Below, in pieces: positions 1-64,000 of a DNA stretch of 64,000 nt. The DNA is from Thermobrachium celere DSM 8682 (lineage in GTDB: Bacteria > Bacillota > Clostridia > Clostridiales > Caloramatoraceae): positions 1,633,964 to 1,697,963 of the forward strand of contig NZ_HF952018.1 of assembly GCF_000430995.1 (NCBI RefSeq), read 5' to 3'. The position numbers and the translations under genes are program-made. The first letter of the stretch is position 1. Every line of letters begins with the position of its first letter. The notes under the pieces are model-generated. The model searched no databases and was not told where the DNA came from. It saw nothing but the letters and a program-made list of their open reading frames with translations.

Positions 1-838
1 TAATCCCCATATTAAGCAGTGCAACTTCTTCTCCATAAAGAACTGTAAAATCAGTTACAAGTTTACCTGATGTTTTATTTAATTCCCTTATACTATCTAT
101 TTTTAATTTACCTGAAATTTTAAGTGAAAATAAAATCATCAATAAAAATACCAGCATCAAAATAAACTCTACTCCGACATCATTTTTATTATACCACAAA
201 AGCCTCTTTGGAATATCTCCACCAAATGCCCTAACATTACTTACAAGAACCGTTGCAATAAATCCTGCTGTAAGTCCTGTGTTATATAAACAATATCCCT
301 GATGGAACTTTAAGCAGTATGCAGCAAGAGGTGGAAATATAAAACCTAATAGAATTGATATGCCTACACCAAGCATAGTACTAAATATTGGATGTAATAT
401 TTCAAGTCCCTTAAACTGAATGAGTGTAGGAGAAAGATTTGTTGAAAAGATAGCAATCAATGCATAATTTAAAAAACTTTCTTTTTTATATTTTGAATAC
501 AGCCATACTCCAAACATAACTGGCCAAATATTAACTATATTTTTACCAAACATTGCAAAACCAACACTAGTCCATATAGCTGCAATTATTGCTCCATTTG
601 GTTTTGCCTTTAGAATTAGAAATATAATTGTATTTATTATACCTATTAACCCTGCATTAACAAAGGTTGCTCCAATGCCTCCAACTTCAAAATAGTCTGT
701 TATTAATATATCTGGCTCTTTAATTATTTTAATTAATCCTTCAAAGACATTTAGGAAACCATCATGTACAAATCCAAATGTAATAAAGCATATAAAGATA
801 AATATGAAGAAATAATGTAATCTGTAGTGATTCTTCAT
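1..838 (-). CDS. DUF1576 family membrane protein (partial, 3' end outside window)
   Basis: An open frame runs from an ATG at 838 leftward off the window edge with no stop. The product starts MKNHYRLHYFFIF and is strongly hydrophobic, with many predicted membrane segments separated by short loops such as HDGFLNVFEGLIK and LSPTLIQFKGLEILHP. The pattern matches my memory of the DUF1576 family, multi-pass proteins of unknown function in clostridia and related firmicutes. About 279 residues are visible; full family members are longer, so the C-terminus lies outside. It is a single gene here, with no partner visible. A transport role is only a guess from topology. Confidence 0.6.
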   Translation of the reverse strand, partial: MKNHYRLHYFFIFIFICFITFGFVHDGFLNVFEGLIKIIKEPDILITDYFEVGGIGATFVNAGLIGIINTIIFLILKAKPNGAIIAAIWTSVGFAMFGKNIVNIWPVMFGVWLYSKYKKESFLNYALIAIFSTNLSPTLIQFKGLEILHPIFSTMLGVGISILLGFIFPPLAAYCLKFHQGYCLYNTGLTAGFIATVLVSNVRAFGGDIPKRLLWYNKNDVGVEFILMLVFLLMILFSLKISGKLKIDSIRELNKTSGKLVTDFTVLYGEEVALLNMGI

Positions 839-935
839 AAAATCCCCCTTTAATCCCTTTTGTCAAAATTATATCATAATTTAAAACATTTTGATATAAT
901 TTTTAATAAAATATAGGGGAAGTTAAATATTTTTA

Positions 936-1097
936 TCAATCTTCAAAGACTACAGGCGATTCAGTTTCTCTACACCATCTAGTTATAATGCACATACTTA
1001 GGTTTCTTGGACAAAACTTACATATACAACTGTTATCCTCTCCATTACATTTACCTTCTTTGAAAAACAAACACTTTTTACAATTGCTAGTAATCAC
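936..1097 (-). CDS. small cysteine-rich protein, probable metal binder
   Basis: The product is 53 residues with eight cysteines, including two closely spaced pairs (CKKC, CIC) and CKFC, a spacing typical of zinc or iron-sulfur binding. I chose the GTG at 1097 because a strong GGAGGT lies six bases upstream; a longer ATG reading frame would overlap the terminator of the gene before it. It follows the HesB-like selenoprotein gene on the same strand with only about 40 bp between, so the two could share read-through transcription and a role in metal or sulfur handling. I do not recognise the family. The function is not known from sequence. Confidence 0.6.
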   Translation of the reverse strand: MITSNCKKCLFFKEGKCNGEDNSCICKFCPRNLSMCIITRWCRETESPVVFED

Positions 1098-1110
1098 ATT
1101 TACACCTCCA

Positions 1111-1138
1111 AAATAAAAGGGGTTGAAATTCAACCCCT
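1111..1138 (-). terminator. rho-independent terminator after the HesB-like gene
   Basis: On the minus strand GGGGTTGA and TCAACCCC form an 8-bp stem with a three-base loop, followed by TTTTATTT. The stem begins right at the stop codon of the HesB-like selenoprotein gene and lies just upstream of the ribosome binding site of the next small gene, so some read-through is likely needed or a second promoter exists. Confidence 0.75.
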
Positions 1139-1409
1139 AACAGCTGCTTCTACCACCTATTCTAAATCCTCTATAATCCTTATTTATTTCAAATCCATTA
1201 ATTAAAAATGCAAATTCATCCTCTGCAACAAACTTTACCCCTTCATACTCATAAACTTCATCATTTTCACGTTGCTCATCCAGAACAACTCCAAATCTTG
1301 GTCCTGCTCATCCAAAACCTTCTAGTGTTATTCTAACAGCTGTCTTTCCCCTTTTTTCAAGCTCTTCCTTAAGCTCCTTTAGTACCTCATCTTTTATTTT
1401 AACCTTCAT
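1137..1409 (-). CDS. HesB/IscA-like selenoprotein (in-frame UGA at 1308-1310)
   Basis: Reading from ATG 1409 (GGAGGTG five bases upstream) through an in-frame TGA to TAG gives a coherent 90-residue protein. Residue 34 is the UGA, in the context GFG-U-AGPRFGVVLDE, and the protein ends GGRSSC. In A-type iron-sulfur carrier proteins this position is the first conserved cysteine (normally GFGC(G/S)GP), and the last Cys matches the C-terminal ligand. HesB-like proteins with selenocysteine are an established bacterial selenoprotein family. Downstream of UGA, positions 1281-1306 can fold as an eight-pair stem with one bulge, a plausible bacterial SECIS. Simple ORF calling breaks the gene in two; it is not a pseudogene in my view because both halves keep family sequence. 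Confidence 0.85.
1281..1306 (-). promoter_or_regulatory. candidate bacterial SECIS hairpin in the HesB-like mRNA
   Basis: Starting two bases after the UGA, CAGGACCAA can pair with TTGTTCTG (one bulged C, one G-U pair), leaving a nine-base loop GATTTGGAG. Loop guanines sit about 16-19 nt after the UGA, near the distance used by SelB-recognised hairpins. The loop is larger than the classic example, so this is a fold by eye, less convincing than the one in mbxJ. Confidence 0.45.
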
Positions 1410-1532
1410 AGTACACCTCCGTCTATAGAATTTTTAAATAAATAACTATTTTCTATTGTTTATTTTAATTATATCATAATATCGCATTATATGGAAATAA
1501 TTTATTTTCAAATAAAATCATTTTATTATACT

Positions 1533-1561
1533 AAAAAGCAGTGAGGATATTGCCTCACTGC
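1533..1561 (-). terminator. terminator of hsp20 overlapping its stop codon
   Basis: On the minus strand GCAGTGAGG pairs with CCTCACTGC over nine perfect base pairs, with a six-base loop and a TTTTT tail. The TGA stop of the Hsp20 gene (1555-1557) lies inside the left arm of the stem, so a ribosome reaching the stop would cover the hairpin. Confidence 0.85.
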
Positions 1562-1965
1562 AGCTTAATCCTTTTACCTCTACTTGACTGTACATCAGCC
1601 TTTGGTATTGTAATGGTTAATATTCCATCCTTGTAGTCTGCCTTTGCCTCTTCTGATTTTACTTCAGAAGGAAGAGGCACAACTCTTGAAAAGCTTCCGT
1701 AATATCTTTCTACTCTTCTTAGATTTTCGTCCTTATACTCATCAGACTTTTTAAACTCACCTGAAATTCTAACCTCTTCATCATATACAACTATATCTAG
1801 ATCATCCTTTGATATACCAGGAATTTCTGCCTTAACCTTCACTTCTTTTTCAGTTTCAATTACATCTATTCTAGGCCTTTCAAATTCTTCATAAGAAAAA
1901 AGGCTGTCTAACTGTCTTCTTAATCTATCAAATTCCCTAAATGGTTCAATTGGTTTTAAATACAT
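1555..1965 (-). CDS. hsp20: Hsp20/alpha-crystallin family small heat shock protein
   Basis: This is a 136-residue chaperone of the small heat shock family, which holds unfolding proteins without using ATP and forms large oligomers. The alpha-crystallin domain spans about residues 30-125 (PRIDVIETEKEVKVKAEIPG through the YGSFSRVVPLPSEV strand and the DGILTITIPK strand). The short N-terminal arm and the C-terminal tail GKRIKLQ keep an I-x-L-like anchoring motif. The ATG at 1965 has AGGAGGTG upstream. It is a lone gene with its own terminator. No CIRCE or other heat-shock operator was seen upstream. Confidence 0.93.
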   Translation of the reverse strand: MYLKPIEPFREFDRLRRQLDSLFSYEEFERPRIDVIETEKEVKVKAEIPGISKDDLDIVVYDEEVRISGEFKKSDEYKDENLRRVERYYGSFSRVVPLPSEVKSEEAKADYKDGILTITIPKADVQSSRGKRIKLQ

Positions 1966-2056
1966 AAAGCTGCACCTCCTTTTATTTTATCTAATATTAT
2001 TTTTGGAGGGTGCAGCCACATTTAAACAATAAACTTAGTGTTAATGATGTTAATTT

Positions 2057-2731
2057 TTATATAAGTTTCATAAAATATAAAACTAATAATATGACAGGCT
2101 GATGTAGTAGATATATTTCTAATGACTTTTTACTAATACCTTCAATTATTCTCGATTTAATTTCTATAGGTAAAATTCTTTTGCCCTTTTTATAAACTAA
2201 CCTATAGATTAAAATTCCTAAAATATAATAAATAATATACGGAATAATAGGATAATAATCTATAGAAACAAATCCAGAATACGTGAACCCAAAAGGTATA
2301 AGTAAATATGTACTAACAAATACATGTAGTACCACGCGATATATAATATACGCTAAAACTTGTATTAAAATTAATAAATATGTTTTAACTTTGTTAAGTA
2401 TAACAGAAAATATAGTCATTGTTCCTAAAAAATGTAAAACACCAAATCTAATATAACTATCTTTAAATAAAATATATGAAATTATATTTATCAAAAAAGC
2501 ATATATAAAAATTTTAAAAGCATTTTTAATAGGTTTTTTGCTAAAGTTACTGCTTATTCCTGAAATTATTATAAAAAGCAAACCTGCTGCTTTACCTAAA
2601 AAATACCAAATTCCTGTTTCATAGTTTATATCGACACCTACAAACTCATTTAAATCATAAACAAAATGAAAAATAATCATCAATATAATAGCAATAGTTC
2701 TAAACAGGTCAATTTCTCCTATTCTGTTCAT
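2057..2731 (-). CDS. DUF1624/HGSNAT-like integral membrane protein
   Basis: The 224-residue product starts MNRIGEIDLFRTIAIILMIIFHFVYDLNEF, the N-terminal signature of the DUF1624 (heparan-alpha-glucosaminide N-acetyltransferase catalytic) family: an R-x-x-E-I-D-x-x-R segment, then a first membrane helix ending in a conserved histidine. About seven hydrophobic segments follow, with HFLGTM and LLHQP near later helices. Family members move acyl groups across or at the membrane. The substrate cannot be told. It lies 17 bp after the HgdC-like ATPase gene on the same strand, so it is probably the last gene of that operon, though a functional tie is not obvious. Confidence 0.75.
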   Translation of the reverse strand: MNRIGEIDLFRTIAIILMIIFHFVYDLNEFVGVDINYETGIWYFLGKAAGLLFIIISGISSNFSKKPIKNAFKIFIYAFLINIISYILFKDSYIRFGVLHFLGTMTIFSVILNKVKTYLLILIQVLAYIIYRVVLHVFVSTYLLIPFGFTYSGFVSIDYYPIIPYIIYYILGILIYRLVYKKGKRILPIEIKSRIIEGISKKSLEIYLLHQPVILLVLYFMKLI

Positions 2732-2748
2732 AAAATCACCTAAAAATA

Positions 2749-3699
2749 TTATACAGCAACCCTACTCCATCGTCCACATTTGTCACCAAAATATCCAATA
2801 TTTATATCATTTTCCTTTAGTTCGACTATCTCGCACATATTTGAACAACCATTGCACTTAAAAGTATTTGGTTTAACTGACATATCATATATTCTAAATC
2901 CTCTAAAGGAAGTTTTTCCTATATCCTCAATTTGCTCTTTTGCAAGTATAGCTGCTCCAATTGCCCCCATAACATCGTGGTGCTCTGGTACATAAATTTC
3001 CATGTTCAAGATCTCTTCGAAGGCCTTCTTCATTCCAATATTTGCTGCTACTCCACCTTGGAAAAATATCTTTGGCTTTATATCCTTACCCTTTGCAACA
3101 TTGCTAATAAAATTTCTTGCAAGAGCATTACATAGCCCAGCTATAATATCACTTACATCATAGCCTAACTGCTGTTTGTGTATCATATCGGACTCTGCAA
3201 AAACAGCACATCTTCCTGCTATTCTAACTGGATTTTTGGATTTTAATGCATATTCACCAAACTTTTCAATAGGTATTTCAAGCCTTTCAGCTTGCCTATC
3301 TAAAAAGGAACCTGTCCCTGCAGCACACACGGTATTCATTGCAAAATCCGTAACAACTCCATTTTCAATTGTTATTATCTTACTATCTTGTCCCCCTATT
3401 TCAATAATAGTTCTAACTTCTCTATCTAAATTTATTGCTGCTATTGCATGGGCTGTTATCTCGTTTTTGGCTATATCTGCACCAACTAAAACTTTTGTTA
3501 GATATCTTCCACTACCTGTTGTACCTACTGCCTTTATATCACTATCTTTATAATACTTACTAAGTTCATATAACCCCTCTTGTACTGCTTTAATTGGTCT
3601 TCCCTTTGTTCTTAAATATAATTTATGCATAACATTTAGTTTTTCATCTAAAACAACTATATCTGTACTAACAGATCCTACATCTATTCCTAAATACAT
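2749..3699 (-). CDS. acyl-CoA dehydratase activase (BadF/BadG/BcrA/BcrD-type ATPase, HgdC-like)
   Basis: The 316-residue product has the ASKHA ATPase fold of 2-hydroxyacyl-CoA dehydratase activators: phosphate-1 motif MYLGIDVGSVSTDIV, the phosphate-2 region IIEIGGQDSKIITIENG, and the cluster cysteines in NTVCAAGTGSFLD and AGRCAVFAESD that bind a [4Fe-4S] cluster between two subunits. Such proteins drive one-electron transfer at very low potential using ATP. The C-terminus adds a four-cysteine CNGCSNMC...CGRW tail. It overlaps the upstream 362-residue gene by 10 bp; the pair and the 301-residue gene before it form a three-gene set. The true substrate is unknown; no dehydratase beta subunit of the classical type is adjacent. 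Confidence 0.85.
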   Translation of the reverse strand: MYLGIDVGSVSTDIVVLDEKLNVMHKLYLRTKGRPIKAVQEGLYELSKYYKDSDIKAVGTTGSGRYLTKVLVGADIAKNEITAHAIAAINLDREVRTIIEIGGQDSKIITIENGVVTDFAMNTVCAAGTGSFLDRQAERLEIPIEKFGEYALKSKNPVRIAGRCAVFAESDMIHKQQLGYDVSDIIAGLCNALARNFISNVAKGKDIKPKIFFQGGVAANIGMKKAFEEILNMEIYVPEHHDVMGAIGAAILAKEQIEDIGKTSFRGFRIYDMSVKPNTFKCNGCSNMCEIVELKENDINIGYFGDKCGRWSRVAV

Positions 3700-4778
3700 A
3701 ATTTCTTCCTCCCCTCGATTAGATCTAAAAAGGCTTCAACACGTGTATAGTAACCTGCTTCACCAGTCATCTCATCAACAACTAATGATAAAATTGGTAT
3801 ACCGTATCTTCTTTCAATATCTGGCAAAATAGCCTTAGATACAATCTCAGGCATACAACCAACTGGGAAAATTTGAATAAGCCCATCAAAACCATGCTTA
3901 TAGTTTAATATTGCTTCACCTATACACTCCCTTGCATGACCTCCTATACATAGGCCTAAATACTCTTTGCTTTCTTTATATATCTTGCTAAAATTGATTT
4001 TAAGACCAGAAAGCACAGTATTTTTAACCCACCAGCTCGGATATAATGTTCTTCTTGTTGATACTCCTAAATTCATAAGTATATCTTCTATATACATATT
4101 AGATAATGGATCTATTATGGTATATATTTCTCCAATTATGCCTATCTTAATTGGATTTTTAAAATTATCTATCTCTATCTTTTTAAGCTTTTCATAGTGC
4201 TCTTCTAAAACCTTTAAGGTTTTTTCTGCACCTTTAGCTTCAATTGCCTCCAATTTTACTGTTTTTAAAAGCCTTGCAAACTCTCCTTTATTTTTCTCAA
4301 ATCCTGCAAAAAATCTACACTCTTTTTCTATGTTATCAATTAAATTGATGGTTTTTACAGCCATCGATAAGGCTTTTATTTTTTTAGCTTTTGATAGTTT
4401 ACTATCCTTTGCCACCATACTTAATCTATTTAAAAATTCTCTTATACCTATCTTTGCTGGTTCGTCGATAACTATAAACTTTATATCCTTATCTAAAGAT
4501 AAGAGTATTTTCTTTTGAAGTTCACAATATTCTCCAAATCTACAAGGGCCACAGCTTCCTGTAATAAGAACAGTATCGGCTCCCCTTTGTATACTTTCAA
4601 CATAGTTTCCAATCATAATTTTAAAGGGCAAACAGACATCATCAGGAGAGTATAAACAGCCTATCTCTAATGTTTTCTTTGAAGAAAGAGGTGGTATTGT
4701 GTAGTCAACTCCAAGACCTTCAAACAAAACTTTAGCTGCAATATATGTGTTACCCAAGTGTGGAAAAGTTATATTCAT
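3690..4778 (-). CDS. acyl-CoA dehydratase activase-related protein (COG3580-like)
   Basis: The 362-residue product belongs to the family often labelled acyl-CoA dehydratase activase-related or CoA-substrate-specific enzyme activase, which shares distant similarity to HgdB-type subunits. Visible hallmarks are GCLYSPDDVCLPFKIMIGNY, the cysteine cluster TGSCGPCRFGEYCELQ, CIGGHARECIGEA, FPVGCMPEIVSKAILP and the C-terminal DEMTGEAGYYTRVEAFLDLI. Many cysteines suggest an iron-sulfur centre. The ATG has GGAGGG seven bases upstream and overlaps the end of the preceding gene by 29 bp, indicating translational coupling. The biochemical role is unknown; I would not assign a reaction. Confidence 0.75.
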   Translation of the reverse strand: MNITFPHLGNTYIAAKVLFEGLGVDYTIPPLSSKKTLEIGCLYSPDDVCLPFKIMIGNYVESIQRGADTVLITGSCGPCRFGEYCELQKKILLSLDKDIKFIVIDEPAKIGIREFLNRLSMVAKDSKLSKAKKIKALSMAVKTINLIDNIEKECRFFAGFEKNKGEFARLLKTVKLEAIEAKGAEKTLKVLEEHYEKLKKIEIDNFKNPIKIGIIGEIYTIIDPLSNMYIEDILMNLGVSTRRTLYPSWWVKNTVLSGLKINFSKIYKESKEYLGLCIGGHARECIGEAILNYKHGFDGLIQIFPVGCMPEIVSKAILPDIERRYGIPILSLVVDEMTGEAGYYTRVEAFLDLIEGRKKLCI

Positions 4779-5655
4779 TCTTGGCCCTCCTTTTTAGCAA
4801 ATCAACAAAAGCTTCAAGTCTTGTATCAATACCCGCTTCGCCTGTGTGTTCATCTATTTTTAAGACTAGATATGGGAAACTTCCTATATCTTTTTTAATT
4901 AAGTCAATAGAAAATGAATCTATACCACAGGCAAAGGAGGATACATATATTATTCCATCTATTTTTCCTGTTTCTATAAGAGATATTGCACAGTTATATG
5001 TGTTTCTTAAAAAGGTCCAAAAGGGCTTTTTAATTAACCTATATGTATAATCATAAAAATCAACGTTGTCTTCTGTATAAACCGATACTCCAAAGGCCTT
5101 TAATTTTTTAATGATATTCATATTTATGAAGTCGTCGTATATTAAATATGGGTGTCCTAACAATAATACTTTTAAGTCGCTATTTTTATAATCTAGATTT
5201 CTATATTTATAAAGATTGCTTTTAAATGCTTCAAAGGCCTTTTCAAACTTTTCTTTTTTTATATTTAATGGTTTTACCAATTCATATAGGGATTTTTTTA
5301 ATGTTTTATTGTCATATGCAACTATAGTTGGTGCAATGATATTTTTTATATCTAATGAATACTTTATCATCTCTGGTAATCCACAAAACTTTGGGCATAT
5401 AAATTCATTTTTTTGTAGCTTCATTATTCTAGGTACTAATATAAAGTCACATCTATCTCTTAGATACTCTACATGTCCATGGAATACTTTAACTGGAAGA
5501 CACGCTTCATCAACACAGTTTAAAACTCCTAAATCTAGTATCTCTTTGTTTGTCTTTGGACTTACAAAAGTCGTAACACCAATGTTTTGAAAGAATTCCT
5601 GTATAGCATCACGATACTTAATATTTAAAAGTGCATTTGGGATTCCAATAATCAT
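4750..5655 (-). CDS. acyl-CoA dehydratase activase-related protein (COG3581-like)
   Basis: This 301-residue protein is first in the three-gene set. It carries motifs parallel to its neighbour: GVLNCVDEACLPVKVFHGHVEYL near residue 50, FICPKFCGLPEM, FACGIDSFS and DEHTGEAGIDTRLEAFVDLLKRR at the C-terminus. It therefore looks like a paralogous partner of the 362-residue protein, and together with the HgdC-like ATPase it makes a split version of the large multi-domain activase-like proteins seen in other clostridia. That arrangement suggests a complex with ATP-driven electron transfer to an unknown substrate. The function is inferred only from family and context. Confidence 0.72.
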   Translation of the reverse strand: MIIGIPNALLNIKYRDAIQEFFQNIGVTTFVSPKTNKEILDLGVLNCVDEACLPVKVFHGHVEYLRDRCDFILVPRIMKLQKNEFICPKFCGLPEMIKYSLDIKNIIAPTIVAYDNKTLKKSLYELVKPLNIKKEKFEKAFEAFKSNLYKYRNLDYKNSDLKVLLLGHPYLIYDDFINMNIIKKLKAFGVSVYTEDNVDFYDYTYRLIKKPFWTFLRNTYNCAISLIETGKIDGIIYVSSFACGIDSFSIDLIKKDIGSFPYLVLKIDEHTGEAGIDTRLEAFVDLLKRRAKNEYNFSTLG

Positions 5656-5720
5656 ATAACCACCCTCATAACAAAAATTCCCTTTTAATTGTGCCCAAAT
5701 TTTAAATTTTTTATACGAAA

Positions 5721-5760
5721 AGCCCCATGAATGATTTGTTTATATTTCATTCATGGGGCT
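5721..5760 (-). terminator. terminator after the exonuclease III gene
   Basis: AGCCCCATGAATGA and its complement form a 14-bp stem around a loop of about 12 bases. On the minus strand it is followed by TTTTC. It separates the exonuclease III gene from the downstream activase operon. A closely similar stem (AGCCCCAT...ATGGGGCT) recurs at 53085-53118. Confidence 0.75.
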
Positions 5761-5788
5761 TTCTATATAAAAGTCTAAAAATAATCTA

Positions 5789-6553
5789 TTAGCACTCTAT
5801 TTCAAGCATTATAGGACAATGGTCTGATCCCATTACATCTGTCAATATTTTTACATCCTTTACCTTATCTATTAAGTTTTTTGAAACAAAATGATAGTCT
5901 ATACGCCATCCTATATTTTTTTCTCTTGCCTTAAACTTATAGCTCCACCACGTATATTCTATTTTATCTGGATAGAAATATCTATATGTATCAATATAAC
6001 CACTTTCAATAAACCTATCTATCCAAGCCCTTTCTATAGGTAAAAATCCCGAATACTTTTCATTTGCCTTTGGATTTTTTAAATCTATTTCTCTATGGGC
6101 AGTATTATAATCACCACATATAATTAGCTTCTTTCCTTTTTCAACTTCGCTGTTACAATATTCTAAAACTGCTTCATAAAATCTCAACTTATAATCAAGC
6201 CTTTCATCACTCATCTGACCATTTGGAAAGTAAATATTAAGTAGAGTAAACTCATCAAACTCTGTTATAACTATTCTCCCTTCCCTATCGAATTCATCAA
6301 TACCAATACCATGTTTAACATTAATAGGCTTTATCTTTGTATAAGTTGCAACACCACTATATCCTTTCTTATCTGCAAAACTAAAATAGGAATAATATCC
6401 TTCTATGTTAGTCAACTCATCTTTAAGCTGATTTTCTTGAATTTTTGTTTCTTGTATACATAATATATCTGGTTTCTCCTTCTCTATCCATTCAAAAAAA
6501 TTCTTTTGGGCAATAGCCCTAAGGCCATTTACATTCCAAGAATATATTCTCAT
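5789..6553 (-). CDS. xth: exodeoxyribonuclease III (AP endonuclease)
   Basis: The 254-residue enzyme removes 3' blocks and cuts DNA at abasic sites in base excision repair. It has the endonuclease/exonuclease/phosphatase fold: [13 protein letters not shown] at the start, [10 protein letters not shown] with the metal-binding Glu, [15 protein letters not shown], and the C-terminal [13 protein letters not shown] with the catalytic Asp-His. The ATG at 6553 is preceded by AGAGGTGG at good spacing and begins exactly at the conserved MRIYSWN; an upstream ATG would add seven non-conserved residues. It stands alone between terminators. Confidence 0.95.
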
Positions 6554-6620
6554 AATACCACCTCTGTACGTCATTTGTAATTATGTTATCAAATTAATCT
6601 ACAAAAGAAAAGATACCTAA

Positions 6621-6647
6621 AAGAAAAAGCTCCATTTTTATGGAGCC
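6621..6647 (-). terminator. terminator after the transglutaminase-like gene
   Basis: On the minus strand GGCTCCAT pairs with ATGGAGC(T), followed by TTTTTCTTTT. It starts ten bases after the stop codon of the transglutaminase-like gene. Confidence 0.75.
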
Positions 6648-6656
6648 TTATACTTT

Positions 6657-7829
6657 CTAATTCCACCTATGTGTTCTTGCCATCTCCTCATCTGTTTTTA
6701 GGAAGTAGTCATATCTAATCATATTTCTATTTGGATATCCATATACAACAGGATCATCAAATGTTACATCTACATGTAGCCACATATCTCCAACCTTTAC
6801 TTTATTCCATGCATGTGCATCACCATCAGCTGTTCCTATGACTATCAAAGATTCAATTCCAAAATACTTTGTAAGCCTTTGAAATGCTGAAGAATATCCT
6901 CCACAAATTGCTTTATTTGTAGTTAACGCATAGTATGCATGTGAATCCCTTGCATACTGAGCTTCATCGTTTGTTTTTAAGAAATCTACATCATAATTGA
7001 AGTTATAAGCAATATAATCATGTATAATTTTTATTTTTTCCTCTAAAGTATTTGAAGAATTTATCTGTGCCTCTATTTTAGATGCAGTATTCTTTACTAC
7101 ATCATAAAGACCTACATTCATCTTTAATATTTCATCTTGGCTTAAAGAATATCCAAAAGTTAGTGTTGCACCTTTTGTATCTACCGTATAGCCTATTCTT
7201 CTAAGATATCCAAAGTCTGAATAACTATATAGTACATCTTCTATAGCCTCTGTTAATTTTTTAATATCTCCTAAATACAGTTCTTTAGGAATATAAATAG
7301 AAGTTCTTGCATCAAATATAGCCTTTGCAATCTCATAACTTAGCTTATTTATATCCTCCTTATGTTTATCCAGAAGAAAAAAATTAAGAGATTTTTTATA
7401 TGTTTCAGTTTCATATATAGCTTGTACATTATTTGAATTTACATTGTTTTGAGCTGTTTGTATCTTGTACTGAATCTTTAAAGTATATCCTATAAATCTT
7501 TTTTTAACAAACACTTTTGTTATATATACTCTATCCACATTATTAATACTACTTGTTTCATTTAATGCCTTCTTTAGTGCACTATCAGTTATAGCTACAT
7601 TATACCCATTAGATGAAAGAGCTATCTTTGAAACTTTATTTTTCATTTGAGCGTTTAATACTGTTTTATACCTAGTTGCCAAAATCTCTACATGATTTAT
7701 TTTTGCAGAATAAACCTTCTTTGTAGTTGTTGTCTTCTTTACGACTTTAGCATCAACTGAACTTATACTGAATAAAACTGCAATTAGAATTAGTATGTTA
7801 ATTGTAAAAAATCTAAGGAGTTTTTTCAT
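6657..7829 (-). CDS. secreted transglutaminase-like domain protein
   Basis: The 390-residue product begins with a signal peptide (MKKLLRFFTINILILIAVLFSISSVDA). Residues about 40-250 form a region with no motif I recognise. The C-terminal part is a transglutaminase/protease-like domain with the triad visible: Cys in TNKAICGGYSSAFQRL, His in GDAHAWNKVKVGDMW and Asp in HVDVTFDDP. Such secreted proteins of firmicutes act on or near the cell wall; the reaction is not known. The gene is monocistronic, with its own terminator, and diverges from the cwlJ gene to the right. Confidence 0.82.
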   Translation of the reverse strand: MKKLLRFFTINILILIAVLFSISSVDAKVVKKTTTTKKVYSAKINHVEILATRYKTVLNAQMKNKVSKIALSSNGYNVAITDSALKKALNETSSINNVDRVYITKVFVKKRFIGYTLKIQYKIQTAQNNVNSNNVQAIYETETYKKSLNFFLLDKHKEDINKLSYEIAKAIFDARTSIYIPKELYLGDIKKLTEAIEDVLYSYSDFGYLRRIGYTVDTKGATLTFGYSLSQDEILKMNVGLYDVVKNTASKIEAQINSSNTLEEKIKIIHDYIAYNFNYDVDFLKTNDEAQYARDSHAYYALTTNKAICGGYSSAFQRLTKYFGIESLIVIGTADGDAHAWNKVKVGDMWLHVDVTFDDPVVYGYPNRNMIRYDYFLKTDEEMARTHRWN

Positions 7830-7996
7830 CCCATCACCCCTTTTAGATCATATTTTAATTATAATTTTAATATATTTAATACTGCAACTCAATACATTCA
7901 ACAAATTATTAACACTGGTAATTATAAACTCAATGTCACTTTTTTACTTTAAATAGAATATATTAGTATTAGTTAGAATTCTTTGGAGGACTTAAC

Positions 7997-8440
7997 ATGC
8001 CACTATCAGATAGAGAACTATTTGCAAGACTTATAAAATGTGAGGCTGAAGGCGAAGGCGAATTTGGAATGAAGGCCGTTGCCACTGTTGTTATGAATAG
8101 AGTTCATGTAAGTTATGGGGAATATTTTAGAGTATGTCAAGGCAGCTTAAGAAGAGTAATTCTTCAACCATTTCAATTTACATGTGCACTAACTACAGTA
8201 TATGGAAAATACAATCCTCAAAACATATACAACATGCGTCCAGATGACTTCCACTATCAAATAGCTGACTGGGCTTTATCTGGCAATAAATTATCAGGTC
8301 TCGGAAGCGCTCTTTGGTATTACAACCCATTTAGTGCAGTATGTGCAACCTACTTCCCAAAGACAAGAACAGGAATATATATAACAAGAATTGCTCAACA
8401 CTGCTTCTATAATCCAACACCTTTGTATGCTAAAACTTGA
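7997..8440 (+). CDS. cwlJ: spore cortex-lytic enzyme CwlJ-like cell wall hydrolase
   Basis: The 147-residue protein is a stand-alone Hydrolase_2 (SleB/CwlJ) domain: DRELFARLIKCEAEGEGEFGMKAVATVVMNRV holds the catalytic Glu region, and ALWYYNPFSAVCATYFP matches the family's conserved core. There is no signal peptide, as expected for CwlJ, which is made in the mother cell and placed in the spore coat. In Bacillus it breaks cortex peptidoglycan during germination and depends on GerQ. Here gerQ follows directly at 8457, with 16 bp between, which supports the assignment strongly. GGAGGA precedes the ATG. Confidence 0.92.
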   Translation: MPLSDRELFARLIKCEAEGEGEFGMKAVATVVMNRVHVSYGEYFRVCQGSLRRVILQPFQFTCALTTVYGKYNPQNIYNMRPDDFHYQIADWALSGNKLSGLGSALWYYNPFSAVCATYFPKTRTGIYITRIAQHCFYNPTPLYAKT

Positions 8441-8456
8441 TATAAGGAGGTCCTTT

Positions 8457-8834
8457 ATGAGCAAAAAAATTTCAAATGAAACTCTACAGGAGAAGAATAT
8501 AAATAAAGAGGCTGAACCAGTTTATTTTGTACCTACTTTTTACCGCTATCCTTGTCCTTTTATCGATGACAGACAAGAGGATCTAACCTTCCAACCTGTT
8601 AACCCTGATGAAGACCCCACACTAAAAAACATAAACTTCACTCAAGCATACCTAAGAACCCAAATAGGAAAAAAGGTTAAGATTGACTTCTTAATTGGTA
8701 CTAATCTTTTCATCGACAAGGAAGGAATACTTCTAGAAGTTGGTGTAAGCTATGTTGTAATTAGAGAAACAACATCTAATGCAAAGGTTATGTGTGACTT
8801 TTATTCAATTAGATTTGTAACAATATTTGATTAA
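8457..8834 (+). CDS. gerQ: spore coat protein GerQ
   Basis: The 125-residue product is GerQ-like: a variable N-terminus with FVPTFYRYPCPFIDDR, then the conserved domain QAYLRTQIGKKVKIDFLIGTNLFIDKEGILLEVGVSYVVIRE and the tail DFYSIRFVTIFD. GerQ anchors CwlJ in the coat and is cross-linked by transglutaminase in Bacillus. I chose ATG 8457 (AAGGAGGTCC just upstream) rather than a longer frame that overlaps cwlJ. It is the second gene of a cwlJ-gerQ operon that ends at a clear terminator. Expression is probably in the mother cell, though I did not identify a sigma-E or sigma-K promoter with confidence. Confidence 0.9.
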   Translation: MSKKISNETLQEKNINKEAEPVYFVPTFYRYPCPFIDDRQEDLTFQPVNPDEDPTLKNINFTQAYLRTQIGKKVKIDFLIGTNLFIDKEGILLEVGVSYVVIRETTSNAKVMCDFYSIRFVTIFD

Positions 8835-8850
8835 GTATTTAACCTCTTTA

Positions 8851-8886
8851 AAAAAGTCGCCTTAAATTCAAGGCGACTTTTTTATA
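8851..8886 (+). terminator. terminator of cwlJ-gerQ
   Basis: AAAAAGTCGCCTT pairs with AAGGCGACTTTTT around a short AAATTC loop, ending in TTTTTT. It is symmetrical enough to work on both strands, but it sits 17 bp after the gerQ stop on the plus strand. Confidence 0.88.
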
Positions 8887-8950
8887 TTTAAATCAATGAA
8901 GAAGTTCTAATGCACTTCTTTTAACTTTGTAAATTTTTATGGTATCAAAT

Positions 8951-8983
8951 GGAAAATATCACATTTCACATGGGTGGCACTTT
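8951..8983 (-). repeat. directional 3'-end repeat, copy A
   Basis: On the minus strand this copy reads AGTGCCACCCATGTG then AAATGTGATATTTTCC, beginning at the stop codon of the D-2-hydroxyacid dehydrogenase gene. It is one of five copies of the same roughly 35-bp element in the window, all in the coding direction of the gene they follow. Confidence 0.85.
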
Positions 8984-9926
8984 AATATCCCTTTATAATA
9001 TCAACTATATTTAGAAGCTCTCTGCCTTCTATATACCTTTTCATATTTTCATATATAAGATTAAACCTTCTTTCGTTTCTCATTTCTGAAATCCAAGAGT
9101 TATGGGGAGTTATAATAACATTTTCCATATCCCATAAAGGACTGTCTTCACTTAATGGTTCTTCTTCAAAAACATCTAGGGCTGCCTTTTTTATTTTTTT
9201 AGTATTTAACGCCTTAATTAATGCATCTGTATCAATTACACTTCCCCTTGCTATATTTATTAAGAATACCCCATCCTTCATTGATGAAATAATATCATCA
9301 TTAATTAAATGATAAGTTTCTTTAGTAAATGGAACTGCAACTACAACGATATCGCATCTAGAAAGCATATCCTTCAAGTTTTGCATACTAAAACATTCAT
9401 CAAAATATTCAACTTTCCTTCCATTAGTGTTTACTCCAAGTATATTAACATCAAAACCCTTAAGCCTTTTTGCCGCCTCCTGTGCTATCGTCCCTGTTCC
9501 TATAAATCCAACTGTTTTATTATATAATTCTAAGAGGCTTGTATCCATCTTCCATACTTTATTCTTTTGTTTTTCATAAAATTCTCTGCTGTTTTTTAAC
9601 ATTTCAAGTATCTTTAAAACTATCCATTCTCCAATTGGAATGCTATAACCACCTTTATTGTTTGTAACAGTAATTTTTCTTGCTAAGACAACATCTTTGG
9701 GCACTTGATCTACCCCAATGCTTGATAGTTGTATCCATTTTAGATTTTGCATCAAGCTTATATCTAATGTAGAAAAGGGATTATAGCATACAAGTATATT
9801 AACATCATTAAATTCTTCCTCAAATACTACTTTATTTTCATCCCTTATTAAAACTTTATATCCTAATTCCTCAATCTTTTTCATCTTTTCCTTTCCATAA
9901 TCGTATGTGAATAGTGCCTTTAACAC
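8982..9926 (-). CDS. D-isomer specific 2-hydroxyacid dehydrogenase family protein
   Basis: The 314-residue enzyme is an NAD(P)-dependent 2-hydroxyacid dehydrogenase. The Rossmann domain shows NKTVGFIGTGTIAQEAAKRL; the catalytic set is Arg in LINIARGSVIDTDAL, Glu in DVFEEEPL and His in VIITPHNSW. I take GTG 9926 as the start because GGGGGTGG precedes it and the product then begins with a typical KALFTYD strand; an ATG further upstream gives an unlikely hydrophobic lead. Substrate cannot be read from sequence. The gene ends with a copy of the directional repeat touching its stop codon. Confidence 0.88.
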   Translation of the reverse strand: MLKALFTYDYGKEKMKKIEELGYKVLIRDENKVVFEEEFNDVNILVCYNPFSTLDISLMQNLKWIQLSSIGVDQVPKDVVLARKITVTNNKGGYSIPIGEWIVLKILEMLKNSREFYEKQKNKVWKMDTSLLELYNKTVGFIGTGTIAQEAAKRLKGFDVNILGVNTNGRKVEYFDECFSMQNLKDMLSRCDIVVVAVPFTKETYHLINDDIISSMKDGVFLINIARGSVIDTDALIKALNTKKIKKAALDVFEEEPLSEDSPLWDMENVIITPHNSWISEMRNERRFNLIYENMKRYIEGRELLNIVDIIKGY

Positions 9927-10000
9927 CAAACCACCCCCTATATAAATTATAATAAATTTTCTGTATTTTAACAAAATTTATTTGAAAATTAACTATATAT

Positions 10001-10039
10001 AAAAAAGCTGTCTTAAAAGTATATTCTTTTAAGACAGCT
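10001..10039 (-). terminator. terminator after the AAA-type ATPase gene
   Basis: On the minus strand AGCTGTCTTAAAAG pairs with CTTTTAAGACAGCT over 14 bp with a six-base loop, followed by TTTTTTAT. Confidence 0.85.
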
Positions 10040-10046
10040 CTCTATC

Positions 10047-10637
10047 TTATGCACCCTTTTCTTCTTTTTCTCTCTTAGAAAGTCCTATTATATCGAATAT
10101 CTTCTTTGCTCTTTCTTTTGTTGAACCCTCAAGTATAATATAAGGTACATTTTCAGCGTCTAAGAAATTCTTTACTGCTTCATCAACCTTTATTGCTGTT
10201 TCCTCATCCTGCCATCTTACGCCATCCTTTTCATAGCCAAATTCTCTTGGCAGGAAGAATATATAATCATACTTTGGAAGGTCTCTTATTGCAAGAGCAT
10301 AAAGATCCTTTAATATTTCTATTTCTTTAGTTGTTCTCTTTTTATTTCCTAACATAAACCTTCCATATATATATGGCAGGAATGTTGCATAGTCTGTAAT
10401 AGCATAATCGTAAACTTCTAGTTCATTTTCCAATCTTGCCTGTCCTAAATATATACCATATTGTTCTGCAAGATGTTCAATCATTCCTTTGTCCTTAAGA
10501 TACTCTGTTGAATATTCTGTAGCACATCCAACATTTAGTCCCATTATCTTCATTTCAGCATATAGATATTGAATAAGTGTTGTTTTTCCACATCTCGGAC
10601 CACCGATAATTGCTATTCTTACTGGCACTTCACTCAC
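10047..10637 (-). CDS. P-loop ATP-binding protein (AAA_28/NadR-like)
   Basis: The 196-residue product has Walker A IIGGPRCGKTTLIQYLY at residues about 10-26 and a likely Walker B/acidic strand in LPKYDYIFFLPREFGYEKDGVR. The layout, small and with a late basic R-W-Q-D-E segment, resembles the AAA_28 family, which includes the kinase half of NadR and other small nucleoside or metabolite kinases. It could therefore be a kinase. The phosphate acceptor is unknown. The gene stands alone, with its own terminator. Confidence 0.7.
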   Translation of the reverse strand: MSEVPVRIAIIGGPRCGKTTLIQYLYAEMKIMGLNVGCATEYSTEYLKDKGMIEHLAEQYGIYLGQARLENELEVYDYAITDYATFLPYIYGRFMLGNKKRTTKEIEILKDLYALAIRDLPKYDYIFFLPREFGYEKDGVRWQDEETAIKVDEAVKNFLDAENVPYIILEGSTKERAKKIFDIIGLSKREKEEKGA

Positions 10638-10767
10638 TCCATAACATAAATTTTTATTTTAAAAATTCACTTTTAAAAAAGCAATTTATATTATAACAGT
10701 TAAATATCATACATTCAATAACGAAAATTTTAACATTGAATTTTTTTATAATTAGCTTTATATAGTT

Positions 10768-11916
10768 TTAATCATTTTGAACTTCATGTTTTTTCTTTGG
10801 TGGTAGTGGTCCGAAGTATTGATATAGATAACATAAAAGCTTTCCATTATAGAGCTTTCTGTTTTTATCTGCCTTTTTGCCGAATAATTTTTCAAAATCT
10901 AAGTGATTTGTTAATATAAAATAGGACCACGTATCTAATTTACTAAAGACTTCTCCCATCCTTTTATAAAGCTTTTCAACCTGTTTTATCTCTCCAATTC
11001 TCTCACCATATGGTGGATTACATATTATGCACCCATATTTTTTCTTAGAACTTAACTCCTCCATAGGTAGCTTTTGAACAAAAACTAAGTTTTCAACTCC
11101 AGCCCTTTTTATATTTTCTCTTGCAACCTTTAAAACCTTACCATCAATATCTTGACCTAACAATTTAAATTCCAAATCATTTACTTCACTTTTTGCCTTT
11201 TCTCTAATTTGATTCCATATCTTTTTATCTATATGAGCCCAATTTTCTGCATCAAAACTTCTATTTAATCCAGGTGCTATGTTTTTCCCTATTAATGCAG
11301 CCTCTATTAATATAGTTCCTGATCCACAAAAAGGATCTATAAGCTGCCTATCTGGAGTCCACTTACTTAAAAGAACCATAGCAGCTGCTAATGTCTCCTT
11401 TAAAGGTGCCTCTCCAGCCATAGTTCTATATCCTCTTTTGTGTAGTCCAATACCTGATGTATCAAGGCTTATTGTCGCTATATCCTTAAGTAAGGCTACC
11501 TCTATTTTATATGTAGATCCATCTTCACTAAACCAATCTGTTTTATACTTCCTTTTCATAGCCTCAACAACAGCTTTCTTTACAATTGCCTGACAATCTG
11601 ATACACTAAAAAGCTTGGACTTTACAGACTTTCCTATTACATGCATCTTGGCATTTCTAGGAAGAAAATCAGGAAAGTTTATAGACAAAGTTCCTTGGAA
11701 AAGGTCCTCAAAGGTTTCTGCCCTAAATTCATTAAGCTTTATATATACCCTATCTGCTGTTCTTAAATACATATTAAGTTTTGCAACGTCCTTATCATTT
11801 CCCTTTAATGTTATCTTTCCATTTTCAACTTTATAATCGCTATATCCTAATGTTTTAAGCTCGCTTGCGGTAACAGATTCAATTCCAAATGCCGTAGTTA
11901 CTACTATATCGTACAT
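10768..11916 (-). CDS. THUMP-domain class I RNA methyltransferase (RlmL-N/YpsC-like)
   Basis: The 382-residue protein has an N-terminal THUMP domain (about residues 45-155) and a C-terminal N6-adenine/guanine-type Rossmann methyltransferase. Motif I is LIDPFCGSGTILIEAALIG, and the catalytic motif is CIICNPPYGERIGE. COG0116 members in firmicutes, such as YpsC, methylate guanosine in 23S rRNA. Length is normal for that single-domain version. ATG 11916 has a GGAGAG ribosome site. The gene is alone. Confidence 0.9.
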   Translation of the reverse strand: MYDIVVTTAFGIESVTASELKTLGYSDYKVENGKITLKGNDKDVAKLNMYLRTADRVYIKLNEFRAETFEDLFQGTLSINFPDFLPRNAKMHVIGKSVKSKLFSVSDCQAIVKKAVVEAMKRKYKTDWFSEDGSTYKIEVALLKDIATISLDTSGIGLHKRGYRTMAGEAPLKETLAAAMVLLSKWTPDRQLIDPFCGSGTILIEAALIGKNIAPGLNRSFDAENWAHIDKKIWNQIREKAKSEVNDLEFKLLGQDIDGKVLKVARENIKRAGVENLVFVQKLPMEELSSKKKYGCIICNPPYGERIGEIKQVEKLYKRMGEVFSKLDTWSYFILTNHLDFEKLFGKKADKNRKLYNGKLLCYLYQYFGPLPPKKKHEVQND

Positions 11917-12019
11917 TTTATCTCTCCTTTATAAATTTTCTCCATATATCATATCCCAAAAATAACTTATTTTGCAATAATAATGATATTAGTGTAAAAT
12001 ATCTTACGAGGTGATTTAA

Positions 12020-12829
12020 ATGGGAGAAGCTGTTTTAAAATATTTTTTGCATAATGGAAAGGAATATGAGGTAAATAACTTTGATATTATATACAAGGAA
12101 CTATCTCCAAGTATATATGAAGTTATACGATTAATAAATGGAAAGCCTGTATTTCTAGAAGACCATATAGAAAGGCTTAATAACTCAGCAAAGCTATTAG
12201 GTGTTAATTATTCTGCTGATTTAAATGAAATGAAAAGGCAAATAGTTCATTTAGCAAACATAAATAATATACAGAACTATAATGTTAAAATTGTTGTAAA
12301 TAACTTTAACGATCCTAACGTATATTTATTTTTCATAAAATCAATTTACCCAACAGAATACGATTATGAAAATGGAGTTAAAACAACTCTATATAAAGCC
12401 ACAAGAGAAAATCCAAATGCAAAGGTTATAAACTCACAGTTGCGCGAAAAGATAAATAATTATCTTAAGGAAAATAATTTATATGAAGCTATTCTTGTAA
12501 ATAATAATGATGAAATAACAGAAGGAAGCAGATCAAATATATTTTTTATAAAGAACAATACCCTATATACAGCACCTAAAGAGGATGTTTTAGTTGGTAT
12601 TACGCGAATAAAGGTAATTGAAATTGCTAAAAATTTAGGATTTGAAGTTGTTGAACGTAAAATAAAAGTTGATCAAATAAATGATTTTGAAGCATGCTTT
12701 TTAACAGGTACATCTCCAAAGGTGCTTCCAATCTCTCATATTGATGACAAAGCCTTTGATGTAAAAAATACAGTCCTAAAAAAGATAATGGCTGAATACG
12801 ACAAAAAGTGCCACCCAAGTGAAATGTGA
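12020..12829 (+). CDS. class IV aminotransferase (branched-chain/4-amino-4-deoxychorismate lyase family)
   Basis: The 269-residue PLP enzyme has the fold-type IV features: SIYEVIRLINGKPVFLEDHIERL, a likely Schiff-base Lys in NPNAKVINSQLREKIN, and the PLP phosphate region DEITEGSRSNIFFI. It could be a branched-chain aminotransferase, D-amino acid aminotransferase or PabC-type lyase; sequence alone does not decide. A separate pabC is present at 30326-31087. The last nine codons (K-K-C-H-P-S-E-M and TGA) are supplied by a copy of the directional repeat, so the native C-terminus has probably been replaced. It is followed by a terminator. Confidence 0.82.
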   Translation: MGEAVLKYFLHNGKEYEVNNFDIIYKELSPSIYEVIRLINGKPVFLEDHIERLNNSAKLLGVNYSADLNEMKRQIVHLANINNIQNYNVKIVVNNFNDPNVYLFFIKSIYPTEYDYENGVKTTLYKATRENPNAKVINSQLREKINNYLKENNLYEAILVNNNDEITEGSRSNIFFIKNNTLYTAPKEDVLVGITRIKVIEIAKNLGFEVVERKIKVDQINDFEACFLTGTSPKVLPISHIDDKAFDVKNTVLKKIMAEYDKKCHPSEM

Positions 12830-12837
12830 CATTTTCC
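12803..12837 (+). repeat. directional 3'-end repeat, copy B
   Basis: The plus strand reads the core GTGCCACCCAAGTG followed by the palindrome AAATGTGACATTT. It includes the last codons and the TGA stop of the class IV aminotransferase gene. Confidence 0.88.
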
Positions 12838-12898
12838 ATATAATTACACACAATTTTTATAAAACTAATAAAGTATAAACAGATTCGAAGTGCACATA

Positions 12899-12937
12899 AA
12901 AAGGTCAGTTTAGCATTAAACTGACCCTTTTATTTTA
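12899..12937 (+). terminator. terminator after the class IV aminotransferase gene
   Basis: AAGGTCAGTTTA and TAAACTGACCCTT pair over about 12 bp around GCAT, followed by TTATTTTAT. It lies 70 bp past the stop codon. Confidence 0.85.
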
Positions 12938-12965
12938 TAAAAATTAACTAAATACTAAAAAATTC

Positions 12966-12993
12966 TTGACTTTTTTTAACAAACTCTTATAAT
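12966..12993 (+). promoter_or_regulatory. sigma-A promoter of potABCD
   Basis: TTGACT (12966-12971) and TATAAT (12988-12993) are separated by 16 bp. Transcription would start near 13000, giving a 240-nt leader before potA. Downstream at 13010-13036 a perfect inverted repeat (TTATATTAAAC, five-base spacer, GTTTAATATAA) may be an operator or an RNA hairpin. Confidence 0.75.
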
Positions 12994-13063
12994 TGTTTTT
13001 GATGTTTAGTTATATTAAACAAAAAGTTTAATATAATATACATTTATATTTTTACTCTAGCAG

Positions 13064-13142
13064 GACCTTGTCCAAGTTTATTTTTAGTTTTTCTATATTG
13101 AATATACATTCTAAAATACTATGGACTTAAGGTCATTTTTTT
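13064..13142 (+). promoter_or_regulatory. possible attenuator hairpin in the potABCD leader
   Basis: In the leader, GACCTTGTCC (13064-13073) can pair with GGACTTAAGGTC (13123-13134), closing a 49-base loop, and the right arm is followed by A and seven T. This looks like a terminator at the end of a structured leader. No known riboswitch class was recognised. The rest of 12994-13240 is AT-rich with no ORF. Confidence 0.4.
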
Positions 13143-13240
13143 ATTCTAAAATTAACTAAAACTTATTATAAACTATAATGTAGATTTTATTATTTTTTTT
13201 ATAAATAGTCCACCAATTTTTAAAAAGGGAGGTCTGAAAA

Positions 13241-14281
13241 TTGGCAGAGAAGATTTTGGATTTGCAGAACTTAACAAAAGTATATGAAGGAAATACTGTA
13301 CTAAATAATCTAAACCTTTATGTAAGAAAAAATGAGTTTATTACTCTATTAGGACCTAGTGGATGTGGTAAAACAACAACCCTTAGGCTAATTGGAGGTT
13401 TTGAAACTCCAACAAGCGGAAAAATATTTTTTGAAGGACAAGATATAACTAATCTTCCACCTTATAAAAGACAGGTAAATACTGTTTTTCAAAAGTATGC
13501 ACTTTTCCCACATCTTAATGTATTTGAAAATATTGCATTTGGTCTTAGATTAAAAAAGGTATCTGAGTCTGAAATAAAAGAAAGAGTTAAAAAAATGCTG
13601 GCTTTGGTAAATTTAACAGGATACGAAAATAGAGAAATATCCTCCCTAAGTGGTGGACAACAGCAAAGAGTTGCAATAGCAAGAGCACTTGTAAACGAAC
13701 CAAAGGTACTACTATTAGATGAACCTTTAGGAGCACTTGATTTAAAGCTTAGAAAAGAAATGCAAACTGAACTTAAAAAAATGCAGCAGGCACTTGGTAT
13801 TACATTTATATTTGTAACTCACGACCAAGAAGAAGCATTAACTATGTCAGATACAATAGTTGTAATGAATGGAGGAACTATTCAGCAAATAGGTCGCCCA
13901 GAGGATATTTATAATGAACCTAAAAACGCTTTTGTTGCTGAATTTATAGGTGAAAGTAATATACTTGATGGTATTATGCTTGATGACTGTTTAGTTGAAA
14001 TTTTAGGACAAAAATTTAGATGTGTAGATAAAGGATTTAATCAAAATGAGCCTGTTGATGTTGTTATAAGACCTGAGGACATTTTAGTTACAAGGGAAAA
14101 TAATGGCAAGCTTGAAGGCTATGTTGAAAATGTAACATTTAAGGGAGTACATTATGAGATGATCATAAATTCTTCTGAATTCCATTTTAAAGTTCACAGT
14201 ACTAAAATGGAACCTGTTGGTACAAAAGTCTACCTAGATGTAGAGCCTGAAAATATTCATATTATGAAAAAGGTGAAGTAA
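13241..14281 (+). CDS. potA: spermidine/putrescine ABC transporter ATP-binding protein
   Basis: The 346-residue ATPase energises polyamine import. Walker A is GPSGCGKTT (residues 38-46), the signature is [15 protein letters not shown], Walker B is [12 protein letters not shown], and the switch His is in [10 protein letters not shown]. Residues from about 235 on form the TOBE domain typical of the Pot/MalK group. The start is a TTG at 13241, set by GGGAGG eight bases upstream. It is first in a compact potABCD operon, with one base between its stop and potB. The four genes together fix the assignment as a PotABCD-type importer. Confidence 0.93.
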
Positions 14282-14282
14282 T

Positions 14283-15098
14283 ATGAAAAGACAAGCCTAC
14301 TCTATTCCATATTTAACATGGATGACAATATTTGCTGTACTCCCACTATTTCTAGTTCTATTTTACGCTTTTACAACTAAACAAGGTTCATTTACTCTAG
14401 ATAATTTAATAAGGTTCTTTGATCCACTTTATTTAAACGTGCTTGTACGTTCTATAAATCTAGCATTAGTAAGCACACTTATATGTTTAATATTAGGATA
14501 TCCTATGGCTTATATAATTTCAAAGGCTAACATAAAAGCTAGAAATACATTGATTTTATTTTTCATCATTCCAATGTGGATGAACTTTTTGCTTAGAACC
14601 TATGCTTGGATGACTATATTAGAAAGAAACGGTATAATAAACAAATTTCTTTCTTTATTTGGAATAAAACCACTATCCCTATTATACACAAATGGTGCTG
14701 TAATATTAGGAATGGTATATAACTTTTTACCTTTTATGGTACTTCCAATATATACTGTTTTAATAAAAATAGATAAAAGTTTAATAGAAGCCTCCTACGA
14801 CTTAGGTGCAAATAAACTAACTACATTTATTAAGGTTGTGTTCCCATTAAGCCTTCCAGGTGTTATCTCTGGAATTACAATGGTATTTATGCCTTCTGTA
14901 ACTACATTTGCAATATCAAGGCTTTTAGGAGGAGGACAGTTTACTCTGATAGGAAATCTAATAGAAAGACAGTTTATTAATGTAGGAGATTGGAATTTTG
15001 GATCAGCCATATCCATTGTTATGATGGCAATTATTCTTATATCTATAGCAATAATGAATAAATTTGATAAGGATAAGGAGGGGGTTAATCTATGGTAA
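14283..15098 (+). CDS. potB: spermidine/putrescine ABC transporter permease PotB
   Basis: The 271-residue permease has six likely membrane helices and the inner-membrane EAA loop EASYDLGANKLTTFIKVVFPLSLPGVISG, which docks onto PotA. The N-terminal helix follows MKRQAYSIPYLTWMTIFAVLPLFLVLFYAF. It overlaps potC by seven bases, so the two are translationally coupled. Size and order match the PotB family. Confidence 0.92.
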   Translation: MKRQAYSIPYLTWMTIFAVLPLFLVLFYAFTTKQGSFTLDNLIRFFDPLYLNVLVRSINLALVSTLICLILGYPMAYIISKANIKARNTLILFFIIPMWMNFLLRTYAWMTILERNGIINKFLSLFGIKPLSLLYTNGAVILGMVYNFLPFMVLPIYTVLIKIDKSLIEASYDLGANKLTTFIKVVFPLSLPGVISGITMVFMPSVTTFAISRLLGGGQFTLIGNLIERQFINVGDWNFGSAISIVMMAIILISIAIMNKFDKDKEGVNLW

Positions 15099-15874
15099 GT
15101 AGAGTATTGAAAAGAGTTTATGCAGCTTTAATTTATATATTTCTTTATGCCCCCATCCTAATACTAATTATTTTCTCATTTAATGAATCAAAATCTAGAG
15201 GTAGTTTTACTGGATTTACTTTAAAGTGGTATAAGCAATTATTTAGTGATAGACAAATTATGCAGGCAATGTACTACACATTAACTGTTGCATTTATTGC
15301 CTCACTGGTATCAACAATACTTGGTACACTAGCTGCAATAGGTATACATAACATGAAAAAAACAACTAAAAAAATATCTTTAAATATAACTTATTTACCA
15401 GTTTTAAACCCAGATATAGTTACTGCAATATCATTAATGGTTCTTTTTATAGCACTTAAATTAAAATTGGGATTATTAACAATGATAATTGCCCATATAA
15501 CCTTCTGTTTACCTTATGTTGTTTTATCTGTACTACCAAAGCTTAAACAGTTAAACCCAAATATATATGAAGCCGCACTCGACTTAGGAGCAACCCCATC
15601 CTACGCATTAAGAAAGGTAATTATACCTGAAATTATGCCTGGAATTATAAGTGGTGCACTTTTGGCATTTACTTTGTCAGTTGATGACTTTGTTATAAGC
15701 TTCTTCACAACTGGGAATGGTGTTTCAAATCTTTCAATAACAATATATTCAATGGCGAGACGTGGAATTAAGCCTGAAATAAATGCACTTTCAACAATTT
15801 TATTTCTAATTGTTTTAGTACTTCTTATTCTAATAAACAAAACTACAAATAACGAAACAAAGGAGATGAGGTAA
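15092..15874 (+). CDS. potC: spermidine/putrescine ABC transporter permease PotC
   Basis: The 260-residue partner permease has about six membrane helices and the EAA loop EAALDLGATPSYALRKVIIPEIMPGIISGA. The segment DDFVISFFTTG is characteristic of PotC/YdcV permeases. ATG 15092 lies inside the end of potB with AAGGAGGGGG upstream. Its TAA stop touches the potD start. Confidence 0.92.
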   Translation: MVSRVLKRVYAALIYIFLYAPILILIIFSFNESKSRGSFTGFTLKWYKQLFSDRQIMQAMYYTLTVAFIASLVSTILGTLAAIGIHNMKKTTKKISLNITYLPVLNPDIVTAISLMVLFIALKLKLGLLTMIIAHITFCLPYVVLSVLPKLKQLNPNIYEAALDLGATPSYALRKVIIPEIMPGIISGALLAFTLSVDDFVISFFTTGNGVSNLSITIYSMARRGIKPEINALSTILFLIVLVLLILINKTTNNETKEMR

Positions 15875-16933
15875 TTGAAGAGAATAAAAAGAATAACATC
15901 CATAGTAACACTTATAGTAGTTCTGTTCACAATGGCACTATCATTTACGTCATGTTCAAAAGAAGAAAAGGTAACTTTAAATGTTTACAACTGGGGAGAA
16001 TACATTGATGAATCCGTTATTAAAGAATTTGAGCAAAGATATGGAATAAAAGTAAACTATGAAACTTATGCAACAAATGAAGAAATGTATACTAAAGTTA
16101 AATCAGGTGGTACGGCATATGACATTGTAATACCATCAGATTATATGGTAGCAAAGATGATTAGAGAAGGATTACTTGAAAAGTTGGATTTTTCAAATAT
16201 ACCAAACTACAAATACATAGATCCAAAATTTAAAAATAGAGATTTTGACCCAAACAATGAATATACTGTACCTTATATGTGGGGTACTGTAGGTATTGCA
16301 TACAATAAAAAAATGGTAACTGATCCTGTGGATAGCTGGAATATACTATGGAATGAAAAATATAAAGGACAAATATTAATGCTTGATAGCCAAAGAGAAG
16401 CAATTGGACTAACACTTAAAAAGCTTGGATATTCATTAAATACTACTGACAAAAATGCCCTTGAAAAAGCAAAGCAGGAACTTATAAAGCAAAAACCACT
16501 GGTACTTGCCTATGCAGTTGATGAGATAAAGGATAAAATGATTGCAAATGAAGCTGCTCTTGCAGTTGATTGGGCTGGAAATGCAGTATGTATGAAAAGA
16601 CAAAACCCTGATATAGAATTTGCAATTCCAAAGGAAGGTAGCAATTTATTTATAGACTGTATGGTTATTCCAAAAACATCAAAGCATAAAAAGGAAGCAG
16701 AAATGTTTATAAACTTCATGTGTGAAACTGCAATTGCAAAGAAAAACGTTGAATATATTGGATACTCAACACCACATACTGAAGTATATAAACTATTAGA
16801 TGAAAAAATTAAAAATGACAAGACAATATATCCTGATGAAGAAACATTAAATAGATGTGAAATTTATAAAGACCTTTCAGATTACTTATCAGAATATGAT
16901 AGAATATGGACAGAGGTTAAGGCATCAAACTAA
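15875..16933 (+). CDS. potD: spermidine/putrescine-binding lipoprotein PotD
   Basis: The 352-residue substrate-binding protein has a lipoprotein signal ending FTSC with the acylated Cys at about residue 27. The mature part starts with LNVYNWGEYIDESVIKEFEQRYGIKVNYETY, the classic PotD/PotF signature, and keeps the polyamine site elements YDIVIPSDYMVAKM and WAGNAVCM. The start is a TTG at 15875 directly after the potC stop, placed by AAGGAGATGAGG. It is anchored outside the membrane and delivers substrate to PotBC. A strong terminator follows. Confidence 0.94.
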   Translation: MKRIKRITSIVTLIVVLFTMALSFTSCSKEEKVTLNVYNWGEYIDESVIKEFEQRYGIKVNYETYATNEEMYTKVKSGGTAYDIVIPSDYMVAKMIREGLLEKLDFSNIPNYKYIDPKFKNRDFDPNNEYTVPYMWGTVGIAYNKKMVTDPVDSWNILWNEKYKGQILMLDSQREAIGLTLKKLGYSLNTTDKNALEKAKQELIKQKPLVLAYAVDEIKDKMIANEAALAVDWAGNAVCMKRQNPDIEFAIPKEGSNLFIDCMVIPKTSKHKKEAEMFINFMCETAIAKKNVEYIGYSTPHTEVYKLLDEKIKNDKTIYPDEETLNRCEIYKDLSDYLSEYDRIWTEVKASN

Positions 16934-16934
16934 T

Positions 16935-16976
16935 AAAAAACAGAGCATCTTCTAAATTAGATGCTCTGTTTTTTTA
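16935..16976. terminator. bidirectional terminator between potD and the ECF S-component gene
   Basis: AAAAAACAGAGCATCT pairs with AGATGCTCTGTTTTTT around a TCTAAATT loop. The two genes converge here, and the A-run and T-run allow it to stop transcription from either side. Confidence 0.9.
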
Positions 16977-16978
16977 TT

Positions 16979-17509
16979 CTAAATAACCCTTCTCCTTCTT
17001 AATAACTCTATAATAATCAATGCTAATGCACCACCTAAAAGAGCAGTTATAAGTTGTGGGAAGCTCATACTTGTAGCTAGTACCTTGGCAATTTTAGGTG
17101 GAAAACTCAATCCAACAAGTTTAATAAGTTTCGTAGAAGCAAATGTTAAAAAAACAAACTTAATTAAGGCTCCTAATATTACACCTATGGCCCTTTTAAT
17201 CATATTCCCCTGTATAAACAAAGAAAATGTTAATACATATAATATATTTCCAATCATAATAAAAGGGATAAACGGTGCTAGAGGTGTCGCCAGTTGACCA
17301 ACAAACCAAGCTAAAAGAGGTGTTAATGTTCCTACTCCTACACCCCACCATCTACCACAAATGAAGGCTGTAAGTATCAAAATACTGTTAATAATAGGCC
17401 CTACTAAAAATTGATTAAATTGTGGTATGTTTCTACCAATTATTTGAAAAACAATACCTATTGCCAAAAGTAAGGATGAATAAACAATTTTATTTGTTTT
17501 ACTTATCAT
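16979..17509 (-). CDS. ECF transporter S component (substrate-binding membrane subunit)
   Basis: The 176-residue product has about five or six membrane helices and the look of an energy-coupling-factor S component: IVYSSLLLAIGIVFQIIGR at the N-terminus, LVGPIINSILILTAFICGRWWGVGVGTLTPLLAWFVGQLA, and FIPFIMIGNILYVLTF. S components bind vitamins or metals and share an EcfAAT module encoded elsewhere; none is in this window. No vitamin riboswitch was seen upstream (17510-17690), so the substrate is open. GGAGGC precedes the ATG. Confidence 0.75.
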   Translation of the reverse strand: MISKTNKIVYSSLLLAIGIVFQIIGRNIPQFNQFLVGPIINSILILTAFICGRWWGVGVGTLTPLLAWFVGQLATPLAPFIPFIMIGNILYVLTFSLFIQGNMIKRAIGVILGALIKFVFLTFASTKLIKLVGLSFPPKIAKVLATSMSFPQLITALLGGALALIIIELLRRRRVI

Positions 17510-17690
17510 AATACCGCCTCCTAATAATATATATGATTTATCTTATTATTAAATTTTACATTTTTATCACTTACAAAATATATTCTTTTTAACCTTATAT
17601 CTTAAATTTGATGCATAGCTTTTTAAGGTCAAGTTAATGCTATTATTACTTAAAACAATGGAATAGCATTTCTTTTTAATAGGAGGCAAC

Positions 17691-18203
17691 ATGAAAAAGG
17701 TTATATTTTTAATACTTAATCTTACCATTTTAGCCTTTCTATATAATGCATTCAACGAAAATACTTATACTAAAATTTATAATCCTAATAGCACTAGTCA
17801 AATGGTAGATAAGCAAGAAAAATATCTAGTAATTAAAATAGTTGAAGATTTTGGGAGAAGACTAAAAAATGTACCTCTTTTAGCACCAAAAGAAATATTA
17901 ATTAAAAGCATTAAAGAAAACTATAGTATTTATGTAACAGATAGTCTCTTAGAAAAATGGATTAAAGACCCCTCAAAAGCTCCTGGGAGATTAACATCAA
18001 GCCCTTGGCCCGATAGAATTGAGATAAAAAATATATACAAGATAGATGAACTTACTTATAAAGTAAAAGGAGAAATAATTGAAATAACAAGTAATGAAGT
18101 GGTATCGGATGGAGTAGCAATAAGACGTCCTATAACCTTGATAGTAAGGAAGATTAATAATTATTGGCTTATTGATGAGGTTGTATTGGGAAACTATAAA
18201 TGA
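17691..18203 (+). CDS. hypothetical exported or membrane-anchored protein
   Basis: The 170-residue product starts with one hydrophobic segment (MKKVIFLILNLTILAFLYNAF) that could be a signal or an anchor. The rest is soluble, with SSPWPDRIEIKNIYKIDELTYKVKGEIIEI and RPITLIVRKINNYWLIDEVVLGNYK, which suggests a beta-rich extracellular domain like those in small secreted proteins of clostridia with NTF2-like folds. I do not recognise a named family. ATAGGAGGC lies upstream of the ATG and a long stem-loop terminator follows. Confidence 0.7.
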   Translation: MKKVIFLILNLTILAFLYNAFNENTYTKIYNPNSTSQMVDKQEKYLVIKIVEDFGRRLKNVPLLAPKEILIKSIKENYSIYVTDSLLEKWIKDPSKAPGRLTSSPWPDRIEIKNIYKIDELTYKVKGEIIEITSNEVVSDGVAIRRPITLIVRKINNYWLIDEVVLGNYK

Positions 18204-18247
18204 CTTAATCAAAATTATAATAGCCATAAGATGTTTAACTGTCAATA

Positions 18248-18299
18248 AAAAGGCGACCTTATAGCTCCTAATAAGGAGTATGAAGGTCGCAAATTTTTG
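18248..18299 (+). terminator. terminator after the hypothetical exported protein gene
   Basis: GGCGACCTT pairs with AAGGTCGC, with an inner AGCTCCT/AGGAGTA arm, followed by AAATTTTTG. It lies 45 bp after the stop codon. Confidence 0.7.
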
Positions 18300-18310
18300 T
18301 TGCATAAATT

Positions 18311-18345
18311 GGAAAATGTCACATTTCACTTGGGTGGCACTTTTT
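18311..18345 (-). repeat. directional 3'-end repeat, copy C
   Basis: On the minus strand this copy begins at the mbxN stop codon and reads the core GTGCCACCCAAGTG followed by AAATGTGACATTT. It is almost identical to copy B. Confidence 0.88.
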
Positions 18346-18833
18346 TATCCCAGTACCTTCTTACTTTTACCAGTATTGTATCCTATATCATCCCCTAAAC
18401 TTTCATCTGGCATAATTTTAAACTTTTCCTTCACGTATTCTACTTCATCCTTTGCCGACATTGACATTACTGTCTTTATCTTATAGATGTAGTGCCTTGA
18501 CATCTTTAGGGAATTCGTTGGACAAACATCTACACAAAAGGCACAAAAGCTACATCTACCATAGTCTACAACAGGCTTTTTTATTTCTCTTCCCTGTTCA
18601 TTCTTACCTACTACCTTCATGGTTATTGCATCAAATGGACATATCCTTTTGCATGCAGCACATCCAACACATTTGTCTAAATCATTTGTATGAAGGCCTC
18701 TATAGGTTGGAGATACTCCATCTTTAGGAAATACCCTTAAAATCTGTTTTGGATACTTTATAGTAACAGGTCTTCTAAATAGATTTTTTAAAGTCGTCAG
18801 AGGAGAATAAACACTCTTATCACCTAATGCCAT
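18345..18833 (-). CDS. mbxN: MbxN-like ferredoxin-type 2[4Fe-4S] subunit (NuoI-like)
   Basis: The 162-residue subunit carries two cluster motifs, CVGCAACKRICP and CSFCAFCVDVCP, like NuoI and MbhN/MbxN. In the complex it takes electrons, presumably from ferredoxin, and passes them to the proximal cluster in MbxJ. It is the last gene of the mbx operon, 11 bp after mbxL. The C-terminal tail of about 40 residues is longer than the cluster core, as in the family. The stop codon is followed at once by a copy of the directional repeat. Confidence 0.9.
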   Translation of the reverse strand: MALGDKSVYSPLTTLKNLFRRPVTIKYPKQILRVFPKDGVSPTYRGLHTNDLDKCVGCAACKRICPFDAITMKVVGKNEQGREIKKPVVDYGRCSFCAFCVDVCPTNSLKMSRHYIYKIKTVMSMSAKDEVEYVKEKFKIMPDESLGDDIGYNTGKSKKVLG

Positions 18834-18844
18834 ATAAACACCTC

Positions 18845-19990
18845 CTATTTATCTATATCTGGTGGACATATTGCAAGTGATGCCATCCACGCTGCCACAT
18901 CATCTATTTTCATCTTTGGTAGGTGCTTTTGTGCATATAAAAGTCCTGCTGGAAGTGATGGCCCTCTAACTCCTACTCTATATGGCTTTAATCCTCCATC
19001 TGACACAACATAGTATCCAAACTCACCTTTAGATGACTCAACCTTTGCATATGCTTCACCCTTTGGAACCTTAAGCATTGAAAGGTTACCTAAATTTAAT
19101 CTTACATCACCATCTGGCATTTCCTTAAGTGCCTGTCTTATTAATTTTATTGTCTCTTCAAACTCTAATCTAACTTGAACCGCACGAGTTAAGGCATCCC
19201 CACCATCTTGAGTTATAACCTTTACATCAAGATATGGATATGCTGCATAAGGGTCGTCAACTCTAACATCATAGGCAGCACCTGATGCTCTAAGGTTTGG
19301 TCCTGTTATTCCAGTCCTTATAGCCTCCTCCTTTGATATATATCCTAATCCCTTTAACCTCTTATGAATTATTGGATTTTCAAACACAAGCTTATCATAT
19401 TCAATAAGTCTCTTTTCTAAATGATCTAATACCTCATTCAATCTTTCTACCCATCCTTCTGGAAGATCATTTCTCACTCCACCTGGAATATTGAAAATGT
19501 GATAAATTCTTGCACCTGTAAGCCATTCAAATAGATCAAGAATTAAATCCCTGTCTGCCATCATTATATACATTGGTGTATATAGACCAAGTGCTGCACC
19601 AAGTGCCCCCATTCCCATTAAAAATGAAGTTAACCTACTCATTTCAAGGGTTATTGTTCTTATAAACTTTGCCCTATCTGGAATATCTACTCCCATAATC
19701 TTTTCTATTGCTGTGCAGTAGGCAACTTCATTTGGGTCTGGATCAACAACACATATTCTTGGAACAAGTGCAATGTTTTGTACCCATAGTTTTTGTTCCA
19801 TTAGCTTCTCAAATCCTCTATGAAGGTGTCCTGCATTTGGTCTTACCTTAACTATTTCAGTTCCTATCATCTCTAAAACATATCCAAAATTTCCGTGCAT
19901 ACCAGGATGGTTTGGGCCAAAAAACAATTCATATACTGCTAAATTATCCCTTTCAGCTATTTTACTTAGTGTATATGATGGTGCGTCCAT
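18845..19990 (-). CDS. mbxL: MbxL-like large subunit (NuoD/hydrogenase-3 large subunit family) with CxxD motifs
   Basis: The 381-residue protein is the catalytic-type large subunit related to NuoD and group 4 [NiFe]-hydrogenases. In hydrogenases two CxxC motifs bind Ni-Fe. Here the N-terminal one is C80-V-V-D83 (VPRICVVDPD) and the C-terminal one is C375-P-P-D378 (LAICPPDIDK). This double CxxD pattern is, as far as I recall, the mark of Mbx/Mbs of Thermococcales, which reduces sulfane sulfur and makes no hydrogen. There is no C-terminal extension after the motif, so no maturation protease is needed. Overlap with mbxK is one base. Confidence 0.92.
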   Translation of the reverse strand: MDAPSYTLSKIAERDNLAVYELFFGPNHPGMHGNFGYVLEMIGTEIVKVRPNAGHLHRGFEKLMEQKLWVQNIALVPRICVVDPDPNEVAYCTAIEKIMGVDIPDRAKFIRTITLEMSRLTSFLMGMGALGAALGLYTPMYIMMADRDLILDLFEWLTGARIYHIFNIPGGVRNDLPEGWVERLNEVLDHLEKRLIEYDKLVFENPIIHKRLKGLGYISKEEAIRTGITGPNLRASGAAYDVRVDDPYAAYPYLDVKVITQDGGDALTRAVQVRLEFEETIKLIRQALKEMPDGDVRLNLGNLSMLKVPKGEAYAKVESSKGEFGYYVVSDGGLKPYRVGVRGPSLPAGLLYAQKHLPKMKIDDVAAWMASLAICPPDIDK

Positions 19991-20475
19991 TATCTATCAC
20001 CTCCGTCTACTTCTGCATCATAAAGCCTTATTGAAAATTCCCTTGTATCAAAATCCTTTCTAAGAGGTGGTATATCCACCCAGTTTTCTAAAAATAGAGG
20101 TGATAGATCATTATTACCCTCAAACTTAATTCCAAAGAATTCGTGTACCTCTTGTTCATAAAATTGTGCCTGTTCCCAAAGGTTAATTATTGTTGGAACT
20201 ACAGGATTATTTCTATCCACCCTAACCTTTACTAAAATGTGTACTTTATGTGTATAGGACCATATATGATATACAACCTCAAACTCACCTTCATCAATAA
20301 AATCAACTGCTGTAATAAATGATAGATGTTCAAATCCTATGCTTCTTAAAAATATTAGGTCATTTAATAGGTTTTCCTTTTTAACCGCAAGGGCTATTTG
20401 GTTATGGTATAAATCAAAAACACTATATCCTCTATCAAGTAATAGTTTCACAATATCACTCTTTTGCATCTTCAT
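19990..20475 (-). CDS. mbxK: MbxK-like subunit (NuoC family)
   Basis: The 161-residue protein is the 30-kDa (NuoC) type subunit. The family signature is visible in QAQFYEQEVHEFFGIKFEGNNDLSPLFLENWVDIPPLRKDF. It holds the large and small subunits together on the cytoplasmic side. I chose ATG 20475, placed five bases after GGAGGG, over an upstream in-frame ATG. Its start lies inside the end of mbxJ, and its stop overlaps mbxL by one base, so the J-K-L genes are tightly coupled. Confidence 0.88.
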   Translation of the reverse strand: MKMQKSDIVKLLLDRGYSVFDLYHNQIALAVKKENLLNDLIFLRSIGFEHLSFITAVDFIDEGEFEVVYHIWSYTHKVHILVKVRVDRNNPVVPTIINLWEQAQFYEQEVHEFFGIKFEGNNDLSPLFLENWVDIPPLRKDFDTREFSIRLYDAEVDGGDR

Positions 20476-21049
20476 CTTTTCCCTCCAAATCATTTTTAGG
20501 AGTTTGTCCTAATACAGGTACTGTCTTTTTAAGTACCCTATCTTGATTTGCTTTATAGTATTCATAGTTTTCTTTATACTTTTTATAAGCCCCTGCTTCT
20601 CCAGATTGAATCATCTTCATTAATGTTTGAAGTGCATCAATTACAGCCTCTGGTCTTGGCATACAGCCAGACACAGTAATATCAACTGGAATATACTCTG
20701 CTAAGTTTGTTATTGTATTATATGAATCCCAATAGATTCCTCCATTTACTGTACAAGAACCAAAGGCCAATACCCATTTTGGTTCAGGCATTTGTTCATA
20801 GGTTCTTATAATCCTCTTTAAAGTCTTTAAGGAAACATACCCTGTAACAAGGAGTACATCTGCCTGTCTTGGTGTAGCCATAGGACCTACTCCAAATCTT
20901 TCAACATCCCACCTGGATGTCATTGCTGGTGGTAACTCCACCGCTCCACAACCTGTTCAGTAGTGAAGCATCCAAATTGATCTTTTTCTAAAAAAATCTA
21001 TGATATTATCCATACAGCTTCTCTTTTTTTCCACTTTTAATTCCTGCAT
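20456..21049 (-). CDS. mbxJ: MbxJ-like small subunit (NuoB family) with an in-frame UGA, candidate selenoprotein
   Basis: Reading from ATG 21049 (AGGAGGTG upstream) through one in-frame TGA to the stop gives 197 residues. The context at residue 31 is WMLHY-U-TGCGAVELPP. In [NiFe]-hydrogenase small subunits the same motif is C-T-G-C, both cysteines being ligands of the proximal [4Fe-4S] cluster. The other ligands are in place: C34, C99 (FGSCTVNGG) and C129 (SGCMPRPEA). So the UGA falls exactly on a cluster ligand. A GGTGG-AGTTA-CCACC hairpin with GU in its loop follows at the right distance for SelB. Without read-through the protein would lose its start and two ligands, while the genes around it are intact. 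I read this as selenocysteine; a base error or a lesion remains possible. Confidence 0.82.
20928..20942 (-). promoter_or_regulatory. candidate bacterial SECIS hairpin in mbxJ
   Basis: On the minus strand GGTGG (20942-20938) pairs perfectly with CCACC (20932-20928) around the loop AGTTA. The loop G and U are 21 and 22 nt after the UGA, close to their position in the E. coli fdhF element. A lower GUUG/CAAU helix can extend the structure. The hairpin is in coding sequence, as bacterial SECIS elements are. Confidence 0.65.
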
Positions 21050-21064
21050 CTAAAACACCTCCTA

Positions 21065-21949
21065 TTAAAGAAGAATTAGAAGAAGTTGAAGCACTGCAAT
21101 TCCAATTGGAACAGTCCATAGGAACTTAACAGCCTGTTCAATTTTAAATCTTGGAAATACTGCTTCAATAAATATTGTTATTAGATATATCTCAAACTGC
21201 TTTAAAACAAATGTAAATATATTACTTGCACCGCCCATAAATAGATTTACTATGATTGCAGTTTCAACAAATATTGATACTGCATGAGTTAAAAAGGCAA
21301 GTCCAAGATATTTACCACTTAATTCAACCATAGGACCTGATGCAATTTCTGCAGGTGCAATCATTGCATCAAAGGGCTTTTCACCCATCATAGCCTGAAG
21401 TGCTATTTCTGCTGCAATAAAGGCAAGTGGGAATTTTATCATATTCCAATTTAATATTGAGCCAGCTTGAGATTGTGATATAAGCTCAAGTGATGATGTG
21501 CCATTTACTATAATAAGCCCTAATATTACTGTAAAAAATGGTACTTCATATCCAAGCATCATAGTAAGGGCACGGGATACACCTATTGTTGCATTAGGGT
21601 TTCCACTTGCCGCAACAGCCATTGCCATTCCTAAATATCCTATAGCCATAAGATACATAATCACTATTAGATTTGTACTTGTCTTTACAGCAACGTGTCC
21701 TGCAATTGGAACAAAGAGCATTGTTGCCAAAAGCCCACCAAGTGCCATAACCATACCTAAATCCATTACAAAATTGTGTGTTATAGATTTTCTTGCAAAT
21801 AATTTTCCAACATCAAGAAAGGCTTGATAAAATGGTGGACCATATCTTAGCTGAATCCTTGCAATAACCTTTCTTCCAATTCCCATAAAAAGTAGTCCTA
21901 TAAATATCGCAAATATACCAAATAAAAATACCCTTAATACCGCCATCAT
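21065..21949 (-). CDS. mbxM: MbxM-like membrane subunit (NuoH family)
   Basis: The 294-residue protein has about eight membrane helices and the NuoH landmark MIAPAEIASGPMVELSGKYLG, with the acidic quinone-site-like loop typical of NuoH/MbhM. Together with MbxJ it connects the peripheral arm to the ion-pumping arm. The start ATG overlaps the mbxH' stop (ATGA), and GGAGGG lies eight bases upstream. Only 15 bp separate it from mbxJ. Confidence 0.9.
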   Translation of the reverse strand: MMAVLRVFLFGIFAIFIGLLFMGIGRKVIARIQLRYGPPFYQAFLDVGKLFARKSITHNFVMDLGMVMALGGLLATMLFVPIAGHVAVKTSTNLIVIMYLMAIGYLGMAMAVAASGNPNATIGVSRALTMMLGYEVPFFTVILGLIIVNGTSSLELISQSQAGSILNWNMIKFPLAFIAAEIALQAMMGEKPFDAMIAPAEIASGPMVELSGKYLGLAFLTHAVSIFVETAIIVNLFMGGASNIFTFVLKQFEIYLITIFIEAVFPRFKIEQAVKFLWTVPIGIAVLQLLLILL

Positions 21950-23820
21950 ATAATCAACCCTCCTAATATCAATAGGAGAACTCCTATACTAAATAAAAGT
22001 ACTGCACCTTCTCCTCTTTTAAATAGTCCTTGAATTGTTGAACTTAAAAATTCAAAATTTCTTCCTATACTTGCAAAGAAACCATCTATTGATACAGATT
22101 CAAGTAGAGGTTCAAACATCTCTTTAAATGGCTGATAGAAGGCATATGAGTAGTTAAACCTATCCGCATCTACTCCCCACTCTTCTGGATATTCACCTGC
22201 TGTATAGTTATCATTTTGAGGAACCTTCTCTGATTTATTACCAAAGAAGTACATTAGGGCTGATATTATTACTCCTGCAACAAACATATAGAATACAATT
22301 TTAAGGTCTATAACTGAATTTTTTAAACTTCCCTCAAGCGTAGTCCAAGAAGCTACTTCAACGTTATATCCTACTGCCTTTAATGCTGATGTAAGTGGCT
22401 TCATAACTACACCTGGCACTACTCCAGTTAATAGCATTATAACCATCATAATAAACATTGGAATTGCCATAGTAGGTGGTACTTCCTTTACATCCTTATA
22501 TCTATCAGGAAGCTGCCCTAAGAATATTGAAGCAAGTGCCCTAAATAGATACATAAACGCACCTGTTGAAGCAAATATCATTGCTATAGCAAAAACAACC
22601 ATCCTCTTTGACATAAGTGCCTGTATTATCATCCACTTAGAACCAAATCCATTAAGTGGTGGTATACCTGCTGCAGCTATTATTCCAAGAAGAAATGTCA
22701 TAAATGTAAGTGGCATTCTGTAAACAAGTCCACCTAATTTATGCATTTCACTTTCTCCAGTTCTAAAAACTACTGCTGCAAGTGTTAAAAATATAGCTGC
22801 CTTTAAAATCATATGGTTTACAACATGAAATAGTGAACCTTCAAATCCAACTATAGTCATTGAAGAAAATCCAAGTAGAATATACCCCATATTTGCAACT
22901 GAAGAATATGCAAATAGTTTTTTCATATCAGTTTGAAATATGGCAAGTATAGTTCCAAGTATTGCACTTATTGCTCCAAGATAACCTATTGTATATTGAA
23001 GTACATTACCTGTGTTTAATATCATAGGAAGGTCTGCACTACCTACTACAGGAACAATAAATATAGCCATTGGATAAATTCCATATTTAATCATTACAGA
23101 AGACATAAATGTAATGTAGTCCTCTGGCCCTTCTGAATAGACCTTCTGAGGCCACATATAGAATGGGAATATTGCTGATTTTATTAAAAATGTTGTTAAA
23201 AACAATAGCAAAATCCCTATTCCAAGTTTTGTTGAAGAATTTATTATCTGTAGTAGCCCATAGGCTGATGCAAATATTTGAAAAGTACCTGTATATTGAG
23301 CTAAAACTGATATGGCAATCAGCATAAGTGCAGCACCAAATAGTGATAATGCTAAGTAGTATTTTGCTCCATCTAATGCTTTATCCTTGCCATTTGTAAT
23401 TGCAAAGAAACTTGTCCATCCCATAAGTTCCCACATCATAAAGAAGGTAACCCAATCCTGTGCAAAGAAGATACCAAGATTAGAAAATATAATAAGCATC
23501 CAAATAACAGATACATTGCTCCTTGAATTTTTATTAAAGCCTATTGAAAACAGTGAAATTAATAAAGTTATTAAGGCAGAGAAAAATGCAAAATACCATC
23601 CTATCGGATTATTGGAAACTCCTAAAGTTAGCTCTGCTCCTAATATTTTATAGGCTGTATCTACCTTGTAGCTTAAATTCCATATTCCATAAATTGAGTA
23701 GAGTTTGTATAGTACAAAACCATTGGCAGCTAAAAACAAAGTCCAAGTTATTCTTTTATATCTAATAAAAAATGCCAACACGAGAGTTGTAATTAGAGGA
23801 ACTAAAAGCAGCTCTATCAT
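21946..23820 (-). CDS. mbxH': MbxH'-like antiporter subunit (NuoL/MrpD family)
   Basis: This 624-residue protein is the second of two antiporter-like proton/sodium channels in the operon. It has about 16 membrane helices and the family core WVTFFMMWELMGWTSFFAI with the key Glu, KSAIFPFYMWPQKVYSEGPEDYITFMSSV with the key Lys, and HVVNHMILKAAIFLTLAAVV. The long C-terminus ends in a membrane segment, like the lateral extension of NuoL. A duplicated H subunit is a distinguishing feature of mbx versus mbh operons. Spacing to mbxH is 10 bp. Confidence 0.9.
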   Translation of the reverse strand: MIELLLVPLITTLVLAFFIRYKRITWTLFLAANGFVLYKLYSIYGIWNLSYKVDTAYKILGAELTLGVSNNPIGWYFAFFSALITLLISLFSIGFNKNSRSNVSVIWMLIIFSNLGIFFAQDWVTFFMMWELMGWTSFFAITNGKDKALDGAKYYLALSLFGAALMLIAISVLAQYTGTFQIFASAYGLLQIINSSTKLGIGILLLFLTTFLIKSAIFPFYMWPQKVYSEGPEDYITFMSSVMIKYGIYPMAIFIVPVVGSADLPMILNTGNVLQYTIGYLGAISAILGTILAIFQTDMKKLFAYSSVANMGYILLGFSSMTIVGFEGSLFHVVNHMILKAAIFLTLAAVVFRTGESEMHKLGGLVYRMPLTFMTFLLGIIAAAGIPPLNGFGSKWMIIQALMSKRMVVFAIAMIFASTGAFMYLFRALASIFLGQLPDRYKDVKEVPPTMAIPMFIMMVIMLLTGVVPGVVMKPLTSALKAVGYNVEVASWTTLEGSLKNSVIDLKIVFYMFVAGVIISALMYFFGNKSEKVPQNDNYTAGEYPEEWGVDADRFNYSYAFYQPFKEMFEPLLESVSIDGFFASIGRNFEFLSSTIQGLFKRGEGAVLLFSIGVLLLILGGLII

Positions 23821-23830
23821 ATTCTCAACC

Positions 23831-25279
23831 TCACTTTAATGATAAAATTATGTTTATATACTTATCTGGTGCGTTCTTTATTTCATCAATTACATTCCAT
23901 AAAATCTGTTCAATAAAGTTTGGATATATACCTATTGCTAATATAATAGCAGCTAAAACAAATGGAATTAGGGAGTAGACTCTTGAAATATTCACACTAT
24001 TCACATCCTTTTCTGCAAAGAATGTGTGTGAAATTCTTAAGTAATACACACCTTCAACAACTGATGCAATTAGGAGAATTGCTATACCTATGGTAGATAG
24101 CTTACCTAATGCAAGTGCACTTACAACTATTGAAAACTTTCCCCAAAAACCTGCAAAGAATGGCATACCCATAAGGCTAAGGGCTGCTATTGTAAATGAT
24201 ATTGCAAGAATTGGGTATTTTCTACCAAGTCCCTTCATATCAATATAGTTTTTACTTTCCACTGCATTTGAATATTGTTTAGTAACTAAAAACATCACTA
24301 ATTTTGCAAGATAGTTAGATACAACAATATATAATGCACCCTTTATAGACTCAAAGCTTCCTAAGGCTATACCAAACATAAATACTCCCATTTGAGCCAT
24401 TGAAGAAAAGGCAAGTATTTTAACCAAATTCTTTTCTTTAAGTGCTCCAACTTCGCCTATTAGCACTGTAAATACTGAAAGGATGATTAATACCTTTGAA
24501 ATATTTGTACTATACATATTTGGAAAGACAATTAACAGTATTCTTATTGCACCATAAATTCCAGCAGTACCAAGCATTCCGTGTGTAAACATATTTACCG
24601 AAGTAATTGAACCTTCATAGGACTTAACAACCCAAAGATTAAATGGGAATATTTTAAGTTCTACAAGCATACTTGATAAGAACAAAATTAAAATTAGATT
24701 ATAGGATGCTTGGTTTAATTTAGAAAGCTTTAATGCAATATCTGCAAAGTTTAAAGTCCCTAAAGTTTTATAAATAAGCCCAATAGAAGCAAGGCTAAAC
24801 AAGGAAGCTGTTGATGATAAAATTAAAAACTTAAGTGCTGCACCTGTTGATAGCCTGTCTCTTTTATAGGCAACAAGTCCTGCAATAGCAAAGGTTGAAA
24901 GCTCTGTGAATAGATAAAAGTTAAACATATCGCCAGTTAAAACCATACCATTTGTAGCAGCTAAAAGAACAAAATAGAAGGAATAAAATTGATATTCCTT
25001 TATGTTATTAACCACTGTTATAGAAATTAAGGCTGCTATGTTTACAAGAAGTAAAAAGTAAATTGTAATATCAGTTACAACAAAGTTTATACCAAAGGGT
25101 GCCCTCCATCCTCCTATTGCAACATTAAATGGAATGTTTCCACTCATCAAAACTGTTATTGAAAATATTAAATTAAATAATGTAACTATATACATTGCAA
25201 GTTTATTTAATTTTTCTAAGAAAAGGGATAAAAATGCTGCAATTAGAGGGATTACTACTAAAAACACTATACTATTCAT
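23831..25279 (-). CDS. mbxH: MbxH-like antiporter subunit (MrpD/NuoM-N family)
   Basis: The 482-residue protein has about 14 helices. Key residues seen are the Glu in DMFNFYLFTELSTFAIAGLVAY, the Lys in LVELKIFPFNLWVVKSYEGS and the His-containing TSVNMFTHGMLGTAGIYGAI. It is closest in type to MrpD/MbhH. It follows mbxG with a four-base overlap. It should form part of the ion-translocating membrane arm. Confidence 0.9.
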   Translation of the reverse strand: MNSIVFLVVIPLIAAFLSLFLEKLNKLAMYIVTLFNLIFSITVLMSGNIPFNVAIGGWRAPFGINFVVTDITIYFLLLVNIAALISITVVNNIKEYQFYSFYFVLLAATNGMVLTGDMFNFYLFTELSTFAIAGLVAYKRDRLSTGAALKFLILSSTASLFSLASIGLIYKTLGTLNFADIALKLSKLNQASYNLILILFLSSMLVELKIFPFNLWVVKSYEGSITSVNMFTHGMLGTAGIYGAIRILLIVFPNMYSTNISKVLIILSVFTVLIGEVGALKEKNLVKILAFSSMAQMGVFMFGIALGSFESIKGALYIVVSNYLAKLVMFLVTKQYSNAVESKNYIDMKGLGRKYPILAISFTIAALSLMGMPFFAGFWGKFSIVVSALALGKLSTIGIAILLIASVVEGVYYLRISHTFFAEKDVNSVNISRVYSLIPFVLAAIILAIGIYPNFIEQILWNVIDEIKNAPDKYINIILSLK

Positions 25280-25635
25280 ACGTTTACCCCCTCTTCATCT
25301 GTTGCTCTAATTGAAATTGAGTTGTGGGTATTTTTATATCTCATTGCAAGTGCAAGTGCAAAGGCTGTTGTTCCAAGACCTATTACTATTGAAGTTAGAA
25401 CAAGTGCCTGTGGAACAGGGTCGACCATTTTATCTAAATTAGCGATACTTAAATCTGATTGAAGTATTGGAGTTAAACCACCTTCAATATATCCAAAGGC
25501 TACCAAGAGCATATTGATTCCTGTTTCTATAATGTTTAGTGCTATTAGAATTTTAACTATGTTTTTTCTTGTCAAAACTCCATATAGTCCAACAAACACA
25601 AGGGAAAGTGAAGATAATATAAAAACTTTTGTCAT
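25276..25635 (-). CDS. mbxG: MbxG-like subunit (MrpC/NuoK family)
   Basis: The 119-residue protein has three membrane helices and the NuoK/MrpC pattern GVLTRKNIVKILIALNIIETGINMLLVAFGY with a buried Glu, then DPVPQALVLTSIVIGLGTTAFALALAMR. I prefer ATG 25635 because GAGGAG is eight bases upstream; a GTG nine bases earlier is possible. It sits between mbxF and mbxH. Confidence 0.88.
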   Translation of the reverse strand: MTKVFILSSLSLVFVGLYGVLTRKNIVKILIALNIIETGINMLLVAFGYIEGGLTPILQSDLSIANLDKMVDPVPQALVLTSIVIGLGTTAFALALAMRYKNTHNSISIRATDEEGVNV

Positions 25636-25637
25636 AA

Positions 25638-26381
25638 TCAACACTCCTCATAAAATTCAAAATAAATATTTGATAGCTCTGCAGCCACCTTAAAGGCTAT
25701 AAGACCATAAAACACAGGTATCAGACCACCTGAGAATAAATCACCTATTCTATCTCCTGTTATAAAGTTTTGGAAGAATACACCTTTAATAAAGAAGGAA
25801 GCTATTCCTATAGCAAATATTGATATTCCTGCAACTGCCTCTACTACCTTTAAAGTCTTATGGTTTACTGTTTTTCTACCTGCTAAAACTCCTATTAATA
25901 CTGCAGTTGATATAATAGCACCTGCTGGGAATCCTCCCCCTGGTGATAGATGTCCATTAATAAACATATATCCTCCAATCATAAGCATTAAGATCATAAG
26001 AATTGGTGCCCATCTATAGAGGATTACAGAAGGCATTTTAACCCTTCTCTTATCCTTTGGTATAACAAAACCAAATCCTAATATAGTTACAAAGAGAACT
26101 ATAACCTCTAATGTTGTATCAAATAATCTGTAGTCTACAACAACTGATGTAACTATGTTGGCAGATGTATCTTCTGCTGTTTGTGAAAACTTATAGGTGC
26201 TGTTTTCATTTAATACATTCTTATTTAAATATTTATCTGCCACCCTCATCTTTGGAGTAATGCTGTCTGTTATCTTAATTCCACTTCCAGTATCAATTGA
26301 AACCTTATAGATATAAAAGGCCATAAATGAAAGAATTAACAGAGCAACTATATTGATAAACAAAGACTTTTCATCTTTCAT
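25638..26381 (-). CDS. mbxF: MbxF-like subunit (MrpA C-terminal region plus MrpB domain)
   Basis: The 247-residue protein appears to merge an MbhE-like N-terminal part (one helix, a soluble stretch, then DTTLEVIVLFVTILGFGFVIP) with an MrpB/MbhF domain (RWAPILMILMLMIGGYMFINGHLSPGGGFPAGAIISTAVLIG). GHxSPGGGFPxG is the MrpB signature. This agrees with the mbx gene set, which lacks a separate E gene. It overlaps mbxD by 11 bp. Confidence 0.87.
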   Translation of the reverse strand: MKDEKSLFINIVALLILSFMAFYIYKVSIDTGSGIKITDSITPKMRVADKYLNKNVLNENSTYKFSQTAEDTSANIVTSVVVDYRLFDTTLEVIVLFVTILGFGFVIPKDKRRVKMPSVILYRWAPILMILMLMIGGYMFINGHLSPGGGFPAGAIISTAVLIGVLAGRKTVNHKTLKVVEAVAGISIFAIGIASFFIKGVFFQNFITGDRIGDLFSGGLIPVFYGLIAFKVAAELSNIYFEFYEEC

Positions 26382-26616
26382 CTTTTCTTTCCTCCATTTT
26401 CTTATATGTGAATATAAATAATGCTGTTGTTATACCTGAACCTATTGCTGCTTCAGTTATAGCAACATCGGGTGCCTGCATTAATAAAAACATTACAGAA
26501 GACATAAGTGAAACTATTCCAAAAATAACAATGGCTTTAAAAACATCCTCTGTTAAAACTGTCCAAATCGCTCCTAAAAACATTACCACAGCAATAAAAA
26601 TTGCAAGATTAATCAT
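26371..26616 (-). CDS. mbxD: MbxD-like subunit (DUF4040, MrpA-derived)
   Basis: The 81-residue protein has two to three helices and the DUF4040 motif VFKAIVIFGIVSLMSSVMFLLMQAPDVAITEAAIGSGITTALFI. In Mrp antiporters this piece is part of MrpA; in Mbh/Mbx it is a separate subunit with conserved Asp and Glu lining the ion path. It overlaps both neighbours by a few bases. Confidence 0.87.
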   Translation of the reverse strand: MINLAIFIAVVMFLGAIWTVLTEDVFKAIVIFGIVSLMSSVMFLLMQAPDVAITEAAIGSGITTALFIFTYKKMEERKDER

Positions 26617-26932
26617 TTACTTCTCCCTCCTTTAAAAGAGGATTTGAATCTAATATAAAGTTTGCTTTATTTCTCCTAAGTGCAGCCTTACATATTGCGT
26701 GGGATGCAATTGGAGATGAAAATAGGAAAAATAGTGCCATTAGAATAAGCTTTGGTGAAGCTTGTGGATTTAATAGGGAAAACCCTACAAGCAGTGCCAA
26801 TATTCCAAGTGTTGATGCCTTTGTTCCAGCTTGGGACTGATTAAGTACATCTGGCATTCTATATATACCAAGGCCCGCAAGAAACGAAAAGGTCGCCCCA
26901 ACTAATATAAAAAACCAACCAACATATTGCAT
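26609..26932 (-). CDS. mbxC: MbxC-like subunit (MrpG family)
   Basis: The 107-residue protein has three helices and the MrpG pattern VGATFSFLAGLGIYRMPDVLNQSQAGTKASTLGILALLVG. MrpG-type subunits help form the sodium/proton module. It sits one base after mbxB and overlaps mbxD by eight bases. Confidence 0.88.
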   Translation of the reverse strand: MQYVGWFFILVGATFSFLAGLGIYRMPDVLNQSQAGTKASTLGILALLVGFSLLNPQASPKLILMALFFLFSSPIASHAICKAALRRNKANFILDSNPLLKEGEVND

Positions 26933-26933
26933 A

Positions 26934-27182
26934 TTAAATTCCTCCCTCTAAATAACGTGCAACAGCAACAACGCCAACAAAGGATAAAAGCCCATACACA
27001 AGAGCAACATCTATAAGGAGCGTATTGTCTGTTAAAAATGCAAATACAATAATTAAGCTTGATGTTATTGTTGTTAAAACATCTATTGCAACAACTCTGC
27101 TTTCTATTGAATCTCCCTTGACCAATCTAATAATGCTAAGAAGCATTCCCAAAACAATAAGTGCTATTGTTACATAAAACAT
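26934..27182 (-). CDS. mbxB: MbxB-like subunit (MrpF family)
   Basis: The 82-residue protein has three helices and the MrpF signature RLVKGDSIESRVVAIDVLTTITSSLIIVFAF with the conserved R...D. It is a small membrane part of the antiporter module. It overlaps mbxA by one base. Confidence 0.88.
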   Translation of the reverse strand: MFYVTIALIVLGMLLSIIRLVKGDSIESRVVAIDVLTTITSSLIIVFAFLTDNTLLIDVALVYGLLSFVGVVAVARYLEGGI

Positions 27183-27655
27183 TATTCAAATGCCTCCTTC
27201 AGTATTTTTTCAAAGGGTCCCTTTAAGCCCTCTACATCATCAACCTTTTCACCTTCAACAACGTGTATATAAATAGTATCTTCATCTAAATCAACTGAAA
27301 TTGTCCCTGGAGTTAATGTTATTGAATTTGCAAGAAGAGCCTTTGCTATGTTGGATTTTAGCTCTGTTTTAACTTCATATATCTTTGGTGAAATAGGAAG
27401 CGAAGGTGTTATAACAATTCTTGCCATATTCAAATTAGCCTTAACTAATTCAATTAAAAATACAATAAAATATTTTATTAAATGGTAGAGAGATTTTATT
27501 TTAAAACTTTTACTCTTTTGGTTATAATATTGAGTTAAAACTGATATGAATAAGGATAGAATTAAACCAAATATGATTTCTTGATTTGTAAGTGGGTAGC
27601 TTAAGGAAAACCACACTAAAAAGAGAGAAAAGAAAGTAAAAATAAAATTATTCAA
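27182..27655 (-). CDS. mbxA: MbxA-like subunit (MrpE family)
   Basis: The 157-residue protein has two or three N-terminal helices and an MrpE-type soluble C-terminal domain: KSNIAKALLANSITLTPGTISVDLDEDTIYIHVVE. The family is the first subunit of Mrp-like modules. I place the start at TTG 27655, six bases after GGAGGTG; a TTG 15 bases earlier would begin inside that ribosome site. It follows the arsR gene closely, so the two are very likely cotranscribed. Confidence 0.88.
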   Translation of the reverse strand: MNNFIFTFFSLFLVWFSLSYPLTNQEIIFGLILSLFISVLTQYYNQKSKSFKIKSLYHLIKYFIVFLIELVKANLNMARIVITPSLPISPKIYEVKTELKSNIAKALLANSITLTPGTISVDLDEDTIYIHVVEGEKVDDVEGLKGPFEKILKEAFE

Positions 27656-27678
27656 TAGGCTCACCTCCAAAAGTTTAG

Positions 27679-27948
27679 TTACTCTGCCATCAGTGAAAGA
27701 ATCATATTCTTTACTCCATCATCTACAATACTGTATATAACCTCAAGTCCACTTCTTTCTCCTTCAATTAAACCTGCATTTTTTAAAATACCTAGATGCT
27801 TTGATACAGTTGACTGAGGTATGTTTAAACATTCTTGAATTTTAGTTACATTGGATTGTCCATTTAATAGGCATAGTAATATGGAAACTCTTATTGGATT
27901 TGAAAGAACTTTAAACTTATCTGCTAATTTTTGAATCTTCTTATTCAC
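27679..27948 (-). CDS. ArsR-family transcriptional regulator heading the mbx operon
   Basis: The 89-residue protein is a minimal winged-helix ArsR regulator: DKFKVLSNPIRVSILLCLLNGQSNVTKIQECLNIPQSTVSKHLGILKNAGLIEGERSGLEVIYSIVDD. It lacks the ELCVCDL metal site of classical ArsR. It has only two cysteines, one in LLCLL and one in QECLN, so a thiol, persulfide or redox switch is conceivable. The start is GTG 27948. It is the first gene of the mbx operon, and an inverted repeat fits between the -35 and -10 boxes of its promoter, so autorepression is likely. In Thermococcales the mbx operon is also under an ArsR-family regulator, SurR. Confidence 0.88.
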   Translation of the reverse strand: MNKKIQKLADKFKVLSNPIRVSILLCLLNGQSNVTKIQECLNIPQSTVSKHLGILKNAGLIEGERSGLEVIYSIVDDGVKNMILSLMAE

Positions 27949-27979
27949 TTCTATACCTATACCCCCTTTAAGTATCTTT

Positions 27980-28008
27980 ATATTATAATATTACAATATT
28001 ATGCTCAA
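27980..28008 (-). promoter_or_regulatory. promoter and ArsR-type operator of the arsR-mbx operon
   Basis: On the minus strand TTGAGC (28008-28003) and TAATAT (27985-27980) are 17 bp apart. The spacer is almost entirely filled by the perfect inverted repeat ATAATATT-AC-AATATTAT (27985-28002), the size and composition expected of an ArsR-family site. Binding there would block RNA polymerase. Confidence 0.65.
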
Positions 28009-28037
28009 TGTTTCAATTTAAATATTTTTTTAACAAA

Positions 28038-28066
28038 TTGACTTTATTTTTGGCATTTGCTACATA
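28038..28066 (+). promoter_or_regulatory. possible promoter of the BASS-type transporter gene
   Basis: TTGACT (28038-28043) and TACATA (28061-28066) are 17 bp apart on the plus strand. It is back-to-back with the arsR-mbx promoter, so the same regulator could act on both. The -10 box is weak. Confidence 0.45.
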
Positions 28067-28200
28067 ATTATATGATTTTGAGAAATTGGATAAGATAACT
28101 AAAGATATTTAATAATAAACGAATTTGAATACCCCTATGTGGTATTTGAAATTTGTAGAATATATAAATATAATTAAATACGTCGAAGGGAGGAATTGGA

Positions 28201-29154
28201 ATGTTAAAAAAGATATTTTACTATCCATCAAAAAATCTTGTTAAGGTTATACCCCTAGTAATGTTACTTGGATTTTTAACTGGACTCAAAATGGATTTGA
28301 ATTTTATGAAGAGCTATATTTTAATATTTACTGTACTTATGATCTATCCAACAATGATTGGATTTAACTACAAAAGTGCCTTTGATTTATCTCATTCAAA
28401 ATTAGTTCTACTATCCTTACTTATTAACTTTTTAATTATACCTGTTATAGCATACTTAATGGGAATTACATTATTTAAAGAAAATATGGATATGTTTGCA
28501 GGACTTGCAATAGCATCACTATTACCAACAAGTGGTATGACAATTTCATGGACAATGTTAAACAAAGGAAATGTATCAGCAGCAGTTAAAATTACTGCAC
28601 TGAGCTTATTTGTAGGTTCTCTTGTTGCACCTTGGTATTTACTACTTATGGTTGGTAAGTATATTCCTATTGATATTGTAAAGACATTTATCACAATCAT
28701 TCAAGTTGTTGTAATACCATTGATATTAGGTGTAGTTACTTATAAAATGCTTATTAAGAAATATTCAGTTGAAGAATATAACAAAAAAATAAAACCTATA
28801 CTTCCAGCCGTAAGTATATGGTTCCTACTTGGAATAGTATTTATAAGCATTGGTATGAAATCAAAGGTTATAATATCTAAACCAGATTTAATTTTATGGT
28901 CACTTGTTGTGCTTGCGGTATTCTACCTAATAAACTACACAATAAGTACAGTTATAGGAAAAATGTTTTTAAACAGAGAAGATGCTATAGCACTTGTTTA
29001 CAGCACAGTTATGCGTAATCTATCCTTAGCACTTGGAATAGCTGCATCAAGCTTTGGTTCTAAGGCTGCACTTATTGTGACACTTGCATTTATTCTTCAA
29101 GTTCAAAGTGCTTCTTGGTTTGGAAAGTATTTTGCAAATAGGGTATTTAAATAA
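28201..29154 (+). CDS. BASS/ACR3-like membrane transporter
   Basis: The 317-residue product has about ten membrane helices and the fold of the bile acid:sodium symporter superfamily, which includes the arsenite exporter ACR3. Seen are MIGFNYKSAFDLSHSKLVLLSLLINFLIIPVIAYLMG, ASLLPTSGMTISWTMLNKGNVSAAVKITALSLFVGSLVAPWYL and STVMRNLSLALGIAASSFG. The ACR3 catalytic cysteine is not at the expected LTQ(L)CTAM place: here the segment is LLPTSGMTISW, with no Cys. So arsenite export is doubtful and the substrate is unknown. It diverges from the arsR-mbx operon. GGGAGG precedes the ATG. Confidence 0.8.
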   Translation: MLKKIFYYPSKNLVKVIPLVMLLGFLTGLKMDLNFMKSYILIFTVLMIYPTMIGFNYKSAFDLSHSKLVLLSLLINFLIIPVIAYLMGITLFKENMDMFAGLAIASLLPTSGMTISWTMLNKGNVSAAVKITALSLFVGSLVAPWYLLLMVGKYIPIDIVKTFITIIQVVVIPLILGVVTYKMLIKKYSVEEYNKKIKPILPAVSIWFLLGIVFISIGMKSKVIISKPDLILWSLVVLAVFYLINYTISTVIGKMFLNREDAIALVYSTVMRNLSLALGIAASSFGSKAALIVTLAFILQVQSASWFGKYFANRVFK

Positions 29155-29175
29155 TTGATAGTTTTATAAAGTTTT

Positions 29176-29245
29176 GCCACCCAAATGAATTGTTTATGGT
29201 TTATAAATGGAAAATGTCACAATTCACTTGGGTGGCACTTTTTTA
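29176..29245 (+). terminator. stem-loop after the transporter gene, built from the directional repeat and an inverted partial copy
   Basis: GCCACCCAAATGAATTG (29176-29192) can pair with the complementary CAATTCACTTGGGTGGC part of repeat copy D, with one mismatch, and TTTTTT follows. The result is a terminator-like structure for the plus-strand transporter. It also marks the convergent end of dfx. Confidence 0.65.
29209..29245 (-). repeat. directional 3'-end repeat, copy D
   Basis: On the minus strand this begins at the dfx stop codon and reads the core GTGCCACCCAAGTG, then AATTGTGACATTTTCC. It differs from copies B and C at one or two bases. Confidence 0.88.
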
Positions 29246-29623
29246 TGCCTTCCAAAGTCCGTGAAGGTTACAGTATTCTCTTGCATATAGAACTTCTTCA
29301 CCATCATTTAATTTAAAGAAGGCTTCTGGCTTATCACCTGGATTTAAAAATTTTCTGTATACCTTATCCTTTGTGTGTACTTCTATCCACTCAATATAAT
29401 GTTTTTCTTCCATTGGATGTTCTACGCTTCCAACCTTAACAAGAACTCCACCATCAACCAATTCTACTACAGGTACATGCTTTTCCTTTGATGCATCCAC
29501 TGTATTTTCAACCCTAAGTGTCATTGGTTTATTACAGCAAACTAAGGTGCCTGCCCCCTTATGAAGAACCTCTACGATATTACCACATACTTCACACTTA
29601 TAAACCTGCCTAACCTCTGTCAT
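29243..29623 (-). CDS. dfx: desulfoferrodoxin (superoxide reductase)
   Basis: The 126-residue enzyme reduces superoxide to peroxide in anaerobes. The N-terminal desulforedoxin domain has the Fe ligands C10, C13, C29 and C30 (CEVC...CC). The catalytic iron ligands of the second domain are in place: H49 (KEKHVPV), H69 and H75 ([12 protein letters not shown]), C118 and H121 (CNLHG). Length matches the two-domain class. GGAGGGG lies upstream of the ATG. The electron donor is probably rubredoxin, encoded elsewhere; a flavodoxin gene lies next to it in divergent orientation. Confidence 0.96.
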
Positions 29624-29808
29624 TTTAACCCCTCCTTATCAGAAAATCATTTTCTTTTAATAATATTATATCACTAATTATGTGCATTACAAGCAACATT
29701 TTATTAATTTTTTTAAGAACAATTATATCATAATTTATGTGAGTTTCTTCCATTTTTTTGATAAAATAATTATATAATCAAAATTAAATATAAAAAGGAG
29801 TGAGGTAA

Positions 29809-30234
29809 ATGGGGTATAAGGTTTTTTATTTCTCAAGATCAGGTAATTCAAAAAGAATTGCACAAAAAATAGGGGATTCTTTAAAAGTACAAGTATACCA
29901 AATAGAAGATGGTATTGATTGGAGTGGTTTTAAGGGCTACCTTAAAGCAATCTATTATTCTATAGCAAATAAAGATATAAAAGTTAATGTAAACACAAAT
30001 TTCAATAAAGAAGATGAAATATTTTTAGTAGGTCCTCTATGGGTAGGAGGATTAGCACCTACAATTAAAAGCTTTCTTAAAAAATACCCATATAAGACTA
30101 TTAACTTAGTTATTTCTTCTAAAGCTTCAAAAATACATTTAAAAAACAAAGATCAATTTAAATCAGTTACAGAAATAGTTGAAAAAGATAAAAATGAGGA
30201 TGAAGTTATTAAAACATTAATAAACAGTTTATAA
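29809..30234 (+). CDS. flavodoxin-like protein
   Basis: The 141-residue protein begins with a flavodoxin FMN-binding loop, VFYFSRSGNSKRIAQKIG, and continues with FLVGPLWVGGLAPTIKSFLKKYPYKTINLVISS, the second and third FMN loops. It is short for a flavodoxin and resembles the small flavodoxin-domain proteins of clostridia. It probably carries electrons in the cytoplasm. AAAGGAGTGAGG precedes the ATG, and a strong bidirectional terminator follows. Confidence 0.82.
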   Translation: MGYKVFYFSRSGNSKRIAQKIGDSLKVQVYQIEDGIDWSGFKGYLKAIYYSIANKDIKVNVNTNFNKEDEIFLVGPLWVGGLAPTIKSFLKKYPYKTINLVISSKASKIHLKNKDQFKSVTEIVEKDKNEDEVIKTLINSL

Positions 30235-30276
30235 GATATTTGTTGTTTTGATAAGCTTTTTATATAAATTAACCGT

Positions 30277-30327
30277 AAAATAAATCACCATATATAGTTA
30301 CATATACTACATATGGTGATTTATTTT
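30277..30327. terminator. bidirectional terminator between flavodoxin and pabC
   Basis: AAAATAAATCACCATAT (30277-30293) and its exact complement at 30311-30327 form a 17-bp stem with a 17-base loop, flanked by A and T runs. The right arm reaches the stop codon of pabC. Confidence 0.85.
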
Positions 30328-31087
30328 AATGTATTGACCAGCAAGAAAAATATTTTTCCATAAATTGTTTAATTTCACATTTCACCTGGGTGGCACTTTT
30401 TGAAAAGGTGGTGTCGCCTATTTTTGATATGGGAAACACTCCTGCAACGCTGTTTGTAAAAAAAGCTGCCTCAAAATATTTAAGTTCGTCTAAAGTGATA
30501 TTTGTTTTTACAACTTCTACATCATTTACTTTCAAATGTTCTATTAATTTTTTTCTAATAATACCTGGAAGGATTGAACAGGTAATACTTGGAGTGTAAA
30601 CTAGGCTATCCTTTATAAAAAATAAATTGCCATAGGCTGCCTCGCTTATAAATCCTCTGTAGTCTAAAAATATGCAGGAATCATAACCTTTCTTTTTAGC
30701 CCTTAAATCCTCAATATAGTTTTGGCCATAATTAAATGTTTTTATATGATTTAAAATGCTCTTTGGCTTCCGTTCCTTTGAAATAGAAAGATTTAAGCCT
30801 CTTTTAAATTGTTCTTTGGTATAGGAGGGTTCTCTAAGTTTTATTTTTATGTCTCCTTCAATAAAAATGACTTTTATTACAATAGGATGATTAATTCCTT
30901 TAATCGAACTATATACCTCTCTATTAAATTTCTCAAAAGTTAGCTCATTCTTTACCCCAAGTATTTTTAAGCTTCTTTTAAGCCTTTTGAAGTGTTCATC
31001 TATAAAAAAAACTTCTCCTTTATATGCCAATAATGTTTCAAAAGGAGTAAGCCCAAAGGCTACTCCCCTATCGAATAGATCCATCAT
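30326..31087 (-). CDS. pabC: aminodeoxychorismate lyase PabC
   Basis: The 253-residue PLP enzyme of the class IV aminotransferase fold removes pyruvate from aminodeoxychorismate to give 4-aminobenzoate. The PLP Lys is in ILNHIKTFNYGQNYIEDLRAK and the cofactor phosphate region in FISEAAYGNLFFI. Its position as third gene after pabA and pabB makes the PabC role very likely. The ATG overlaps the pabB stop. Near the C-terminus, codons around SATQVKCEIK come from an in-frame copy of the directional repeat, so the tail has been altered but remains open. Confidence 0.9.
   Translation of the reverse strand: MMDLFDRGVAFGLTPFETLLAYKGEVFFIDEHFKRLKRSLKILGVKNELTFEKFNREVYSSIKGINHPIVIKVIFIEGDIKIKLREPSYTKEQFKRGLNLSISKERKPKSILNHIKTFNYGQNYIEDLRAKKKGYDSCIFLDYRGFISEAAYGNLFFIKDSLVYTPSITCSILPGIIRKKLIEHLKVNDVEVVKTNITLDELKYFEAAFFTNSVAGVFPISKIGDTTFSKSATQVKCEIKQFMEKYFSCWSIH
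30369..30401 (-). repeat. directional 3'-end repeat, copy E (inside pabC)
   Basis: On the minus strand this copy reads AGTGCCACCCAGGTG then AAATGTGAAATT. It lies within the last 75 bp of pabC and is translated. It is the most diverged of the five copies, having lost the right half of the palindrome. Confidence 0.8.
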
Positions 31088-32412
31088 CTTGCTCCTCCTT
31101 TTACAAGGGAGTTATAAATTGCTCTTCCCTTATGGAGGGTTTCCTCATACTCATCTTCTGGGTTAGAATCCCACACTATTCCTCCACCTACATTGTATAT
31201 AATATTTTCTTTATCCATAACAGCTGTTCTTATGGCAATGTTAAAATCCATATTTCCGTTGTTTGAAATGTATCCTATTGAACCTGTATAAATACCCCTA
31301 TTTACCTTTTCAATCTCATTTATAACCTCCATAGATCTAAGTTTTGGAGCACCTGTTATAGAGCCACCTGGGAACATAACTTCTATTATCTCTTTAAAAC
31401 CAACATCCTTTAATAACTTCCCCTGTATAGTTGAAACAAGGTGATTTACTGTTGAATACTCCTCAACATCAAATAGACTTTCAACCCTTACTGTACCTGG
31501 TATGCATACTCTTGATAAATCATTTCTCTCTAAATCTATAATCATCAATAGTTCAGAACGGCATTTTTCACTTTCATAAAGTTCCCTCTTTAGCCTTTCG
31601 TTTTCCTTTTTATCCTCAACCTTTTTTACAGTTCCCTTTATTGGTCTTGTGGTTATTAAATCTCCTCTTTTTCTTAAAAACTGCTCTGGAGAAGTTGATA
31701 GTATGTATTTATCCTTAACCCTTATTAGTGCGTTGTAGGGACCATAGTTTGCCCTTCTAAATTTTGAATAGATATATATTGGATTTAATTTGCCCCTTCC
31801 ATAGAACTGATGTGAAATGTTTACCTGATATACATCACCACACCTTATATACTCTCTAACCCTCTCAACTGCCCTGCAGTACTCTTCAAACTCAAAATTA
31901 GACTTTAGATTAACATCTATATCCTCGTCAGGCTCAATATAATTAATATCTTTAATTTTATTTATAATATCCTTATCATCTGTAACTACATATGTAATAT
32001 TATTTCTGTTATCTACAATTATAAAGTCTTCAAAGTATTCAAAATAGATGCTTGGTATTTTTATAGGAGAGTTGTCTTTACTTTTTATTCCCATGATCTC
32101 TTCACCAAAGTCATAGGACAAATACCCAACAAGTCCTCCATCAAAAACAAGCCCTGTTCCAAGCCCTTTATTTCCTTTTATAATTTCATCTAAAACATTC
32201 AAAGGAGGTTCCTTTACTATTTCAATTCTATCTCCATAATCAATAGATGTTTTACCATCTAAATAGGTTATGCTGTATTGGGGCTTAAAACATAAAATAG
32301 AATAATCTCCTGTATCCTTAACCATAAAACTGCTTTCTAAAAGTTGTGGATTAAAATCTATAAGTACATTATAAAGTTTAAAGACATCCAACTTGTAGTC
32401 TAGTCTAATCAT
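31084..32412 (-). CDS. pabB: aminodeoxychorismate synthase component I PabB
   Basis: The 442-residue enzyme makes 4-amino-4-deoxychorismate from chorismate with ammonia from PabA. The chorismate-binding domain covers about residues 175-440: CGDVYQVNISHQFYG, STSPEQFLRKRGDLITTRPIKGT, SELLMIIDLERNDLSRV and MFPGGSITGAPKLRSMEVI. The PIKGT motif with its Lys is the one that distinguishes aminodeoxychorismate synthase from anthranilate synthase (where it is PIAGT). It overlaps pabA by eight bases and pabC by four. Confidence 0.94.
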   Translation of the reverse strand: MIRLDYKLDVFKLYNVLIDFNPQLLESSFMVKDTGDYSILCFKPQYSITYLDGKTSIDYGDRIEIVKEPPLNVLDEIIKGNKGLGTGLVFDGGLVGYLSYDFGEEIMGIKSKDNSPIKIPSIYFEYFEDFIIVDNRNNITYVVTDDKDIINKIKDINYIEPDEDIDVNLKSNFEFEEYCRAVERVREYIRCGDVYQVNISHQFYGRGKLNPIYIYSKFRRANYGPYNALIRVKDKYILSTSPEQFLRKRGDLITTRPIKGTVKKVEDKKENERLKRELYESEKCRSELLMIIDLERNDLSRVCIPGTVRVESLFDVEEYSTVNHLVSTIQGKLLKDVGFKEIIEVMFPGGSITGAPKLRSMEVINEIEKVNRGIYTGSIGYISNNGNMDFNIAIRTAVMDKENIIYNVGGGIVWDSNPEDEYEETLHKGRAIYNSLVKGGAR

Positions 32413-32980
32413 TTTTGCTCCTCCTTAGGAAATTTTGAAGCATTTCAAGTCCATTTTCTGTTAAAATTGCTTCAGGATGAAACTGCACTCCCTCAATATC
32501 AAACTCCTTATGCCTTACCCCCATAATCTCTCCGTCTACAGTTCTTGCAGTAACCTCAAGACAATCTGGCAGCGTTTTTTCATCTATTACTAAAGAATGA
32601 TATCTAGTTACATTTAAAGGGCTCTTTAATCCCCTAAATACACCCTTTCCCTCGTGAAATATTTTGTGAACCTTTCCATGTACAGGACTTTTTCCCTTTA
32701 TAACCTTTGCACCAAAGAAATGCCCTATACATTGATGTCCAAGGCACACTCCAAGTATTGGTATTCTACCTTTGTATTTTTCAAGTATTTCTAAAGATAA
32801 AATAGATTCATCTGGTCTTCCTGGTCCTGGAGATAAAACAATATAATCAGGTTTTAGTTTTTCAATATCATCTATAGTTATTTCATCTCTAGATTTAACT
32901 ATTGTTTGCTCTCCTAATATTAAAAAATAATGGTATAGGTTATATGTAAATGAATCGTAGTTATCTATTATTAAAACCAT
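32405..32980 (-). CDS. pabA: aminodeoxychorismate synthase glutamine amidotransferase PabA
   Basis: The 191-residue class I glutaminase has IIDNYDSFTYNLYHYF at the start, the oxyanion motif SPGPGRPDES, the nucleophile Cys in GVCLGHQCIGHFFG and the His-x-Glu in GVQFHPEAIL. It supplies ammonia to PabB. As the first gene of pabABC it probably serves folate synthesis; no tryptophan genes are near. GGGAGG precedes the ATG. Confidence 0.94.
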   Translation of the reverse strand: MVLIIDNYDSFTYNLYHYFLILGEQTIVKSRDEITIDDIEKLKPDYIVLSPGPGRPDESILSLEILEKYKGRIPILGVCLGHQCIGHFFGAKVIKGKSPVHGKVHKIFHEGKGVFRGLKSPLNVTRYHSLVIDEKTLPDCLEVTARTVDGEIMGVRHKEFDIEGVQFHPEAILTENGLEMLQNFLRRSKND

Positions 32981-33020
32981 AATATCCTCCCTTAAGCTAT
33001 ATTTAATTTAATTTTAACAT

Positions 33021-33054
33021 AAAAATACATAGCTGCCACCTATGTGACAGCTAT
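33021..33054 (-). terminator. terminator after the ATP-cone gene
   Basis: On the minus strand ATAGCTGTCACATAGG and GTGGCAGCTAT pair with TATTTTT after the stem. It is eight bases after the stop codon. Confidence 0.7.
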
Positions 33055-33062
33055 TTAATAAA

Positions 33063-33320
33063 CTAATATTCTAAATATGCCTTCGCAACATCCTTAAAAC
33101 CTTCTCTGTTTAACGTATCTACTATTATTCTTCTTATTATTTCAAAGGAAACCTCATCTTTCCCAAGCCCCTTTAGTTCACCATCTATATCCTTTGCAAT
33201 ATTATGCAAATCTGATTCATTTAGTGGTTCCCCAATATCATCTGAAGCTGCTTGTATACTCTTTATTATCTTATCAATATCAAAATCCTGTAGGCTGCCA
33301 TCCCTTTTTATAACCTTCAC
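33063..33320 (-). CDS. stand-alone ATP-cone domain protein
   Basis: The 85-residue product is nearly a single ATP-cone: KVIKRDGSLQDFDIDKIIKSIQAASDDIG at the N-terminus, then EVSFEIIRRIIVDTLNREGFKDVAKAYLEY. ATP-cones sense ATP/dATP in ribonucleotide reductases and in the repressor NrdR. There is no zinc ribbon, so it is not NrdR. It may be a free regulatory domain. No reductase gene is near in the window. Confidence 0.82.
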   Translation of the reverse strand: MKVIKRDGSLQDFDIDKIIKSIQAASDDIGEPLNESDLHNIAKDIDGELKGLGKDEVSFEIIRRIIVDTLNREGFKDVAKAYLEY

Positions 33321-33382
33321 ATTATCACCCCTTATACCCTTATTATATAATATTATATTATTTTTCTGAATTTTTCAATAAT

Positions 33383-33424
33383 TAAATAACTCACACAAGA
33401 CTATTTGTCTTGCGTGAGTTATTT
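33383..33424 (-). terminator. terminator after the small cysteine protein gene
   Basis: AACTCACACAAGAC and GTCTTGCGTGAGTT pair over 14 bp with one mismatch and a five-base loop, with ATTTAATT beyond. It ends the que transcription unit or the small gene. Confidence 0.75.
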
Positions 33425-33426
33425 AA

Positions 33427-33606
33427 TTATCCTTGATCTAGTCCTGATAACACCTTATCAAAGGCATTTACTGTGCACTTATAACCATCAAAGTTTACAC
33501 AGTTTTCACAGCTCTTATCAACTGCTCCTGCTGAAGATACAAATCCTTCTGCTTGATATTTCATGCAAGATGCTGCAACTGCTTTTAGTTGTTCTCTACT
33601 TGCCAT
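33427..33606 (-). CDS. small cysteine-containing protein of unknown function
   Basis: The 59-residue product begins MASREQLKAVAASCMKYQ and has a C-terminal CENCVNFDGYKC cluster that looks metal-binding. The ATG at 33606 has GAGGAGGGG upstream; an ATG 21 bases earlier is less well placed. It lies 48 bp after queE on the same strand and may be the last gene of the preQ1-controlled operon. I do not recognise the family well enough to name it. Confidence 0.72.
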   Translation of the reverse strand: MASREQLKAVAASCMKYQAEGFVSSAGAVDKSCENCVNFDGYKCTVNAFDKVLSGLDQG

Positions 33607-33654
33607 AAAACCCCTCCTCTCAATCACTATTATTTTCCCTAAAAAACCCTCTAT

Positions 33655-34386
33655 TTATACTCCCCTTTTATCCTTATCCCAGATGATTTTATGAAGTTGA
33701 ATATTTACTCTTACATCTAAATTGTTTTCCATAAAAAATTTATTTTTTGCCTTTAAATAATCTACAATTTGACTTGGTTCTACCTTAGAAAACACTGATG
33801 AAAAGTTTAATGTAACCCCTTTAAAATATTCTTTATATTTCTCTACTACCTGCATTGAGTAATCTAAATCCTTTACATTTCCCACAACAAACTTTATTTC
33901 ATCACCTAAAATCAGCCTTTTAAAGTTTTCTTCAAATATATTAAATTTATCCATATTTGAGGAGGGACATTTTATATCTAATGTATAAAATAGATTTTTT
34001 CTTTCTTTGGAACCTGTGAACTCTAAAATTTCTTCTTCATTATATAGTTTTACACTTCCATTTGTTTCAATTCTAACCTCATAACCATTTTGTGTAAGAT
34101 ATATTGGAATATATCTTTTTAATTTATCCTCCTCAAGAGGTTCTCCACCTGTTACAATAATTCTCCTACAGTTAAACTTATTTACCTCTTTTAATATATC
34201 ACTTGGTGTCATTAGAATGTATTCTCCATCATAGCTGTATTTTGTATCACAATAGCTACACCTTAAATTACAGCCATATACTCTTACAAATGTTGTTAAA
34301 AACCCACTTGTTATACCTTCTCCAGATATACTGTTAAATATCTCAACCATAGGTATTTTTTCATCTAAAAACTTTTCCCTCTTCAA
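33655..34386 (-). CDS. queE: 7-carboxy-7-deazaguanine synthase QueE
   Basis: The 243-residue radical SAM enzyme turns carboxytetrahydropterin into 7-carboxy-7-deazaguanine. The cluster motif is CNLRCSYCDTKYSYDG, the QueE-type C-x3-C-x2-C, after the typical MVEIFNSISGEG opening. SAM-binding GGEPL is present (IIVTGGEPLEEDKL). It follows queD with no gap. The start at 34386 has a weak ribosome site, consistent with coupling to queD. Confidence 0.93.
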   Translation of the reverse strand: MKREKFLDEKIPMVEIFNSISGEGITSGFLTTFVRVYGCNLRCSYCDTKYSYDGEYILMTPSDILKEVNKFNCRRIIVTGGEPLEEDKLKRYIPIYLTQNGYEVRIETNGSVKLYNEEEILEFTGSKERKNLFYTLDIKCPSSNMDKFNIFEENFKRLILGDEIKFVVGNVKDLDYSMQVVEKYKEYFKGVTLNFSSVFSKVEPSQIVDYLKAKNKFFMENNLDVRVNIQLHKIIWDKDKRGV

Positions 34387-34812
34387 TTATCCTACCACCT
34401 TTGCAAAGCTCTTTTGGGTTTCATAAAGTGTTATAGATACAACCTTTAATCCTTTATCCTTTAGATTATCATTTAAAATATTATAAAAGTGCATTGCCAT
34501 ATTCTCTGCAGTAGGTCTGTAATTAACCTCAAATATCTTCTTTCCTGACCCTTTTAAAACCTCTGCTATTTTGTGTTCTACATCATCCTTTGAACTATTA
34601 TAGTAGATAAATGAATGGTCTATTTTATCTATAATGGTCTCTTTTACAATGTTCTTTAAATCCTTAAAATCAATAATCATTCCATTTTGAATGTCTCCTG
34701 TAGCTTCCACTATCAATTTATAGCTATGTCCGTGTAGATTTTTACATTCCCCTTCGTGTTCAGATAGCATATGTGCAGCCTCAAAGGTAAATTCTTTAGA
34801 TACACTAAGCAT
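34387..34812 (-). CDS. queD: 6-carboxytetrahydropterin synthase QueD
   Basis: The 141-residue enzyme belongs to the PTPS-like family. Zinc ligands are His in FEAAHML and the pair in NLHGHSYKL, with the catalytic Cys in GECKNLHGH. It makes 6-carboxy-5,6,7,8-tetrahydropterin in the queuosine pathway. Its ATG shares one base with the queC stop. Confidence 0.94.
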   Translation of the reverse strand: MLSVSKEFTFEAAHMLSEHEGECKNLHGHSYKLIVEATGDIQNGMIIDFKDLKNIVKETIIDKIDHSFIYYNSSKDDVEHKIAEVLKGSGKKIFEVNYRPTAENMAMHFYNILNDNLKDKGLKVVSITLYETQKSFAKVVG

Positions 34813-35489
34813 TATTTTTCCTCCTTATATTCAATTGGATCCTCAAATCCTGCCTCTTTAAATGCCTTAAGCCTTAAAAGACAACTATCACATACTCCAC
34901 AGGCCTTATCTTCCCCTTTATAGCAGGACCAAGTTAGAGAATAATCAACCCCAAGTTCCATTCCAAGCTTAATCTCCTCTGCCTTAGTCATATTTATAAA
35001 TGGTGCGTTTATTTTTATTTTTCTACCCTCTACACCACAAACAGTTCCCTTGTTTATTGCTTGTTCCATTGCATCTAAAAACTCCTGTCTACAATCAACA
35101 TATCCTGAATAGTCAACTTCACTTACGCCTATAAATATATCCTGTGCTCCAATCTTTTCTGCATAGGAGGCTGCAAAGGCTAAAAATATCATATTTCTTG
35201 CTGGAACATAGGTTATTGGTATATCAGTTCTATTTACATCACCCTCTGGAACATCAATGTTTTTGTCAGTTAAGGCTGAACCTCCCCAAGCGTCCATATT
35301 TGTTTTAACTATTATATGTTCCTTTACACCTGCTGCCTCTGCTACATTTTTAGCACATTGTAGTTCCTTATCATGTCTTTGTCCATAGTCAAAGGATATT
35401 GCATAGACTTCAAATCCTTGTGATTTTGCAAGATATAATGCAGTAGTAGAATCTAATCCTCCTGATAGAAGTACAACAGCCTTTTTCAT
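34812..35489 (-). CDS. queC: 7-cyano-7-deazaguanine synthase QueC
   Basis: The 225-residue ATP-dependent ligase makes preQ0. The PP-loop is [16 protein letters not shown] near the start, and four zinc cysteines lie at the C-terminus in [20 protein letters not shown] use ATG 35489, directly before the conserved [10 protein letters not shown], with AAAGGATGGG upstream. It overlaps the stop of the HgdC-like gene by four bases, so that gene and queC are translationally coupled. Confidence 0.95.
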
Positions 35490-36259
35490 TTTAATCCCAT
35501 CCTTTCTCCATAATAACAACATCCTATTGCACCATTAAATTGTGCATCATCTAAAGTTATTATTTCTTTATAATCCCCTTTTAAATATTCAATTAATGCA
35601 CTATTAAGCGATGCTCCACCTGATAGAACTATTCTATTTGACTTAAACCTTGTAAGCATTGGGCTTAACCTTTTATATAAAGAATAGTTCACACCCGCAC
35701 AAAGTCTTTCAATCGGAACCCCTTCTGCAATTTTCCCTATAAGTTCAGACTCCGAAAAAACTGCACAGGTTGAATTTAGTTCAACAGGATCTTTATAAAA
35801 TTTTGTCATATAGTCTAAATCAACCTCTAAAATGTTTGCCATATTTTCTAAATATCTTCCACAGGATGCTGCACACTTATCATTAAGTTCTATGTCCGTA
35901 ATTACACCCTTTTCAACCTTTACAACCTTTACATCCTGTCCACCTAAATCAAGTAAAATAAAATCCTCAAGTCCTGTTTGAAATATTACACCATAAGTAT
36001 GTGCCTTTATCTCATTAATTGGAGTAAAATCCTTTAGATTTATATTGTTTCTTCCATATCCTGTTGAAACTCCAACATCAAAATACCCCATATCTAGTTT
36101 TTCCCTATCTACAATTAACCCATTATCCTTTATACAAAAGTCTCTATAAAACCTCATTGTGCTTATTTTATTTTTCTTAACTATATTACCATCTTCATAA
36201 AGAACTATTTTTACTTCTCTACTTCCTAAATCTATTCCAAGTATCCTCACCTTCTCCAT
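35486..36259 (-). CDS. HgdC/BadF-type activator ATPase in the queuosine operon
   Basis: The 257-residue ASKHA ATPase resembles activators of 2-hydroxyacyl-CoA dehydratases: [34 protein letters not shown], and the cluster cysteines in [16 protein letters not shown] and [14 protein letters not shown]. Such proteins use ATP to push one electron at very low potential onto a partner. The partner is almost surely the gene just upstream, which it overlaps by 13 bp. It is translationally coupled to queC and lies behind a preQ1 riboswitch, so its role should concern queuosine rather than amino acid fermentation. That is inference. Confidence 0.88.
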
Positions 36260-37245
36260 CCCTTTCTATCCTTTAGCATATCCACAAATGCCTCAAGCCT
36301 TAATTTTGTTCTTGCATCAAGTTCATTTAATTTGTCTCCCTCAATGTTTATAACAGGCACATCTAACTTGCTTTTTACTATTATATCCTCAATACCTCTA
36401 TAACAGAAGGCTTGAGTGTAATGTATAACTCCATCTATTTTTCTCTCTTTAATCTGCTTTTTTATTTCCTTAAGTCTAAATTCAATATCGTAAGGATAGG
36501 TATAATCATAGTATTGATCATATATGTCTTTATTTTCTTTAAATCTTGGAAAGGAGAACTCCCTTTGGACTTCATTATATACTATTTTGGCTCCTATACT
36601 TTCCATGTAATCATATATGTCTCCCATCATAGGTGGAACTCCAATATATGCAAGTTTTACATCATATTCCCTTCTTTCTCTCTCTTTTATTTCTTTGATC
36701 TTCTGTCTCAACATAGCTTCAAATTCTATATAGTCACCATTAAAATCACTAGATGATACTAAATATAAATGATTTTCAAAACCTGTTGCATATCCTTCTA
36801 CTGTTAAATTATCTACTTCAATTAAAAGCTCCCTTACTTTATTTAGCCTACTTCTTACATCCTCAACATCTGATTTTTTAACATTAAAAATATACATAAA
36901 ATCATCTAAAGATTTTTTTACATCTTCTAGTCTGTGTGAATTTGGATATGCAAATGGATATACCATAATCCCCTTTAACCTTAAAACTTCAACTAAAGCC
37001 CTAGTATTAGAACAATCCCCTTCTATTACTCCTACAACCTCTTCTATGCCCTCCTTTACACAAACACCATAAAGTCCCTTAATCCATGCACACATACTCT
37101 TTGGAAAGCCATCTTTCTCAGCTATGTCTATATACTCCATGTAGCTATTTGATGTAACAAATATGTTATTTAAGTCAATTACTTTATATCCTGCTGCAAT
37201 TAAAACCTCTTGAGGTACTGTTGTTGTTATTCCAATCTTTTTCAT
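36247..37245 (-). CDS. HgdB-like (2-hydroxyacyl-CoA dehydratase D family) subunit in the queuosine operon
   Basis: The 332-residue product belongs to the HGD-D/FldBC-like family that holds a [4Fe-4S] cluster and receives electrons from an HgdC-type ATPase. Candidate cluster cysteines are in FPKSMCAWIKGLYG, GVIEGDCSNTRA and YTQAFCYRGIED, spaced as in the family. A second subunit, usual for the dehydratases, is absent. ATG 37245 follows GGAGGTGG; an upstream frame start lies in the terminator. It is the first gene behind the preQ1-I riboswitch, followed by the ATPase and queC-D-E. A reductase or dehydratase step of the queuosine pathway is my best guess. Confidence 0.82.
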   Translation of the reverse strand: MKKIGITTTVPQEVLIAAGYKVIDLNNIFVTSNSYMEYIDIAEKDGFPKSMCAWIKGLYGVCVKEGIEEVVGVIEGDCSNTRALVEVLRLKGIMVYPFAYPNSHRLEDVKKSLDDFMYIFNVKKSDVEDVRSRLNKVRELLIEVDNLTVEGYATGFENHLYLVSSSDFNGDYIEFEAMLRQKIKEIKERERREYDVKLAYIGVPPMMGDIYDYMESIGAKIVYNEVQREFSFPRFKENKDIYDQYYDYTYPYDIEFRLKEIKKQIKERKIDGVIHYTQAFCYRGIEDIIVKSKLDVPVINIEGDKLNELDARTKLRLEAFVDMLKDRKGWRR

Positions 37246-37264
37246 ATTCCACCTCCAAAAAATC

Positions 37265-37287
37265 AAAAAAGGAGCTACCAGCCCCTT
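37265..37287 (-). terminator. riboswitch-controlled terminator before the queuosine operon
   Basis: On the minus strand AAGGGGC pairs with GCTCCTT around TGGTA, followed by TTTT. It ends just before the ribosome site of the first gene. Its GGCTGGTAG portion can instead pair with CTACGGGCC of the upstream aptamer, giving an antiterminator. Confidence 0.8.
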
Positions 37288-37312
37288 AAAAACTGCATAT
37301 GCCCGCAGTAAA

Positions 37313-37355
37313 GGCCCGTAGTTTTGTTTAAGGACAGGATGGTCACGAACTGTCC
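37313..37355 (-). promoter_or_regulatory. preQ1-I riboswitch aptamer
   Basis: On the minus strand GGACAG and CTGTCC form P1 around a 12-base loop starting TTCGTGACC, followed by the A-rich tail TTAAACAAAACTACGGG. The hairpin, loop length and tail closely match known class I preQ1 riboswitches, whose tail folds back to form a pseudoknot. Genes downstream include queC-D-E, as expected. Binding should tie up the tail G residues and free the terminator, turning the operon off. Confidence 0.88.
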
Positions 37356-37374
37356 TATTTAATTTTCCTATGTT

Positions 37375-37402
37375 AGTATATCATATTAAAATAAAAAGTA
37401 AA
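37375..37402 (-). promoter_or_regulatory. promoter of the preQ1-controlled operon
   Basis: On the minus strand TTTACT (37402-37397) and TATACT (37380-37375) are 16 bp apart. The start would be near 37367, about a dozen bases before the aptamer. Confidence 0.55.
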
Positions 37403-37495
37403 CATAATAATTTTTAATTTTTCTGTAATCAATGTTTATGGTTTTTTTACCCTCCATGGGTGTATAATATAATTAGAAAAGAATGGAGGGATATT

Positions 37496-38545
37496 ATGAA
37501 AAAATGGAAAATGTTATTTATGACTGCAATCTCAAGCGTTTTGATATTATCATCTTGTGCTAAAACGACTAAGCCTACAGAAAACAAACCAAATGAACCT
37601 ACAAAACTAACAGTTAAAGATTTATTCCCATTTAATGAAAATGTTTATATGAAGTACCAAGGTATTGGAAATGAATTTGCTGAACATCAAACTTATGTTG
37701 ACTATATTGCTGGAGATAGAATTCAAATAAGGGATATAACCCCTGGAACAACGCTTGCAAAGATTTATGAAATCAAAAATGGAGAATTAAGATTAATATC
37801 ATCAAGAGAAGAATATTACTATAGAGAGAACTTACTAAACACCCAAAACACATCCTATGATGTATTACTTAAGGAACCTATAGAAAATGGAACTTCTTGG
37901 ACTACTAAAGATGGGCTTAAAAGATATATATCAAATACTCAAGCTAAAATATCAACTCCAAGCGGAGAGTATACCGCAGTAGAAGTTATTACAGAAGGCA
38001 ACGATTATAAATTATACGACTATTATGTTAAAGAATTAGGACATGTAAAAACTGTTTTTAAAACTGGTTCAACCACTATTGAAACAAACCTTGAAAAGAT
38101 AGAAAAAAATGTTCCCTATATTCAAACAATAAAATTCTACTATCCAGATTTCAATAAAGAAAAGCTAGCATTTAAAGAGGAAAAGATATCTCTAAAGACA
38201 AATGAAAATATAGACAAAATAATAGAAAGCTATTTAAAAAATCCTCCAAAGGAGGAGTTGAATAAGGTATTTTCAAAAAATACCAAAATAAACAAGCTGT
38301 ATTTAAATAACAGCCAAAATAAAGTCTATATAGATGTTAGTAAAGAATTTGTTCAAGAAATGAATGCAGGTTCATCCCTTGAATCAATGATACTTCAAAG
38401 CCTTGTTAACACCCTTGGTAATTACTACAATGTTGATAAGGTATATATTTCAGTAGAAGGAAAACCATACGAATCAGGCCATATTGCAATAACTGAAAAT
38501 GAGGTATTCTATGTTGACTATAAAAATGTATATGAAATAAAGTAG
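37496..38545 (+). CDS. GerMN-domain lipoprotein
   Basis: The 349-residue product has a lipoprotein signal with the acylated Cys at about residue 21 (LILSSCAK). The middle contains two beta-rich repeats, and the C-terminal part is a GerMN (sporulation and spore germination) domain: KLYLNNSQNKVYIDVSKEFVQEMNAGSSLESMILQSLVNTLGNYYNVDKVYISVEGKP. GerM-like proteins hold parts of the engulfment channel together in sporulation, but other GerMN lipoproteins have different roles. I set the start at ATG 37496 because GGAGGG lies five bases upstream. The gene stands alone with a terminator. Confidence 0.85.
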   Translation: MKKWKMLFMTAISSVLILSSCAKTTKPTENKPNEPTKLTVKDLFPFNENVYMKYQGIGNEFAEHQTYVDYIAGDRIQIRDITPGTTLAKIYEIKNGELRLISSREEYYYRENLLNTQNTSYDVLLKEPIENGTSWTTKDGLKRYISNTQAKISTPSGEYTAVEVITEGNDYKLYDYYVKELGHVKTVFKTGSTTIETNLEKIEKNVPYIQTIKFYYPDFNKEKLAFKEEKISLKTNENIDKIIESYLKNPPKEELNKVFSKNTKINKLYLNNSQNKVYIDVSKEFVQEMNAGSSLESMILQSLVNTLGNYYNVDKVYISVEGKPYESGHIAITENEVFYVDYKNVYEIK

Positions 38546-38571
38546 AGAGGCTCCAATATGCCTCTCTTTTT
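38544..38571 (+). terminator. terminator of the GerMN lipoprotein gene
   Basis: AGAGAGGC pairs with GCCTCTCT around an eight-base loop, followed by TTTT. The left arm starts at the TAG stop. Confidence 0.8.
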
Positions 38572-38585
38572 ACACTGCCTCTTTT

Positions 38586-39305
38586 TTATTTAATTATAAG
38601 TTTATTTAATTTCTCTGGATAATTTGTCATTATACCATCTACACCTATACTTATTAAATACTTCATGTAGTTTGTATCGTTAACTGTAAAGGTGTTTATC
38701 ATAATTCCTTCTTTTTTAACCTGATTTACAACATCTCTACTTAAAGAATAAAAATATGGATGAAGTGCATCTGCCCCAACATATTTTGCATACTTTTCAG
38801 GACAATATAGATTTTCCATATATAAAAGTCCTGTTTTTACTTCACTAGCTAATTTCTTTACCTTTACAACAGAATAATGATTAAAACTTGATATAATTAC
38901 ATTTTTCTGCATGCCATAACGATATATTAAGTCTAATAACTTCTCTTCAATACCCTCATACTCAATTATAGAATTTTTAATTTCAAAATTAACTACCACG
39001 TTTTTCCCCTTAACAAGAAGAAGTAGCTCCTCTACAGATGGAACCTTTTCATTAAGATACTCTTTTGAAAACCATGAACCTGCATCAAGCTTCTTTATTT
39101 CACTGAAGGTATAATCTTTAACAAATCCTATACCATCTGTTGTTCTATTTACCATCTCATCATGCATTAGGATTAATATACCATCCTTTGTCATCTGAAC
39201 GTCAGTCTCTATTCCATCTGCTCCAAATTCAAGTGCCTTTTCAAAAGCAAGTATTGTATTCTCTGGATAGCGACCACTTGCACCCCTGTGAGCAAAATTA
39301 ATCAA
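38586..39305 (-). CDS. glycerophosphodiester phosphodiesterase
   Basis: The 239-residue enzyme cuts glycerophosphodiesters to glycerol 3-phosphate and an alcohol. The TIM-barrel motifs are INFAHRGASGRYPENTILAFEKALEFGADGIETDVQMTKDGILILMHDEMVNRTTDGIG, holding the two catalytic His and metal-binding Glu/Asp. I take TTG 39305 as the start because GGGGGTGGG is upstream and the product then starts at the conserved HRG strand; the longer ATG frame adds 29 unlikely residues. It lies 123 bp after lysA on the same strand, with a stem-loop between. Confidence 0.9.
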   Translation of the reverse strand: MINFAHRGASGRYPENTILAFEKALEFGADGIETDVQMTKDGILILMHDEMVNRTTDGIGFVKDYTFSEIKKLDAGSWFSKEYLNEKVPSVEELLLLVKGKNVVVNFEIKNSIIEYEGIEEKLLDLIYRYGMQKNVIISSFNHYSVVKVKKLASEVKTGLLYMENLYCPEKYAKYVGADALHPYFYSLSRDVVNQVKKEGIMINTFTVNDTNYMKYLISIGVDGIMTNYPEKLNKLIIK

Positions 39306-39428
39306 ATAACCCACCCCCTTATTTTTATTATTCTTCAAAAAAATAAAAAATCCTCTATGTACGATCCATTTTTTACAATAAGTTAGCTCCATGATAGATT
39401 TGCATCTTCTATCCTGGAGCTTGTTAAC

Positions 39429-40721
39429 TTATAAATCATTTTTTATAATATCTTCATACGTTTCTCTTTTTACAATTAACACATCTTGGCCTCTGTTTAC
39501 CATAACAACTGCTGGCCTTGGAATTCTATTATAATTGCTAGCCATTGAAAAATTGTAGGCTCCTGTACTTAAGACTGCTATTATATCTCCTCTCTCAAGC
39601 TTTGGTAATTTAATATCTTTAATCAATATATCTCCTGATTCACAACACTTACCACAGATAGTAACCTGTTCTTCATCTTTATTATTTAGCTTATTTGCTG
39701 GAACAGCAGTATACTTTGCAGAATACAAAGCTGTTCTTATATTATCTGTCATTCCACCATCTACGCTAACATACTTTCTTATACCTCTTATATCCTTTAT
39801 AGATCCAACTCTATATAGAGTAATACCTGCTTCTCCAACTATCCATCTACCAGGCTCTATGAAAACAGTAGGCTTTCTTAGGTTATATCTACTAAAGCAT
39901 TCTTCAACTGCTTTATGAATAACATCTGTAAAATAGCTAATAGAAAGTCTTTTATCTCCTTCTGTATAGTATATACCAAACCCTCCACCACAGTTTATTT
40001 CTTCTATTTCATAGTCAAATAAATTCTTAATGCTGCTTATAAATTTTGCAAGCACCTCTACCTCTAATTTATATATATTATTTTGATGAAGCTGTGAGCC
40101 AATGTGGGCATGTATACCCTTTAGTTTAAGAGCTGGAGAATTCAAAATCCTTTTTACTGCGTGTAGTGCACTTTCATCATGCATTGGAAAACCAAATTTT
40201 GAATCTACTTGTCCTGTTTTTATAAAGTCATGGGTATGTCCGTCTATTCCAGGAGTTATTCTTATTTGAACATCTATGCTTCTTTTCTTTTTTAACAAGA
40301 TATCCTCTAAAATATCTATCTCATCAAAATTATCTATAACAACTCTTCCAACCCCAAAATCCACAGCCATTTCTAATTCTTCATAAGTTTTATTGTTGCC
40401 ATGAAAAATTATATTTTCCATCGGAAAATCAACAGATTTTGCTGTATAAAGTTCTCCACCCGATACAACATCTAACCAAAGACCTTCCCTCTTTATTAAT
40501 CTACACATATATTTTGTTAGAAAAGCCTTGCTCGCGTATGCTGCGACACCTCCATATTTTACTATATGGTTTTCCTTAATCTCCTTTATTCTATTTAATA
40601 TCTCCTCCTCATTAAAAACATATAGTGGAGTTCCATATTTTTCAACTAAATAATCACACCTTACACCTGAAATTTCAAGAATACCATCATCTGAAATAGT
40701 TAGACCTCTATATCCAAACAT
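39429..40721 (-). CDS. lysA: diaminopimelate decarboxylase
   Basis: The 430-residue PLP enzyme makes lysine from meso-diaminopimelate. The PLP Lys is in VAAYASKAFLTKYMC, with the fold-type III barrel elements IHAHIGSQLHQ, INCGGGFGIYYT and EPGRWIVGEAG, and the active-site Cys in ICGKCCESGD. It has a normal length. Ribosome site TGGAGGG. Upstream is a strong sigma-54 promoter with three copies of a possible activator site, and the gene beyond encodes a sigma-54 activator, which suggests lysA is under its control. Confidence 0.95.
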   Translation of the reverse strand: MFGYRGLTISDDGILEISGVRCDYLVEKYGTPLYVFNEEEILNRIKEIKENHIVKYGGVAAYASKAFLTKYMCRLIKREGLWLDVVSGGELYTAKSVDFPMENIIFHGNNKTYEELEMAVDFGVGRVVIDNFDEIDILEDILLKKKRSIDVQIRITPGIDGHTHDFIKTGQVDSKFGFPMHDESALHAVKRILNSPALKLKGIHAHIGSQLHQNNIYKLEVEVLAKFISSIKNLFDYEIEEINCGGGFGIYYTEGDKRLSISYFTDVIHKAVEECFSRYNLRKPTVFIEPGRWIVGEAGITLYRVGSIKDIRGIRKYVSVDGGMTDNIRTALYSAKYTAVPANKLNNKDEEQVTICGKCCESGDILIKDIKLPKLERGDIIAVLSTGAYNFSMASNYNRIPRPAVVMVNRGQDVLIVKRETYEDIIKNDL

Positions 40722-40754
40722 TTCTATCCCTCCATTTCATTTATAAACATTATC

Positions 40755-40772
40755 ATGCAAATTTAATGCCAA
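40755..40772 (-). promoter_or_regulatory. sigma-54 promoter of lysA
   Basis: On the minus strand TTGGCATTAAATTTGCAT has GG and GC separated by exactly 10 bases, the -24/-12 rule for sigma-54, with TTGGCA and TTGCA close to consensus. Transcription would begin near 40745, about 24 bp before the lysA ATG. Confidence 0.78.
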
Positions 40773-40811
40773 AACATCCTTATAACTAATTAATAATTTT
40801 GAATTTTATTT

Positions 40812-40904
40812 TTCCGTAAAATCGGAATACTCATTTTTACTTTCCTATAATGCATATAAAAAAGAACCATTCCACATTTTCGGAATGGTTCCACAAAATC
40901 GGAT
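40812..40904 (-). promoter_or_regulatory. three copies of an inverted-repeat motif, probable enhancer sites for the adjacent sigma-54 activator
   Basis: Plus-strand copies are TTCCGTAAAATCGGAA (40812-40827), TTCCACATTTTCGGAA (40870-40885) and TTCCACAAAATCGGAT (40889-40904). The shared form is TTCC-N8-GGA(A/T). They lie about 65-160 bp upstream of the sigma-54 start of lysA, where bacterial enhancers normally sit. Confidence 0.62.
40859..40891 (-). terminator. terminator of the sigma-54 activator gene
   Basis: On the minus strand GAACCATTCC and GGAATGGTTC form a 10-bp stem with an eight-base loop, followed by TTTTTT. It shares sequence with the second motif copy, so the same DNA may serve as terminator and activator site. 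Confidence 0.75.
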
Positions 40905-42670
40905 TAGCATATATCATATTTCTTTAACTTCTCATAAAAAGCAGATTTTTTTATGCCTAGCTCCTCCATTGTCTTCTTTTTATCTCCATTATTTCTCTTT
41001 AATGCTTCTGTTATAATGCTTTTTTCAGTTTCCTCTAATATATCCTTTAATTTTCTTCTCTCTACACTTTTTGTAAAATCAAGTAATATATCATCAACCT
41101 CAATAGTGTCTGTTATCGACAAATTTATAGCTCTCTCTAATATATTTTCAAGTTCTCTAATATTTCCCGGGAAATCGTAATTATACAACTTATAATATGC
41201 AGCATTCGATATTTTTTTAGTAGGAACTCCATACTTATTACAAATTTCTCTAGTTATGAAATATATTAAATCATATAGGTCTTCCTTTCTTTCTCTAAGT
41301 GCAGGAAGCTTTATGGGAAATACATTAATTCTATAGTACAAATCCTCTCTAAACATACCTTGCTTTACACGTTCATGTATTTCCTTATTAGTTGCACATA
41401 TAAACCTAACGTCTACTTCTATATATTCATTACTACCTATAGGTTTTACCCTTCTGTTTTGAATTACATCTAAAAGTTTTACTTGTAAATTTAATGGTAA
41501 TTCAGCAATTTCATCTAAAAATACGGTTCCTCCATCTGCGCATTCAATTAGCCCTTTTTTCCCCTTACTTAAAGCACCTGTAAAGGCCCCCTTAGTATAT
41601 CCAAACAGTTCACTTTCAATTAGAGCCTCTGGTATAGCACCACAATTGATTTCAACAAATTCTCCCTTTCTTCCGCTAATTTGATGTATATGTTTTGCAA
41701 GACTACTCTTACCCGTACCACTTTCCCCTAGAAGTAATATAGTACCATCTAACTTTGCAATCTGGTGTATATATTTTTCAATCTGTTTCATTTGATTTGT
41801 TTTGCCAAAATAGAAATTATTATTTATTATGCTAAATTTAGATATCTCCCTTAAAAGTTCTAACCTTTCTTGATGTAATTTCTTTATTTCAGATATATCC
41901 TCTATTTTTACAACTACAAAATCATCAATGTTATAAAATGAACATCTAACAGGCAATTTATTAATTTCGTCATATATTGACTTAATAACTTCTTTTGTGG
42001 TTATAACTTTGTTGACATAATTATATATATTACCTTCTTTAAATACCTCATCAATTTTCCTATTTAATACATTAATTTCAAAATACTCATCTTTAGATTT
42101 TTCCATAAATTCCTTACCTAATAGTATCTCTCTTATGCTTTCTCCTCTTATTGTATATCCCTTTGATTGATAAAACTTAAGATTTAAATCATTATCAAGT
42201 ATAACCATATGTCCAACTGATTTAATAAATTCATATGGTATATTAATTCCATTTATATTTATGTTTACAACCTTTTTGCTATAGTCTATTTCAACTAAAA
42301 AATTATTATTATTTATTTTATCCTCTAATCTACAAACTGCCGAAGCCGGTCTTCCATAATTACATTTACCACCATAACCATATCTTCCAATAAATAAAAA
42401 GAAATCTCCTTTATTTATCTGAATATTTAATCCCAGCTTTATTAAATCCTTAGAGTTTAACCCCCCATCATCATCTCCAAAGGATGTATCACCAATTATT
42501 ATGATATCGCCTTTTTCTAAAATACCTTTTTTATGGGAAATATCGTATTTATTTCTTAAACCTAATATATCCTTTGCCTTGCTATTTAAATAAACTATAT
42601 TTAAATTTTTATTTATTATTACAATCCCTTCTGAAGAAATTTCAATTATATCTTTAAAATCAAAACCCAT
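40904..42670 (-). CDS. sigma-54-dependent transcriptional activator with PAS domains
   Basis: The 588-residue regulator has an N-terminal PAS domain (DIIEISSEGIVIINKNLNIVYLNSKAKDILGL), a second PAS-like region ending near residue 275, an AAA+ domain at about 290-520, and a C-terminal Fis-type helix-turn-helix (DKKKTMEELGIKKSAFYEKLKKYDIC). AAA+ motifs: Walker A LLGESGTGKSSLAKH, the sigma-54 contact loop GAFTGA, and Walker B GGTVFLDEIAELPL. ATG 42670 with AGGGGTGA upstream is preferred over one 39 bases earlier. Its likely target is lysA, the next gene, which has a sigma-54 promoter. The signal sensed by the PAS domains is unknown. Confidence 0.93.
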   Translation of the reverse strand: MGFDFKDIIEISSEGIVIINKNLNIVYLNSKAKDILGLRNKYDISHKKGILEKGDIIIIGDTSFGDDDGGLNSKDLIKLGLNIQINKGDFFLFIGRYGYGGKCNYGRPASAVCRLEDKINNNNFLVEIDYSKKVVNININGINIPYEFIKSVGHMVILDNDLNLKFYQSKGYTIRGESIREILLGKEFMEKSKDEYFEINVLNRKIDEVFKEGNIYNYVNKVITTKEVIKSIYDEINKLPVRCSFYNIDDFVVVKIEDISEIKKLHQERLELLREISKFSIINNNFYFGKTNQMKQIEKYIHQIAKLDGTILLLGESGTGKSSLAKHIHQISGRKGEFVEINCGAIPEALIESELFGYTKGAFTGALSKGKKGLIECADGGTVFLDEIAELPLNLQVKLLDVIQNRRVKPIGSNEYIEVDVRFICATNKEIHERVKQGMFREDLYYRINVFPIKLPALRERKEDLYDLIYFITREICNKYGVPTKKISNAAYYKLYNYDFPGNIRELENILERAINLSITDTIEVDDILLDFTKSVERRKLKDILEETEKSIITEALKRNNGDKKKTMEELGIKKSAFYEKLKKYDIC

Positions 42671-42767
42671 ATTATCACCCCTAAAATATTGCTTATAAGA
42701 ATTATACATAATTTTATAAATTTTAGCTAATCATATTTTTAAAGTAAAAAATAAGAGGTGTTAAAAT

Positions 42768-44228
42768 ATGGAACCTCTAAGCAAAAATATATATCAAAAC
42801 ATAAATAAAATAATTTCACATCTCCCAAATAGTGCTACACTCATAAAACGCGAAATTTTAATAAACAAAAAAACTAAATGCTTCATCATCTATGTATCAA
42901 ATCTTTGCAATCGTAAATCAATTGAAATGCACATAATTCATCCGCTCCTGTACAATCTAAACGAGGACATAGAAAATATAGAAAACGCAGCAGAATATAT
43001 AGCACAAAACTATATATCAATAAGCGAGGCCCAAATAATTAAATCCTTTGATAACATTGCAGTTGAACTCCTACGTGGTAAATGCTTGATACTTATCGAC
43101 AAAATAAATACAGCTATACTTTGTGACACATCTGATATACCTCATAGACAAATTCAAGAATCTAATGTGGAAAAAACTATAAGAGGTGGACGTGAATCCT
43201 TTGTTGAAAATATTGAAATAAATCTTGCCTTGATACAAAACAAAGTAAAATCTAACAAATTAAGAATTGAAAGAATGTTGCTTGGAAATGAAAACAAAAC
43301 TGATGCAGCTATAGTATATATGGACGGAATAATAGACCCAATAGTTTTAGATGCCATTAAATTTAAAATGAATAGGATTAAAAACCTCCCATATATTTTA
43401 TGTACTGGATATATAGAACAGCTAATAGAAGACTTCCCCTATGGTTTCTTTCCACAACTTAAAAATACAGAAAAACCAGACAAGGTTGTATCTGATTTAT
43501 TTCAAGGTAAAGCTGCAATATTAATATCAGGTGCACCATATGCCCTAATTGCACCTGCTGTGTTTATAGAGTTCTTTCAAGGATTTGAGGATTATTCCCA
43601 AAGGCTTTTAACATCGGTTTTTGTTAGACTTACAAGGGTTTTGTCAGCTCTACTTGTGCTTTTAGCAACACCTATATATCTAACTGTACTCTCCTATAGC
43701 TCTGGATTAGTACCAATAAAACTAATTAAAGTAATATATAACTCAAGGCTTGGAATACCACTGCAGCCCTTCTTAGAAATTTTGACGATGGAGATTGCTG
43801 TTGAGCTTTTACGCGAAGGTGGATTAAGACTACCATCACCAATTGGTCAAACACTTGGTATTGTTGGTGGTATAGTAATTGGAGAAGCTGCTACAAAGGC
43901 TGGACTAGTTAGCCCTACAACTTTAGTTGTGGTATCTACAACAGTTATTGCATCCTTTTTAATCCCTAATTACGAAATGGCTCTTTCAATTAGATTCTTA
44001 AGATTTCCTATGTTAATATTAGCAGAACTTTTTGGTTTTTTAGGCGTTATATTGGGGTTTTATCTTATTGTGATAATATTAATAAATATGAATTCCTTTG
44101 GCATACCATATTTTTCACCCTTTGCACCCCTTAATCCTTCAGATTTAAAGGACACAATAGTTAGATTATCATTAAAAGAAATATTAAGAAAACCTAAAAG
44201 CCTTAAAATGAAGAAGGGAAAGATATGA
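42768..44228 (+). CDS. gerKA: GerA-family spore germination receptor subunit A
   Basis: The 486-residue protein has a soluble N-terminal half and about five to six membrane helices in the C-terminal part. Family landmarks are RGGRESFVENIEINLALIQNKVKSNKLRIERMLLGNENKTDAAIVYMDGI and RLPSPIGQTLGIVGGIVIGEAATKAGLVSPTTLVVVSTTVIASF. It is the A subunit of a germinant receptor in the spore inner membrane. It is first in an A-B-C operon and overlaps the next gene by four bases. The particular subfamily (gerK) and germinant are not certain. Confidence 0.93.
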   Translation: MEPLSKNIYQNINKIISHLPNSATLIKREILINKKTKCFIIYVSNLCNRKSIEMHIIHPLLYNLNEDIENIENAAEYIAQNYISISEAQIIKSFDNIAVELLRGKCLILIDKINTAILCDTSDIPHRQIQESNVEKTIRGGRESFVENIEINLALIQNKVKSNKLRIERMLLGNENKTDAAIVYMDGIIDPIVLDAIKFKMNRIKNLPYILCTGYIEQLIEDFPYGFFPQLKNTEKPDKVVSDLFQGKAAILISGAPYALIAPAVFIEFFQGFEDYSQRLLTSVFVRLTRVLSALLVLLATPIYLTVLSYSSGLVPIKLIKVIYNSRLGIPLQPFLEILTMEIAVELLREGGLRLPSPIGQTLGIVGGIVIGEAATKAGLVSPTTLVVVSTTVIASFLIPNYEMALSIRFLRFPMLILAELFGFLGVILGFYLIVIILINMNSFGIPYFSPFAPLNPSDLKDTIVRLSLKEILRKPKSLKMKKGKI

Positions 44229-45295
44229 GTAAAGTAATAGAAAACAAAATAACTCAAAGGCAATATATATTTATTCTAGTAAGTGCAGTCGTTGGAATAG
44301 GCATACTGTCTGCTCCAAACTCCATCTGTCAAATTGCTGAACAGAGTGGCTGGATATCCATGATAATAGGTGGTATCTATCCCTTAATTATTTGCTACTG
44401 CTCATACCTAAATTATAAACACTTTAATAATACACACTTTTACCAGTTAAACGAAAGGTTATATGGAAAATTTATAGCTAAAATTATATTCCTTTTTTTT
44501 CTAATCACAATGATAATATATGAAGCCTCTGTTTTAGCAGGTTTTTATAACATTCTTAGCAAAGAAATAGCCTTTTTTCTTTCACCTTATGCTGTTTTAA
44601 TTCTTGTTTCTTTGGTAATTATATATACTGCTAGCTTTGGGCTTCAATCTATAGGGAGGTTATCAGAAATTGTATTTTACTTTTCATCGATTTTATTCCT
44701 TTTTCCTCTTGCTATAATTGGTAAAGGCAGTTTCTTAAATATAAAGCCCATAATCTCTTCAGTTGAAAATATTTTAAACTCTGTGCCCTCTTCATTTTAC
44801 TCATATGCAGGAATAGAGATATCCTTCTTCATAATGCCCTATGTTGTGAACAAAAAGAACTTTAAAAAAGCGGGATTTGTATCGACTGCAATTATAGTAT
44901 TTATATATACCTTCTTAACATTTATCTGTATATACTATCTTGGATATGAACTTACAACTAAAATATATTATCCTGTATTTTTTATTATGGAGACCATAGA
45001 AGTCAGCATAATATCTGATTTCAAGGTAGTTTTTATATTCCTATGGAGTGGTATGATATTAAAAATAATGGCCTGTGATCATTATGTTGTTTCCTATACA
45101 TTTTCAAGACTTACAAGAATTCCATATAAGAAGAGCTGCATAATTACATGGCCATTTATACTAATGTTTGCAATTTTTATGATACCAGAACATGGTAGAA
45201 ATGTATTTCTAGGCAAATCTGTACCTATTATTGTATTTACTATCCTGACCTACTCCATCATTACTGCAATAATGGTAAAAATAAAAGGTAGGTAG
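44225..45295 (+). CDS. gerKB: GerA-family spore germination receptor subunit B (endospore permease)
   Basis: The 356-residue protein has ten or so membrane helices and belongs to the amino acid permease-like GerB family: ITQRQYIFILVSAVVGIGILSAPNSICQIAEQSGWISMIIGG near the start. It is thought to bind the germinant. It overlaps gerKA by four bases, and its TAG stop is next to the gerKC start. Confidence 0.92.
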   Translation: MSKVIENKITQRQYIFILVSAVVGIGILSAPNSICQIAEQSGWISMIIGGIYPLIICYCSYLNYKHFNNTHFYQLNERLYGKFIAKIIFLFFLITMIIYEASVLAGFYNILSKEIAFFLSPYAVLILVSLVIIYTASFGLQSIGRLSEIVFYFSSILFLFPLAIIGKGSFLNIKPIISSVENILNSVPSSFYSYAGIEISFFIMPYVVNKKNFKKAGFVSTAIIVFIYTFLTFICIYYLGYELTTKIYYPVFFIMETIEVSIISDFKVVFIFLWSGMILKIMACDHYVVSYTFSRLTRIPYKKSCIITWPFILMFAIFMIPEHGRNVFLGKSVPIIVFTILTYSIITAIMVKIKGR

Positions 45296-45300
45296 TGTAT

Positions 45301-46395
45301 ATGAAGAAAAAACTGCTTATAATATTTAACATATTAATACTGTTATTTTCCAGCTGCTACGGAATGGAGCCAATTGAAAACATATCTATAATGATTGGAA
45401 TAGGCTATGACATTGATAAGGAAAAAAGTAAAAAAATAAGTGATCCAATTGAAATGTTCGTATTTAAGGGTGACGGAGAAATTGAACGTCATATATCTAG
45501 TGGTGTAGCAGAAACCATTTATAATACAGTTAATGATAGACAAACAATAATGAGCAAAAAATTCGTAGTAGGTACAGAAAAATTATATTTAATAAGCGAA
45601 GAAAGGGCAAAATATGGTATAGAGGATTTACTTGAAGTACTAATAAGAGATGAAAATAGAAATGAACTTGCCTACGTTGCAATAACTGAAGGAAGAACAG
45701 AGCACTTTTTTAAGATGACACCTATAGACAACACAAGTATGTCTGAAGCAATAGCAGGAATACTCAAGTTTTGTTATCTTGCAAACTTCTTCCCAAGGGA
45801 GGTAAATATAAAGGAACTTCTTTTTATGTACAATCAAAGCGGAAGAAGAATTATACTTCCTTATATTATCGATGATAATGGAAAACCAAAGGTAACTGCA
45901 ATTTGCGTATTTGAGGGCAGTAAATTAAAACATAAAATCCCATTAGAAGAGGCCTTCTATATAAATATGCTAAGGAGTAGAAAAAGTGAAGGTTATATAA
46001 GCGTTCTAGAGGATAACAACCCTAAAAAATGCTATACAATTAAGGCTAAAAATTTTGTAAATGTTTCTGTAGAATACAAAGACACACTAATTTATAATAT
46101 TGATTTAACCCTTAAGGGAGTTTTAAAGGCAGACTCAATAAATAATAAACCCCTAACCGATAAAGATGCAAAAAAGATAGAAAAAGCCTTTGAAGAAAAT
46201 ATTAGTAAAGAGATTGAGAAAACAATAGAAAAAGTTCAAAATAACTATAAGATAGATTGTTTTGATATAACTAAATACGCTGCTGCAAAGTTTGGAAAAC
46301 ATAGCCCTCTATTAAGTGATGAAGAATTTCAAAAGGCTAAAATAAACGTTAAGGTGAAGGTTATACTAGTTGATTTAGGAAGAAGTATAAAGTAA
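45301..46395 (+). CDS. gerKC: Ger(x)C-family germination lipoprotein subunit C
   Basis: The 364-residue lipoprotein has a signal with Cys at about residue 19 (LLFSSCYGME) and the GerC domain, including EPIENISIMIGIGYDIDKE. It is anchored on the outside of the spore inner membrane. I prefer ATG 45301 over a GTG at 45295, as AAAGGTAGG is then at normal distance. It ends inside the tail of the convergent tupC gene; the two coding regions overlap by 21 bp, with no room for a separate terminator. Confidence 0.91.
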   Translation: MKKKLLIIFNILILLFSSCYGMEPIENISIMIGIGYDIDKEKSKKISDPIEMFVFKGDGEIERHISSGVAETIYNTVNDRQTIMSKKFVVGTEKLYLISEERAKYGIEDLLEVLIRDENRNELAYVAITEGRTEHFFKMTPIDNTSMSEAIAGILKFCYLANFFPREVNIKELLFMYNQSGRRIILPYIIDDNGKPKVTAICVFEGSKLKHKIPLEEAFYINMLRSRKSEGYISVLEDNNPKKCYTIKAKNFVNVSVEYKDTLIYNIDLTLKGVLKADSINNKPLTDKDAKKIEKAFEENISKEIEKTIEKVQNNYKIDCFDITKYAAAKFGKHSPLLSDEEFQKAKINVKVKVILVDLGRSIK

Positions 46396-47049
46396 ATATT
46401 CATTTATTATATTGCTCTCTTTTGTGCTCTCTTTGTCAATTTCCTCTACAATCCTCCCCTTGTTAATGAATATTATTTTATCGCATATTCTCAAAGCTTG
46501 ATAGATGTTGTGGGTTACAACCACAATGCATCTATCATTTTTTTTGCTATTTAATATAGCCTTTTCTATAATCCTTGTATTAATCGGATCAATACTAGCA
46601 GTTGGTTCATCTAATAGTATAAGCCCCTTATCCTGTGATAAAACCCTTGCTACTGCTACCCTCTGCATCTCCCCACCAGATAGATTTGTTGCATTTCTTT
46701 TTAGCAAGTCCTTTAACTCTAAAATTTCAACAATATTATTGAAGTTATCTAAATCTGCCTTAGCCCACTTTACACTCATTTTAATGTTGTCTTCTACAGA
46801 ACAGTTAAAAATATACGGTTTTTGAGAAAGCACTGAAATTTTAGTATAGGGATTTTCTTCTTCAATATTGAATTTAATGCTCCCATCTATATCCTTTATT
46901 TTACCACTTAATATCTTTAAAAAAGTACTCTTACCAGAACCATTTGGTCCTAATATACCATATATATTCCCATCCTTTAAATTTAAACCTTCTATCTCAA
47001 GGTCAAATCCACCTGTTTTATATCTTAAATTATTAATATATACCTCCAT
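46375..47049 (-). CDS. tupC: tungstate ABC transporter ATP-binding protein
   Basis: The 224-residue ATPase has Walker A GPNGSGKSTFLKIL, signature NLSGGEMQRVAVARVL and Walker B GLILLDEPTASIDP. It is the third gene of a tupABC operon. Size and order match the TupC class, which imports tungstate with very high affinity for tungsten enzymes. There is one base pair between its ATG and the end of tupB. It converges on gerKC with overlapping ends. Confidence 0.88.
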   Translation of the reverse strand: MEVYINNLRYKTGGFDLEIEGLNLKDGNIYGILGPNGSGKSTFLKILSGKIKDIDGSIKFNIEEENPYTKISVLSQKPYIFNCSVEDNIKMSVKWAKADLDNFNNIVEILELKDLLKRNATNLSGGEMQRVAVARVLSQDKGLILLDEPTASIDPINTRIIEKAILNSKKNDRCIVVVTHNIYQALRICDKIIFINKGRIVEEIDKESTKESNIINEYLLYTSS

Positions 47050-47051
47050 AA

Positions 47052-47741
47052 TTAACTCTCCCTATTAAGCTTTGATATTATTAAATTAACCATAAAAGAG
47101 ACAATCAATAAAATAATTCCTATTGCAATTGCTCTATCAAAATTACCCATGCTCGTTTGAAGCACAATATAAGTTGTCATAACTCTTGTTTTATGTTCAA
47201 TATTGCCTCCAACAAGCATAACTGCACCAACCTCAGATATTGCTCTTGAAAAGCCTAAAAATACTGTAGATAATATATTTTGCCTTAATTCTTTAAATAT
47301 CAATATATATCTACTTTTTCTATCTGCATTTAGATTATATAATTCATCTAAAATATAACTTCCCTTTGTATTGATTATATTTATTGCTGTACCAGTTATT
47401 ATTGGAACTATTATAATAACCTGTGCTACTATCATTGCTTTTGGAGTAAACAATATCCCAATATAACCTAATGGACCATTTCTAGAAAATAAAATATATA
47501 CTATAAGCCCTGCTACAACTGGAGGAATAGACATTAGTGTATTAATTATACTTATTAATCTTTTTTTAAATTTAAAATCCTCTATTGTTATAAGCAAAGC
47601 TAAAAAAATACCTATTAAACTTGAAATTGCTGTAGACATAAAAGAAACATAAAGAGATAATAGAACTATCTCTATTATGTTTCTATCGAAAGAAATAATA
47701 AGCTTTAATGCTCCTATAATTCCCTGATAAATATCCTTCAA
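47052..47741 (-). CDS. tupB: tungstate ABC transporter permease
   Basis: The 229-residue permease has about five or six helices. The cytoplasmic coupling loop, LDELYNLNADRKSRYILIFKELRQNILSTVFLGFSRAISEVGAVMLVGGNIEHKTRVMTTYI, is the TupB form of the EAA region. GAVMLVGGN and the following arginines are typical of tungstate and molybdate permeases. It lies between tupA and tupC. Confidence 0.89.
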   Translation of the reverse strand: MKDIYQGIIGALKLIISFDRNIIEIVLLSLYVSFMSTAISSLIGIFLALLITIEDFKFKKRLISIINTLMSIPPVVAGLIVYILFSRNGPLGYIGILFTPKAMIVAQVIIIVPIITGTAINIINTKGSYILDELYNLNADRKSRYILIFKELRQNILSTVFLGFSRAISEVGAVMLVGGNIEHKTRVMTTYIVLQTSMGNFDRAIAIGIILLIVSFMVNLIISKLNRES

Positions 47742-47757
47742 TTAAAAACAACTCCTT

Positions 47758-48576
47758 TTACCTTTTGGCATTAGGTATGAATAGACTTTCACCAAATTTG
47801 TCTTTTCCAAATTCTCCTATTAATCTTTGAGTTTTATCTGATAAAATCCAATTAATAAAATCCTCTGCTCCCTTTTTGTTTATTTTGCTATTTTTATTTG
47901 GGTTGACTGCTACAACGCCATATTGATTTTTTAAATCTTTGCTTCCCTCAACTAATATTACTAAATCTAGTTTATCCTTCATAGTAAGATATGTTGCTCT
48001 ATCTGAAATAGTATAAGCTCTTTTTTCACTAGCCATTAAAAGGGTTTCTGCCATACCTCTTCCAACCTTTATATACCAATCACCCTCGGGCTTAATGTTT
48101 GCTCTGTTCCATAATTTCATTTCAAACTTATATGTTCCAGATTCATCTGCTCTCGAAACAAATTCGGCTTTAGATTTATATATCCTTTCTAGTGCCTGCG
48201 AAGCTAAAGATAAACCCTTTACGTGTGCCTTATCTTCACTTGGACCTAAAAGTACAAAATCATTATACATCACATCAAAGCGGTAAGTTCCATGGCCATC
48301 CTTAACAAACCTTTCTTCATCCTCTTTAGAATGAACTAAAAGAACATCTGCATTGCCATCCATTCCAAGCCTTAATGCTTGTCCTGTACCAACAGCAATG
48401 ACACTTACTTTATACCCATATTCCTTCTCAAACTCTGGCAATATGTAATCTAAAAGCCCAGAATCACGAGTACTAGTTGTTGTAGCTAATATTAGTTCAT
48501 TATTAGCTTTTTTAGTACAAGATGTATTTAATAACAATATTAAAGTTAATAAAACTACTAAAAACATTCTTTTCAC
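47758..48576 (-). CDS. tupA: tungstate-binding lipoprotein
   Basis: The 272-residue protein has a lipoprotein signal with Cys at about residue 20 (LLLNTSCTKK). The mature start LILATTTSTRDSGLLDYILPEF is the oxyanion-binding TTTS motif of TupA, followed by VGTGQALRLGMDGNADVLLVHSK. The start is GTG 48576, behind AAAGGAG. A structured leader of about 100 nt precedes it and can mask this ribosome site. The next gene upstream, yjbQ, is unrelated. Confidence 0.93.
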   Translation of the reverse strand: MKRMFLVVLLTLILLLNTSCTKKANNELILATTTSTRDSGLLDYILPEFEKEYGYKVSVIAVGTGQALRLGMDGNADVLLVHSKEDEERFVKDGHGTYRFDVMYNDFVLLGPSEDKAHVKGLSLASQALERIYKSKAEFVSRADESGTYKFEMKLWNRANIKPEGDWYIKVGRGMAETLLMASEKRAYTISDRATYLTMKDKLDLVILVEGSKDLKNQYGVVAVNPNKNSKINKKGAEDFINWILSDKTQRLIGEFGKDKFGESLFIPNAKR

Positions 48577-48580
48577 AAGA

Positions 48581-48678
48581 TCAGCTCCTTTCCTAAATGG
48601 GAGGTATATTTGTTTCCAAATATACCCTATCGGCTGTACTCCTTAGCATAAGCCTTAGGATATACAGCTCGAAGCTGA
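48581..48678 (-). ncRNA. structured tupA leader, candidate riboswitch
   Basis: The RNA starts close to its own P1 strand UCAGCUUC (48678-48671), which can pair over eight bases with GGAGCUGA (48588-48581), the tupA ribosome site. Between them lie P2, GCUGUA with UACAGC enclosing a partly paired arm, and P3, a perfect 10-bp stem GGUAUAUUUG with a GAAA loop. Closing P1 would hide the ribosome site. I thought of the Moco/Tuco class because of the tungstate genes but cannot confirm its consensus here. Confidence 0.6.
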
Positions 48679-48682
48679 ACTA

Positions 48683-48711
48683 ATTATATCACTCTCCAAT
48701 TATTTTAACAA
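48683..48711 (-). promoter_or_regulatory. promoter of the tupA leader, inside the 3' end of yjbQ
   Basis: On the minus strand TTGTTA (48711-48706) and TATAAT (48688-48683) are 17 bp apart. Transcription would start near 48677, right at the first strand of the leader's closing stem. Confidence 0.7.
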
Positions 48712-49105
48712 GAACACGCTTCTTTCTCATTCCATCAAATTCACCATAGAAAATTTGCTCCCATGGTCCTAAATCTAACTTACCGTTTGTGATGGCTACC
48801 ACAACTTCTCTTCCCATAATTGTTCTTTTAAGATGAGCATCTGCGTTATCTTCAAATCCATTATGCTTGTATTGGCTATATGGCTTCTCTGGTGCTAACT
48901 TTTCTAGCCAAACTTCAAAATCATGGTGTAGACCGGACTCATCATCATTTATGAACACACTTGCAGTTATATGCATAGCATTACAAAGCAGTAGCCCTTC
49001 TTTAATACCACTTTCTCTAACGCATTGCTCTAATGTCTGTGTAATATTTACAAATCCCCTTCTCTTTGGTATTTCAAACCACAACTCTTTTCTATAGCTT
49101 TTCAT
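48689..49105 (-). CDS. YjbQ family protein (UPF0047)
   Basis: The 138-residue protein is a member of the widespread YjbQ/UPF0047 family: [52 protein letters not shown] and [35 protein letters not shown]. The conserved His and Asp suggest a metal site. Some members have a weak thiamin phosphate synthase activity; the true role is not settled. GGAGGG is upstream. The promoter of the tupA leader is within its last codons. Confidence 0.92.
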
Positions 49106-49203
49106 TTTATCCCTCCTATTAAAACATAAAAAGTTTGTTTTTATATATTATACCAAAAGTTAATTATTATGGTATTATTATTAAACTACTTACAGACTAT
49201 TTT

Positions 49204-49252
49204 AAAAGCTCCATGTAAGGATTTTAATACTTAAAAATCCTTGCATGGAGCT
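49204..49252 (-). terminator. terminator after the GH13 gene
   Basis: On the minus strand AGCTCCATGCAAGGATTTTTAA pairs with TTAAAATCCTTACATGGAGCT, with one mismatch, followed by TTTTAAAATAG. The stem is about 20 bp. Confidence 0.75.
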
Positions 49253-49274
49253 ATATTTAGTAGAACCCTTTTTA

Positions 49275-51314
49275 TTACTTAACAACAAAAATTGCAACTT
49301 CTCCATATTTTAATACAATATCTTCTTCTGTATTATTTACAAATTTAAAATCTCTGTATATTGAATTTATAGAAGCAATATCTAAACCTAAAGCCTCTTC
49401 TAACTCTTTCTTATTAACTTTAATTGAATCTTCAAAATCCATATTACCAAGTACAAGTAATATTCCTTCTCGTACCTTATATGCAACAGATAATATATTA
49501 TCATATGGTAATTTACATTTTACATAGTTTGATGAATCTGTTATATAATTTATATATTCTGCCCTTAATTTTGAAACATCCTCTAAAATACGCATTACTT
49601 CTGTATTTTCAGCATTTTCCCAATGAAGTGCATATCTATCAAAGAAGGCTAATTTTCCATATAGTGGGTCATTCTTATCTAATAGGTATCTATTCTCTTC
49701 CTTTGCATCTAATCCTAAGTTCATAGGCTGTTTTTCTAGTATTTCAAAACCTGATGTTATAAATGGAACTCCATTTGGTAAAAATGCATTCATTACTGCA
49801 ACAAACTTTGAGAACTTCTTTCCTCCAAGTCTTGATGCTGCTCTTGGAGTATCTGGAGTTTCTGCAGCTGCAAAAATAGGTGCCTTTAAATTCTCCATTT
49901 CTTCTAAAAGCTTATTAAAATCTCCCTTATAAAATCTTGGTTCAGCAGCCCATGCTGTTCCTATAATCATATTGTATCCTGCTTCTCTTGCAGAAACATC
50001 TCCTTTATTATCTAAAACTTCAGCAATAAAGCAGAAGTCCTCATCAAATTCTCTTGGGTTTTTAAGAATCATTTCTTCAAGTTCCTTTGGAAGAGCGTGT
50101 CCCATATCAATACGTGCACCATCTATACCATATTTTCTTTGATAGCTTGGTATGATATCAGCTATTCTCTCCCAAAGTTCAGTATTCTTTTGTTTTCCTT
50201 TAAATAAATTTGACTTTATTATGTCAAATAATATATATGGAGGTTGATCTTCATCAACATATTTTGAAGATTCCTCTGGATTATCAAGGTATAGCCTTAA
50301 AAATGTTACATCTGTCCAAGGTGGTTGTGGATCGTTAATACAGTCTGAAAAAGCTGGAGCAGTAGTTATTCCATACTCTTCTTGAATTAGTTCAAAAAAG
50401 TCTAAACTGCTGTCCTTTAAACATTTCTCCTTAATGCTATTCCATTTTTCAGGATCAATTACATTTGGTGCACTACAGAACTTTTTAATGTGCTTTTTAA
50501 CATTTTCACTTACATATACCTTTGGTAGATTTTCTATTGAAGGCTTATCTCCAGCATTAATTCCTTCTACATATGGTGGAGCATATGTATCTAATTCATC
50601 AATTTTTACCCAATAAAACCATTCAGGATGTTCAAAGATTAAATCACTATCCCTTGCAGATGTCCTTGGTATTATGTCTATCATTATTCTTATACCAAGT
50701 ATGTGACAAGCTTCAACTAATGCTTTAAATTCTTCATCTATTGTAATATCATCTCCTAACATTGGATCCTTTAAGGTAGGATCTAGTTCAAAAAAGTTTT
50801 TAACAGCATATGGAGAACCCATCTCTCCCTTTTTATATCTCATACTGTTTTTTGAAATAGGAAGTAGGTATATTGCATCTATTCCCATTCTTTTTAAGTG
50901 AGGAAGAAGGGCTATTGTCTTTAAGAATGTTCCTGTATCCTTTAGACCATACTTATTATTTAATTCTAACTCTCCACTTGCGTCATGGTCATAAGCACTT
51001 GTTGTTCTTATTTGCATACCATATACATTTGCCCTTTTTATCCAGTCTCCACCAATGTATCCCTTCCATCTTCTAGTTGGAACTAATTTAGATAGAGGTT
51101 TGCTATAATCCTTGTCCTTATCATAATGAGGTATTATTGTCTTTTTTATACACTCACTGTAGAATTCATATGGATTGACTGTAATAATTCCTTCTGTCTC
51201 ATTTAATCCCTTATAACCAAATGAATTCCAAATTGCAGGTACCCTAAACTCAATGTTTTTTCCTTTTTCAATATTTTCTTCAAGCCTATTTAATATTTTC
51301 AATAAACTACTCAT
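49275..51314 (-). CDS. alpha-amylase family (GH13) enzyme, possibly a maltosyl- or glucanotransferase
   Basis: The 679-residue protein is cytoplasmic (no signal). The GH13 barrel regions are seen: MGIDAIYLLPIS, RIMIDIIPRTSARDSD, DGARIDMGHALPKELE with the nucleophile Asp, and DFCFIAEVLDNKG with the acid/base Glu. The last region reads AAAETPDTPRAASRLG, where normal amylases have NHD, which recalls maltosyltransferase/GlgE-like enzymes. I would not fix the reaction. A LacI-type operator at the promoter suggests control by a sugar signal. GGAGGC precedes the ATG. Confidence 0.82.
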   Translation of the reverse strand: MSSLLKILNRLEENIEKGKNIEFRVPAIWNSFGYKGLNETEGIITVNPYEFYSECIKKTIIPHYDKDKDYSKPLSKLVPTRRWKGYIGGDWIKRANVYGMQIRTTSAYDHDASGELELNNKYGLKDTGTFLKTIALLPHLKRMGIDAIYLLPISKNSMRYKKGEMGSPYAVKNFFELDPTLKDPMLGDDITIDEEFKALVEACHILGIRIMIDIIPRTSARDSDLIFEHPEWFYWVKIDELDTYAPPYVEGINAGDKPSIENLPKVYVSENVKKHIKKFCSAPNVIDPEKWNSIKEKCLKDSSLDFFELIQEEYGITTAPAFSDCINDPQPPWTDVTFLRLYLDNPEESSKYVDEDQPPYILFDIIKSNLFKGKQKNTELWERIADIIPSYQRKYGIDGARIDMGHALPKELEEMILKNPREFDEDFCFIAEVLDNKGDVSAREAGYNMIIGTAWAAEPRFYKGDFNKLLEEMENLKAPIFAAAETPDTPRAASRLGGKKFSKFVAVMNAFLPNGVPFITSGFEILEKQPMNLGLDAKEENRYLLDKNDPLYGKLAFFDRYALHWENAENTEVMRILEDVSKLRAEYINYITDSSNYVKCKLPYDNILSVAYKVREGILLVLGNMDFEDSIKVNKKELEEALGLDIASINSIYRDFKFVNNTEEDIVLKYGEVAIFVVK

Positions 51315-51329
51315 AATATGCCTCCTTAT

Positions 51330-51347
51330 TGTACAAACGATTGCACA
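51330..51347 (-). promoter_or_regulatory. LacI/MalR-type operator at the GH13 gene
   Basis: On the minus strand TGTGCAATCGTTTGTACA is a near-perfect palindrome centred on CG, like operators of LacI-family sugar regulators (GCAAnCGnTTGC). It overlaps the expected transcription start, a place where a repressor blocks elongation. Confidence 0.6.
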
Positions 51348-51352
51348 TACCT

Positions 51353-51381
51353 ATTATAAAACATTTTTTTCAATAAAACAA
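51353..51381 (-). promoter_or_regulatory. promoter of the GH13 gene
   Basis: On the minus strand TTGTTT (51381-51376) and TATAAT (51358-51353) are 17 bp apart. The start would be near 51346, within the LacI-type operator. Confidence 0.68.
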
Positions 51382-51497
51382 TATATCAAAACATTTTTAT
51401 ACATAATACATAAAAAGTTTACTATTTATACCGATTTTTTTATACCAATATGAATAAAAACATGTTATAATATACATGGGAGAAAAGGGGGTATAAT

Positions 51498-52565
51498 ATG
51501 AAACTTAAGAAGATTGCATTAGGTTTGTCATTATTCTTTATTTTTAGTACAAGCCTAGCCTTTGCAAGCCCAATACAACAACTAGAACAACAACTACAGG
51601 AAACAAAAGAAGAATATAATCAAGTTTTAGAAGAAATTGGACAGATAGAATCTGTTATAGAAGAAATAGATAATCAGGCATATGAAATACATCTTGAGAT
51701 AAATAAAAATGAGGATGAAATCCAAAGAATAAATGAAGAAATAGAACTAAAACAAGAGGAAATAAAAAAAGCTGAGGAAGAATTCGAAAAAAGGAAAAAG
51801 ATCGCTGATGAAAGAATTAAAAATATGTATATGAATGGAACAGAAAATTACATTGAACTAATCCTTGGTTTTACAAGCTTTAGCGATCTTATATCAAGAA
51901 TAGAAACTGTAAAAACAATAATCCAATTTGACATAAATGCTCTCGAAGAAATAAATAAAGGTATTGAAGAACTTAATAAGAAAAAAGAAGAGTTAGAATT
52001 ATCAAAGGCAAAAATACTTGAACTTAAAAAACAAAACGAACAAAAACTTGCCCTTATAAACGAAAAGAAAAAAGAACAACAGAGGTTAATTGCTGAGCTT
52101 GAAGCTAAAAAGAAAAAGTATGCTAATCAGATTAAGAAATATCAAGCTCAAATATATCAGCTATATAATCAAGTTAAAGCAAAAACACAAAAATCTGCAT
52201 CAAGAGGTTCAACAAATTTTTCTTCTGATGATGTTATTGAATATGCGATGAGATTTTTAGGAACACCTTATGTATGGGGTGGAACTACACCATCAGGTTT
52301 TGACTGTTCAGGCTTTGTAAAATATGTATATTCTCATTTTGGAATAAACTTGCCAAGAACATCTAGGGAACAGGCAACCGTCGGACAAGCAGTAAGCTTA
52401 TCTGAAGCACAACCTGGGGATTTAGTATTCTTCCATAGTCCAATAAGCCATGTTGGTATATATGTTGGAAATGGAATGTATATTCACGCTCCAAGAACTG
52501 GAGATGTAGTAAAAGTATCCTCACTAGCTGGAAGAAAAATAACTGTAATTAAGCGTATAAAATAA
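51498..52565 (+). CDS. secreted NlpC/P60 peptidoglycan hydrolase with coiled-coil N-terminus
   Basis: The 355-residue protein has a signal peptide (about residues 1-24, ending LAFA-SP). Residues about 25-235 form a long charged coiled coil (PcsB/CwlO-like), with a short serine-rich linker. The C-terminal domain is NlpC/P60, a gamma-D-glutamyl peptidase of cell wall peptides, with the triad C270 (FDCSGF), H318 (ISHVGI) and H330 (YIHAP). The architecture is like CwlO/PcsB-type enzymes that are activated through their coil by FtsEX; no ftsEX is near. AAAAGGGGG lies upstream of the ATG. Confidence 0.93.
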   Translation: MKLKKIALGLSLFFIFSTSLAFASPIQQLEQQLQETKEEYNQVLEEIGQIESVIEEIDNQAYEIHLEINKNEDEIQRINEEIELKQEEIKKAEEEFEKRKKIADERIKNMYMNGTENYIELILGFTSFSDLISRIETVKTIIQFDINALEEINKGIEELNKKKEELELSKAKILELKKQNEQKLALINEKKKEQQRLIAELEAKKKKYANQIKKYQAQIYQLYNQVKAKTQKSASRGSTNFSSDDVIEYAMRFLGTPYVWGGTTPSGFDCSGFVKYVYSHFGINLPRTSREQATVGQAVSLSEAQPGDLVFFHSPISHVGIYVGNGMYIHAPRTGDVVKVSSLAGRKITVIKRIK

Positions 52566-52595
52566 GCCATAGGCTAACCTATGGCTTATTTTTTT
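52562..52595 (+). terminator. terminator of the NlpC/P60 gene
   Basis: ATAAGCCATAGG and CCTATGGCTTAT pair over 12 bp with a four-base loop, followed by TTTTTTT. The stem begins at the stop codon. It also overlaps the end of the convergent gene region. Confidence 0.88.
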
Positions 52596-52863
52596 GATAC
52601 ATACTGCTTACACTACCTAATAGATCATGAATAAAGTTAGAACCTCTGCTAATTAAAATACCTGTTAAAATAGGACCTAGGTATTTAATAGATAATGGTT
52701 CACCTAAAATAGAAAACATGTCTACTTTTGCAGCTATACATATTAATATGCCTACTAGTGTTGCACCAATTCTATCATAATTAATCTTATCCTTTTGTTT
52801 AAATAACTTAAGTGTTTCCCATATAGCTTCAGTTATTAGTGCTAACAAAAAAATCCTTTCCAT
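52579..52863 (-). CDS. small membrane protein of unknown function (holin-like)
   Basis: The 94-residue product has two or three membrane stretches: RIFLLALITEAIWETLKLF, RIGATLVGILICIAAKVDMFSIL and YLGPILTGILISRGSNFIHDLLGSV. The pattern, with G-x-x-x-S-R-G-S-N-F-I-H-D near the end, is like small holin-type or membrane proteins found in clostridial genomes and phages. There are no phage genes around it. The function is unknown. Confidence 0.68.
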   Translation of the reverse strand: MERIFLLALITEAIWETLKLFKQKDKINYDRIGATLVGILICIAAKVDMFSILGEPLSIKYLGPILTGILISRGSNFIHDLLGSVSSMYQKNKP

Positions 52864-52941
52864 AATAAACTCAATAACTTGCTCTATGTTATTATATTAT
52901 ATAGATTTCAATTTTATAACAAATGAAATTTGAAATTTTTA

Positions 52942-52970
52942 TTGACTCATCCTTCATTTTATGTTATCTT
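52942..52970 (+). promoter_or_regulatory. promoter of the candidate small RNA
   Basis: TTGACT (52942-52947) and TATCTT (52965-52970) are 17 bp apart on the plus strand, with a start expected near 52977. No ORF follows; a terminator occurs only 60 bp later. Confidence 0.55.
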
Positions 52971-52976
52971 TATAAC

Positions 52977-53037
52977 AGAAAGTAACTCCATATTCCCTCA
53001 TTCCCCATATCCGGATTTATTCCGGATTTATTTTTTT
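52977..53037 (+). ncRNA. candidate small regulatory RNA
   Basis: A transcript from the promoter at 52942-52970 would be about 60 nt: an unpaired C-rich stretch (ACTCCATATTCCCTC, then ATTCCCC), and a terminator ATCCGGA/TCCGGAT with TTTATTTTTTT. This form, C-rich single strand and terminator, is that of Firmicute small RNAs which bind ribosome sites. The intergenic region 52864-53124 otherwise holds no gene. Confidence 0.5.
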
Positions 53038-53084
53038 ACCTTAAGTTAAAAGTTAACATTAACGTTCTTTCATAATAATAATAT

Positions 53085-53118
53085 AGCCCCATTAATACAT
53101 AAAAACATTCATGGGGCT
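53085..53118 (-). terminator. stem-loop after the HD-GYP gene
   Basis: AGCCCCAT and ATGGGGCT pair around an 18-base loop, seven bases past the stop codon. On the minus strand the right arm is followed by ATATTATT, so it is a weak intrinsic terminator. Confidence 0.5.
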
Positions 53119-53124
53119 TAAAAT

Positions 53125-54186
53125 TTAAACTATAACATTTACAATAGTTATATTGGTCTGCTTTGCAAGGTCTATCTCAAGAGGTTGTATTGAATTACCT
53201 CTTTCATCATATATTATCCTTACAATTGGCTTATCAGGTAAACCCTTGTTATGCTTTACTACAAATCCCTCTAAACCATTTGATAGCTTTACGCATACGC
53301 CCAATGGATATATTGAAAAGTTATCCTTAAATATCTTAACTAATTCCATATCAAAAAATGTTCCACTACCACCTAATATAAACTCATAGGCCTCATTTGC
53401 TAAAAATCCCTTTCTATATACCCTGTCACTTACAATAGCATCATAAACATCACTTATACACGCAATCCTTGCAAATTTTGATATGTTTTCTCCCTTAAGT
53501 TGCATTGGATATCCTGAACCATCATATCTTTCATGATGCTCTAATACCACTAATCTACTTCTTTCACTTAAGTAGTTTATATTTTTTACAATATCATATC
53601 CATAAACAGTGTGCTTCTTCATTATTTCAAATTCTTCTGGAGTAAGCTTGCCTTTTTTATTTAATATCTCTGAAGGTATTTTTGTCTTTCCTATATCATG
53701 AAGCAATGCTCCCATGCCTAAGTCCACAAGCATATTTCTTGTATAATTTAAATTAACTCCAAAAAATAGGGCCAATACACATGTATTTAATGAGTGTATA
53801 AATGTATAATTATCAAATGTTTTAAGTTCTAAAAGATAGGTTGAATTTATATCTTTGTTTTCAAGCAGATACTCAACTATATTTAATATAGTATCTAATG
53901 TATTTCTAACTTCATTTACGTTATTATATTGAAGTTTAGAAAATACAGTAGATACAGACCTCACAGCTTGAGATTTTAGCTGTAGAAACTCAGTATCCTG
54001 AGCCTTTATGTCATCGAGGTTGTCATCCTTTATATATAGATACTCTACACCTATGCTTTTAAGTCTTTTAATATATGTTTCTGTTAATATTACACCTTCT
54101 CTTAAAAGTATTGCTCCATCTGCTCCAAGTATGCTTTGTCCTAACTCGTCTCCTGGCTTAACTCTTTCTATGCTGACTAGTCTCAT
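53125..54186 (-). CDS. HD-GYP domain protein, probable cyclic di-GMP phosphodiesterase
   Basis: The 353-residue protein has an N-terminal region of unknown fold (about 1-115) and a HD-GYP domain: FIHSLNTCVLALFFG, MGALLHDIGKTKIPSEILNKKGKLTPEEFEIMKKHTVYG, VVLEHHERYDGSGYP and DVYDAIVSDRVYRKG. These metal-binding motifs are complete, so it probably breaks down c-di-GMP. I take ATG 54186 since GAGGTG lies seven bases upstream. It is monocistronic. Confidence 0.9.
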   Translation of the reverse strand: MRLVSIERVKPGDELGQSILGADGAILLREGVILTETYIKRLKSIGVEYLYIKDDNLDDIKAQDTEFLQLKSQAVRSVSTVFSKLQYNNVNEVRNTLDTILNIVEYLLENKDINSTYLLELKTFDNYTFIHSLNTCVLALFFGVNLNYTRNMLVDLGMGALLHDIGKTKIPSEILNKKGKLTPEEFEIMKKHTVYGYDIVKNINYLSERSRLVVLEHHERYDGSGYPMQLKGENISKFARIACISDVYDAIVSDRVYRKGFLANEAYEFILGGSGTFFDMELVKIFKDNFSIYPLGVCVKLSNGLEGFVVKHNKGLPDKPIVRIIYDERGNSIQPLEIDLAKQTNITIVNVIV

Positions 54187-54333
54187 TAATCTACACCTCG
54201 TAACAAAAAGTGACACATTTTTATTTTAAAATTTATTTTAATTAAAATCAATACAATTATTTAAAATTTTACTTAAATTAACTAATTTTAATAAACTAAT
54301 ATTTTAATGCACTAAAAAGTTAAAGAAGGACAA

Positions 54334-54966
54334 CTATCCTGCCCTTCTTGCAAAGGATAATGAATTTAACTTCCTTGGTTCAAATTTCGGTACCTCATAT
54401 TTTGAAATAAACTCTATTGTCTTGTCAAAATCCTTGATTAAATCTATTTTTTTATCTATAAGTTCCCTCTTTAGTAGTTCATTAAAATAATTCATGTAGG
54501 AATAGTAATCCCTTCTCTCCTTTGAAAACATTCTATATTCGTCTCCACAATAATCTATAACCTTCCTACATAAATATAAATTACATGGATGAGGACGCAG
54601 TTTAAAATCTATACTACAGCCCTTTTCTGTCGAAAAGGGACAGAGCCTAAAGAAGAGTTTAGTATCAAAGTCTTCTATTGTTTTTACTCCATAATTGTTA
54701 TATCCCTCTTCATCAAAGTAACCCTTTACCTCTAAATGATAATTGCTGATTACAGTTTTTTCATTTTCCTTAAGTTCATGAATGAAATCTACTCTTCCTA
54801 TTGAAAGTATATTTTTTAAATCCATCAGAGTATACTTAGGAAAATACCAGCAGCATCCCCTATTTTTTATGTGAATTAATGAAGTAGATTCTATGAAACC
54901 ATCACATTTTCCACATAAGCTGCAACCAAATAATGGTATATTATCCTCAAAATAATAAGATAACAT
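54334..54966 (-). CDS. YkgJ-like cysteine-cluster protein
   Basis: The 210-residue product begins MLSYYFEDNIPLFGCSLCGKCDGF and contains NRGCCWYFPKYTL, RLCPFSTEKGCSIDFKLRPHPCNLYLCRK and CGDEYRMF. Cysteines spaced in this way, with a RPHPC motif, are found in the YkgJ (UPF0153) family of presumed iron-sulfur or zinc proteins. ATG 54966 follows GAGGAGGGGG. The stop lies within a stem-loop that resembles a terminator. The function is unknown. Confidence 0.78.
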   Translation of the reverse strand: MLSYYFEDNIPLFGCSLCGKCDGFIESTSLIHIKNRGCCWYFPKYTLMDLKNILSIGRVDFIHELKENEKTVISNYHLEVKGYFDEEGYNNYGVKTIEDFDTKLFFRLCPFSTEKGCSIDFKLRPHPCNLYLCRKVIDYCGDEYRMFSKERRDYYSYMNYFNELLKRELIDKKIDLIKDFDKTIEFISKYEVPKFEPRKLNSLSFARRAG

Positions 54967-55082
54967 ATTAACCCCCTCCTCAAAAATACTTAAAATTAAA
55001 AGCACTTTTGAGAATTACCCATGTAAATACAATTTTTTCTAATAAAATATAGATTAATTGTAAATTTTAAATTTTATAGAAA

Positions 55083-55112
55083 TTGATTAAATTTACTAAT
55101 TATGGATATAAT
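55083..55112 (+). promoter_or_regulatory. promoter of tRNA-Gly
   Basis: TTGATT (55083-55088) and TATAAT (55107-55112) are 18 bp apart. Transcription would start about five bases before the tRNA. Confidence 0.7.
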
Positions 55113-55124
55113 AAAAATAAAGGT

Positions 55125-55198
55125 GCAGGTATAGCTCAATGGCAGAGCTCCAGCTTCCCAAGCTGGCTATGCGGGTTCGATTCCCGTTACCTGCTCCA
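55125..55198 (+). tRNA. tRNA-Gly (anticodon CCC)
   Basis: The cloverleaf is complete: acceptor stem GCAGGTA with TACCTGC, D arm with AGCTCAATGGCAGAGC, anticodon arm CCAGC-TTCCCAA-GCTGG with CCC at 55157-55159, and T arm CGGGTTCGATTCCCG. The discriminator T and encoded CCA end at 55198. It reads GGG glycine codons. It is a lone tRNA gene with a short T-rich tail, converging on the sortase gene three bases away. Confidence 0.97.
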
Positions 55199-55201
55199 TT
55201 T

Positions 55202-55780
55202 TTATTTTTTAAGTTCTCCTACCACAATCAACCTCTGTCTATTACTATATAGAGGATGGCAAGTTATTAAAGTTGCTAAAGACTTGCCCTCTATAGGATT
55301 TAAAACCTCAACCTTATCTGGCGTTACAACCATTTTATTTACAACTGTAAATATAAACTGTTTGTCCTTTGTTTTAATTGTAAATTGGTCTCCTATTTCT
55401 ACTTCATCAAGTCTGTTAAAAAATCTTCCAGTTGTATGAGATCTATGTCCAGCAATACAATAGTTGTTATTAATTTCTCCAAGTCTCCCTGTTCCTTCAA
55501 TATGTCCTACTGCATTTTTTAAAGTTTCTTGCGTTGCTCCTTCTACTATTGGAACCACCAAATTTATCTTTGGTATTTCAAGTATTCCAACTGGATTTTT
55601 AGCATTATACTGAATTGAATTTTGATCTTTAATATTTTCCTTATAATCTCTTTTTTCTTGACTTTTCACCACAGTTTCAATTAGTGCTTCTCTTTCTTTA
55701 TAAGCCATATACTGTTCTATTCCAACAAAAGCTAAAATTGAAATACCTATTATTATTAATAAGATACCTAATTTTTTCAT
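55202..55780 (-). CDS. class D-type sortase
   Basis: The 192-residue cysteine transpeptidase has one N-terminal membrane anchor (about residues 4-25) and the sortase beta-barrel. Catalytic residues are H112 (CIAGHRSHT), C174 (LITCHPLYS) and R183 (NRQRLIVVG). The start PVGILEIPKINLVVPIVEGAT and the TLITC motif agree with class D or E-like sortases of clostridia. No LPxTG substrate gene is in the window, so its target is unknown. It follows glsA by 11 bp and may be cotranscribed. Confidence 0.92.
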   Translation of the reverse strand: MKKLGILLIIIGISILAFVGIEQYMAYKEREALIETVVKSQEKRDYKENIKDQNSIQYNAKNPVGILEIPKINLVVPIVEGATQETLKNAVGHIEGTGRLGEINNNYCIAGHRSHTTGRFFNRLDEVEIGDQFTIKTKDKQFIFTVVNKMVVTPDKVEVLNPIEGKSLATLITCHPLYSNRQRLIVVGELKK

Positions 55781-55791
55781 CTATCTCCCCC

Positions 55792-56709
55792 TTAAAATAT
55801 GCTCAAGTCAAGTTCCCTTGATAACTCCTCAAGAACTTTAAGCCCTGCTACGCTATTACCCTTTTTATTTAAAGCTGGCCCAAAAACTCCTATTCCCATT
55901 CTATTTGGAACAGCTGCCATAATACCTCCACCTACACCACTTTTACCTGGAATTCCAACCTTTACAGCAAACTCACCGGATTCATCATACATTCCACATG
56001 TAACCATAATAGTCTTAACTATTCTTGCATACTGTGCTGGAATAATCCTCTCTCCACTCCAAGGAAGTATTCCATTATTAGCAAGCATTGCTGCTATTCT
56101 TGCAATATCTTTACATGTTACTTCAATAGAACACTGCATAAAATAAGCATCTAATATATCTTCTACATCTCCTGTTAAAACCCCTGTGCTTCTCATATAG
56201 TAAGCCAATGCTCTGTTTCTGTGTCCAGTCTCTTTTTCAGATCTAAATACATCATAATTTATTCCTATCTCCTTGTTTCCTGTGATCTTTCTAGTAAACT
56301 TAAGTATTCTTTCTATCTTTTTATCACAGCTTTCTCCATAAATTAAAGATGTAGCTGCAATAGCACCTGAATTTATCATCGGATTTAGAGGCTTTTGAGG
56401 ATTTCTTGTCTCAAGAGAACTAATTGAATTAAAAGTATCTGCTGTAGGTTCCATGTCTATTTTCTCAAATACCTTTTCAGGTCCATTGTCTAAAAGTGCA
56501 AGCATCAATGTCACAACCTTTGAAATACTCTGCATTGTGAACTTTACATCAAAATCTCCCTCACCATATTCTTCTCCATCAAGAGTAACTACATATATCC
56601 CTAAATGATTTTTATTTGCCTTTGAAAGCTCTGGAATATATGTTGCTACTTCCCCTAATTCTGTATATTTTCTATTATGGTTTATAATTGATGATAGTAG
56701 TATTTGCAT
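55792..56709 (-). CDS. glsA: glutaminase
   Basis: The 305-residue enzyme turns glutamine into glutamate and ammonia. It is a serine-dependent glutaminase with the S-x-x-K pair in FTMQSISKVVTLM, and NPMINSGAIAA, MRSTGVLTGDVEDILDAYF and GIPGKSGVGGGI as substrate-site segments. The operon before it degrades glutamate through methylaspartate, so it feeds that pathway. Two ATG codons six bases apart (56715, 56709) are possible. The first overlaps the citG stop but has the ribosome site too close, so I use the second. This start region is complementary to a candidate small RNA at 52977. Confidence 0.94.
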   Translation of the reverse strand: MQILLSSIINHNRKYTELGEVATYIPELSKANKNHLGIYVVTLDGEEYGEGDFDVKFTMQSISKVVTLMLALLDNGPEKVFEKIDMEPTADTFNSISSLETRNPQKPLNPMINSGAIAATSLIYGESCDKKIERILKFTRKITGNKEIGINYDVFRSEKETGHRNRALAYYMRSTGVLTGDVEDILDAYFMQCSIEVTCKDIARIAAMLANNGILPWSGERIIPAQYARIVKTIMVTCGMYDESGEFAVKVGIPGKSGVGGGIMAAVPNRMGIGVFGPALNKKGNSVAGLKVLEELSRELDLSIF

Positions 56710-56711
56710 GC

Positions 56712-57563
56712 TCATTCCCCCATATCTTTTTCTATTTTGTATATCATGTATGTAGCAGCTAGCATATCTGCACATCCGCCTGGACTTATATTCCTTTCTT
56801 TGAAATCTTCATCCATTCTATTTATAATTGAACGTCCTTCTTCTGTAAGCATCCCGCCAGCTTCTAGAGCCATTTTTGCATATTTTCTTACAAACTCCAA
56901 ACCTTCTATAGAAGAACGATGAACTATAGTTGTATCTTCAACCCTTGTCATTAAAGCAAGTAGTGTATTAACAAGGGAATCGTTTAAATTTAATACTCCT
57001 ATTGATTTTTCAAAAGTTGGTAGTCCACATTCTATAATAGACTTTAACCCTTTTTCAACTTCTCCACGAATTCCTGTTAAGCCATATTTCTTATATATCC
57101 TTTGACCATTAGTTAACTTTTCATCTTCTATATTTTTCAATTCCCTTTCAACAATTCCCTCTGTAATTCTCTTGACTTCATACGATAGACTCAATCTATC
57201 TATTTTTATTTTTTTTCTATATAAAGTCCCTGATGCAGCACATATTAGACCAATTAAAAATATTAATCCCTTGTGGGTATTTACTCCTCTTGTTGCTCTA
57301 AACATATCCCTCTCTGCCATTACTCCTATTGGCCTTAGTTTATTTAAAATATGATCCTTATAATTTAATCCTACCTTAATAAAATCTATAAAATAAGGTG
57401 CAATGGCAGAGGCACTTTTAATAAAGGTTACATAATCCATATCTTTATGTGAACCATTTGAAAATGGAGTCACTAACCCAGGTTTTGGATGTGTTGAAAC
57501 CTCAAGTAACGTTGACTCAAGTGCTATTTGAGAAATTTTTATAATAAAATTTTCATTTTTCAT
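56712..57563 (-). CDS. citG: triphosphoribosyl-dephospho-CoA synthase
   Basis: The 283-residue enzyme makes the prosthetic group precursor of citrate or citramalate lyase. Motifs of the CitG family: ALESTLLEVSTHPKPGLVTPFSNGSHKDMDYVTFIKSA and GVNTHKGLIFLIGLICAASG. The ATG at 57563 with GGAGAGG upstream is preferred to one 12 bases earlier. It overlaps citX and runs up to glsA. Confidence 0.92.
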   Translation of the reverse strand: MKNENFIIKISQIALESTLLEVSTHPKPGLVTPFSNGSHKDMDYVTFIKSASAIAPYFIDFIKVGLNYKDHILNKLRPIGVMAERDMFRATRGVNTHKGLIFLIGLICAASGTLYRKKIKIDRLSLSYEVKRITEGIVERELKNIEDEKLTNGQRIYKKYGLTGIRGEVEKGLKSIIECGLPTFEKSIGVLNLNDSLVNTLLALMTRVEDTTIVHRSSIEGLEFVRKYAKMALEAGGMLTEEGRSIINRMDEDFKERNISPGGCADMLAATYMIYKIEKDMGE

Positions 57564-58053
57564 AACCCTCTCCATATTCCTCTACTGCATTGTTTATAAT
57601 TTCTATTACTTCATCTATACTATGGCTCTTATTTATAATACATTCCCTTGCTGATCTATTACAAACTATACACTGCCTTTCACTAAATCCAAATTGTTTT
57701 CTGCTTAATGGTTCACCATTTTTATCATATACATCTATATCAAATATTCTTCCTAGAGGATGATTTAACTCTAAAAATATACTCCTCTTTTTTACTTCTT
57801 CCTCAGGTAAATCAATAATAAGTAACATGCTTTCTCCATCATAACCATTTAGTATCTTTTCTTTTATGATAGATTTTTTAAACTCATTATATATTTCTTT
57901 TCTTAAAATACAAAAGGCCTTTTGTGAATGCTTTGTATTTTTATTAGTACCGGGATAGTTTATTTTAGCACAAAGCACTGTCCCTCTACTCTGCTTAATC
58001 AAACTTAAAATTTCCTCATATCTTTTTTCTCTATCCTCTAGTATTTTTATCAA
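57553..58053 (-). CDS. citX: apo-citrate lyase phosphoribosyl-dephospho-CoA transferase CitX
   Basis: The 166-residue protein attaches the prosthetic group to the small acyl carrier subunit CitD. Family segments are VLCAKINYPGTNKNTKHSQKAFCILRKEI, ELNHPLGRIFDIDVYDKNGEPLSRKQFGF and RQCIVCNRSARECI. It is four bases into citC and overlaps citG. Together citC, citX and citG are the standard maturation set. Confidence 0.9.
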   Translation of the reverse strand: MIKILEDREKRYEEILSLIKQSRGTVLCAKINYPGTNKNTKHSQKAFCILRKEIYNEFKKSIIKEKILNGYDGESMLLIIDLPEEEVKKRSIFLELNHPLGRIFDIDVYDKNGEPLSRKQFGFSERQCIVCNRSARECIINKSHSIDEVIEIINNAVEEYGEGYEK

Positions 58054-59075
58054 TGGGGCAAATCTCTCCTTTTTATATTTTCTATTATTCTTTTTCCTTC
58101 ATCTGTATTTAAGAATTCAAATGTTGTTATAGGCACTAAATTTTTTACTTCGTCAATCTTACCTTCCTTTAAAAGTTTTCTTACAATAGATGCACTAACC
58201 GGCCTACCATCCTTTGTAAGCCTTTCTACTAAACACACCTCTATATTATAACTTGGAAGGACTGAAAGCATTGCTTTATTGTATTCATTTGTCACATCAC
58301 AGTAGGGTTCTGTGCCTACATACCTTTTATTAATATTAAAAACTTTGGCAATGTACTTTCCAAAGATAGTGGCATCTAATTTTGTATATACATTTAATTT
58401 TTCGTCCTTTTTTCTTAAAAAATAAGATGGGAAAGTATTAGAAGATATAATATACCTTCCTCCCTTTATTACAACAACATTTTTTAAGTGGCTACATCCC
58501 TTTTTTACAAGACTATACCTTATGTCTGTAGGAAAGGCTGACCTATCCTCCTCAACTACAAAAACAATAACCTCTTCATTTTCCATTGCAGCCCTTTCAA
58601 TAAGATAAAGGTGTCCTAATGTAAATGGATTACAATTTACAACCAATGCAGCCCTATTTTTTGTTTGATCAACTCCACTTTGTTTTAACATGTTATTTAA
58701 ATATTTGTTTATATCTGCTATTCCTCCCTCAAGAAGAACAACCGAATCTGCTTGGGCAACTTCTTTAAATCCAAGTGATTTAAATATTTGCACATTTTTA
58801 TCTAATGTGAATACAAAATATTCGTATATCCCCTTATCAAACATCCTATTTTGAATCTTGGTAATTAGAGAGGAGGCTATGCCCTCCCCCCTATACTCTT
58901 CCTTGATGCCAAAACATTTAATCACATTTTTTGAATATGAACAAGTTCCTATCATTTGACCATTTTCAAAACAGCATAAAGTTTCATCAACATCATTTTC
59001 AAGTTCTAATCCTATAGATTTTAAAAATTCATCCGCCATTTGTCTTTCAAAATCCATTAAAAATCTGTACTCCAT
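58050..59075 (-). CDS. citC: [citrate (pro-3S)-lyase] ligase-type enzyme (citramalate lyase activating)
   Basis: The 341-residue enzyme acetylates the prosthetic thiol of the lyase using ATP and acetate. It has an N-terminal GNAT-like domain (FGIKEEYRGEGIASSLITKIQNRMFD) and a C-terminal nucleotidyltransferase domain with ALVVNCNPFTLGHLYLIERAA. Catalytic ending PVSASIVRKLLKEGKIDEVKNLVP matches the family. It is four bases after citF and overlaps citX. Confidence 0.92.
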   Translation of the reverse strand: MEYRFLMDFERQMADEFLKSIGLELENDVDETLCCFENGQMIGTCSYSKNVIKCFGIKEEYRGEGIASSLITKIQNRMFDKGIYEYFVFTLDKNVQIFKSLGFKEVAQADSVVLLEGGIADINKYLNNMLKQSGVDQTKNRAALVVNCNPFTLGHLYLIERAAMENEEVIVFVVEEDRSAFPTDIRYSLVKKGCSHLKNVVVIKGGRYIISSNTFPSYFLRKKDEKLNVYTKLDATIFGKYIAKVFNINKRYVGTEPYCDVTNEYNKAMLSVLPSYNIEVCLVERLTKDGRPVSASIVRKLLKEGKIDEVKNLVPITTFEFLNTDEGKRIIENIKRRDLPH

Positions 59076-59079
59076 GCTA

Positions 59080-60621
59080 TCATTCCTTTACCTTCTTTAC
59101 AACATCTATAACTGTTCCATCTCTATATTCTACAACTGCAACGATCTTATCATCAAATTCAATTTTTTCAGGCACTCCAACCATTTTTTCAGCTATTGAC
59201 TTTAATTCTTCTATTGTCATTATAGGTAGGTTGGTATTCTTTAATTTTTCAATTAAATCCTGTCTCTTTGGATTTACTGCTATTCCCCTTTCAGTTACAA
59301 CAACATCTATAGTTTCGCCTGGAGTTGTTACTGTTGTAACCTTATCCACTACAATTGGAAGTCTTCCTTTTAAAAGTTTAGTTACTACTATTGCAAGCTT
59401 TGATCCTGCAGCAGTATCACTATGTCCACCTGAACCTCCCATAATAATTCCATCTGATCCAGTAGTTACATTAACATTAAAATCTAAATCAATCTCTGTT
59501 GCACCAAGTATCATTACATCAAGTCTGTTTACAACAGCTCCCTTATTGTGTGGATTTCCATAAAGAGATGCCGACATTCCTTGATGTGCCACATTTCTTC
59601 TATAGGACTCAACAGCCTTTAAGTCAAAACATTGCACATCAAATAGAGCTTCAAATAGTCCTTCTTCAAACATATCTACAATATATCCTGTAATTCCACC
59701 TGCTGCAAAACTTCCCTTAATCCCTTTATTTTTCATCAGATCTCTTACATATTTTGCAACAGCAAGAGAAATTCCACCTGCACCTGTTTGGAATGAAAAT
59801 CCATCCTTAAGTAGCCCAGATGCTTCAATAACCTGTGCCGCCATTTTTGCAATCTTAAGCCCTACAGGATCCTTTGTAATTTTTGTAGTACCTGAAACTA
59901 TACCTTTAGGGTCACCTATTGAATCAACCTTTACAATAAAATCCACATATTCCTGACTTATTTCTATAGGACAAGCAGGATAAGAAACTAAATTATCTGT
60001 TATAGCAACAACCCTTTTAGCATACATAGCATCTGGAATTGCATATCCTAAACTTCCACACGCAGAAGGTCCGTATACACCATTTATATTTCCATACTCA
60101 TCACAGGTTGGAGCAGCTATAAATGCTATATCAATCTTCAGATCTCCTGATTCTATTGCCCTTGCTCTTCCACCATGGGTATGCATTATAGCTGGATATT
60201 TTAATAATCCTTTCGATACTGCCTCTGCAACAGGTCCTGACATATAATTTGCATATATTCCTGTTACAACTCCATTTTTTATATGTTCAACAAGTGGAGC
60301 ATGAACAGGAAATATTGAACTTGCTGCTACCTTTATGTCCTTTATACCCATATTTGCAATTTCATCCATAACCATATTTAATACATAATCTCCATTTCTT
60401 AAATGATGGTGAAAGGACACAGTCATACCATCTTTAATTTCACATTTCTCAAGTGCCTCTCTAATTGAATTCAAAAGCTTAACATCTCTTGGAGAGACAC
60501 ATTTTACAAAAACTTGGCTTTTACCTTTTACACCCAAGTTACTAAATGCTCCACTAAAGGGTTTAACCTCACCATAGCCCTCTATGTAATCTGGTAAAAC
60601 TCTACCTAAAATATTTTCCAT
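59080..60621 (-). CDS. citF: citramalate/citrate lyase alpha subunit
   Basis: The 513-residue subunit is the acyl-exchange (CoA-transferase-type) part of the lyase, replacing acetyl with citramalyl (or citryl) on the carrier thiol. Landmarks are VSFHHHLRNGDYVLNMVMDEIANMGIKDIKVAASSIFP, AFIAAPTCDEYGNINGVYGPSACGSLGYA and GGSGGHSDTAAGSKLAIVV. It lies between citE and citC. The neighbourhood of methylaspartate ammonia-lyase and a mesaconase-like hydratase points to citramalate as the substrate. Confidence 0.92.
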   Translation of the reverse strand: MENILGRVLPDYIEGYGEVKPFSGAFSNLGVKGKSQVFVKCVSPRDVKLLNSIREALEKCEIKDGMTVSFHHHLRNGDYVLNMVMDEIANMGIKDIKVAASSIFPVHAPLVEHIKNGVVTGIYANYMSGPVAEAVSKGLLKYPAIMHTHGGRARAIESGDLKIDIAFIAAPTCDEYGNINGVYGPSACGSLGYAIPDAMYAKRVVAITDNLVSYPACPIEISQEYVDFIVKVDSIGDPKGIVSGTTKITKDPVGLKIAKMAAQVIEASGLLKDGFSFQTGAGGISLAVAKYVRDLMKNKGIKGSFAAGGITGYIVDMFEEGLFEALFDVQCFDLKAVESYRRNVAHQGMSASLYGNPHNKGAVVNRLDVMILGATEIDLDFNVNVTTGSDGIIMGGSGGHSDTAAGSKLAIVVTKLLKGRLPIVVDKVTTVTTPGETIDVVVTERGIAVNPKRQDLIEKLKNTNLPIMTIEELKSIAEKMVGVPEKIEFDDKIVAVVEYRDGTVIDVVKKVKE

Positions 60622-60625
60622 AAAA

Positions 60626-61501
60626 TCACTCCCTTATAATACCTGCAAGTTTAGCTTTCATAATTATATTTTCCGCTCTTTGAATAACTGGTGCATCTAC
60701 CATTTTTCCATCAAGTGAAAATACGCCCTTACCTTCCCTTAAAGCCTCTTCTTTTGCATGAAGTACTCTCTTTGCATACATTATCTCTTCCATTGTAGGT
60801 GAAAATACGTCGTGTATATAATCTATCTGTCTAGGATTTATAGCAGCCTTTCCTGTCATACCTATTGCCTTTGCTCTTTTTGTATCTTCTATCAAACCTT
60901 CAATATCATTTACATCTGCAAAGGGAGTATCTATAGCATCTATTTTAAACGCTCTACAAACTGAAGCTACCTTACTTCTTGCATAGAAAATCTCATTTCC
61001 TTCTCTTGTTCTTTTTATTCCCATATCTGCTGTTAAATCTTCAGCTCCAAGCAATACTGCTATATTTCTCTTTGATGCTAAAATGGTTTCCCTTATGTTT
61101 TCAAGCCCTAGAGCTGTTTCAACCAGTGGAATTAGTTTAATTGAACCTAGTTTAAACTTTTCTTCTCTTTCTATTGTTGATAATATCTCATCTATTTCCT
61201 CTATGTCCTCTTCTGTAGCCTTTGGAACCAATATGGCATCTGGCTTTACCCTTGCTATAACATTAAGATCATCATATCCGAAATCACTCTTTATTGAATT
61301 AATTCTAACTACAACCTCACAACCTGTAAAATCTAATGTCTCTAGAGCGTTTTTAACTAATAGCCTTGCTGCATCCTTTTCATCTAAAGAAACAGCATCC
61401 TCTAAATCTAAAATAATACTGTCAGCTCCAAGTATTGGAGCGTTTTGTATCATACCTGGATTATTCCCAGGCATAAAAAGCATAGTTCTTCTAAGCTTCA
61501 T
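60626..61501 (-). CDS. citE: citramalate/citrate lyase beta subunit
   Basis: The 291-residue subunit is the lyase proper, splitting (3S)-citramalyl- (or citryl-) ACP to pyruvate (or oxaloacetate) and acetyl-ACP. Family motifs: RRTMLFMPGNNPGMIQNAPILGADSIILDLEDAVSLDEKDAAR, VLLGAEDLTADMGIKRTREG and GMTGKAAINPRQI. I chose ATG 61501, six bases after GAGGTG. It overlaps nothing and sits 13 bp after citD. Confidence 0.93.
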   Translation of the reverse strand: MKLRRTMLFMPGNNPGMIQNAPILGADSIILDLEDAVSLDEKDAARLLVKNALETLDFTGCEVVVRINSIKSDFGYDDLNVIARVKPDAILVPKATEEDIEEIDEILSTIEREEKFKLGSIKLIPLVETALGLENIRETILASKRNIAVLLGAEDLTADMGIKRTREGNEIFYARSKVASVCRAFKIDAIDTPFADVNDIEGLIEDTKRAKAIGMTGKAAINPRQIDYIHDVFSPTMEEIMYAKRVLHAKEEALREGKGVFSLDGKMVDAPVIQRAENIIMKAKLAGIIRE

Positions 61502-61514
61502 ATTAAACACCTCA

Positions 61515-61775
61515 CTACATTGCTCTTCTTATTGCAGTTTCAACTCGAGCTTTTATAGTATAATCTAATGCACCTCTATCCTTAGCAATTACCTTTACAT
61601 TTTCAACCTCAAGTTCCTTTAATGTGTCCTCAATTACTTTTCTAATCTTTTTACCAAACTGCTTTATAACTATACTTTCTAGCTCAATTTCTATTCCCTT
61701 CTCATTTGGAAAAACCATTATAAAAATATCATTGGATTCTAAACTTCCTGCCTTTGCTGGATTTACGATCTTCAT
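61515..61775 (-). CDS. citD: citramalate/citrate lyase acyl carrier protein (gamma subunit)
   Basis: The 86-residue acyl carrier begins MKIVNPAKAGSLESNDIFIMV; Ser14 in AGSLESND is the site where the 2'-(5''-triphosphoribosyl)-3'-dephospho-CoA group is attached by CitX. Length and sequence match the CitD family. It follows the hydratase beta subunit by eight bases. Confidence 0.93.
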   Translation of the reverse strand: MKIVNPAKAGSLESNDIFIMVFPNEKGIEIELESIVIKQFGKKIRKVIEDTLKELEVENVKVIAKDRGALDYTIKARVETAIRRAM

Positions 61776-61783
61776 AACATCAC

Positions 61784-62341
61784 CTACTTAATAGAATTTT
61801 TATATTCCTGTTGGCCTATCTCATAATAATTATTTCCTTCTGCATCAATAACAACTATAAGTGGCAGATCTTCTACATATAATTTTCTAATAGCCTCAGC
61901 TCCTAAGTCTTCATATGCAACTAATTCTGATTCCTTAACGCATTTTGCAGTTAATGCAGCCGCTCCTCCTATTGCTGCGAAATAAACCGCTCTATTTTTC
62001 TTCATTGATTCTACAACCTCTAAACTTCTTTTCCCCTTACCTATCATTCCCTTTAATCCTTTTTCTAAAAGGGTAGGTGTATATGGATCCATTCTATAGC
62101 TTGTAGTTGGTCCTGCTGAACCTATTGGCATTCCTTCCTTAGCCGGTGTAGGACCAACATAATAAATTATTTGGCCATTAATATCAAAGGGCAACTCCTC
62201 ACCCTTTTCAATTAACTCAACAAGCCTTTTATGTGCAGCATCCCTTGCTGTATATATATACCCTGTTAAAAGAACACTATCTCCAGCCTTTAAATCTTCT
62301 ATACATTCATTAGTTAATGGCGTTGTTATCCTCTTTTGCAT
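61784..62341 (-). CDS. class I fumarase-type hydratase beta subunit (likely mesaconase)
   Basis: The 185-residue protein is the C-terminal half of class I fumarases/tartrate dehydratases: CIEDLKAGDSVLLTGYIYTARDAAHKRL, YVGPTPAKEGMPIGSAGPTTSYRMDPYTP and FAAIGGAAALTAKCVKESELVAYEDLGAEAIRKL. It carries substrate-binding residues next to the iron-sulfur alpha subunit. In this operon it should hydrate mesaconate to (S)-citramalate; fumarate activity is also possible. It is ten bases after the alpha gene. Confidence 0.9.
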   Translation of the reverse strand: MQKRITTPLTNECIEDLKAGDSVLLTGYIYTARDAAHKRLVELIEKGEELPFDINGQIIYYVGPTPAKEGMPIGSAGPTTSYRMDPYTPTLLEKGLKGMIGKGKRSLEVVESMKKNRAVYFAAIGGAAALTAKCVKESELVAYEDLGAEAIRKLYVEDLPLIVVIDAEGNNYYEIGQQEYKNSIK

Positions 62342-62351
62342 TTTATCCCTC

Positions 62352-63194
62352 CTAAATTACGGCCTCTTTATGTCTTGTAGCGTGGCAGTTAATATTTACT
62401 GCAACTGGAAGGCCTGCAATATGAGTTGCATAAACTTCTATATTCACCCCAAGACAAGTTGTCAATCCTCCAAAACCTTGAGGACCTATTCCAAGCTTAT
62501 TTATTTCTTCAAGAAGTTCCTTTTCAAGCTGTGCATAATATGGATTTTTGTTTTCTTCATCTACACTTCTTAAAAGGGCTTTTTTGGCAAGAAAAGCTGC
62601 CTTTTCAAATGTTCCACCTATTCCAACTCCAACAACAATAGGAGGACATGGATTTGGACCAGCCTCTTTTACTGTCTCAAGAACAAATTTTTTAACACCT
62701 TCAACTCCATCTGCTGGTTTTAACATTTTTAATCTACTCATATTTTCACTTCCAAATCCCTTTGGAGCAACCGTAATCTTTATTTTATCTCCTGGAACTA
62801 TGCTGTAGTGTATAATAGCAGGGGTATTGTCCTTTGTATTTACTCTGTCTAGAGGATCTTTTACAACTGACTTTCTTAGATAACCTTCAATATACCCCTG
62901 CCTTACCCCTTCATTTATAGCATCCTCTAAATTTCCTCCAACTATATGTACATCTTGACCTATCTCCATAAAAACAACCGCCATACCTGTATCTTGACAC
63001 ATTGGCATTTTTTCATTTTCAGCAATTTCACTGTTTTTGATTAATATATCTAATATTTCTTTTCCAAGTTTAGACGTTTCCTTCTCTTTAAATTCATAAA
63101 ATTTATTTTTAATATCTTCACCTAAATAATAATTTGCGTCCATACAAAGCTGCTTGACTGTCTCCGTTATTTTTGAAACATGTATCTCTCTCAT
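62352..63194 (-). CDS. class I fumarase-type hydratase alpha subunit (likely mesaconase)
   Basis: The 280-residue subunit binds a [4Fe-4S] cluster used as a Lewis acid. Cysteines are in [33 protein letters not shown] and [36 protein letters not shown]. Its place between methylaspartate ammonia-lyase and citramalate lyase makes (S)-2-methylmalate dehydratase (mesaconase) the likely role. A stem-loop region of 140 bp separates it from the lyase gene; an AGGAGG follows that region. Confidence 0.9.
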
Positions 63195-63250
63195 ATTAAT
63201 CCTCCTAAATAATTAGTGGGGTTATCAAAAACTAATTATTTGTAAGTTTT

Positions 63251-63294
63251 GGTGCCATGAACACTACTTAACTTTATTATTTGTTCATGGCACC
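63251..63294 (-). repeat. intercistronic stem-loop between mal and the mesaconase genes
   Basis: GGTGCCATGAACA (63251-63263) pairs perfectly with TGTTCATGGCACC (63282-63294), an 18-base loop between. There is no T-run on either strand, so it looks like an mRNA processing or stability structure rather than a terminator. A second hairpin (AATAATTAG with CTAATTATT) lies nearer the next ribosome site. Confidence 0.6.
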
Positions 63295-63337
63295 TTAAAT
63301 CTATAAAACTATTAACATTTTTATTTACCCATTTATA

Positions 63338-64000
63338 TTACTTTGTTAAAGCTGCTTCTCTTTTAGAATTTATTCTCTCTCTTGCCTTTGCTAGAGTTAT
63401 TACTCTATTCATTTCATTGTATACTATCATAAATCCTTCATCTACACCCATACCTGGCTTTGCAAGGCATTGGTCAGCACCACAAGCTATTGCAATATTT
63501 GTACATATTTGTGCTGAACGGTCTGTTTCATTACATGTTCCACCGCAGTATGCTCCAACACCATGCTTTTTACAGTATAGTATAGATTCTACTATATTGT
63601 TAATTCCTCCAAGGTCTGGTGTCTTAATTTGAATCATATCTGCCGCACCTTCATCAACAAACAGCTTTATATCTTCCCAAGTGTTGCACCATTCATCTGC
63701 AACAATTTCAACTCCAATATTTCTCTTCTTTAACTCCTGTCTTAGTTCCTTAAGAGCTTTAAGTTGTCCTTCTCTGTTTTCTACATCCATTGGACCTTCT
63801 ATTCTCAACTTAAATGGAGCTGCTATCTTTTCAAGTTCTCCTAAATATTCAGCCATTTTTTGTGTATCATTATTAAATGCAATTCCTATTGTTCCATAAA
63901 CATCTATGTGAAGAACTGGATTATAATTTTCATCTGTTCTAAGATGCTTTATTCTATCCCTAAGCCATGCAACATATTCCTTTAGAAGTTCACCATTTCT
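63338..64000 (-). CDS. mal: methylaspartate ammonia-lyase (partial, 5' end outside window)
   Basis: About 221 C-terminal residues are visible, reading from the right edge (RNGELLKEYVAWLRDRI...). The enzyme removes ammonia from (2S,3S)-3-methylaspartate to give mesaconate. It belongs to the enolase superfamily; seen are HIDVYGTIGIAFN with the first metal Asp, LRIEGPMD with the metal Glu, IVADEWCNTWEDI with the third Asp, and the catalytic Lys in DMIQIKTPDLGGINN. CGGTCNETDRSAQICTNIAIACGADQCLAKPGMGVDEG is a strong family signature. Glutamate mutase genes are expected upstream, beyond the window. Confidence 0.95.
   Translation of the reverse strand, partial: RNGELLKEYVAWLRDRIKHLRTDENYNPVLHIDVYGTIGIAFNNDTQKMAEYLGELEKIAAPFKLRIEGPMDVENREGQLKALKELRQELKKRNIGVEIVADEWCNTWEDIKLFVDEGAADMIQIKTPDLGGINNIVESILYCKKHGVGAYCGGTCNETDRSAQICTNIAIACGADQCLAKPGMGVDEGFMIVYNEMNRVITLAKARERINSKREAALTK

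Follow-up and report, generated by a model that had tools for sequence, protein, structure and literature searches.

The mbxJ gene of Thermobrachium celere carries a single UGA inside its own reading frame, and this locus raises two questions: whether the codon specifies selenocysteine (Sec) and, if so, what a selenium-containing residue would do at that position. The first-pass annotation of the 64,000-nucleotide stretch of DNA analysed here (the window) had placed this one UGA in mbxJ, had read it as a Sec candidate and had assigned the residue to the proximal [4Fe-4S] cluster as its fourth ligand. We find the UGA at codon 31 within a strongly conserved frame, and the evidence set out below backs its reading as Sec, so that mbxJ is almost certainly a real and apparently undescribed selenoprotein gene. 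The assignment as a cluster ligand finds no support in the aligned residue of a solved structure, MbsJ C25, which does not ligate the cluster, and we suggest a different role for residue 31.

The mbx cluster and its kinship to MBS

The features of the locus are collected in Table 1. The mbxJ frame starts with the ATG at 21049-21047 and has its own terminal stop, also a UGA, at 20458-20456; codon 31 lies in the motif HY-U-TGCGAVELPP, and read-through gives a product of 197 residues. The start upstream of the UGA was noted early on to have a strong ribosome-binding site and the other three ligand cysteines to be present, and both statements hold (Table 1).

Table 1. Coordinates of the mbx genes and of the features in and around mbxJ (positions in the window)
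Feature	Position	Strand	Remarks
mbxN	18345..18833	minus	NuoI-like ferredoxin-type subunit
mbxL	18845..19990	minus	large subunit; 6u8y_L E 7.9e-106; keeps equivalents of MbsL C85 and C385
mbxK	19990..20493	minus	NuoC-like; start as listed, later ATG possible (scanned from 20481)
mbxJ	20456..21049	minus	197 codons, one in-frame UGA; predicted Sec-containing small subunit of MBS-like complex
Cys129 codon of mbxJ	20663..20665	minus	equivalent to MbsJ C123, cluster ligand in MbsJ
Cys99 codon of mbxJ	20753..20755	minus	equivalent to MbsJ C93, cluster ligand in MbsJ
Extended SECIS element	20915..20953	minus	broken lower stem (GG.UGU / ACA.CC); pairing bases kept in five UGA genes
Apical hairpin of bacterial-type SECIS	20928..20942	minus	GGUGG-AGUUA-CCACC; 5-bp stem; 19 nt between UGA and loop
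Cys34 codon of mbxJ	20948..20950	minus	equivalent to MbsJ C28, cluster ligand in MbsJ
UGA codon 31 of mbxJ	20957..20959	minus	predicted to be read as selenocysteine; aligned to MbsJ C25
Ribosome-binding site of mbxJ	21057..21063	minus	AGGAGGT; precedes ATG upstream of UGA
mbxM	21065..21949	minus	NuoH-like membrane anchor
mbxH'	21946-23820	minus	antiporter-like subunit
mbxH	23831-25279	minus	antiporter-like subunit
mbxG, E, D, C, B, A	25276..27670	minus	Mrp-antiporter-like and MbhD-like small membrane subunits

The best match of MbxJ in the PDB is MbsJ of MBS, the sulfane sulfur reductase complex of Pyrococcus furiosus (6u8y chain J, E 1.2e-69). The alignment is gapless over 159 residues (query 15-173 to 9-167), places codon 31 on C25 and Cys34, Cys99 and Cys129 on C28, C93 and C123, and gives MbxJ the MbsJ-type loop, which is three residues shorter than in MBH. 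MbxL shows two of the four NiFe cysteines, the same two as MbsL. All thirteen mbx genes in the window are also present in the four other genomes with a UGA in mbxJ and, with broken frames, in Caloramator sp. mosi_1. The gapless match, the MbxL cysteines and the thirteen genes support the earlier assignment to an Mbx/MBS-type complex, as judged from sequence, and this complex is probably ferredoxin-driven and ion-pumping. The letters given to mbxG, E, D, C, B and A follow the MBS gene order. Directly upstream of mbxA lies a gene for an ArsR-type regulator (27679-27948, minus strand, PF01022), which has the same place in all six relatives' loci that reach so far; this protein is possibly a counterpart of SurR, which controls MBS in archaea.

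Evidence for selenocysteine at codon 31

The exchange of UGA and Cys codons among relatives, suggested as a check by the first-pass annotation, is found at residue 31. A search of 225 genomes of the order included 17 of the T. celere family, Caloramatoraceae; six of these 17 have the gene and five of the six copies carry the UGA, in each case as codon 31. The five genomes span two genera and include Caloramator proteoclasticus DSM 10124. The whole search returned seven genomes with the MbxJ group at E 1e-50 or better, five of them with one internal TGA, which had already turned up in a smaller set of 60 relatives; the two lacking it, Caloramator sp. mosi_1 and Clostridium tepidiprofundi, both have TGT, and the mosi_1 gene has a frameshift before this codon. 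The gene is present in six further genomes of a class sample (391 genomes; one genome carries two copies), in three further genomes of a phylum sample (398 genomes) and in three of 20 genomes of the family of Thermoanaerobacter wiegelii, this species included, and all of these have Cys. When L042 and L044-L049, loci from named organisms, are added to the genome samples (L040, L041 and L043 repeat the C. proteoclasticus, mosi_1 and C. tepidiprofundi genomes of these samples and are counted once), 26 copies, all different in DNA, have five TGA, 17 TGT and four TGC at codon 31, that is, five TGA versus 21 Cys. As far as sampled, the UGA form is thus confined to the family of T. celere. In 70 more distant loci, which come from the best 80 of 584 matches and stand outside the 26-copy count, the same position holds Gly (64), Ala (3), Pro (2) or Cys (1) and no stop; the sole Cys (L076) sits within a hydrogenase-type CNGC motif. 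Because the position is Cys or UGA in 26/26 copies of the group but mostly Gly in the distant loci, the residue marks the MBS-type group. A NuoB-like locus with one TGA (L019) was excluded from the counts, having ACC at the motif and a TGA that closes its reading frame and that we take to be the gene's end. The Cys-type MbxJ is present twice in one genome (L158, L164); the two copies differ and share 71% and 60% identity with the T. celere query.

The five UGA genes are under selection beyond the UGA. In the ten pairwise comparisons over codons 32-180, third-position differences number 36-64 and those at first and second positions together 3-14; since third-position changes far outnumber the others, the codons beyond the UGA are translated and constrained. 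A pseudogene can be rejected on account of this purifying selection and of the UGA common to five genomes, and decay of the gene in relatives, named at the outset as a finding that would speak against Sec, was looked for and not obtained. A sequencing error can be rejected because the identical UGA occurs in five assemblies, and a reassignment of UGA in the genetic code because mbxJ itself still ends on UGA.

The machinery for Sec insertion, whose absence would likewise have counted against the reading, is present, with selD, selA, selB and the tRNA-Sec gene forming one cluster in the T. celere genome. With 71.4 bits the tRNA-Sec lies well above its cut-off of 47, and ARAGORN also finds it (anticodon tca); SelA matches PF03841 with 552 bits. 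Two further genes of this genome, selD and grdB, each have an in-frame UGA; as a separate observation, there are two matches to grdB (L156, L157), the second of which is partial and contains an internal TAA. Of 12 genomes examined, 11 from the family plus C. tepidiprofundi, all 12 have selD above the cut-off and 11 have selB; the exception is mosi_1, where selB lies in pieces. In ten further genomes with a Cys MbxJ, selB is above the cut-off in five, and no match to SelB reaches it in T. wiegelii, the one genome of its family examined for this gene.

The five-base-pair hairpin that had been described downstream of the UGA is found as stated, with G and U of its loop 21 and 22 nt after the UGA. 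All five UGA genes have a SECIS-type hairpin after the UGA; GCGGTGGAGTTRCCACC is invariant in them and folds as GGUGG-AGUUR-CCACC, and 19 nt separate the UGA from the loop. The 48-nt folds range from -12.0 to -16.3 kcal/mol, and the apical hairpin alone gives -6.3 in four of the five genes. According to published rules, bacterial SECIS elements have a loop of 3-9 nt, a stem of 4-16 bp, a G in the first two loop positions, a distance of 16-37 nt from the UGA and an MFE of at most -7.5 (PMC13188914). The predicted element of mbxJ, with a lower stem that reaches 20915, conforms to these rules; the rules are lax, since the Cys gene L048, with SelB below the cut-off, conforms to them as well. None of 11 other Cys genes compared has a hairpin as stable under the rule, the nearest being that of L048 (-5.2, with different spacing); as the whole fold of L048 is equally deep (-16.3), fold energy alone fails to separate UGA and Cys genes. 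The Cys gene of mosi_1 retains the SECIS-like hairpin.

How unusual this hairpin is depends on the measure. On both strands of the window there are 1994 TGA triplets, and the bare rule, which sets no energy limit, is weak because 1064 of them satisfy it; 24 are followed by a hairpin no less stable than that of mbxJ under the same rule, and among the 16 TGAs preceded by at least 25 and followed by at least 60 open codons the mbxJ UGA alone has so stable a hairpin. When the gene was recoded synonymously 5000 times with local codon use, 0.7% of the recodings matched its own hairpin, 5.8% the whole fold energy and 48.5% the bare rule. Synonymous codons are identical at 9/14 sites in codons 32-48 versus 36/136 elsewhere (p 0.006), with the boundaries chosen by us at a place where the best sliding windows also fall; in the hairpin core, codons 32-42, only 5/10 are identical. 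The hairpin of the selD gene of T. celere has a GUU loop, as it has in four of six relatives compared, and that of grdB a GGU loop.

In total, the machinery, the conserved UGA, the Cys homologues, the hairpin and the purifying selection past the UGA strongly support selenocysteine as the predicted residue 31, and we infer that Sec is actually inserted at this codon: SelB and tRNA-Sec would decode the UGA, aided by the downstream hairpin, and read-through would give the 197-residue small subunit of an MBS-type complex. That the UGA is instead a plain stop or a mutation, leaving a dead or truncated mbxJ that is restarted at a GTG past it, is very improbable; a GTG frame does exist (20941-20456), but the restarted protein would lose Cys34, whose counterpart in MBS is a ligand, the five genomes that share the UGA have the complete set of thirteen mbx genes, and the downstream frame is under strong selection. 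Insertion of a standard amino acid such as Cys or Trp at the UGA, in place of Sec, is equally improbable, given that UGA terminates mbxJ and that both Sec machinery and hairpin are present. Automatic annotation may start MbxJ past the UGA or drop it, and in so doing lose one ligand as well as Sec.

History and role of residue 31

The tree of MbxJ alone leaves the group unresolved, and one Sec clade is not rejected by it (p-AU 0.27). The tree of eleven concatenated mbx proteins unites mosi_1, with its Cys, and the three congeneric Sec genomes in a single clade (100/100; 81/84 and 64/52 for the order within it), and because a clade of the five Sec rows without mosi_1 is rejected (p-AU 1e-5), a return from Sec to Cys in mosi_1 is the simplest reading. 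A single gain of Sec with a later return to Cys in mosi_1, where the hairpin is still visible, fits best; two independent gains are also conceivable. The Cys form of mosi_1 is to be taken with caution, as selB, selD and mbxJ all lie in broken frames in this assembly, which looks as if it carries indel errors. The placement of T. wiegelii in the eleven-protein tree is unsure (65/43; p-AU 0.08); its mbx cluster stands next to or inside the family of T. celere, and the Cys MbxJ proteins of the T. wiegelii family (L042, L166, L167) are close to those of the T. celere family. The cluster of the T. wiegelii family was likely transferred horizontally as a whole, into a lineage that, judged by T. wiegelii, is without SelB.

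The solved structure of MBS indicates what residue 31 may do. The proximal cluster is held there by the three cysteines C28, C93 and C123 and has one iron without a cysteine ligand, and in the cryo-EM structure C25 is too far from the cluster to ligate it (PMC7684303). As the first-pass annotation correctly stated, sulfane sulfur has been proposed to be reduced at this cluster, in a reaction scheme that requires no amino acid residue (PMC7684303). Removal of the cysteine-free iron with ferricyanide costs about 98% of MBS activity, and the C25A variant of P. furiosus has an activity comparable to that of the wild type with dimethyltrisulfide (DMTS) as substrate (PMC7684303). C25 of MbsJ is therefore dispensable for DMTS, a model substrate, and since C25 cannot coordinate the cluster, the aligned Sec of MbxJ would, by homology, be no cluster ligand. 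Sec has been described as a substitute for redox-active cysteines (PMC1794560).

We favor, with moderate confidence, a model in which Sec is a redox-active second-sphere residue of the catalytic chamber that would face an open iron and help to split an S-S bond, or one like it, in the acceptor. Sec would occupy the place of MbsJ C25 in the chamber near the proximal [4Fe-4S] cluster, the selenolate would attack half of a polysulfide or hold it in the form of a selenosulfide, and the open fourth iron would bind the other half, with the cluster providing the reduction. More tentatively, and as a proposal that may or may not hold, selenolate and open iron would split the S-S bond jointly, in which case the residue-free scheme for the archaeal MBS is not general. 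The geometry, the acceptor and the chemistry of the MbxJ Sec are those that we infer. Counted against a catalytic Sec is mosi_1, which belongs to the same genus as three Sec genomes and has TGT, so that Sec at codon 31 is not indispensable.

A ligand role, as in the first-pass annotation, would have Sec bind the proximal cluster as its fourth ligand, permanently or for part of the cycle as a swinging selenolate. In [NiFe] small subunits, whose motif is similar, both cysteines of the motif bind the proximal cluster, and an Se-Fe bond is longer than an S-Fe bond. Complex I has, moreover, been proposed to lose and regain cysteine ligands (PMC7684303). We nevertheless regard a ligand as rather unlikely: MbxJ shares the shortened loop of MbsJ in the gapless alignment, C25 is out of reach of the iron, and activity is lost on removal of the iron and not on replacement of C25. 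Alternatively, mbxJ may be a genuine selenoprotein gene whose Sec is non-catalytic and protects the chamber against oxidation, or is a nearly neutral replacement for a conserved Cys. The active C25A variant and the probable reversion of mosi_1 from Sec to Cys are in line with such a reading; set against it are the retention of UGA and element in five genomes of two genera and the presence of Cys or Sec in 26/26 copies, and we give it a minor chance. The catalytic second-sphere Sec remains our preferred reading.

Novelty and relation to known systems

What is new here is that an ancient respiratory complex of the MBS type, akin to a sulfur reductase and present in heat-loving clostridia, has a J subunit predicted to be a selenoprotein, apparently undescribed so far. 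A 2026 review of prokaryotic selenoproteins puts the coverage of its Table 1 at 119 families and subfamilies; neither PF01058 nor a NuoB or MbxJ/MbsJ family appears in this table, and the NADH:ubiquinone oxidoreductase subunit E that it does contain is PF02508 (PMC13188914). No report of a selenoprotein MbxJ was found among the listed titles and abstract openings of the open-access selenocysteine literature, and the consulted portions of deep-Sep and Peng 2016 do not name one. With MbxJ, the complex I superfamily would gain a selenoprotein family that lies apart from any nickel site. The role of the conserved C25 of MBS is reopened as well: this residue is seemingly dispensable in P. furiosus with a model substrate and yet has a recoding system spent on it here. 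As natural Sec and Cys forms occur in one genus, the role of the residue is directly testable.

One of the closest known systems is the P. furiosus MBS, which like Mbx has thirteen genes and two antiporter-like large subunits and keeps C85 and C385; it differs in being archaeal with Cys at C25, whereas Mbx has a bacterial host and UGA at this position. Like [NiFeSe] hydrogenases, Mbx would have selenium within a hydrogenase-like complex; in those enzymes Sec is proposed to bind nickel (PMC13188914), whereas in Mbx it would lie in the small subunit. NuoB/Nqo6 of complex I belongs to the same superfamily (PF01058) and, unlike MbxJ, has adjacent cysteines at the cluster (PMC7684303). Three aligned NuoB-like proteins have Gly or Pro at the position of residue 31, again unlike MbxJ.

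For the chemistry, a parallel is ferredoxin:thioredoxin reductase. We know of no sequence kinship between this enzyme and MbxJ, and unlike the Mbx complex it is small and soluble; next to its [4Fe-4S] cluster it has a redox-active thiol or selenol, and the Sec of MbxJ would work somewhat like its thiols. Ferredoxin:thioredoxin reductase served as a partial model for the MBS reaction scheme (PMC7684303), and a Sec form of it (NF041072) is listed in Table 1 of the selenoprotein review (PMC13188914).
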